From a virus: a stretch of DNA of 26,212 bases. Position 1 is the first letter of the stretch. Each line of letters starts with the position of its first letter. Shown piece after piece: positions 1-26,212 of this stretch. Made by a program: the position numbers and the translations under genes. The notes beneath the pieces are model-generated. The model was not told the origin of the DNA. It ran no database searches and was given only the letters and a program-made list of their open reading frames with translations. The DNA is taken from positions 1-26,212 of the IMG/VR virus record IMGVR_UViG_3300048592_000112. One strand, 5' to 3'.

Positions 1-451
1 GGTCGTGGTGCCCGTCGCTCAAGTGCATAACGACGTGTTCTTCGATCACGCCTTTGCGCGGGCGAAGATCGCGAGCCTTGGGGAGCGGAACGAACGCCTC
101 GACACGCGACTCCAACTCAGTCGCCATCGCCTTGAAGATGCCGTGCTCTTTGGCACCGGCCTTGGCTCGCTTGTTGGCGTGGTTGCGTTCCTCTCGCAGA
201 TGCTCGACTTCGGCTTCCAGTTCCTTGATCCGCTCGTTGGTCGGATCGTAGTCGGGTTTGACCCGCTGGCCGCCAGCCCGCTTGATCGGCGGTTCGCCGT
301 TGGGCCAGGGTACTTCCTTATGCGAACGTCCGGTCGCCACGTCGGACACCGCCGACCGCGACATGCCGTACTTCTCGGCGGCTTGCGGCTGGCTCATGCC
401 CGCCGCCAAGTCGGCTTTGAGTGCGGCGATTTTCTTCTTGTCGTGCTTCAT
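1..451 (-). CDS. HTH protein with start of a metallophosphoesterase domain (partial)
   Basis: The gene starts at ATG 449-451 and runs off the left edge, so about the first 150 residues are seen. Residues 1-40 look like a helix-turn-helix: a lysine-rich start, then MSQPQAAEKYGMSRSAVSDV, typical of a resolvase-like or terminase-small-subunit-like HTH. Residues about 75-110 are highly charged (ERIKELEAEVEHLREERN) and should form a coiled coil. The visible part ends in VVMHLSDGHHD, which fits the first metal-binding motif (DxH) of calcineurin-like phosphoesterases. Phages often encode HTH-plus-metallophosphoesterase fusions near replication genes. The start overlaps the stop of the upstream helicase gene by one base (TAATG), so translation is probably coupled. 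The HTH is clear; the phosphoesterase call rests on one motif at the edge. Confidence 0.7.
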   Translation of the reverse strand, partial: MKHDKKKIAALKADLAAGMSQPQAAEKYGMSRSAVSDVATGRSHKEVPWPNGEPPIKRAGGQRVKPDYDPTNERIKELEAEVEHLREERNHANKRAKAGAKEHGIFKAMATELESRVEAFVPLPKARDLRPRKGVIEEHVVMHLSDGHHD

Positions 452-2397
452 TACGCAGCGGTGCCCTCAAACGTGTCAGACGCGAACTCGCCCATCGTCA
501 TCAGTTCGAGCTTTCGGTTCTCGCGAATGATTTTCAGAGTGCGTTCGTCAGTCGGCAGGTGAATCAAATCGACGATGGTGGCACCACGATTGGTGTCCAT
601 ACCGTCACGGTGAATGCGATCCTCAAGCTGGATGCGGTATTCGGGTTTGAAGCTGTTCGACCAGACGACGATCATGCACGCCTCGGTCAACGTCAGACCC
701 AAGCCGCCGCTCTCCGGGTGACAGACAAACGCAACACGCGGGTTGTCCATGTCCGCCCAGTAATCGAGCGGTACGGCCTTGTGCAGAACCTTGACTTCGC
801 CGTCCGACTCACGCCGGAAGACGCGAAAGCCGGTGCCGTCGCAGCGGACGACATCCCACCCTTCGCTCAGACAGATGCGTTGGATGCGGTCCACCGACCC
901 GGTGAAGCCGCCCGCCACGACAATGCGACCGTGCTCTTCGTTCTCTTCGAGCAAGTCCTTGAGCGCGTCTTCCTTGGGGCAGGGGACTTCCTTGACGACG
1001 CGGACCATCTTGGGAACCTCTTTGGTTCCCTCGCACCGTGGACAGGTGACGTTGTGCTTCTCAACCAGGGCGACAAGCTCAGGGTCGAGGAAGTCAATCG
1101 CGCCAAAGGTGCGTTCTTCGTCGTTCGGGTCGTACCACTCTTCGATCTCGCCGGTCGCGTTGCAGGTCGGGCATTTCGTCATCCCGTCCTTCTCTTCGCG
1201 GTACATGAAGCCGTCGCTCAACTCACGCAGCAGCGTCGCGCCTTGCACGGCGGTCGGCGAAGCCGCGGCGATGGCTTGGGCCACCCGCAGCGTGGCGGGC
1301 GACGGCTGGCAGCGAACGATGCGGTACTGCTTGTCGGGCAGTTCGAGGCAGTCCTTCTTGTGCTTGATGATGACCAGCCCTTTCAGGCGTTCATACATCA
1401 ACGCCACTTCGTTGACGCTCGGCTTGTACTTGTGGAACTCGGCATCCGGTTCGTCGAGGTTGTATTCGTGCGGCCCTTCGTTCTCGAACATGCCGCAGAC
1501 ATCGCAGCGGCGTTCGTCGTCCCGCCACGCCACAAGCTCTTTGTGGACGCCACCGGCACCGAACTCGCGGTCGGCCAGGAAGGCAAAGCGATACTTGAAC
1601 GCCCGCTCCGAACCTTCGCGGAGGAAGCCGGGCCAAGCGATCTCGGCCTGCGACCACCAATCGACCGGCGACTTCGGCGACGGGGTGCCCGACATGAGAA
1701 TCACGTAGCCTTCGTAGCCGTGACGCTCACGAATCTTGTCGGCCAGGAATTGAGCGGCCTTGGTGCGCTGTGAATCCCAGTTCTTGAGTCGGCTGCTCTC
1801 GTCGAATACGACGCCTTGCGGGAGCGGCTGGTCCTTGGTCCACTCGTCCATGCGGCGAGTGAAAGCCTCATACGTCAGCAACTCGACGTTGATGCCGGGG
1901 TCCAGCTTCCACTTCTTGAACTCACGCTTGATGGCTTCGCACACCTTCTTCGGTGCGACGAACCACCAGTTCTTAGCGCCGGACATCTCCATCACGGAGA
2001 TCGCGGCCAGAGTCTTTCCGACGCCCATCTCGGCGGCCATGATGCCGTAGTGGTACGTCAGAAAATGGTCGGACATCTCGCGCTGGTGGGCGCGGAGCGG
2101 TCGAGAGTATTCGTGCTGCTTTACCTCTTGGTCGAACCACTCGTAGGGGTCTTCGCCGCAGAGGTATTGGATTTGGAAGCGGTTGCGGAAGCAGTCTTCG
2201 ACCGACCAGATTTTGCGGTTATCGTCTTCGATGTAGCCGTGCCACCGCGAACCACGCATCGCCTTGATCTCGTCCTTGAACTCGAACGGCGACACGAGGA
2301 ACTCGATACGGCCCTTCACGAAAGCCATCTTCACATCCTTGGCGATGCGGCGGCCTTTCGCGGTGTGGGTGTACCACTTGGACTCAACAATCTTCAT
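451..2397 (-). CDS. SNF2/SF2-type DNA helicase with zinc-knuckle insertions
   Basis: A 648-residue superfamily 2 ATPase of the SNF2/DEAD-like type, expected to translocate on DNA during phage replication or recombination. Visible motifs in order: Walker A GVGKT (residues 125-129), motif II DESSRLKN (from D199; SNF2 proteins have DExH followed by KN), motif III MSGTP (235-239), and a C-terminal GLGLTLTEA followed by QLEDRIHRDG (590-599), the arginine-finger motif VI. Three Cys pairs lie between the lobes: CDVC (298-301), CPTC (409-412) and CPRC (452-455). The last two are spaced like DnaJ-type zinc modules. I chose ATG at 2397 because its A is the last base of the upstream methyltransferase stop (TAATG); an in-frame start at 2418 would overlap that gene by 22 nt. 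The gene also overlaps the next gene by one base. Confidence 0.9.
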   Translation of the reverse strand: MKIVESKWYTHTAKGRRIAKDVKMAFVKGRIEFLVSPFEFKDEIKAMRGSRWHGYIEDDNRKIWSVEDCFRNRFQIQYLCGEDPYEWFDQEVKQHEYSRPLRAHQREMSDHFLTYHYGIMAAEMGVGKTLAAISVMEMSGAKNWWFVAPKKVCEAIKREFKKWKLDPGINVELLTYEAFTRRMDEWTKDQPLPQGVVFDESSRLKNWDSQRTKAAQFLADKIRERHGYEGYVILMSGTPSPKSPVDWWSQAEIAWPGFLREGSERAFKYRFAFLADREFGAGGVHKELVAWRDDERRCDVCGMFENEGPHEYNLDEPDAEFHKYKPSVNEVALMYERLKGLVIIKHKKDCLELPDKQYRIVRCQPSPATLRVAQAIAAASPTAVQGATLLRELSDGFMYREEKDGMTKCPTCNATGEIEEWYDPNDEERTFGAIDFLDPELVALVEKHNVTCPRCEGTKEVPKMVRVVKEVPCPKEDALKDLLEENEEHGRIVVAGGFTGSVDRIQRICLSEGWDVVRCDGTGFRVFRRESDGEVKVLHKAVPLDYWADMDNPRVAFVCHPESGGLGLTLTEACMIVVWSNSFKPEYRIQLEDRIHRDGMDTNRGATIVDLIHLPTDERTLKIIRENRKLELMTMGEFASDTFEGTAA

Positions 2398-3053
2398 TAC
2401 GCCTCTTTCTTCCGACACTCGCAGCGGCGAGAGTTACGAACGACGATCCAGTAGCAGTGGGCCTTGCGGAGATGCTTTACGTTTTGCCACTTGCTGGACT
2501 TGAGATTGCCAGCCTTGGGGTCACGCTTTATTAGGGCGTCGCAAGGCGTCATTCCCGTTGCAAACACAGCGTTGATGAAATCAACGTGCTGCCACTGATA
2601 GCGATGGTTGTGGGTGAGATCAGCAATCTTCGCGAGGATGATCCCGTCTTCTCGCAGCACTCGCTTTGCTTCGCGCAGAAACAGTGGAAAGAGTGGCGAG
2701 ACGTTGTCGCCTTGGCGATGCTCGCATGAGTCGGTGATTCCGTATTGCTGCTCCCAAATCTTGGAGCTACCCTCGGAAGCCGCTGCCACAGGAAGGTGCG
2801 GTGGGTCGAAAACCAGCACGTCGAACGACCCATCATCGAATGGCATCGCGGTGAAGTCCGCGACCGTGTCAACGTCGAGCGACGGGTCGATGTCCATGCG
2901 GTGTGGCTTGAACGGCAAGCCTTTCCACATCTTTCCGACGTTGTAGGTGCAATCGAGGATGCGTGGCTGCTCTACATCACAATGCAAACGCAAGAGCAAC
3001 TTCAACGCTTCGGCGTCCGTGCCCTCCAACACGCTCAGCGGGCGGCACGTCAT
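2397..3053 (-). CDS. SAM-dependent methyltransferase-like protein (DPPH motif)
   Basis: A 218-residue protein with the layout of a class I methyltransferase. ILDCTYNVGKMW near residue 30 stands in the place of the SAM-binding motif I, MDID is the likely end of strand 2, and FDPPHL (D83-H86) is motif IV, the catalytic DPPY/DPPH loop of amino-methyltransferases. REAKRVLREDGIILAK is the usual helix and strand before motif VI. The likely substrate is adenine or cytosine in DNA. Motif I lacks the usual GxG, so activity is not assured. ATG at 3053 was chosen over an upstream in-frame start at 3107 because it makes a 4-nt ATGA overlap with the preceding gene. It overlaps the helicase gene by one base at the other end. 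No restriction endonuclease is visible, so it may be an orphan protecting phage DNA. Confidence 0.75.
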   Translation of the reverse strand: MTCRPLSVLEGTDAEALKLLLRLHCDVEQPRILDCTYNVGKMWKGLPFKPHRMDIDPSLDVDTVADFTAMPFDDGSFDVLVFDPPHLPVAAASEGSSKIWEQQYGITDSCEHRQGDNVSPLFPLFLREAKRVLREDGIILAKIADLTHNHRYQWQHVDFINAVFATGMTPCDALIKRDPKAGNLKSSKWQNVKHLRKAHCYWIVVRNSRRCECRKKEA

Positions 3054-3562
3054 TTGGTACGTCGATCCTCCAAAAGAAAGAGTTTGCCGTCGGGCTTCTT
3101 GGTGCAATCGTTCCAGACATTCAGCCCGGCCTGCTCGAAGAGTTGGAGAATCTTGCAGTAGCAGGCTTGGCAGGCTCCACGCACCCGCGAGCCGCTAATC
3201 ACCGCCCCACGCCATTGCGCCAGCGTGCCGGTGACAACTACGAGGTTGATGCCGCGAACTTGCGTCTCGGTCGTAACGAAGTGCATCCCAGATGCGACTT
3301 CGAGCACGTCCAGCAAGTCACGTTCGTCGGCGGCGATTAAGACGCTGAACGAGACGTGGTTAAACAGATGCGGATAAAGGCCGGGAACCGCCTGCGGGTC
3401 ACGCAACGCTTCCAGGCAAGAGATGAATCGCTCGGCGTCGCTCAGTTTCCGCCCGCTGGCGTCACACTTCCGGCCAGGGCTGTAACCCAACGCTTCGTTT
3501 GCGATGCCCAGGAAGGCCGCGAAGTTGACGGCGGGTTGTTGGATAAGAACGGCGTCGATCAT
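3050..3562 (-). CDS. Conserved-looking phage protein of unknown function
   Basis: A 170-residue protein that I do not recognise. It alternates hydrophobic and charged stretches (HVSFSVLIAADERDLLDVLE; GINLVVVTGTLAQWRGAV) like a soluble alpha/beta fold. The C-terminal part has three cysteines in a short space (ACQACYCK) that could bind a metal or form disulfides. No signal peptide or membrane segment is seen. Its stop overlaps the methyltransferase start by 4 nt, so the two are probably translated together. There is no clear Shine-Dalgarno sequence before ATG 3562: the leader is TTCTTTTGTAA directly after a strong hairpin (3575-3607), so it may be translated poorly or from a readthrough transcript. 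Codon use agrees with its neighbours. Confidence 0.7.
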   Translation of the reverse strand: MIDAVLIQQPAVNFAAFLGIANEALGYSPGRKCDASGRKLSDAERFISCLEALRDPQAVPGLYPHLFNHVSFSVLIAADERDLLDVLEVASGMHFVTTETQVRGINLVVVTGTLAQWRGAVISGSRVRGACQACYCKILQLFEQAGLNVWNDCTKKPDGKLFLLEDRRTK

Positions 3563-3574
3563 TTACAAAAGAAG

Positions 3575-3607
3575 GGCCAGGGCGGCGGTTCGGTCGCCGC
3601 CCTGGCC
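3575..3607 (-). terminator. Strong GC hairpin between two minus-strand genes
   Basis: The arms 3575-3587 and 3595-3607 are a perfect 13-bp inverted repeat (GGCCAGGGCGGCG and its complement) with a 7-nt loop. On the minus strand the stem is followed by CTTCTTTTG, a short T-rich run, so it fits a rho-independent terminator or attenuator after the 245-residue gene. It lies only 12 nt before the next start codon, so it could also affect translation of that gene. Confidence 0.65.
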
Positions 3608-3624
3608 GAGCGGAGTTTGGTGCT

Positions 3625-3656
3625 ACTCTCGTCACACTAGATACACGCGAGAGAGT
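3625..3656. repeat. Short inverted repeat in the 3608-3672 gap
   Basis: CTCTCG at 3626-3631 and CGAGAG at 3648-3653 form a 6-bp inverted repeat spaced by 16 nt, in the 65-nt gap after the 245-residue gene. It could be a protein-binding site or a weak structure before the terminator-like hairpin. It is short enough to be chance. Confidence 0.25.
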
Positions 3657-3672
3657 CGTTTGGATGAAGCAT

Positions 3673-4410
3673 TTACCGACGGCGGCCCGACTTCTTCGGT
3701 TCCTCGGCAGGGGCGTCCTCAACCTCGGACTTCTGCGAGAGGAACTTGGTGATCTCGGCCACGATCTTGTCCATCGGAGGCAGCTTGGTGAACGGAGTGC
3801 TGCACTCCAACACGACGGGCACGTACCACGAGAATTCCTTCTCGATGTACTTGCGGTTGAGCGTGACGGGGATCGGGCCGTGCGGCTCCATGCCAGCGAC
3901 ATCGACGCCAGCCGCCGCCATTCGCTCGATGTCGTTCGCCGTGAGAGGAAGGTTCGGGTAAATCTTCTTCGCTTCCGGGCGATGCGTAGGAGCGCCCAAA
4001 AAATATTCGAGGAAGCGACCAGTGCTCCGCTCGATGACCAAGAAGCTCGGCCCGTACTGGCACCCGGAGTTCTTGACTTCGGATTGCGCGGCGATGCGCT
4101 TGAACTCTTCCGAAGTCTCGTCGTACACACTGACGACCGGCTTGTCGCTCATGTCAATCGCCTTCGGGCGGCGAGCGAGTGGCAGGATGTCAACGGTCGG
4201 CCCCAGGTCAATCGCCTCGTCGGCGGAAACCGGGATGCCGAAACAACCGGGCTTCACCAGTCCCTTATCGACGTACTTGCCTTTGCCGAACAGTTGCAGG
4301 CGGCCAAGGAAATCGGAACCCTTGGCGATGTCCTCGAAGGTTTCAAGGGCACCAATCGAAGTGGAAGGGAGAGCGGCCAGATCAAGAGGAACAATCGCGT
4401 TGTTGGACAT
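3673..4410 (-). CDS. Unrecognised phage protein, possibly linked to replication
   Basis: A 245-residue soluble protein that I cannot assign. It has a core with conserved-looking stretches (SGCQYGPSFLVIER; RFLEYFLGAPTHRP) and a charged C-terminal tail (SEVEDAPAEEPKKSGRRR). Placement between the ParB-like and helicase genes, and the tailed single-domain layout, would suit a phage single-strand binding or recombination accessory protein, but no motif proves it. The start at ATG 4410 has no obvious Shine-Dalgarno; the leader is A/T-rich (GTTTTGAAAGTTTGAA), as in weakly structured leaders. It is followed by a strong hairpin at 3575-3607, which suggests it is expressed more than the genes after it. 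Confidence 0.7.
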   Translation of the reverse strand: MSNNAIVPLDLAALPSTSIGALETFEDIAKGSDFLGRLQLFGKGKYVDKGLVKPGCFGIPVSADEAIDLGPTVDILPLARRPKAIDMSDKPVVSVYDETSEEFKRIAAQSEVKNSGCQYGPSFLVIERSTGRFLEYFLGAPTHRPEAKKIYPNLPLTANDIERMAAAGVDVAGMEPHGPIPVTLNRKYIEKEFSWYVPVVLECSTPFTKLPPMDKIVAEITKFLSQKSEVEDAPAEEPKKSGRRR

Positions 4411-4547
4411 TTCAAACTTTCAAAACTGTGGAATGGAAACTTCAAAGCTGCGAATCGTGGTTGATTACTTCACTGCTGCGTTCTTTTCCTTTGCGTTCTG
4501 CGTTCTGAGTACGGGCGTCACAAAGCCGGTGTAGCGGTGCCCACCCG
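4411..4547 (-). promoter_or_regulatory. A/T-rich leader with GCGTTCT direct repeats
   Basis: This 137-nt gap between the ParB-like gene and the 245-residue gene holds three direct copies of GCGTTCT (4478-4484, 4493-4499, 4500-4506). Close to the start codon there are repeated TTTGAA elements on the minus strand (TTTGAAGTTT, TTTGAAAG, TTTGAAATG). It probably contains the promoter or operator of the 245-residue gene, but I see no convincing -35/-10 pair. Confidence 0.35.
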
Positions 4548-4551
4548 CTAC
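4531..4551 (-). terminator. Hairpin over the ParB-like gene's stop codon
   Basis: GTAGCGG (4531-4537) and CCGCTAC (4545-4551) form a perfect 7-bp stem with a 7-nt loop. Four more pairs (AGCC/GGCT) are possible beyond a 3-nt bulge. It overlaps the stop codon at 4548-4550. No real T-run follows on the minus strand (ACCGGCTTTGTG), so it is at best a weak or factor-dependent terminator, or an mRNA 3' end stabiliser. Confidence 0.4.
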
Positions 4552-5468
4552 GGCTCGTCTGATTCGTCCTCACGCTCTCGGTAGAGAGCGAGAAGGTCGG
4601 GTTTGCGGCGAATTGCTTCGTACCTCTGGCGTTGCTCTCGCACGCCTTCCCGATCCATGTTGGCGACCCATTTCAGGGCCGCGATGAAGCCTTCCAGAGC
4701 CGTCTTCGCGTTCTCAGTCGTGACGACTATCGGCGCGTGCTCTTTTGCTTCGATCTCTTTGACGACTTCCTTCAAAGGCCGCAGATGGGGCTGCGGGGTG
4801 AATTCCAAGTCGTTGAATCGGGCGTCTAGCTTTCCCTGGCGAACCGACTCCATGAAGCTCTTGATGACGCTCGCGGCCCACGCCTGAAACGTGGTCGTGT
4901 CCATCACGCGGGCCTGAATTGCCATCTCCATGCAAACGCGAGGCGGCACCTTGGCGAGCATGTAAGCCGATTGCATCGGAATCTCGCCACGGTCAACCCA
5001 ATGCTGAACCTGCGTTGGGAGATTCAGGAGGTTGAGTTGCTTACTCACCCACTGCGGGTTCTTGTTGACCATCGCTGCGATTTCGGGCAGCGTGATGCCG
5101 GGTCGTAGGTCTTGGATTCGCTTGAGTTGCTTGGCGAACTCGATGGTTGTCGTTTCGGGACGGACGGCGTTGGCGCGGATTTGAGCGGCCAACACCTGCT
5201 CGTCAGTGACGCCTTGCCGGATGATGCAGGGCACCGTTTCACGCCCTAGCTCTCGGCAGCACGTCAGCCGGTAGAAACCGTCGATGACCTCGAACTTCCC
5301 AGGTGCTCGGTCGCCAGCGGGGCGGACGGCGATAGAGTTCCAGAGTCCCGTCTTCCCGATGGAGTCGAGCATTTCGAGATACTCGACCGTTCGCTTATCA
5401 ACGAACCGAAGCAGGAACTTCGGGTCGATGATCTGCTCAATCGGGATGACTGCGACTTCTTCGCTCAC
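4548..5468 (-). CDS. ParB-like nuclease-fold / HTH DNA-binding protein
   Basis: A 306-residue protein of the ParB/Srx superfamily. The N-terminal half has the ParB fold: VIPIEQI at the start and VIDGFYRLTCCRELG (about residues 61-75), matching the GERRxxA box of ParB-like domains but with F-Y in place of E-R. A KorB/ParB-type HTH follows (TLPEIAAMVNKNPQWVSKQL, about 126-145). The C-terminal third is helical and charged. GTG at 5468 was chosen because AGAGG lies just upstream; a TTG at 5507 is in frame but has no ribosome site and would put a repeated leader element inside the gene. No ParA ATPase is visible, so it may act as a regulator, a nuclease or a partition protein. It is the first gene of the left operon. 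Confidence 0.85.
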   Translation of the reverse strand: MSEEVAVIPIEQIIDPKFLLRFVDKRTVEYLEMLDSIGKTGLWNSIAVRPAGDRAPGKFEVIDGFYRLTCCRELGRETVPCIIRQGVTDEQVLAAQIRANAVRPETTTIEFAKQLKRIQDLRPGITLPEIAAMVNKNPQWVSKQLNLLNLPTQVQHWVDRGEIPMQSAYMLAKVPPRVCMEMAIQARVMDTTTFQAWAASVIKSFMESVRQGKLDARFNDLEFTPQPHLRPLKEVVKEIEAKEHAPIVVTTENAKTALEGFIAALKWVANMDREGVREQRQRYEAIRRKPDLLALYREREDESDEP

Positions 5469-5480
5469 TGCCCTCTGCCT

Positions 5481-5506
5481 CTTGGGACACTGATAACATT
5501 GAGGCA
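5481..5506 (-). repeat. Left copy of an inverted repeat flanking the divergent control region
   Basis: Read on the minus strand this segment contains the 17-nt core CAATGTTATCAGTGTCC (5485-5501), preceded by TGCC and followed by AAG. The same core occurs on the plus strand at 5766-5782. It lies in the leader of the ParB-like gene, a few nt before the AGAGG and GTG start. It could be an operator or a duplicated leader. Confidence 0.75.
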
Positions 5507-5609
5507 AATGGGCGTGATTTTTCAGGACTTGGAAATATTCTTCGTGATGATCCGATGACGATGACTAGCTGGTTTCCCCTATATCTCTAATGCGCGCCCT
5601 ATTTCCAAT

Positions 5610-5657
5610 TCCCTTATAGAGAACCAAAAAATAATTCCTTAATTCGATAATAAGGGA
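5610..5657. repeat. Inverted repeat in the A/T-rich control region
   Basis: TCCCTTAT (5610-5617) and ATAAGGGA (5650-5657) are an 8-bp perfect inverted repeat separated by 32 nt of A/T-rich sequence that contains an A-run (5626-5632). It could be an operator pair, part of a replication origin, or a weak RNA hairpin in the primase leader. Confidence 0.4.
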
Positions 5658-5760
5658 GCAGGAATTCAGTCAGTTGCTTGGCCGACGTGAATTACCGGTC
5701 GGAAACAAAACGTCCACCCGGTAATGAATTCCCGCCAATTTCTGAAAAATGGGGCGGGAG

Positions 5761-5787
5761 TGCCGCAATGTTATCAGTGTCCAAAGA
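5761..5787 (+). repeat. Right copy of the inverted repeat flanking the control region
   Basis: It contains the same 17-nt core CAATGTTATCAGTGTCC (5766-5782), with TGCC before it and AAGA after it. Over the 27 compared positions only two differ from the left copy. Weaker similarity continues for about 20 nt more on the gene side. It lies just before the chosen start of the primase-helicase gene and includes a possible earlier ATG (5768). Confidence 0.75.
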
Positions 5788-5812
5788 CACGATGGCATCC
5801 AGCGGAGCACGC

Positions 5813-8512
5813 ATGAAAGTTAGCAAGTCGATTCTGACCTTCCTCAAGTCCAAACGCGACGAGCACAACGGCCAGGACTTGCTCGATTTCTTCCTCGCCC
5901 AAGGCACCGATCTGGAAACTCAGGTCAACGTCGCCGCTGGCAAAGGAACGCCGGTGCCGGGCCGGAAGTCCACGTACACCGACGGTCTGAACGAGTGGTG
6001 GTCGATTCGCATTCCGAAGAAGGCCGACAGCGATCCCGAATGGGACGAGTACGACCTGAAATGGCCGCTCGAACTACACACCGAAGCGATTGGCTCGACC
6101 GGCTGGAACTGGCGGAAACGACGCTCGCTGTACGTTGGGTTCGACTTCGACGCGATCACCGGCCACGCCAAGGGCGTCGGCATCACCGACGACAAGCTCG
6201 AAGAAGTGAAGCAGGCAGCGATGGCGTTGCCCTACGTGCAGGTTCGCCGGTCCACCGGTGGTGCCGGTATCCACTTGTACGTGTTCTTCGATGGCGAAGG
6301 CATCGAGACGGACAACCACACCGAGCACGCGGCTCTTGGCCGCTGTGTTCTCGGTTTGATGGGTGCCGATTCGGGATTTGACTTCCACGGTCAGATCGAC
6401 GCCTGCGGCGGCAATATGTGGCTCTGGCACCGCAAGTCGTCGCCAGAGAACCAAGGGTTGCAACTGCTCAAGGCCGCCGACCCATTCCCGACGGACAAGC
6501 TGCCGCCTAACTGGCGCGACCACGTTGAAGTGGTGACTCGCAAGCGGTCCAAGATTCGCGTTGGCGGCGTGGACGACAAGAGCTTCGATTCATTCGAGGC
6601 GTTGGCCAGCGCTCACCGAGTCGTTCCACTCAGCGACGCTCACAAGGCGCACATCGACGAGATCGCCCGTATGGGCTTCTCGGCTGTTTGGATTCCCGAC
6701 CACCACCTGCTGCAAACGCACACGGTCGGCTTTCTGCGGCTGATGGAGAAGCACAAGACGGAATACGACCTGAAAGGTTTTTTCGAGACGACCGCACAGG
6801 GTAAAGACCCGCACACGCCAAACTGCTTTGCGTTCCCTGGCGACTTCGGCTCATGGAAGATTTACCGCTTTTCACCCGGCATCGCGGAAGCCAACACATG
6901 GGACCAAGACGGTCACGGCTGGACGACGTGCTGGTTCAATCGCCGACCGAACCTCAAGAACGCGGCTCGTGCTCTCGGAGGACGTGACATGAAGAAGGGC
7001 GGATACGAATTCGACACGTTGGAGCAGGCCGCCCAGGTCGCCGCCGCGCTCGGCAAGCCTATCGAGATTGAAGACAAGCTCAAGGACCGCAAAGCCGTCG
7101 TCAACAAGACGAAGGACGGGCGGCTGGCCATCGAAGTCGAGAAGTTCAAGCAGGACGACCGGACGATTGGCCTGTGGAACGACAGCGACAAGAAGGGCTA
7201 CTGGACCCAGGTGTTCGACTGCGCCACCGAAGCGGTCGAGGAAGAGTCCATCGACCTTGATGACAAGGTGCGGGCCTTAGAGACGCCCACCGGCGAATCG
7301 GCGGGTTGGGCCGTGCGAAAGGACAACGGCGAGTGGAGTCGTCGGAACGCTTCGAGCGTGAAGACGGTGCTCCAATCCTTCGGGTCCGCGAAGTCGGAAG
7401 CGGAAGTGCTCATGGGCCTGTCCGAGCGCAAGGCTTGGCGGCTCGTGTCGATGCCATTCCAACCTGAGTACCCAGGCGACCGCCAGTGGAACCTCGACGC
7501 CCCGCAGTTCGCTTTCGCACCGGCGTCAAGCGGCGACGGGCTGCACACGACTTGGGACATGGTGTTTGACCATGTCGGCAAGGAATTGGACCCGGTCATC
7601 GCGAGTCTTGATTGGGCCAGGGCGGCGAACATTCGCACCGGCGCGGACTATCTGCGGGCGTGGTTCGCCTGCATCTTCCGCGATCCGTTCTGCCGGTTGC
7701 CGTACCTGTTCCTGTTCGGCGACGAGAACTGCGGAAAGTCGATCCTGTGGGAAGCGTTCTCGCTGCTCGTCACGTCGGGTGTCGTGAAGGCCGACCGTGC
7801 TCTCACGAGCCAGAACGACTTCAACGGCGAGTTGGCCGGGGCGATCCTCTGCGTCGTGGAGGAAAAGGACATCAGCAAGGCACCGGGAGCCAGCGCAAAG
7901 ATCAAGGACGCGGTCACGAGCCTCATGCTGTCGATTCGCAAAATGCGAACTGACACGTATCAGGTGCCGAACATGACGCACTGGATTCAGTGCGCGAACC
8001 ACCAAGACGCCTGCATCGTGCCGCCCGGCGATACGCGAATCACCGTGATCTACGTCAACACGATCACGAATGAAATCCCGAAACCGATGCTCATGTCGCG
8101 GCTCAAGGAAGAGGCACCAGCGTTCATGCGAACGCTGATCGACCTGCCGCTGCCGTCGATCCAAGGGCGTCTCAGCTTGCCGGTCGTCGCCACTCGCCAC
8201 AAGGCCCGATCCGAAGACCTGAGCCGCACGCCGCTGGAACAGTTCCTCGCGGAGCAGACCCATTTCGTCAAAGGCGAGATGGTCGAGTTCAAAGAGTTCT
8301 ACGAGCGGTTCTACGAGTGGTTGCCGGGTGAGGAACGGCACCACTGGTCCAAAATCAAGGTGAGCCGCAGCTTGCCCGTTAATCACCCGTCGGGCGCGGG
8401 CACCGACAACAAGAAATTCGTCGCCAACCTGTCGTGGGAGAAGAAGGAACCTAAGCCCGACGCCAAGTTGCTAATCGTCGTCAACGGAAAACTTCGGAGG
8501 GAAGATGCCTAA
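5813..8512 (+). CDS. Primase-helicase (AEP-like primase plus SF3/D5-type helicase)
   Basis: An 899-residue replication protein that should make primers and unwind DNA at the phage fork. The N-terminal half resembles archaeo-eukaryotic-type primases: VGFDFD (D111 and D113, likely metal ligands), then RRSTGGAGIHLYVFF (145-159), the SxGxGxH-type box with H154. The C-terminal half is a superfamily 3 helicase: Walker A GDENCGKS (636-643), Walker B AILCVVEEKD (677-686) and sensor N in IQCANH (N729), as in D5-like phage and virus helicases. I chose ATG 5813 (GGAG 5 nt upstream). ATG 5768 (GGGAG upstream) and TTG 5678 are in-frame alternatives, but they place the repeated leader inside the gene. It heads the right early operon and its end overlaps the next gene by 8 nt. 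Confidence 0.9.
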   Translation: MKVSKSILTFLKSKRDEHNGQDLLDFFLAQGTDLETQVNVAAGKGTPVPGRKSTYTDGLNEWWSIRIPKKADSDPEWDEYDLKWPLELHTEAIGSTGWNWRKRRSLYVGFDFDAITGHAKGVGITDDKLEEVKQAAMALPYVQVRRSTGGAGIHLYVFFDGEGIETDNHTEHAALGRCVLGLMGADSGFDFHGQIDACGGNMWLWHRKSSPENQGLQLLKAADPFPTDKLPPNWRDHVEVVTRKRSKIRVGGVDDKSFDSFEALASAHRVVPLSDAHKAHIDEIARMGFSAVWIPDHHLLQTHTVGFLRLMEKHKTEYDLKGFFETTAQGKDPHTPNCFAFPGDFGSWKIYRFSPGIAEANTWDQDGHGWTTCWFNRRPNLKNAARALGGRDMKKGGYEFDTLEQAAQVAAALGKPIEIEDKLKDRKAVVNKTKDGRLAIEVEKFKQDDRTIGLWNDSDKKGYWTQVFDCATEAVEEESIDLDDKVRALETPTGESAGWAVRKDNGEWSRRNASSVKTVLQSFGSAKSEAEVLMGLSERKAWRLVSMPFQPEYPGDRQWNLDAPQFAFAPASSGDGLHTTWDMVFDHVGKELDPVIASLDWARAANIRTGADYLRAWFACIFRDPFCRLPYLFLFGDENCGKSILWEAFSLLVTSGVVKADRALTSQNDFNGELAGAILCVVEEKDISKAPGASAKIKDAVTSLMLSIRKMRTDTYQVPNMTHWIQCANHQDACIVPPGDTRITVIYVNTITNEIPKPMLMSRLKEEAPAFMRTLIDLPLPSIQGRLSLPVVATRHKARSEDLSRTPLEQFLAEQTHFVKGEMVEFKEFYERFYEWLPGEERHHWSKIKVSRSLPVNHPSGAGTDNKKFVANLSWEKKEPKPDAKLLIVVNGKLRREDA

Positions 8513-8735
8513 GCTAATCCCACTCACTGACCCAATCACACCCGTCGAGGCACCGCTGACCCTCACGGCCTTGAAGCGTTACGTCGGCGGCTCAGTTCTA
8601 CTCGTTGAGCTTCTCAGCGGCGACATCATGGTCGTCAACGAGTCCGCCGCCGAGCCAAACAAGTCTGCAAGTTCACTGGCTGGCCGGCCTATCTTCGGTC
8701 CCGCCGTCCTTTGTTCACCTTCGGAGATTGCATGA
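8505..8735 (+). CDS. Small protein resembling DUF3846
   Basis: A 76-residue protein. The pattern LKRYVGGSVLLVELLSGDIM, then VVNE, an N-A-S-rich middle and PIFGPAVL near the end is like DUF3846 proteins, small phage proteins of unknown role with a VGG...NExx...GxVv layout. It starts at ATG 8505 inside the end of the primase-helicase gene, with a strong CGGAGGGAAG ribosome site. It ends in an ATGA overlap with the kinase gene. The family call is by eye. Confidence 0.7.
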   Translation: MPKLIPLTDPITPVEAPLTLTALKRYVGGSVLLVELLSGDIMVVNESAAEPNKSASSLAGRPIFGPAVLCSPSEIA

Positions 8736-9556
8736 AGATCATCGGCCTTGGTCACTACTCGCGAACCGGGAAGGACACCATCGCCAACTACACGGTTGAC
8801 ATCATCCGTGAACTCGACCCCACGCTGCGCGTCGCGAAGATTCCGTTCGCCACGAAGCTCAAGCAGATCGCCCACGAGCTTTACGCTTGGGACGGTCTGC
8901 AAGATCAGGCGTACTACGACACGAAGGAAGGCGAGAAGTTCCGCGATGTCCCACTGCCGACCATCGGTTTAACGCCCGTCGAGATATGGGTCGCGTTGGG
9001 AACACCTGGCGTTCGGCAGGCGGTCTACGACAAGACGTGGATCGACTACCTGCTCAAGACCGATCACAAGCTCGACGTGCTTATCATCCCCGACGTTCGC
9101 TTCCCGAACGAGTGCGACGCGATCAAGGAAGCTGGCGGCATCCTGGCCAAGATCGTGCGGCCCGGATTTGGACCGCGAAAGACGGTCGCCGACCGGCAGC
9201 TTGTCGGATGGGACGGATGGGATTTCGTCTTTGGCGGTACGGGCCGATTGTTCGAGCTTCGCCAGCGGGCGGCTCAGCTTGCTCGTTGGGCGGTCGGTGG
9301 GCCGCTGCCGACACAAACCGCCGAAGGCCGGGCCTTCGCGAAGTCCGTCGAAGTCATCGAGTCGTGGGAGCAGCCCCACCACGCGCTGCCGCTCAAGGTC
9401 ATGGTGGACGAGTCGTTGGGTCTGGAAATCTGCCGGGCGGCGTCCGTGTGCGCTCGCGAGGGTTTCCCGCTTCTCGAAGGACTTCGCGACGCTGTCACGA
9501 CCCAATTCCCGCAATTTGCAGGCCGCAACCACTTCCGCGAGATGTTTGATGAATGA
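8732..9556 (+). CDS. Deoxynucleoside monophosphate kinase
   Basis: A 274-residue P-loop kinase expected to phosphorylate dNMPs to dNDPs in the cytoplasm to supply phage DNA synthesis. The N-terminus has GLGHYSRTGKDT (P-loop, K14). The hallmark IIPDVRFPNECDAIKEAGG of phage dNMP kinases (T4 gp1-like) follows near residues 117-135. Then comes an RPG and a WDGWDFVFGGTGRLFEL stretch, matching the WDxxIxNxGxxxxL region that closes the domain. About 80 further residues (GPLPTQTAEGRAFAKSVEVI onward) are a C-terminal extension I do not recognise. ATG 8732 was chosen for the ATGA overlap and GGAG 6 nt upstream; an earlier in-frame ATG at 8711 lacks both. Confidence 0.88.
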   Translation: MKIIGLGHYSRTGKDTIANYTVDIIRELDPTLRVAKIPFATKLKQIAHELYAWDGLQDQAYYDTKEGEKFRDVPLPTIGLTPVEIWVALGTPGVRQAVYDKTWIDYLLKTDHKLDVLIIPDVRFPNECDAIKEAGGILAKIVRPGFGPRKTVADRQLVGWDGWDFVFGGTGRLFELRQRAAQLARWAVGGPLPTQTAEGRAFAKSVEVIESWEQPHHALPLKVMVDESLGLEICRAASVCAREGFPLLEGLRDAVTTQFPQFAGRNHFREMFDE

Positions 9557-9773
9557 TCCCTTCATCGACACACGCAACCTCTTGGCGGCGTGTGTCGTCG
9601 ATTTCGCGTTGCACCTTGCCTCGCGACCCAACCCGCTGATTATCGGGCGAGACTACGCGCCCGACAAGCTCGCGGAAGAGTTCAAGATTTGGGCTGCCAG
9701 CCGACGCTTCAACACGAGCGAGAGGGACGGGGCAGCGTGGGAAAACTTATGGCAAAGCGGACTGCTTCAATGA
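9549..9773 (+). CDS. Small protein of unknown function
   Basis: A 74-residue protein starting at ATG 9549, overlapping the kinase gene by 8 nt and overlapping the exonuclease gene by ATGA. It has a helical, hydrophobic first half (RNLLAACVVDFALHLAS) and a charged second half (KLAEEFKIWAASRR). I see no known motif. Coupling on both sides and spacing typical of the operon make it a real gene rather than chance. Confidence 0.65.
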   Translation: MNDPFIDTRNLLAACVVDFALHLASRPNPLIIGRDYAPDKLAEEFKIWAASRRFNTSERDGAAWENLWQSGLLQ

Positions 9774-10387
9774 AAACATACTCAGCGTTACCCCACCTGA
9801 ACGGCAACCTGTTGTGCGCTGTGGACATCGAGACAACGGGGAACCGCCCGCGATACCACGAACCGATTCAGATTGCGATTGTCCCGTTGAACTCGGACCT
9901 GCGACCCCTGAGAGGCGTGCGGGCCTTCTACACGGACATCCAGCCGCTTCATATCGAGCGGGCCGATGGGCGGGCTACTGCCGTTCACCAGCTACCGCTT
10001 GAGGAACTGGCCATCCACGCGCCGAGCCGCGACAAGGTTGTGGACATGCTCGTGGAATGGTTCGAGGGTCTCGACCTTCCGTTCGAGAAGCAGTTGGTCC
10101 CGCTCGCCCATAATTGGGCGTTCGAGGCGAGCTTCTTCAAGGCGTGGTGGGGAGTGCCGTTGCTGGAGAAGCTCTTCCACCCCCACCCGCGAGACGCGAT
10201 GCAACTGGCCTTGGCCATGAACGACCGATCCGTATTCAAGGGAGAGAAGGCACCGTTCAATCGGGTCGGCCTTGGCTCGCTCTGCAACGTGTTCAACATC
10301 ATTAACCCGAAGGCTCACGACGCCTACCACGACTGCCTCGCGGAAGCGGAAGTGTATCGCTGCCTGCTGCTCATGGATCAGTTCTAA
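9770..10387 (+). CDS. DnaQ-like 3'-5' exonuclease (DEDD family)
   Basis: A 205-residue exonuclease of the RNase T/DnaQ superfamily, likely for proofreading or DNA processing. Exo I motif is AVDIETTG (D19, E21). The Exo II region is PLAHNWAFEASFF, where the usual Asp of HNxxFD is replaced by Glu. Exo III is HDAYHDCLAEAEVY, with the His five residues before the last Asp, as in DEDDh enzymes. No polymerase domain is attached. ATG 9770 overlaps the preceding stop (ATGA). An in-frame ATG 21 nt earlier (9749) is possible, but the overlap favours this start. Its stop shares one base with the next start (TAATG). Confidence 0.87.
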   Translation: MKTYSALPHLNGNLLCAVDIETTGNRPRYHEPIQIAIVPLNSDLRPLRGVRAFYTDIQPLHIERADGRATAVHQLPLEELAIHAPSRDKVVDMLVEWFEGLDLPFEKQLVPLAHNWAFEASFFKAWWGVPLLEKLFHPHPRDAMQLALAMNDRSVFKGEKAPFNRVGLGSLCNVFNIINPKAHDAYHDCLAEAEVYRCLLLMDQF

Positions 10388-10857
10388 TGGATGACCTACC
10401 GTGCCCTGCGAGACTCGAAGCAAAGGACGAAGACGGAAAGGTCTGGTTCTACCTCTGCAATCACCCGGATGCCGGGCCGTACAAGAATCAAGTCAAGCGG
10501 GCGATGTGCGAAGTGTGCCCTGTGCGCACCAACTCGGAGGAACCGACTTTCCGGGCCGAGGTACTGCCGGATGGCACCATCGTCTATGAGCGGAAGCCGG
10601 GCGATTGGGAGCCGCCACGCGACCACAAAGGATACCGCCGCAAGTCGAATGACCCTAAGAGCGACGACGCTTGGGTGTTTATCCCCGACTGGCCGCAGTG
10701 TCCGAACCGTTCCCTGAACACCCAAAGAAAAACGGGCTGCGGCTGCTTGCTGGTCGAGATGACCTGCAAGGATCGTCGTAGCCCGTCGTTCGGAAAGGAA
10801 GTCGAGTTGGAAACGTGCCAGGAATGCACGCTTATTCGTCGCAGCAACGGCCCATGA
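10387..10857 (+). CDS. Cys-rich protein with two related Cys modules
   Basis: A 156-residue protein rich in cysteine. Two similar modules are visible: N-terminal (C6, R9, C24, C41-x2-C44, R47) and C-terminal (C105, R108, C118/C120, C127, C144-x2-C147, R151). Each begins with C-P-x-R and ends with a CxxC followed by R, so each probably binds a metal such as zinc. The middle has PPRDHKGYRR and WVFIPDWPQC. The C-terminal module is clearly related to the gene at 11520-11996. No membrane segment or signal peptide is seen. It overlaps the exonuclease stop by one base (TAATG) and overlaps the opposite-strand gene tail-to-tail by 26 nt. Function unknown. Confidence 0.75.
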   Translation: MDDLPCPARLEAKDEDGKVWFYLCNHPDAGPYKNQVKRAMCEVCPVRTNSEEPTFRAEVLPDGTIVYERKPGDWEPPRDHKGYRRKSNDPKSDDAWVFIPDWPQCPNRSLNTQRKTGCGCLLVEMTCKDRRSPSFGKEVELETCQECTLIRRSNGP

Positions 10858-11521
10858 TCCGAAGAAATTCAGAATTGAACTCGTTGCATCGCAGCCGCAG
10901 ATCAAAGAAGTGAGCCGGGCCGAACTCAGGTCCGTCGTCCGTGAACTTCGCACCGCCCATGCCCGATGTATCGGCATTGCAAACTACGCGACCATCGCAG
11001 TCGATGGTGCCAAACGAGCCGCCGCCGGGGAACACCGACATGGCAAACTCGCCGGTGTACTTGTTGCGGCGAATGAGTTGATAGCTGCGACCGTCGTATC
11101 CCGGCTCGCCCACTTGCAATCCGTTGATGACCGGTGCGAAGTTCCACCGGCAGTCGCCGAACCCGTTGACGTTCAGATCGCACGATGGAGTGAAAGTGAT
11201 GACCGTGAAGGTCTGACCAAACCCGCACAGAAGTTCCTCGAATGGATCACAGCAGTCACACCACGCTTCGGCCAGAGCTTCGTTGATCTCGTCGATGACC
11301 GACTGCTTCCAAAGTTCAGGCATGTCGCTAAACGTGATCTCAGGACACGTTTGGATCAGCTTGTCGCGCACCTCTTGGATGTCGGCCTTGGACCAGCGGT
11401 GCTTTTCCTCGACGTGGGGCATGGGGTCGATGGGACCGCCGCAGCCGTCGGGCGGGTTCTGCAAAACCTCGTTGACCGCATCCAGCAACTCGTTCCAATC
11501 ACTTCGTTTATAAGCAGCCAT
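10832..11521 (-). CDS. Unknown protein, nested opposite to two plus-strand relatives
   Basis: A 229-residue protein with natural composition: an acidic, helical first half (WSKADIQEVRDKLIQTC; MPELWKQSVIDEINEALAEA) and a C-terminal half rich in Gly and Cys (FPGGGSFGTIDCDGRVVC). I do not recognise it; it may be a virion or tail-tip accessory. The other-strand reading frame is an A/V/R/D-rich shadow, so this strand is preferred. Its ATG (11519-11521) and the plus-strand ATG (11520-11522) overlap in one CATG. Only AGGG about 10 nt upstream could serve as a ribosome site. It lies beyond the two terminator hairpins of the structural operon, so it needs readthrough or its own promoter inside the neighbouring gene. 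Confidence 0.7.
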   Translation of the reverse strand: MAAYKRSDWNELLDAVNEVLQNPPDGCGGPIDPMPHVEEKHRWSKADIQEVRDKLIQTCPEITFSDMPELWKQSVIDEINEALAEAWCDCCDPFEELLCGFGQTFTVITFTPSCDLNVNGFGDCRWNFAPVINGLQVGEPGYDGRSYQLIRRNKYTGEFAMSVFPGGGSFGTIDCDGRVVCNADTSGMGGAKFTDDGPEFGPAHFFDLRLRCNEFNSEFLRIMGRCCDE

Positions 11522-11996
11522 GAAAGATAGACCCTGTAAGAATTGCCCCGATCAGACGATAGCTTCGCAGAAGCCGCAGGTGCCCTTCGACATCACGAAG
11601 CTCGGCCTTCCGCAAGTCGTGTACGTCGGCTTCAACGGCTTAGCCGACTTGCAGCACACGCTGCCGATCTACGACGGCGTTCAGCGTCAGTTCCAACGCC
11701 CGGTGTTCGCGCCGGACGGGAGCCTTGAGTACCCGCGATTGTACGGCGACACGACGCCGCCCAACGACATCGACGGATACGAGCGAGACGGCGACAACCC
11801 CTGGAAGTTTCACCCGATCTGGCCCGACTGCGTGCTGCGGCTGCAAGGGACCAAGTTGAAACCCAACGGCTGCATCGACGTGGTCATGGTTTGCAACAAT
11901 CCCGAAACAACGACCTTCGGCAAGAAGGTGACGTGCGAGACGTGCGCTGGTTGTCTTGTAAAAAGACCCCGCCTCGCGAACGAGGCGGGGCTATGA
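11520..11996 (+). CDS. Cys-rich protein related to the 10387-10857 gene
   Basis: A 158-residue protein starting CKNC near its N-terminus. Its second half matches the other Cys-rich protein: a GY-x-R segment, PW-x-F-x-P-x-WP-x-C, then GC, a single C, FGKKV, and ETCAGCLVKR against FGKEVELETCQECTLIRR. The first half differs. It is probably a metal-binding small phage protein of unknown role. The start codon overlaps the opposite gene's start and lacks a clear ribosome site, so the start is uncertain. The last codons lie inside a terminator hairpin. It may be the distal gene of the right early operon, with the opposite gene in between. Confidence 0.75.
   Translation: MKDRPCKNCPDQTIASQKPQVPFDITKLGLPQVVYVGFNGLADLQHTLPIYDGVQRQFQRPVFAPDGSLEYPRLYGDTTPPNDIDGYERDGDNPWKFHPIWPDCVLRLQGTKLKPNGCIDVVMVCNNPETTTFGKKVTCETCAGCLVKRPRLANEAGL
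11967..11990 (-). terminator. Intrinsic terminator, second of a tandem pair
   Basis: The arms CCCCGCCTCG (11967-11976) and CGAGGCGGGG (11981-11990) are a perfect 10-bp stem with a 4-nt loop. On the minus strand it is followed by TCTTTTTA, a good T-tract, so it should stop transcripts from the structural operon. It also sits in the last codons of the plus-strand gene, where no T-run follows. Confidence 0.82.
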
Positions 11997-12000
11997 AAAA

Positions 12001-12016
12001 CTAGGCTCTCGCCTAG
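12001..12016 (-). terminator. Small intrinsic terminator, first of a tandem pair
   Basis: CTAGGC and GCCTAG form a 6-bp stem with a 4-nt loop. On the minus strand it is followed directly by TTTTTC. It overlaps the stop codon of the SPFH-like gene (12013-12015). Together with the stronger hairpin at 11967-11990 it gives two consecutive stops for the structural operon. Confidence 0.6.
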
Positions 12017-12570
12017 ATTATTGGAATTCGGTGGTTCGGACCCGCCTCATTCCCGATCAGCTTGTAGGTCTTGCAGACCGAGAAGTCGGTGATCGCACAC
12101 CGTTGAACGTGGACGCCAAACTGACGCAGCCGCTTGCGAGTGGTTTGCGTCAGTTTCTTTTCTTGGGCCGTGATGTCCGTCAGCAAATCATCCAGCTTGC
12201 TCCGGGTGATCGTCTCGACTACGGCAGCCTGGGTGATGTCGCTGATCGTGCATTCCGTGTCCCAATTCTTCTTGCCGATGGCTTCGACCACGTCCCTGAT
12301 CCGGTAAACGACCATCGTGCCGATGACGATTTGCTGCCGATCCGCGGTCATTAAAACCTGGGTCGGCAGGTTGATCGTCTGTCGGGCGGTGACGATAACC
12401 TCGATCTCCGTGGTGAGCGGCCAGTAGACGTGACATCCGGGCGGCATCTCGGACACGTAGCTGCCCATGCGCCACCGCACGCCCGAATGGGTCGCGCGGA
12501 TTATCACCAGCCTCGGAATGATTCGTCCGAGAGCTTCGATGATCTGACCTAACCAAGCAAAGGCTTCCAT
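12013..12570 (-). CDS. SPFH/prohibitin (Band 7) family protein
   Basis: A 185-residue protein whose nearly whole length is one SPFH domain. Residues 4-23 (FAWLGQIIEALGRIIPRLVI) are hydrophobic and amphipathic and could insert in the membrane. Then come GVRWRMG and PPGCHVYWPL, matching the G-V-x-x-x-G...PGxH...P start of SPFH domains; ARQTINLPTQVLMTAD (the R-x-I-L-P...T-x-D strand); VVYRIRDVVEAI; and a RQFGVHVQRCAITDFSV end. The usual long coiled coil and second half of stomatins or HflK/C are missing, so it is short for the family. It is the last gene of the tail operon, one base after the hub gene stop (TAATATG), and is followed by two terminators. ATG 12570 was chosen over an overlapping start at 12612. 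Confidence 0.85.
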   Translation of the reverse strand: MEAFAWLGQIIEALGRIIPRLVIIRATHSGVRWRMGSYVSEMPPGCHVYWPLTTEIEVIVTARQTINLPTQVLMTADRQQIVIGTMVVYRIRDVVEAIGKKNWDTECTISDITQAAVVETITRSKLDDLLTDITAQEKKLTQTTRKRLRQFGVHVQRCAITDFSVCKTYKLIGNEAGPNHRIPII

Positions 12571-12571
12571 A

Positions 12572-15316
12572 TTAGTCCTGCAAGAAAGCAGTTCCGGCAC
12601 CCCACTTGCCACCCTCGTCGTCGAACTCGAAGTCGAACTCCGAATCGTTCGATCCGTCGCTGAATTTCGCGTCCGTGTTGAGGAACAAGGCGTCGTCGTC
12701 GATCTTGCGAATGATCGTATCCAAGAAGGCCGAGACGCCTTCGTTGTCCGAGTCGATGATTCGCGTCTTCCGAATGTCGATGGTGATGCCGCCCGAAGGC
12801 AGCGGCGGAACGACGGGAGCCGGAAGCGGGTCCACGTAGTTCAGCGTGAGATCAGGGTCGGGATTCGGCGTGTTGTCGATCTCGGCGAACACGTTCTCCG
12901 CTATGACCGTCTGAGCCGTGAAGCCCACATCGCCAGGGTTCGGATCGCCACGGTCCGTCCGGTCGCGGAACACGATATTAGGTCCGCCAACGAACACCGT
13001 GTTGCCAGCGGTGATCGTGGACGTATCGCCCACCGGCAGATTGCCGCTCGCATTCGCTCCGATGCCGCCCCCACCCGCGTTCCCGGCTGAAATCTCAGCC
13101 GCCGTCGGAAAGGACGCACCGACGTTCTTCGGCCAGAAGAAGATGTAAGGCTCGGTTGTCCCCGCCTTCACCGGCGTCAGACAAACGAAGTTCACTGTCT
13201 GGTCGTTCGAGTCGTAGCTGGCCGTCTCGACAATCGCCTTCACATCATCGTCGGCTACAATGCCGTGATGCTGGAAGTTGATCGTGTCGAACGTCTCAAG
13301 GTTCAGCTTGTTCAGGAACGCTTTGAACTTGATCTTCTTCCAAGTTTTCGACAGGCGAATCAACCAGAACGTCGCCGCCTTGAGGACAATGTCGGGCTGG
13401 TTGTAGATGTAGAAGTCGAACTCGCGTTCCTTCGTTCCGTACTTGTTGACGTTGTGGCGTAGGATGATCTTCTCCGGTTCCTCACCGTTTCCGTCCGCCC
13501 AACTCAGCCGCCACGTCGCGACGATCTTCGTGACAAGGTCTTCGGTTGGCGTTAGCTCGACCGAGATGCTCTTGTGCTGGATGTCCGAAGCGGTGATGTC
13601 AGAGTCGGAAGTCGGTTCTTCGGGGAGGTACTTGAGGTAGAACTTTCCGTTGCTAATCCAGATCGCGCATCGCGCTTGGAAGGCGATCTCGCGGAGAACC
13701 TCAATCGTGTTCTTCCGGTCGAGGATCGGGAAGTTCGCCGGGAAGGGGTTCACCTTCGACTGTACGGCGGCAAAACTGGCGGCGTCGGTCGTTAGGTCCG
13801 TCCACCGCTGGATGATGTACTCCATGATCTCCACGATGTTCGGCCCGACTGTGGACTCGAACGTGACGTAGATGTCATCGCTCCACCCCTGATCGACAAT
13901 CGTGCTCAGCGGCTTCCGCAGCACGACTTGAACTGCCGTAATCGACCCGTAAGTCTGCGTCTCGACTTCGTAGAGTTCGGTCGGCACGTTGACCAACCGC
14001 CGCTCGCCGAAGAAGTCCTTGTACGCTTTGACCGCGAGAACCTCACCCGGCGTGATCGACACGATGTAGGTGATCGGTTCGTCGCTGGCCATAACCACCC
14101 GCGACCCCGGCTCGGCCCAAAAGTGCTGAGCCACTTGGTTCACCGAGGGCCGGGACTTGGTCGGCGTCTCGCACAGGATGAATCCGTGCCGCCGAATCTG
14201 ACAGTTGTTCAGGAAGTCGCCGGTGCCGCACGGCACATCCATCGCGAAGTCAAAGGTTTGGGCCGGTGGCGCTTCTTCGCAGGACGTGTCAGCGACGCCA
14301 TCGAATGCGTCTTGGGCCTTCTCGTCGTTGTCGGGATGTTGCCGGTCGCTGATCGTGAACTCGTCTTCGTGCATGATCCCCGTAAACAGCCCACCGTTGA
14401 TGTTCAACTGGATCGGGGTGTCTTGTGGGAAATCCTCGCCGCCCAGGATGCGGACCGGGTTGCAGCCGACGTTTCCTTCCTCCGTTACCTTGCCAGCGCG
14501 GGCTGACGTGGCGCACGCTTGTTGGGACGATGCCGACGCCAGCGTCTCGGCGATCTGCTGCCGAAGGTCGTTTGCTTGTTCAAGCAGCGCGCTCGATCTT
14601 TCCGAGTCGTAATTCTGCCACGCCGCCCCGCAGATGTTGAGGAAGCTGATCTGTGTGGACATCATCGCGAGGCTGATGCCCAGGCTGCAATTCTCCGCTC
14701 CGAGCGGAACTTGGTTGTGCAGGTCCGCCCCACTGAGAATCCCAATGCCGCAGAGCGTGGTGCCCGACACCGCCTTGTTGATTTGGAGGGCAGGCACGTC
14801 CAAGCACTTCCCGAAGATGATTGGCCAGGGTTTGCCGACCAAGTCCTTCGGGATGAACGGGAACTGGCCTTCCTCCGCGCTGAATCCGATCTCTTTGTCC
14901 TCTAACTGGGAGAGGACGGAGAAGGTGACGGTTCGCTCGGCTTCGGACCAGACGACGGGGCTGGTGAGCTTCCCGGTGAACAGCAGGAACTTGTCGCTAA
15001 GGTCCAGCCCGTCGAAGTGCTGATATACAGAGACATTCCGTTGGTGGACATCTTGGGTGTCGAGGATGTGCTTGATGCTTCCATCAGTGTCGTCCAGGGT
15101 GATCGTGATTTCTTGCGACGAGTTGTTGTTCAACACGTCGATGACGTTATCCATCTCGCTCACGTCGAGAATTTTACCGGGGATGCCGTCAACGTCGCGG
15201 TCGGCGTAGGGCACCGCGCCGCCGCTGCCACCCCAATCAACCTCTATGATGAAGATAGGCTCGGTGCCGAGCTTCTCAGCCAGCTTGGCCAACCCGTTCG
15301 CCGATATTTGCCTCAT
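12572..15316 (-). CDS. Tail-tip hub / baseplate-like structural protein
   Basis: A 914-residue protein that probably forms the tail tip or baseplate hub at the end of the tail tube. The N-terminal 150 residues have a hub-like beta domain (FLLFTGKLTSPVVWSEAERT, TFSVLSQLED). The C-terminal half has a run typical of hub proteins: IEVLREIAFQARCAIWISNG, FWLIRLSKTWKKIKFKA, LETFDTINFQHHG, and VNFVCLTPV. A middle region (about residues 265-395) carries several cysteines. The last 150 residues are Gly/Asp/Pro-rich, with an acidic end. I cannot match it to one named family. It overlaps the preceding gene by ATGA and is followed within two bases by the SPFH-like gene. Confidence 0.75.
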   Translation of the reverse strand: MRQISANGLAKLAEKLGTEPIFIIEVDWGGSGGAVPYADRDVDGIPGKILDVSEMDNVIDVLNNNSSQEITITLDDTDGSIKHILDTQDVHQRNVSVYQHFDGLDLSDKFLLFTGKLTSPVVWSEAERTVTFSVLSQLEDKEIGFSAEEGQFPFIPKDLVGKPWPIIFGKCLDVPALQINKAVSGTTLCGIGILSGADLHNQVPLGAENCSLGISLAMMSTQISFLNICGAAWQNYDSERSSALLEQANDLRQQIAETLASASSQQACATSARAGKVTEEGNVGCNPVRILGGEDFPQDTPIQLNINGGLFTGIMHEDEFTISDRQHPDNDEKAQDAFDGVADTSCEEAPPAQTFDFAMDVPCGTGDFLNNCQIRRHGFILCETPTKSRPSVNQVAQHFWAEPGSRVVMASDEPITYIVSITPGEVLAVKAYKDFFGERRLVNVPTELYEVETQTYGSITAVQVVLRKPLSTIVDQGWSDDIYVTFESTVGPNIVEIMEYIIQRWTDLTTDAASFAAVQSKVNPFPANFPILDRKNTIEVLREIAFQARCAIWISNGKFYLKYLPEEPTSDSDITASDIQHKSISVELTPTEDLVTKIVATWRLSWADGNGEEPEKIILRHNVNKYGTKEREFDFYIYNQPDIVLKAATFWLIRLSKTWKKIKFKAFLNKLNLETFDTINFQHHGIVADDDVKAIVETASYDSNDQTVNFVCLTPVKAGTTEPYIFFWPKNVGASFPTAAEISAGNAGGGGIGANASGNLPVGDTSTITAGNTVFVGGPNIVFRDRTDRGDPNPGDVGFTAQTVIAENVFAEIDNTPNPDPDLTLNYVDPLPAPVVPPLPSGGITIDIRKTRIIDSDNEGVSAFLDTIIRKIDDDALFLNTDAKFSDGSNDSEFDFEFDDEGGKWGAGTAFLQD

Positions 15317-15711
15317 TGCTCTACTCCCTCGAACTCAAGCGTGATCGTCTGAGTCTCGCCCCTCGGCCAGCCCTGAATCGCCGGGCCAGCCTTGCGGTCT
15401 GAGGTAAACTCAAACGGGTTGTTGGTGAAGTGACCGATCCACACTCGGTCGTTGTGGTCCACGACTTGGACCTTGGATGCGAAGTAGGAGAGAAGAAAGG
15501 CTCGGAGTTCCAAGCCTTTGTTCCTCGTTAGCTGGAAGGTCCATGTCAGCTTCCGCCGCCCACCCTTCGTCTTGACGTAGGTGTACAGCGTGCCGTCCAC
15601 TGCCCGTTTCGGCGATACGAAATCCGCGAGGGATTCCGTGTCGCTGAACTCCGGGTTCGGTAGGAGCGACGTAGTTTGCAAGCCGGGGTAGGGGGCGGAA
15701 ATCTCAAACAT
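15313..15711 (-). CDS. Small tail protein related to a Dit-like domain
   Basis: A 132-residue, beta-rich protein. Its order LTWTFQLTRNKGLELRAFLL, then VVDHNDRVWIGHF, then ITLEFEGVE is the same as the C-terminal domain of the repeat-rich protein at 17620-19530 (LLLTFSVLKSEEKNALLAF, LIDWENRAWRGVI, FEFEGT). It resembles distal-tail/tip proteins of siphophages that replace or reorganise a bound ring at the tail end. It is coupled to the hub gene by ATGA, which fits a tip complex. The start at ATG 15711 has only a weak ribosome site. Confidence 0.7.
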   Translation of the reverse strand: MFEISAPYPGLQTTSLLPNPEFSDTESLADFVSPKRAVDGTLYTYVKTKGGRRKLTWTFQLTRNKGLELRAFLLSYFASKVQVVDHNDRVWIGHFTNNPFEFTSDRKAGPAIQGWPRGETQTITLEFEGVEQ

Positions 15712-15726
15712 GGTTCGTATCCAGGG

Positions 15727-16020
15727 TTAGTCCGGCGCGCCGCCGATGGTGCCGTCGAGTTTGCCGTCGTTGATGAGCCTTTCGATCACCCGCCGATGAA
15801 GCGACTTCACACTCAGGTCCACTTTGTTGAGCGCGATTATCAGGTTGAGAGCCGTCTGTCCTTCGTAACCGAAGGTTCGACGAATGCCGGTCGAGTTGTC
15901 GATCAGGTAGATACTGATACGGGCTTCTTCCCAGTTGAGATCGAGCCGGGCAATGTGGAACGAAGCTGCCGACCGGGGATCGGGCTGAAATGGAAGAGTC
16001 AGATCAATACGCTCAGCCAT
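15727..16020 (-). CDS. Small tail-module protein of unknown function
   Basis: A 97-residue protein, acidic and basic in alternation (NWEEARISIYLIDNSTGIRR; KSLHRRVIERLINDGKLDG). No known motif. Its ATG at 16020 overlaps the fibre gene's end by 8 nt, so it is probably translated with it. Position in the tip module suggests a small structural or assembly protein. Confidence 0.65.
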   Translation of the reverse strand: MAERIDLTLPFQPDPRSAASFHIARLDLNWEEARISIYLIDNSTGIRRTFGYEGQTALNLIIALNKVDLSVKSLHRRVIERLINDGKLDGTIGGAPD

Positions 16021-17620
16021 CCAAAAATTCCTCAGCGTTGCGGCGAGCGAGATACTCGCCGTAGGTTTCGATGTGGGTAAACGTCAACTCTTGGGGCGAA
16101 CCGGTGATCGGTTCGCTGTTGACGAGCTTTTGCAGAAGCCGCTCCATCCGGGTCCGATTGCTCCAGCGGATTTTGCCGTCGTGTTCTTCACGAGCGACAC
16201 GGTCCCGCATCCCGTCAGCGTGGTCGTAAAACCATGCAGGGGCGTCCCCGGCGTGTTCAGAGATTTGAGTCGCGGTCCCGGCTTCGTCGATTACGAAGAC
16301 TTCCACGGTGCCGGTCACATCCTTCGCGAAGATGCCCGCAGTGTTCGATCCCATCGTGGGATTACCTGCGTTATCGCCGAGAGTGATGACCTTCGTTGCC
16401 GTCCCAGTCGGCAACGTCGTGGTGCCAACCAAGATGACCCCGTTGAAGTAGTTCGGGGCGGTTCCGGCCATGTAGCAGTTCCATTTGTTGGAACCGCTGC
16501 TGACGTTCCCATAGAAGGCGTAGGCGTTGTTCCCGGCAGTAAAGTCAGCTTGGTAGTAACCAAAGATACTCGTCAGCGTTCCGCCGCCGTTGTTCAGCCC
16601 TGCATCCGAGAAGTAGTTGTAGCCATTGGTGAGACTGCCAGCACCGAGGTTCCCGGTGTTGGAGTAGCTTCCCGCCGCGCCCGTAACTGTTCCCGATGCT
16701 CCGGTGACGAACGTAGTGTTGAGGAACCCGCGAAGGCCGACTGAGTTTGTGTGGTTGAACCCGGCTTGGTCGATCCGAACCGACGCCGCGACACCGCGAA
16801 TAACCTGCGCGTTGTTCGCAGTGAGTTCGGCAACGGTTGTGAATTGCGCGATGTTGGCCGTCGAAGCCGGGTCGATGATTTCTGCTTCGACGTTGACGGT
16901 CGCGTTCGATGATACGTTCGCCAAACCGACTGCGATTCGATCAAACTTCGGCGAACCTTCCGTGGACAAATCTTGCGGAGCGACGGGGTATGCTGTACCG
17001 CCTTCATTGATCGCGTACAGCGTGACCGTTCCGGCAACATCCTTGGCGTAAATGCAGGCCGTGTTGCTTCCAGGCGTGGGATCACCGGCGTTGTCACCGA
17101 GCGAAAGAACCTTGGTCGCAGTGCCGGTCGGTTGAACCGCCGAGCCGATTTGCAGCCCGGTTGGAGCGTGCTGCGTGACGAGCGTACCATTGCAGTACGT
17201 TTGGAGAACGTGCGTGCTATGGACTAAGTACCAACCTTCGATACCAGTGAACGAGGTATCGTTAATCAGGCCGACACCACCTGAATCGTCATAGAAACAG
17301 ATTGGCCGCCCGGCAGCACCGCCGCCAACGCGACCAAGGATGCCCGACACACCTGAACCCGCAATGTCGAGCGGGTAAGCGGGTTCGATGTTCACGCCGA
17401 TGCCAGTGTCAGCGACGAGGCTTCCAGCGGTGATGCGGAAGTCGCCTGCGTCCCAGTCCGCGGTCAATGGCTGAGAGCCATTGACGAGAACCACGAACGC
17501 GAACAACTGCGCAAGCGTGGAGTAATAGCTGCTGCCCGCCCCGCCCGCCGCCGCTTGCAAGGCGACAAGGTCGGCCAGATCGGGCGTCGGGTCATTAGGC
17601 AATTCGTTAAACTGCGGCAT
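16013..17620 (-). CDS. Tail fibre-like protein with internal duplication
   Basis: A 535-residue protein, rich in Gly, Ala, Thr, Asn and Ser and low in charge, as in trimeric phage fibres that contact the host surface. An N-terminal head (about 1-60) is followed by beta-repeat sequence, and two copies of a 47-residue unit (residues 164-210 and 404-450) start PTGTATKV. The last 85 residues are charged and helical (MRDRVAREEHDGKIRWSNRT; QKLVNSEPITG), perhaps a trimerisation or assembly part. The start overlaps the preceding gene's stop by one base (TAATG). The fibre call is from composition and position; no receptor-binding fold was recognised. Confidence 0.7.
   Translation of the reverse strand: MPQFNELPNDPTPDLADLVALQAAAGGAGSSYYSTLAQLFAFVVLVNGSQPLTADWDAGDFRITAGSLVADTGIGVNIEPAYPLDIAGSGVSGILGRVGGGAAGRPICFYDDSGGVGLINDTSFTGIEGWYLVHSTHVLQTYCNGTLVTQHAPTGLQIGSAVQPTGTATKVLSLGDNAGDPTPGSNTACIYAKDVAGTVTLYAINEGGTAYPVAPQDLSTEGSPKFDRIAVGLANVSSNATVNVEAEIIDPASTANIAQFTTVAELTANNAQVIRGVAASVRIDQAGFNHTNSVGLRGFLNTTFVTGASGTVTGAAGSYSNTGNLGAGSLTNGYNYFSDAGLNNGGGTLTSIFGYYQADFTAGNNAYAFYGNVSSGSNKWNCYMAGTAPNYFNGVILVGTTTLPTGTATKVITLGDNAGNPTMGSNTAGIFAKDVTGTVEVFVIDEAGTATQISEHAGDAPAWFYDHADGMRDRVAREEHDGKIRWSNRTRMERLLQKLVNSEPITGSPQELTFTHIETYGEYLARRNAEEFLDG
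16271..16411 (-). repeat. Fibre internal repeat, second copy
   Basis: Encodes residues 404-450 of the fibre (PTGTATKVITLGDNAGNPT at its start). Compared with the copy at 16991-17131, I count 34 of 47 residues identical. Confidence 0.8.
16991..17131 (-). repeat. Fibre internal repeat, first copy
   Basis: Encodes residues 164-210 of the fibre (PTGTATKVLSLGDNAGDPT at its start). It pairs with the copy at 16271-16411. Both begin PTGTATK and contain a LGDNAG turn and a GSNTA segment. Confidence 0.8.
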
Positions 17621-19530
17621 TAGCCTGCCTCCAAAGGTTCGCCGTCGCCGGTCAGAAGGATTTCGCCATCGCCGGTGCGTAACGGTTGATTCAGAAAGAT
17701 GCTGTCAGCAACAGAACCGAGGTTTATCGCCGAACTGAGAGCGTAGCTTCGGGTAGCGACCCGGCTCGCCATCGAGCCAATGGCCAGCGACGAGCTTGCA
17801 GCAGGCGTAATTTGACCGGTGCTTTCCCTCGTACCCTCGAACTCAAAGCTCGCGGTGAACGAGTTTCGTCGATCCTCGACAACCGGGTCTTGAGGGTTGA
17901 CGATGACGCCACGCCACGCTCGGTTCTCCCAGTCGATCAGCCGAATCGGCTTACCGAGCGTCGCCCGCATGAAGGCGAGCAAAGCGTTCTTCTCTTCGCT
18001 CTTGAGAACCGAGAAGGTCAGAAGCAGCGTCTCGACCTTGGGCCAGATCGGGTCGGCGTAGATAACGAGCGTCCCGCCTCGCGTCTCTCGGTTGATCCGG
18101 TCGAAGGCCAGCCGGTCGATGTCGCCCAGGTTGGGCGACCGAAGCGTGACGACTTCCGTTGGTGCGCCTGTGGCCGGGTACAGCAGGCGGAAGCCGGTAA
18201 GCTCGGATGCGACCGGGAGGCTCGTCGAAGGCGGCTCAGGCGCGTCTGGGTCCGTGGACGCACCGACGAACGGCGAATACTCGCAAGTAACAGCCGACCG
18301 CTCGATAACGAACCGCACGGCCTGTTGAACGGCCAGGGCGCTTTCCAGGGCCATCGCCGCCCGGTTAATCGCCACCGTGGCGGTCTGCGACAACTCAAGC
18401 GTGTTTTCCGGCTGGTACTGTGAAACCTGTGCCGACGCCATCTGCGACAGCGACAGCGTGTTGCTCGCTTCCTGCGGGTTGCTGATCCGGGCTTCGTCGC
18501 TGAGCGACAGCGTCGATTCAGCGTCCGCCGTGATCCCGTCTACGCGGCTGAGAGACTTGTGAGCCGTCTGCGTCCACTGGATGAAGTCGTGGGCGCTCGG
18601 ATTGGTTAGAAGGGCTGCACTCGCCTCGCCGGTCAAACCGGTCTGCACCGTGACGAATTCGAGCGTGTCGGGGTCGAAGACTTCTTCGTACTCGACAAGG
18701 GCGCTCTCCGCATCGGCGTAGATCGGCTGGCGGACATCGACCGCTTGGGCCAGCGTGAGGGTGCTGGTGATGCGCTGCGTGGTGTTGCCAACCGCCAACT
18801 GAGTCAGCGTGATCGTGTTCTCGGCCAGCTTCGCGACAATAGCCGTCGCTTCGCTGGTCATAACCAGCGTGCTCGTGGCGTCGCGGTACTTGTCCGGCGT
18901 CGAGTCTACGGACTGGACGATTACCAGTTCCGACTCGGCCAGCACCGTCAAAGGCCCGCTGGCGACCGCAATTTGCGTTAGGACCAGCTCGCTCTCGGCG
19001 TCTACCTCAAACGTCCGTGGGACGTAGGCTTCATCGCTGAGTTCGATTACGTTCGACGCAAAACGCGGAAGCGGCCCACGTTGCTCGGCGGATTGCGTAA
19101 GGACCAGCGTGTTCTCCGCAGGCCCGAACTTCTGATTGTGGGCGACGGTCTGCGTGAACGTCAGCACCGACTCCGCATCCTCGCGGTGGGCCGCCCGCAA
19201 CTCACCGGTCGCCTCGTGCGACAGTTCAAGTTCGCTGATGTCCGAGTTATTCAGAGCACCCGTCGTACCAACGGCGCTCTGCGTCAGTGCGATGTTGTTT
19301 TCAGCGACAGCGTTGAATTGAACAAGCTGAGCCGTCGCCTCGTGATCCAGTGTTAGTTGGTTCTCAGCGTTAAGAAACGGATTGAATGCCTCCGCATCTT
19401 GCACGAGAGAGATCGTATTGGTAGCGGCGACTTCAAGACCGCCTCCGCCGCCCGACTCCGTCGCTGCGCCCAGCCGAAGCGACAAGCCGAGTACCGAGTC
19501 CGACGTGCCTAGAACACTCGTCCAAGCCAT
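17620..19530 (-). CDS. Repeat-rich tail protein ending in a Dit-like domain
   Basis: A 636-residue protein. After a Gly-rich start (residues 1-34), about residues 35-410 hold a degenerate repeat of 18-23 residues with the core AEN/AES-x-L-x-L-x-Q-x-A (examples AENTLVLTQSA, AESTLSLSDEA, ASNTLSLSQMA); I count about 17 units, one of them expanded. The C-terminal part (about residues 440-600) matches the free 132-residue tail protein at 15313-15711. A short tail ends in GDGEILLTGDGEPLEAG. The repeats may build an elongated beta structure along or below the tail, and the Dit-like domain may dock it at the tail end. An AAGGTG-type ribosome site lies before ATG 19530. Confidence 0.75.
   Translation of the reverse strand: MAWTSVLGTSDSVLGLSLRLGAATESGGGGGLEVAATNTISLVQDAEAFNPFLNAENQLTLDHEATAQLVQFNAVAENNIALTQSAVGTTGALNNSDISELELSHEATGELRAAHREDAESVLTFTQTVAHNQKFGPAENTLVLTQSAEQRGPLPRFASNVIELSDEAYVPRTFEVDAESELVLTQIAVASGPLTVLAESELVIVQSVDSTPDKYRDATSTLVMTSEATAIVAKLAENTITLTQLAVGNTTQRITSTLTLAQAVDVRQPIYADAESALVEYEEVFDPDTLEFVTVQTGLTGEASAALLTNPSAHDFIQWTQTAHKSLSRVDGITADAESTLSLSDEARISNPQEASNTLSLSQMASAQVSQYQPENTLELSQTATVAINRAAMALESALAVQQAVRFVIERSAVTCEYSPFVGASTDPDAPEPPSTSLPVASELTGFRLLYPATGAPTEVVTLRSPNLGDIDRLAFDRINRETRGGTLVIYADPIWPKVETLLLTFSVLKSEEKNALLAFMRATLGKPIRLIDWENRAWRGVIVNPQDPVVEDRRNSFTASFEFEGTRESTGQITPAASSSLAIGSMASRVATRSYALSSAINLGSVADSIFLNQPLRTGDGEILLTGDGEPLEAG
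18300..19430 (-). repeat. About 17 tandem degenerate repeat units in a tail protein
   Basis: Each unit spells roughly A-E/S-N/S-x-L-x-L-x-Q/D-x-A then 6-12 variable residues. The Leu and Ala positions and the Gln/Asp at the same place are shared while the rest varies. Copies 13 and 17 are irregular. No long perfect DNA repeat is seen, so the units are old or kept by protein selection. Confidence 0.75.
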
Positions 19531-19534
19531 TATG

Positions 19535-19903
19535 TCACCTTGTTTCCTTCTCGACTTGTTCGTTCAGCAAAAACATCAGCCTCCGGTACGCGGTCCCGTC
19601 ATGCCCTCGCAGGCGGTGCAAGACTTCGCGGGCCGGTGTCCGGTGGGTCCAAGATCGCGGGGTGTAGTCGGCGGAAGCTAACAGCAGATGAACGAAGCTC
19701 TGCTCCACGCTGCTGTTCGCTGATAAACCCATTTGGGTAATGAGGGTGTGGAAGGGGTTAGGCGGAAACGAGCAACTCGCTTCTTGCGTGACGTTGATCG
19801 TAGAGGTAGGCAACCTGTCGAAGTCCGACAGTGTTCTCACACCGAGAATGAACGACTTTCCAAGTACGGCGAAACGAATACCAAGCTCACTTGTCTGCGC
19901 CAT
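19535..19903 (-). CDS. Unknown protein in the tail module
   Basis: A 122-residue protein. It begins MAQTSELGIRFAVLGKSFIL and ends with a basic, helical part (REVLHRLRGHDGTAYRRLMF). I do not recognise it; position after the virion-like gene and before the repeat protein suggests a tail component or an assembly factor. ATG 19903 has AGAGAGG 8 nt upstream. It is only 4 nt from the repeat-protein gene, and a strong hairpin precedes it. Confidence 0.65.
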   Translation of the reverse strand: MAQTSELGIRFAVLGKSFILGVRTLSDFDRLPTSTINVTQEASCSFPPNPFHTLITQMGLSANSSVEQSFVHLLLASADYTPRSWTHRTPAREVLHRLRGHDGTAYRRLMFLLNEQVEKETR

Positions 19904-19926
19904 ATCATCGCCTCTCTACAAAAACA

Positions 19927-19956
19927 GGCCGGGCGTGGGCAAAGCCACGCCCGGCC
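19927..19956 (-). terminator. Hairpin with T-run after the virion-like gene
   Basis: Arms 19927-19938 and 19945-19956 make a perfect 12-bp GC-rich stem with a 6-nt loop. On the minus strand it is followed by TGTTTTTG. It stands between the 206-residue gene and the 122-residue gene and should end or reduce transcription there. Confidence 0.75.
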
Positions 19957-19976
19957 CGGCGAGGGAGAGAACACGA

Positions 19977-20597
19977 TTAGGCGCTGACCGTGTACGTGAC
20001 CTTGAGTTGGTCGCCGTTCTGGACAGCCACATCGCCGCCAGAGAAGAGAGCCGTGGCCCACAGCTTGTTGCCGGTGCCCGAAGTGTGGTCGCCCTTCGTC
20101 TGCGCGTTGGCACCACCAGCCAAGAAGATGCCCTTCACGGTGCCGGTGGCGGTGATGTCGAAGTTGACGGTGGCCGAGTTGGTGATCGAAGCCGCGCTGG
20201 CCGCGCCTTCGGTCCACGCCGGGCGAGTCACCGCCGAATCGGCGTTGGCTTCGTCGGTGTAGTCATCGAACTCGTCCCAACCGTTGCCCGCTTGGTTGAT
20301 GTTGTCGTAGGTGTCGGCGTCCGCCAACGCCGAGAACCCGGTGTTGTCGATCAGACCCAAGTACCAAGTGGCGAACGCCGCCGTGCCGTGGAACATCACG
20401 TCCAGCAAAAAGTTCTTGCCTTCGGTCGTGATGCCGTTGTTGAAAATCCGCTCGTCGATTCGCTTGCCGTTCCGCCAATGCTCCACCTTGAACTGGCCCC
20501 GCAGCGGGAGCTTGTCCAGTTGGAGGGAGGCTCGGTTGCGGTCGCCAGCACGAACGATCTCGGCACCGGCGACTTGATTCACGCTCAACTGATTCAT
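19977..20597 (-). CDS. Probable virion (tail) structural protein
   Basis: A 206-residue protein, beta-rich and acidic-neutral, with an N-terminal RNRASLQLDKLPLRGQFKV, a central GITTEGKNFLLDVMF, and a C-terminal half of Gly/Ala/Thr beta strands (TNSATVNFDITATGTVKGIF; LFSGGDVAVQNGDQLKV). This looks like a virion decoration, tail or fibre-base protein, expressed well: it has AAAGGT 8 nt before ATG 20597 and its own hairpin after it. It follows the tape measure gene, so it is not the tail tube. I cannot name the family. Confidence 0.65.
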   Translation of the reverse strand: MNQLSVNQVAGAEIVRAGDRNRASLQLDKLPLRGQFKVEHWRNGKRIDERIFNNGITTEGKNFLLDVMFHGTAAFATWYLGLIDNTGFSALADADTYDNINQAGNGWDEFDDYTDEANADSAVTRPAWTEGAASAASITNSATVNFDITATGTVKGIFLAGGANAQTKGDHTSGTGNKLWATALFSGGDVAVQNGDQLKVTYTVSA

Positions 20598-20620
20598 GTA
20601 AACAGACCTTTAGAGAGAAG

Positions 20621-20652
20621 GTCACGCAGCGGCAGCGCGGCCGCTGCGTGAC
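20621..20652 (-). terminator. Perfect hairpin between tape measure and the next gene
   Basis: Arms 20621-20633 and 20640-20652 (GTCACGCAGCGGC and its complement) form a perfect 13-bp stem with a 6-nt loop. On the minus strand it is followed by CTTCTCTCTAAAGG, a poor T-tract that merges with the next ribosome site. It may be a weak terminator, a processing site or an RNA stabiliser. Confidence 0.5.
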
Positions 20653-20682
20653 GGTGAAAGAAGATGCCGAGTCGTGCGCCGA

Positions 20683-23600
20683 CTACCGGCGTCGAGGTAA
20701 ACGAGAAGTGCCCCTGCGGACCTCGCGTTCGAGAACGCGAGCAATCGCACGGCCAGACGCTTGACCCTTAGCAGCGTCCGAACTGCCGCCCTGCACGGTG
20801 ACGTTGATGTCGCCGATAGAGATGGGTCCGCCGTGCTGCCGGTAGACCGGCTGCTGGCCTGCGTTGATCGCTTGAATCTGCGAGAAGAACCGCTGCGCAG
20901 ACTTCGGGTTGATGAATGCCTCGCCGGGGCGAGCCATTACGGGAATGGTGTCCATACCGCGAGCCGCGCCGCCGTTCGCGAAGTAACGAACGAATCCGCC
21001 CTTCGCGAATGAGTTCTGCGAACTGCCAGTAGCGGGTGCATTGAACGTCGCCTGGGACGCTCTGATCCAATCCTGTGCCCCTCTCGACAATGCGTTACCG
21101 CCAGTGACGGCGTTGTTCACAATCGTCGTGGACGCAGTAGCCGCATTGGTCAAGCCGGTCGCGCCAGCGCTCAAGGCGTCGCCGCCCTGCTTCAACTGCC
21201 CGCTAAAGCCGCTCGATTGCAGCTTTTGCTGGATCGCGTCGAGTTGCTGCAATCGCTGTTGCAACTCACCAACTAAGGGAGGCGTTGACGCCTGCTGTTG
21301 GAGGTTCGCGATCTGTTGCAGTTGTGCGAACGCCTGGGTCAGATTGACTTGGCTGCTGTTGAAGGCCAAACGGTCGTTGACGTTTGCACCGAGCAAACCA
21401 AACAGGCTGTCGATTTCCGTCCGCAGCTTCGCCACGTCCTTTTGGCTAATCTGCGATTGCTGACCAATCGCTTTGACCCGCTCGACTGACGAGTTGAACG
21501 CCTGCCGAGCAGCATCGGCCCTGTCGCCTTGGAAGACGTTTCGGGCAGACGCCAATCGCTCGATTTCCTGCAACGCAACTTGCAAGTTCTGGCGAGCAGT
21601 TTGTTGTTCTTCGCCACCGATGGTCGCTTTGTTAAGCTGTTGCCGAATCTCGGCAGCGTCGGCCTTGGCCTTGTCCAAGTAGTCAAACGCCTGTTCCGGC
21701 GTCTCAATCTTGACGTTGAACAGCCGCTCCAACTCGGCGATGTTGACGCCGGTGATCTTCAAGAAGTCGAGCTTGAAGTTCGCGAACGCCTGATCCAGAT
21801 GCGCACGCAGCCGCTTGTCTTCACCTTCCAGCGTGAATCGCAATCGGATGGGGTCTTGCTTTAACGTCTGCTCGAACTCGTTGATGAAGTCCGTCAGACC
21901 GAGCGACCGCAACTGCTGCGGATCAACGAGCTTCGACAGGTCCACCAGTCGTTGCGTGGCTTGCTGGCGAACCTGAGCGCGACGGTCGAGCGCGGCTTGG
22001 TCGAAGGGCTTGCCCGTAGACGTGTCGAAGATTCCAGTGTTGTCCTGAATGATCTTCGCTTGTTCACGGACTTGGTCCAGAAGACTCTTCTGAACCAGCC
22101 GGGTCCGAATCAAACCCGCTTCCCGCTTCTTCTCCGTTTCCAGCAGCGTCCGCTCCGCGCGAACTTGGTCGTCGAGGATGTTCTTCTGCTGTTGAAACGC
22201 CCTGGCGATTGCCGTTTTGTCGCCGGTTCGCTGCGCCAGCGACAGCGCTTCCGCCGCCGCCCGCTCTGCCTCTCGCCGCTGCTCCAACGCAATATTGATT
22301 TGCTGTTGGTTCCCCCCGGCGTTGGCCAGCGTTTGGGCGGCTTCTCGCGACAGGTCAGCGGCCCGCTTCGTCAAAGCGAAAGCCTTTTGGGCGTCGCTCA
22401 GATTCGCGGTCCGCTGTTGGAACTCGATGTCTTCCTGCTGGCCCCGGATCGACCGAATCCGATTCTCAGCAGCGTCTTGAGCTTGCTTGCTATCGGCAAT
22501 CGCCCGTTGCTGAGCTTCGGCCAGTTTGTCGTAAGCCAGGATGATCTCGTTGACCGACGACTTGGTGGCTTTCACCATCCCGTCGTTGGCGCTCTTGGCT
22601 ACCTCACGCAACGTGAGGTAGTTGTTGCTGATTTGGCGGGTCGCTTTGCGAGCCGATTGGACTCGATTGTCGTCAGCTTTGGCCGCCTCGTCGGCGGCTT
22701 TCTCCAACGACTCCGACAGTTCTTCGATCCTCTTCTTGTTGGCTTCAATCGAGTCACGGACCGCCTTCGTCGTCTTCTCCAACAATTTGCGGTCGAGGAA
22801 TTCGCCAATCGACTTTCCTGCACCGAAGGCGAGGGGGACACCCGCAAGAGCAATAAGCGAAGACGAAAGTGCAAGGCCAGCGAACGACGCGCCCTTCAAC
22901 GCTACGGTCAATGCCACTGCCGAAGCAGTGAACCCGGCGATAGCCGGACCGGCTGACTGAATGCCCGCGACGACGTTGTCAACACCGCCAAGGGTGTCGC
23001 TGAGTTGAGCCGTCACACGAAGCAACGACTGCCCCAGGTCCACCGTAAAGGCGTTCTTGAGCTTGTTGATCTGCGCGGTAACTTTCTCAGCGTCCGTCGC
23101 CGTCGCGATCAAAAACTTCTCTTCCGCGAAGTTCTCGCTGGCGACCCGCATCTCGTCGATGTTGGCGGCCAGGGTTTTCAGTTCGTCGCCGGTCAAAGCC
23201 GCGACGCCGTTCAAACCACGGATGTTTGGGAACAAGGCGGCCATCGCCGAGCTTGAACCCTTAGTGCTTGCCGACAGTTCACGGAGCACGCCGGACAGGC
23301 CGAGCGTCTTGATCGCCGACTCGCCGGACTCGAAGCCAAGCCCACGGAGAGCTTTCTTCATCGAGTCCGACGGCTTAATCAACGCCGTGATGATGTTTCG
23401 GAACTGGGTCAAAGTTTCCGGGGTATTGCTACCACGGACCGAGATCGCGGCCAACGCCGCACCCACTTCTTCCAGTTCAACGCCCGCCTCAGCCGCCGCA
23501 GGACCAACACGACCAAACGCATTGGAGAGTTGGTCCGCCGTGATACGGCCCAAGTCAATCGTCTTAAAGAAGACCGACGAGACTCGGTCCGTATCCTCCA

Positions 23601-24399
23601 CGCCGAGGTTGTACGATTTGAGCGCACCGGAGAGCAAGTCAACCGAGTCGGCCAACTGGCTGTTGGTGCTCTTGGCGAACTTGGCCGCCTCAGCGGTGAA
23701 CTTCAAACTCTCGCCTGTGTCACCAACTTGGTTACTGATGGTCTGATACAGACCAGCCGCCGCATCAAGCAGCGGAATGTTGAACTCGTCCGAAAGAGCA
23801 CGAACCTCGCTGCTTAGCTGGCTGAGCGACCGACCACTATCGTCAATCGTGCGGATCAACGCGAGTTGTCGTTGGAATTCAATCGCTTCCGCAGCGGTCG
23901 CCTTAAAGCTGTTTCGGATCGTGCTCAACGCACGGACAATCGCCTGGGTGAAGACCACCCGCGACAGCAATTCCAGGCTCGTCGTGAAGCGACCCGATTC
24001 GCGAGTCGTCAAGGCCAGGGCCGACCGAGCACGCCCGGCACCCGTAGCCACATTCTGTCCCGCACCCTGGCCAGCCGCGCCAGCATTCGCAAGAGCGGTT
24101 GATGCTTGCTGAGCGGCAGTCGTTATAGCGTTCGTGCTGTTCGCTGCATTTTGCGACGAGGTAGATACCCCGCCCAACCCGGTCGTCAGTATGCCCAAAG
24201 CGTTCGCCGCATTCGTGGCGTTGCGAGCAAGACGGCTGAGAGTAGTTGCAGTGGCCCGACCGCCAGTGTTGAACGCTTTGAGGCTCGCGACGTTCTGTTG
24301 CAGTCGCGCGTCGAATTTCGCAAGAGCGCCGTCCAGCAAATTCAGGGTTTGAATCGCCTGTGCGGCGTCGAACCCTAAGACTTGTGTGATTTCCGCCAT
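20683..24399 (-). CDS. Phage tail tape measure protein (TP901 type)
   Basis: A 1238-residue tape measure, which sets tail length and is ejected into the cell during infection. About residues 140-400 match the PhageMin_Tail/TP901 core: IEFQRQLALIRTIDDSGRSL, then ADSVDLLSGALKSYN, then RITADQLSNAFGRVGPAAAEAGVEL with ISVRGSNTPET. A hydrophobic stretch (about 480-540) could cross the membrane, followed by long helical coiled-coil sequence rich in Gln, Ala, Lys and Glu. The C-terminus has PVMARPGEAFIN, a common tape-measure end motif, and a basic tail. By the rule of about 0.15 nm per residue, the tail would be near 185 nm. It overlaps the 169-residue gene by one base (TAATG). Confidence 0.93.
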   Translation of the reverse strand: MAEITQVLGFDAAQAIQTLNLLDGALAKFDARLQQNVASLKAFNTGGRATATTLSRLARNATNAANALGILTTGLGGVSTSSQNAANSTNAITTAAQQASTALANAGAAGQGAGQNVATGAGRARSALALTTRESGRFTTSLELLSRVVFTQAIVRALSTIRNSFKATAAEAIEFQRQLALIRTIDDSGRSLSQLSSEVRALSDEFNIPLLDAAAGLYQTISNQVGDTGESLKFTAEAAKFAKSTNSQLADSVDLLSGALKSYNLGVEDTDRVSSVFFKTIDLGRITADQLSNAFGRVGPAAAEAGVELEEVGAALAAISVRGSNTPETLTQFRNIITALIKPSDSMKKALRGLGFESGESAIKTLGLSGVLRELSASTKGSSSAMAALFPNIRGLNGVAALTGDELKTLAANIDEMRVASENFAEEKFLIATATDAEKVTAQINKLKNAFTVDLGQSLLRVTAQLSDTLGGVDNVVAGIQSAGPAIAGFTASAVALTVALKGASFAGLALSSSLIALAGVPLAFGAGKSIGEFLDRKLLEKTTKAVRDSIEANKKRIEELSESLEKAADEAAKADDNRVQSARKATRQISNNYLTLREVAKSANDGMVKATKSSVNEIILAYDKLAEAQQRAIADSKQAQDAAENRIRSIRGQQEDIEFQQRTANLSDAQKAFALTKRAADLSREAAQTLANAGGNQQQINIALEQRREAERAAAEALSLAQRTGDKTAIARAFQQQKNILDDQVRAERTLLETEKKREAGLIRTRLVQKSLLDQVREQAKIIQDNTGIFDTSTGKPFDQAALDRRAQVRQQATQRLVDLSKLVDPQQLRSLGLTDFINEFEQTLKQDPIRLRFTLEGEDKRLRAHLDQAFANFKLDFLKITGVNIAELERLFNVKIETPEQAFDYLDKAKADAAEIRQQLNKATIGGEEQQTARQNLQVALQEIERLASARNVFQGDRADAARQAFNSSVERVKAIGQQSQISQKDVAKLRTEIDSLFGLLGANVNDRLAFNSSQVNLTQAFAQLQQIANLQQQASTPPLVGELQQRLQQLDAIQQKLQSSGFSGQLKQGGDALSAGATGLTNAATASTTIVNNAVTGGNALSRGAQDWIRASQATFNAPATGSSQNSFAKGGFVRYFANGGAARGMDTIPVMARPGEAFINPKSAQRFFSQIQAINAGQQPVYRQHGGPISIGDINVTVQGGSSDAAKGQASGRAIARVLEREVRRGTSRLPRRR

Positions 24400-24908
24400 T
24401 AGCCGACCTTAACTTTTCGTGTCTTTAGATAAAGGAACGGGTTTGGCAAACGAACGCTGGACGCGACTCGCAGAAAGGCGACTTTGCCTCTTTGTTGAAA
24501 CCGGTACGGGCCGGGATTGATTAGTCGCGAAAAGAGCGTGGGGTCCGGCTTGACGTTGGCGTTGTTGAATTCGTTGTAGATCAGGTGCTCCAAGGTCGTG
24601 CTGTAAGAGAAGAAGTAACGACCCTGAGCACGATCAACCTCGACACTGCCGTCGCCGTGACGTAGACCGAGGTTCACTCGGTTGGGAGCAATGCCCGCTT
24701 GCGAGATCGGAAGCGAGTAAGAAACTTCTCGTGCCAGATGAAGAAACGTGGCCGCCGACGCACCGCTCCATTGCGGAATCTTGTCGGCGGTCGCTTCGAG
24801 CCATGCGAAGGCGGCACGCGCCATCGCCTCGGACAACACATCATGCAAATTCCGTAGGTACGCATTCAGGTTGAGCCGGGGCAACGTGTAGACCCCAGTG
24901 AAACGCAT
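24399..24908 (-). CDS. Unknown protein between tail chaperones and tape measure
   Basis: A 169-residue protein with a helical first half (LRNLHDVLSEAMARAAFAWL) and a mixed second half ending in a basic stretch (YLKTRKVKVG). It sits where several siphophages carry a small tail-assembly or minor tail gene. No motif supports a specific name. Its ATG 24908 follows the frameshifted frame by 26 nt with an AAGGGC-like ribosome site. Its stop shares a base with the tape measure start. Confidence 0.65.
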   Translation of the reverse strand: MRFTGVYTLPRLNLNAYLRNLHDVLSEAMARAAFAWLEATADKIPQWSGASAATFLHLAREVSYSLPISQAGIAPNRVNLGLRHGDGSVEVDRAQGRYFFSYSTTLEHLIYNEFNNANVKPDPTLFSRLINPGPYRFQQRGKVAFLRVASSVRLPNPFLYLKTRKVKVG

Positions 24909-24934
24909 GGCCCTGCCCTTTCGGTCGGATTCAG

Positions 24935-25234
24935 TTAGCGTCGTCTTCGCCCTCGTTTCGACGACTTCTTCGGTGTCGTCTTCGGTGCCGACGGGGCCGA
25001 GGGCTTCCCTGCCCCGGCAAGTTGAGCGTCCCGCTCGTTCGCGTCGTGCTCACAGATTTGGTCGAAGGCGAGAATCAACGCCTGGGTGAACGCCCCGTTG
25101 TCGTCCCAGTCTTCCTTGACGCCGGGCGGCCTTATGCCGACTCGGCAGCAGGCTCGCCAGACGGCGAAGACACTGGTTCGGAACTTTGGGAGCAAGAGGC
25201 GTCGGACGCCTGAACCCGACCACGTAGAAAAACC
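24935..25234 (-). CDS. Tail assembly chaperone GT extension, read by -1 frameshift
   Basis: This frame has no good independent start: a TTG at 25195 lacks a ribosome site. It is open from just after a stop at about 25245-25249, overlaps the upstream chaperone gene, and enters that gene's frame by one step back at 25227-25234. The protein part after the shift reads WSGSGVRRLLLPKFRTSVF and VKEDWDDNGAFTQALILAF, then QICEHDANERD and a Lys/Arg-rich end. Siphophages such as lambda make G and the fused GT in the same way, to chaperone the tape measure during tail assembly. It lies between the tail-tube candidate and the tape measure, where GT is expected. Confidence 0.75.
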   Translation of the reverse strand, partial: GFSTWSGSGVRRLLLPKFRTSVFAVWRACCRVGIRPPGVKEDWDDNGAFTQALILAFDQICEHDANERDAQLAGAGKPSAPSAPKTTPKKSSKRGRRRR

Positions 25235-25662
25235 TCGCGGGCCTTAATCAGCTTATCTTCGTTCAAGCTGTTGGCGTCCATGACCAACTGGGTCACGCGG
25301 TTGACTTCGACTTGGGTTAGGCCAGCGTTACGCAGGTCGGTTTCCCAGTTGGCCCACGTTTGCGGCTTGTCTTCCTTGACCGAGTCCCATTCGATCTCGC
25401 TCGGCTTGAGCGTTTGAATTACCATCCAGGCCAAGCGCTTCATGTTGTAGTTGAGCAGCGCCACCTTGTAATCCGGCGAGTCTTCGTCGGGAACAAACTC
25501 GCCCTTCACGAACTTGCCGGTCGGTTTGGGTTCCGGGCACAGCTTGTGAAACTCTTCCATGTCGGGCACCGCGACCGCGCGGAACACGATAGGTTCCGGC
25601 TCGCGAGGAAGCACCAATACTTCCTCCGACGGTTCAGTGACTTGAACACCACCGATTTTCAT
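25132..25662 (-). CDS. Tail assembly chaperone (gpG-like)
   Basis: A 176-residue acidic protein with a Pro-rich start (VLVLPREPEPIVFRAVAVPD) and a helical middle (LNYNMKRLAWMVIQTLKPSE; AGLTQVEVNRVTQLVMD). Size, position between a tail-tube candidate and the tape measure, and the overlapping downstream frame fit the siphophage G/GT pair. The unshifted end is a Ser/Ala-rich tail. A good ribosome site (GGGAGAAAGAG) precedes ATG 25662. The name is by context, not by a strong motif. Confidence 0.75.
   Translation of the reverse strand: MKIGGVQVTEPSEEVLVLPREPEPIVFRAVAVPDMEEFHKLCPEPKPTGKFVKGEFVPDEDSPDYKVALLNYNMKRLAWMVIQTLKPSEIEWDSVKEDKPQTWANWETDLRNAGLTQVEVNRVTQLVMDANSLNEDKLIKAREVFLRGRVQASDASCSQSSEPVSSPSGEPAAESA
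25197..25211 (-). other. Hairpin downstream of the frameshift site
   Basis: On the minus strand AGGCGT-CCG-ACGCCT is a perfect 6-bp stem with a 3-nt loop, starting 15 nt after the slip sequence. A wider pairing GGTTC/GAACC around it is possible. It may stimulate the shift, though the spacing is longer than the usual 5-9 nt. Confidence 0.45.
25227..25234 (-). promoter_or_regulatory. Candidate -1 ribosomal frameshift slip site
   Basis: On the minus strand the sequence is GGTTTTTC. In the chaperone frame it reads GTT TTT C; a -1 shift re-pairs the Phe codon perfectly on TTT and moves into the frame of the GT extension. It is the only clear slippery run in the overlap. The middle base of the preceding Val codon mismatches after the shift, so the site is imperfect as a simultaneous-slip heptamer. 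Confidence 0.6.
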
Positions 25663-25701
25663 AATGCTCTTTCTCCCTCAAGAAAGTTGCGGACAAGAAA
25701 C

Positions 25702-25736
25702 GGGCAGGGCCGGTGATGACACCGGCCCTTGCCCGG
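25702..25736 (-). terminator. Strong hairpin after the tail-tube candidate gene
   Basis: Arms at 25702-25716 and 25721-25736 pair over 15 bp with one bulged base and a 4-nt loop. On the minus strand TTTCTTG follows. It lies between the 101-residue gene and the chaperone gene, where phages often put a partial terminator so that the abundant tail-tube protein is made in excess. Confidence 0.65.
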
Positions 25737-25761
25737 AAGAACTCAGGTTGTTGAGCGTGGA

Positions 25762-26067
25762 TTACTCGCGGGTAATCGTCGGCTCGGTCGCATTGCAGCG
25801 GCCAGTGCAAGAGATGGTCGCTTCGCCCAGGTCGAATTCCAGCGTGTCGTAGCGGAAGTCGGGAAACAGCGTGGTTTCGGACTCAGCCGTGCCGCAGGGC
25901 GGGTCGTGCTCGACTTCGATGTCCACGCAGTACGGCTCGCACGGATCGTCCGAAGCGCTGACCCACTCAGCGGCACCGCCAACGCCCTTGAGGGCGTCAA
26001 CCGGCGTGATGTTTTCGCTCGTGCCGGTACGCACGAACTCGTAGACGAAGTCCAAGTTGACATCCAT
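25762..26067 (-). CDS. Small tail protein, possible tail-tube subunit
   Basis: A 101-residue protein, acidic, with a beta pattern (VNLDFVYEFVRTGTSENITP; DVALKG-like turn; TLEFDLGEATISCTGRCNAT) and five cysteines. Position before the chaperone pair is that of the major tail protein, and the strong hairpin after it supports high expression, but it is short for a tail-tube protein (usually over 130 residues). A GGAGGG ribosome site lies 13 nt before ATG 26067. The frame is open back to the preceding gene's stop, so a non-ATG start a few codons earlier is possible. Confidence 0.6.
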   Translation of the reverse strand: MDVNLDFVYEFVRTGTSENITPVDALKGVGGAAEWVSASDDPCEPYCVDIEVEHDPPCGTAESETTLFPDFRYDTLEFDLGEATISCTGRCNATEPTITRE

Positions 26068-26094
26068 CGGGACTTGGTTGCCCTCCAGGGCCTT

Positions 26095-26212
26095 TTACTT
26101 TTTTACGATGCCGAGTTTGGCGAAGAGCCGATTAACGTGATAAGCGTTGGTGCGCAGCGCGGCGGCGATGTTTTTGGCGCCGGCGCCGCGAAGAAAGGTC
26201 ACGGCGGCGTTG
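26095..26212 (-). CDS. C-terminal end of an HTH-like protein (partial)
   Basis: Only the last 38 residues are in the window; the start is beyond the right edge. The sequence RGAGAKNIAAALRTNAYHVN followed by RLFAKLGIVKK looks like a helix-turn-helix or winged-helix end (a small A-x-x-L helix, a turn, a recognition helix and a KLGI strand). It ends in TAA at 26095-26097, 27 nt before the next gene. The rest of the protein and its role cannot be judged. Confidence 0.5.
   Translation of the reverse strand, partial: NAAVTFLRGAGAKNIAAALRTNAYHVNRLFAKLGIVKK

Follow-up and report, generated by a model that had tools for sequence, protein, structure and literature searches.

A minimal SPFH-domain gene at the end of the tail operon in a family of mostly uncultured phages, and its alternation with a ClpP-class protease

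SPFH proteins in cells and in phages

Membrane proteases are regulated or scaffolded by SPFH proteins, an example being HflKC with FtsH. Within cells they are also tied to proteases of the ClpP class, with SPFH proteins and the ClpP-class NfeD1b being operon partners (PMC2636767). Phages carry SPFH genes as well, which have been noted for some 20 years without a known role. They are found in the T4-like phages 44RR, Aeh1 and RB43 (PMC1524935), in Bruynoghevirus (PMC8540360), in DLP3 (PMC7326821) and in AH14b (PMC4936722), and in Vi01-like phages peptides of an SPFH lipoprotein have been found in virions by mass spectrometry (PMC10892097). A role in lysogeny has merely been suggested in papers on SPFH-bearing phages, and a 2026 paper states that it is still unclear why a phage genome should carry one (PMC13239085).

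The DNA analysed here, referred to as the window, comprises 26,212 nucleotides, a virus record of 26 kb that stands isolated. Whilst SPFH genes in phages are already known, a minimal form that closes a tail operon and its alternation with ClpP appear new, neither having been found in the literature searched, the coverage of which was incomplete. The minimal SPFH gene appears to be ancestral, is under selection and has a fixed place across a phage family, in which a ClpP-class protease seems to have replaced it several times. A natural SPFH domain that lacks the coiled coil also lets the action of the domain itself be asked about.

The SPFH protein of the window

The 185-aa protein holds a nearly complete Band_7 domain, with PF01145 matching residues 23-169 in a Pfam profile search (profile positions 2-151 of 176, E 8.8e-19) and scoring 68.7 bits where the curated cut-off is 23.6. 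An AF2 model, a monomer prediction made with 64 homologues in the alignment, has a pLDDT of 93.9 and a pTM of 0.82, and places a helix at residues 5-15 followed by the SPFH1 and SPFH2 fold up to residue 165. Foldseek matches this model to human stomatin (E 1e-14), and both Foldseek and VIA group it with stomatin, prohibitin, QmcA and HflK/C, the best VIA match being the stomatin of P. horikoshii (8gn9, Z 18.3, rmsd 0.9 over 104 residues). A profile search against solved structures gave stomatin (4e-10), QmcA (7e-10) and HflK (1e-4).

Table 1. Features of the tail operon end and its surroundings in the window
Feature	Position	Strand	Size	Remarks
SPFH (Band 7) gene	12013..12570	(-)	185 aa	ATG at 12570, stop 12013-12015
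Parts of SPFH protein				amphipathic helix at residues 5-15, SPFH domain at about 20-165, short disordered tail
Tail hub gene	12572..15316	(-)	914 aa	predicted fold like lambda J/T5 pb3
Small tail gene	15313..15711	(-)		directly upstream of hub, conserved in relatives
Repeat-rich tail protein	17620..19530	(-)		conserved in relatives
Tape measure protein	20683..24399	(-)	1238 aa	operon shared with SPFH; PhageMin_Tail E 1.9e-25
First terminator-like hairpin	12001..12016	(-)	6 bp stem	TTTTT; overlaps SPFH stop codon
Second, strong terminator-like hairpin	11966..11991	(-)	11 bp stem	T-run
DEDDh exonuclease (RNase_T)	9590..10387	(+)		replication block, convergent; in relatives it usually borders the slot

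The N-terminal helix has a hydrophobic moment of 0.54-0.64, and no 19-residue segment of the N-terminus is hydrophobic enough for a clear transmembrane helix (KD19 maximum 1.0-1.8). The chain stops about 20 residues past the SPFH fold, which leaves no room for a long coiled coil, and the coiled-coil wall of known cages is absent. A sequence-only reading of this DNA had described just such a protein, with a nearly complete SPFH domain, an amphipathic N-terminus and no long coiled coil, and each of these features is borne out, the fold with high confidence by structure prediction. As judged from the sequences the gene is under strong purifying selection, with dN/dS of 0.01-0.16 among close homologues. 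No sign of membership of a known anti-phage defence system was seen, as the PADLOC defence profiles gave no match to the protein at E 0.01.

The phage protein is like stomatin and QmcA (SPFH1) in its SPFH1 and SPFH2 fold, in giving its closest sequence-profile matches to them and, it may be, in a hydrophobic N-terminus close to the membrane. It differs from them in that it has neither the coiled coil nor the C-terminal region, there is no adjoining NfeD gene, and the N-terminus is an amphipathic helix rather than the long hydrophobic hairpin or transmembrane segment of stomatin and QmcA. The likeness to HflK and HflC is at the level of the domain, with NCBIfam matches to hflK (2e-11) and hflC (2e-7) that fall far below the equivalog cut-offs (43.6 against 159.4 bits and 30.1 against 134.4 bits); HflK and HflC are paired and have a transmembrane anchor and a long coiled coil, whereas the phage protein is unpaired and has no stretch of transmembrane length and no long coiled coil, and the data speak against its membership of HflK/C. 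Another phage-encoded SPFH group is phrog_200, from T4-like (44RR, Aeh1, RB43) and Vi01-like phages (PMC1524935, PMC10892097, PMC13239085), but the profile of that group spans 379 positions and bears the name lipoprotein. The protein of the window matches it weakly (2.7e-6, positions 103-254) and by eye has no cysteine in its N-terminal 45 residues. The best viral fold match is to a minimal SPFH protein of 173 aa, the 'HflK' A0A6J7WFI0 of an uncultured member of the Caudovirales (BFVD), with a TM of 0.77-0.82 although the two share only 19% identity.

Position at the end of the tail operon

The gene before SPFH had been read as a tail hub, and its model does resemble lambda J, T5 pb3 and the GTA hub (with E as low as 2e-13 in Foldseek and Z as high as 16 in VIA); the confidence of the model is moderate (pLDDT 64), so the fold match backs the label of hub and not the details. 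The gap between the genes, previously given as two bases, is one base, with the hub ending at 12572 and the SPFH ATG starting from 12570. Two terminators had also been placed after SPFH and both hairpins are present. That the gene closes the tail operon holds in so far as it is the last one before the terminators, but another gene on the minus strand (10832-11521) lies past both of them. Facing the tail operon is a convergent replication block of primase/DUF5906, dNMP kinase and DEDDh exonuclease. No promoter-like site of its own was found for the SPFH gene, in what is a weak test.

Distribution and inheritance among relatives

Searches with the single SPFH sequence gave 0 matches among 50,697 phage records and none in viral contigs. 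Relatives were reached by way of the hub and a second tail protein (24 relatives) and afterwards with an SPFH alignment, which found 70 viral contigs and one Planctomycetota prophage. A search with a hub alignment gave about 80 hub loci, a set that was not selected for SPFH. The SPFH carriers are a family of mostly uncultured bacterial viruses. The earlier view that a minimal SPFH gene is unusual in this place stands when known phages are considered, whereas within this family the gene is old and frequent.

The pairing of hub and SPFH is conserved, as in almost every one of the ~70 loci the two share a strand with SPFH downstream, exceptions to this order being one locus with SPFH just upstream of the hub (L158) and one with an inverted hub (L072). 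In 20 of 69 loci no more than 30 bp (0-30 bp) part the two, in 48 of the 69 they are separated by gaps or by further small genes, and the next annotated gene after SPFH is convergent in 52 of 65. SPFH identities track those of the hub, exonuclease and primase (Spearman 0.53-0.57, hub 0.53; Mantel 0/500), that is the backbone of the phage, and it follows that SPFH has mostly been inherited with the phage. In one relative with 128 kb (record G012) a second SPFH protein of 299 aa is encoded in addition to that of the slot (L033 1225-2121), differing in an apparent transmembrane segment and a long coiled-coil region.

The position after the hub is referred to here as the slot, and it may hold nothing, SPFH, ClpP, a zincin, PhoH or small ORFs, with several genes together in some slots. 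A census of 81 hub loci, which include some near-duplicates, found SPFH in 34, ClpP in 10, a zincin in four and none of these in 25, with eight cut off. Two of the 34 SPFH loci hold decayed remnants (L002 and L139). On the hub tree SPFH is found on both sides of the midpoint root and to explain its distribution no fewer than 21 changes must be placed on supported branches, from which the gene is probably old but dispensable. That it is absent or decayed in many relatives points to a late protein of accessory nature and speaks against a core part of the tail.

ClpP and zincin proteins in the same slot

The closest hub relatives of the window have a ClpP-type protein of 187-192 aa, encoded 4-7 bases after the hub, in the slot. 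Slot ClpPs match Pfam with E to 1e-36, their catalytic triad of Ser, His and Asp is conserved, and they are found at four separate places on the hub tree. They nevertheless form one group in 90% of bootstraps, suggesting that a single gene type moved into the slot repeatedly and spread among these phages. In L021 the order is hub-PhoH-cys15-ClpP against hub-cys15-SPFH in its relatives. The PhoH ATPase there (14181-14903) sits between hub and ClpP, and in the Rheinheimera phage Barba18A the CLP_protease and phoH genes are adjacent (PMC6715854).

SPFH and ClpP have not been found together: ClpP was absent from 37 of 37 SPFH records searched, and Band_7 from 18 of 18 records with ClpP or zincin. 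All four independent pairs place ClpP opposite SPFH, although with four pairs the test is underpowered (sign test, p 0.125). In cells NfeD1b-SPFH1b/FloA operons couple SPFH to a ClpP-class protease (PMC2636767), whereas in these phages the two are alternatives, and the slot ClpP lacks the membrane and C-terminal NfeD domains of NfeD1b. The slot ClpP resembles ClpP-type head proteases. MCP, scaffold, portal and terminase (named from sequence and gene order) belong to a set of head and tail genes that two SPFH and two ClpP phages have in common, and the proposal that the swap reflects a head maturation protease is weakened, as SPFH phages with these homologous genes have no ClpP. A small further group has an SprT-like zincin in the slot, with Pfam values of 1e-4 to 6e-3 that lie below the cut-off; the HExxH proteins with this weak match in L117 (6312-6710) and L118 (3148-3588) are examples.

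Host and lifestyle

The only match in a genome contig is to a Planctomycetota MAG, where phage genes take up roughly 11-79 kb on a contig of 444 kb. By eye the genes at both ends look bacterial, which makes this region a prophage. The family probably infects planctomycetes, the evidence for the host being one MAG that is possibly incomplete. Resolvase-type recombinases are found in seven of 35 phage records, and at least part of the family may thus be temperate; together this suggests siphophages that are at least partly temperate.

Besides the prophage gene the MAG has a flotillin-like SPFH protein and an operon (L231 1337-5524) of NfeD1b (785 aa, with a ClpP-class N-domain), NfeD (192 aa) and FloA. 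It encodes two FtsH genes, and HflK/C was not found in it. Across 392 Planctomycetota genomes SPFH of the slot type was found at E 1e-25 nowhere but in the prophage, and recent uptake from a Planctomycetota chromosome was therefore rejected. A phage-encoded partner was also sought, and neither FtsH nor NfeD was found for SPFH, NfeD being absent from the 35 phage records searched.

Possible function of the SPFH protein

The SPFH gene may be an accessory gene of ancestral origin with which the late (tail) operon ends, and its product would be made late, together with the tail proteins. It would be a monotopic protein on the cytoplasmic face of the inner membrane, held there by its amphipathic N-terminal helix, and would assemble on the membrane without the coiled coil that builds tall cages. 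There it could engage host SPFH/NfeD (FloA-NfeD1b) or FtsH complexes and so alter membrane-associated proteolysis, with the outcome that phage proteins are protected, or the turnover of host membrane proteins is changed, during assembly or lysis. In other lineages the ClpP-class protease in the slot may meet the same need by a different route. A late membrane protein that acts on host SPFH/NfeD/FtsH proteolysis is put forward tentatively as the best reading, one that is quite possible though short of probable. It is suggested because SPFH proteins scaffold membrane proteases, the phage alternative is of the ClpP class and the only known host has an SPFH-NfeD1b system. The stomatin/QmcA-like fold, the N-terminal helix, the ~70 loci downstream of the hub, the selection and the co-variation with the backbone are counted in its favour, as are the mutual exclusion of SPFH and ClpP with its intact triad and the NfeD1b-NfeD-FloA operon and two FtsH genes of the host. 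Counted against it are that the phages themselves encode neither NfeD nor FtsH, that the ClpP is like head proteases and that the host is a single MAG. The exclusion is itself weakened by there being four independent pairs, and gene swapping between homologous flanks could explain it, whilst the 25 of 81 hub loci with neither gene imply that the need is not universal.

Lambda lom and HK97 gp15-type genes are precedents for accessory genes in a position next to tail genes, and the main rival explanation, judged somewhat unlikely, makes SPFH a moron of the host surface or of superinfection exclusion: sitting in the membrane, and expressed either by the prophage or late in infection, it would keep the DNA of related phages from entering. 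Its place right after a lambda-J-like hub, the predicted membrane association, the frequent loss with remnants in L002 and L139, at least one prophage with bacterial flanks and the recombinases would all suit this. Exclusion genes diversify fast, however, unlike this strongly constrained and mostly backbone-inherited gene; the weak test for a promoter of its own also tells against it, and one would not expect an exclusion slot to swap its gene for a ClpP or zincin protease. In another rival explanation the slot is neutral, with SPFH and ClpP as unrelated cargo exchanged by recombination between homologous flanks and their alternation uninformative on function. The variable contents of the slot and the single clade of slot ClpPs across hub lineages agree with that, yet slots can carry several genes and SPFH and ClpP are never together in the records searched. 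Neutral exchange is considered improbable.

A factor for lysis timing or envelope integrity, in which SPFH stabilises or organises the inner membrane late and so takes part in holin control, is hardly more credible than neutral cargo: the end of the late operon and a predicted membrane-organising fold fit it, but lysis genes are not adjacent, the only candidate hydrolase seen by eye (in G013) being ~29 kb away, and replacement by ClpP fits poorly. Least probable of all is a virion component or a tail assembly chaperone at the hub. The loci with SPFH close behind the hub and the lipoprotein of Vi01-like virions (PMC10892097) speak for it, but many relatives with the entire tail and head set have no SPFH, and genes or gaps commonly intervene after the hub. 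A structural tail role is thus unlikely, and a core structural part of the tail was rejected as the primary explanation because SPFH is repeatedly absent, as in ClpP phages with the same head and tail genes and in the 25 of 81 hub loci with no slot match. The idea in the sequence-only reading that it might be part of the tail tip does not sit with its repeated loss and replacement on the hub tree. Of the other roles named in that reading, action on the host membrane or its proteases and a block to superinfection are left standing by the data.

The proposal of late action on host membrane proteolysis could be taken further, with the slot as a dedicated membrane-proteolysis locus in which an SPFH scaffold and a ClpP-class protease are functional alternatives, each being half of the host SPFH-NfeD1b (FloA-type) system. 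This extended form is doubtful, but if true it would offer a genetic handle on the role of SPFH proteins in phages. What the alternation of SPFH and ClpP yields is a concrete hypothesis, namely that the target is host membrane proteolysis.

Other genes of the region

Some relatives (L120, L123) have the gene at 10832-11521 immediately behind the hub and on the tail strand, and in others it occupies the opposite strand, its placement looking as if it flips between the two operons. Small Cys-rich proteins are encoded at 10387-10857 and 11520-11996 of the window, for which Pfam gave nothing; they belong to a family that is multi-copy in these phages (cys15 in L015, L079 and others) and occur on either side of the operon border. 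Imperfect copies of 'TLxLSQxA' recur many times in the repeat-rich tail protein, which has its C-terminal domain in common with the small tail gene upstream of the hub, and the gene that matches it in one relative (L014 9218-21361) is an open frame of ~4,000 codons.
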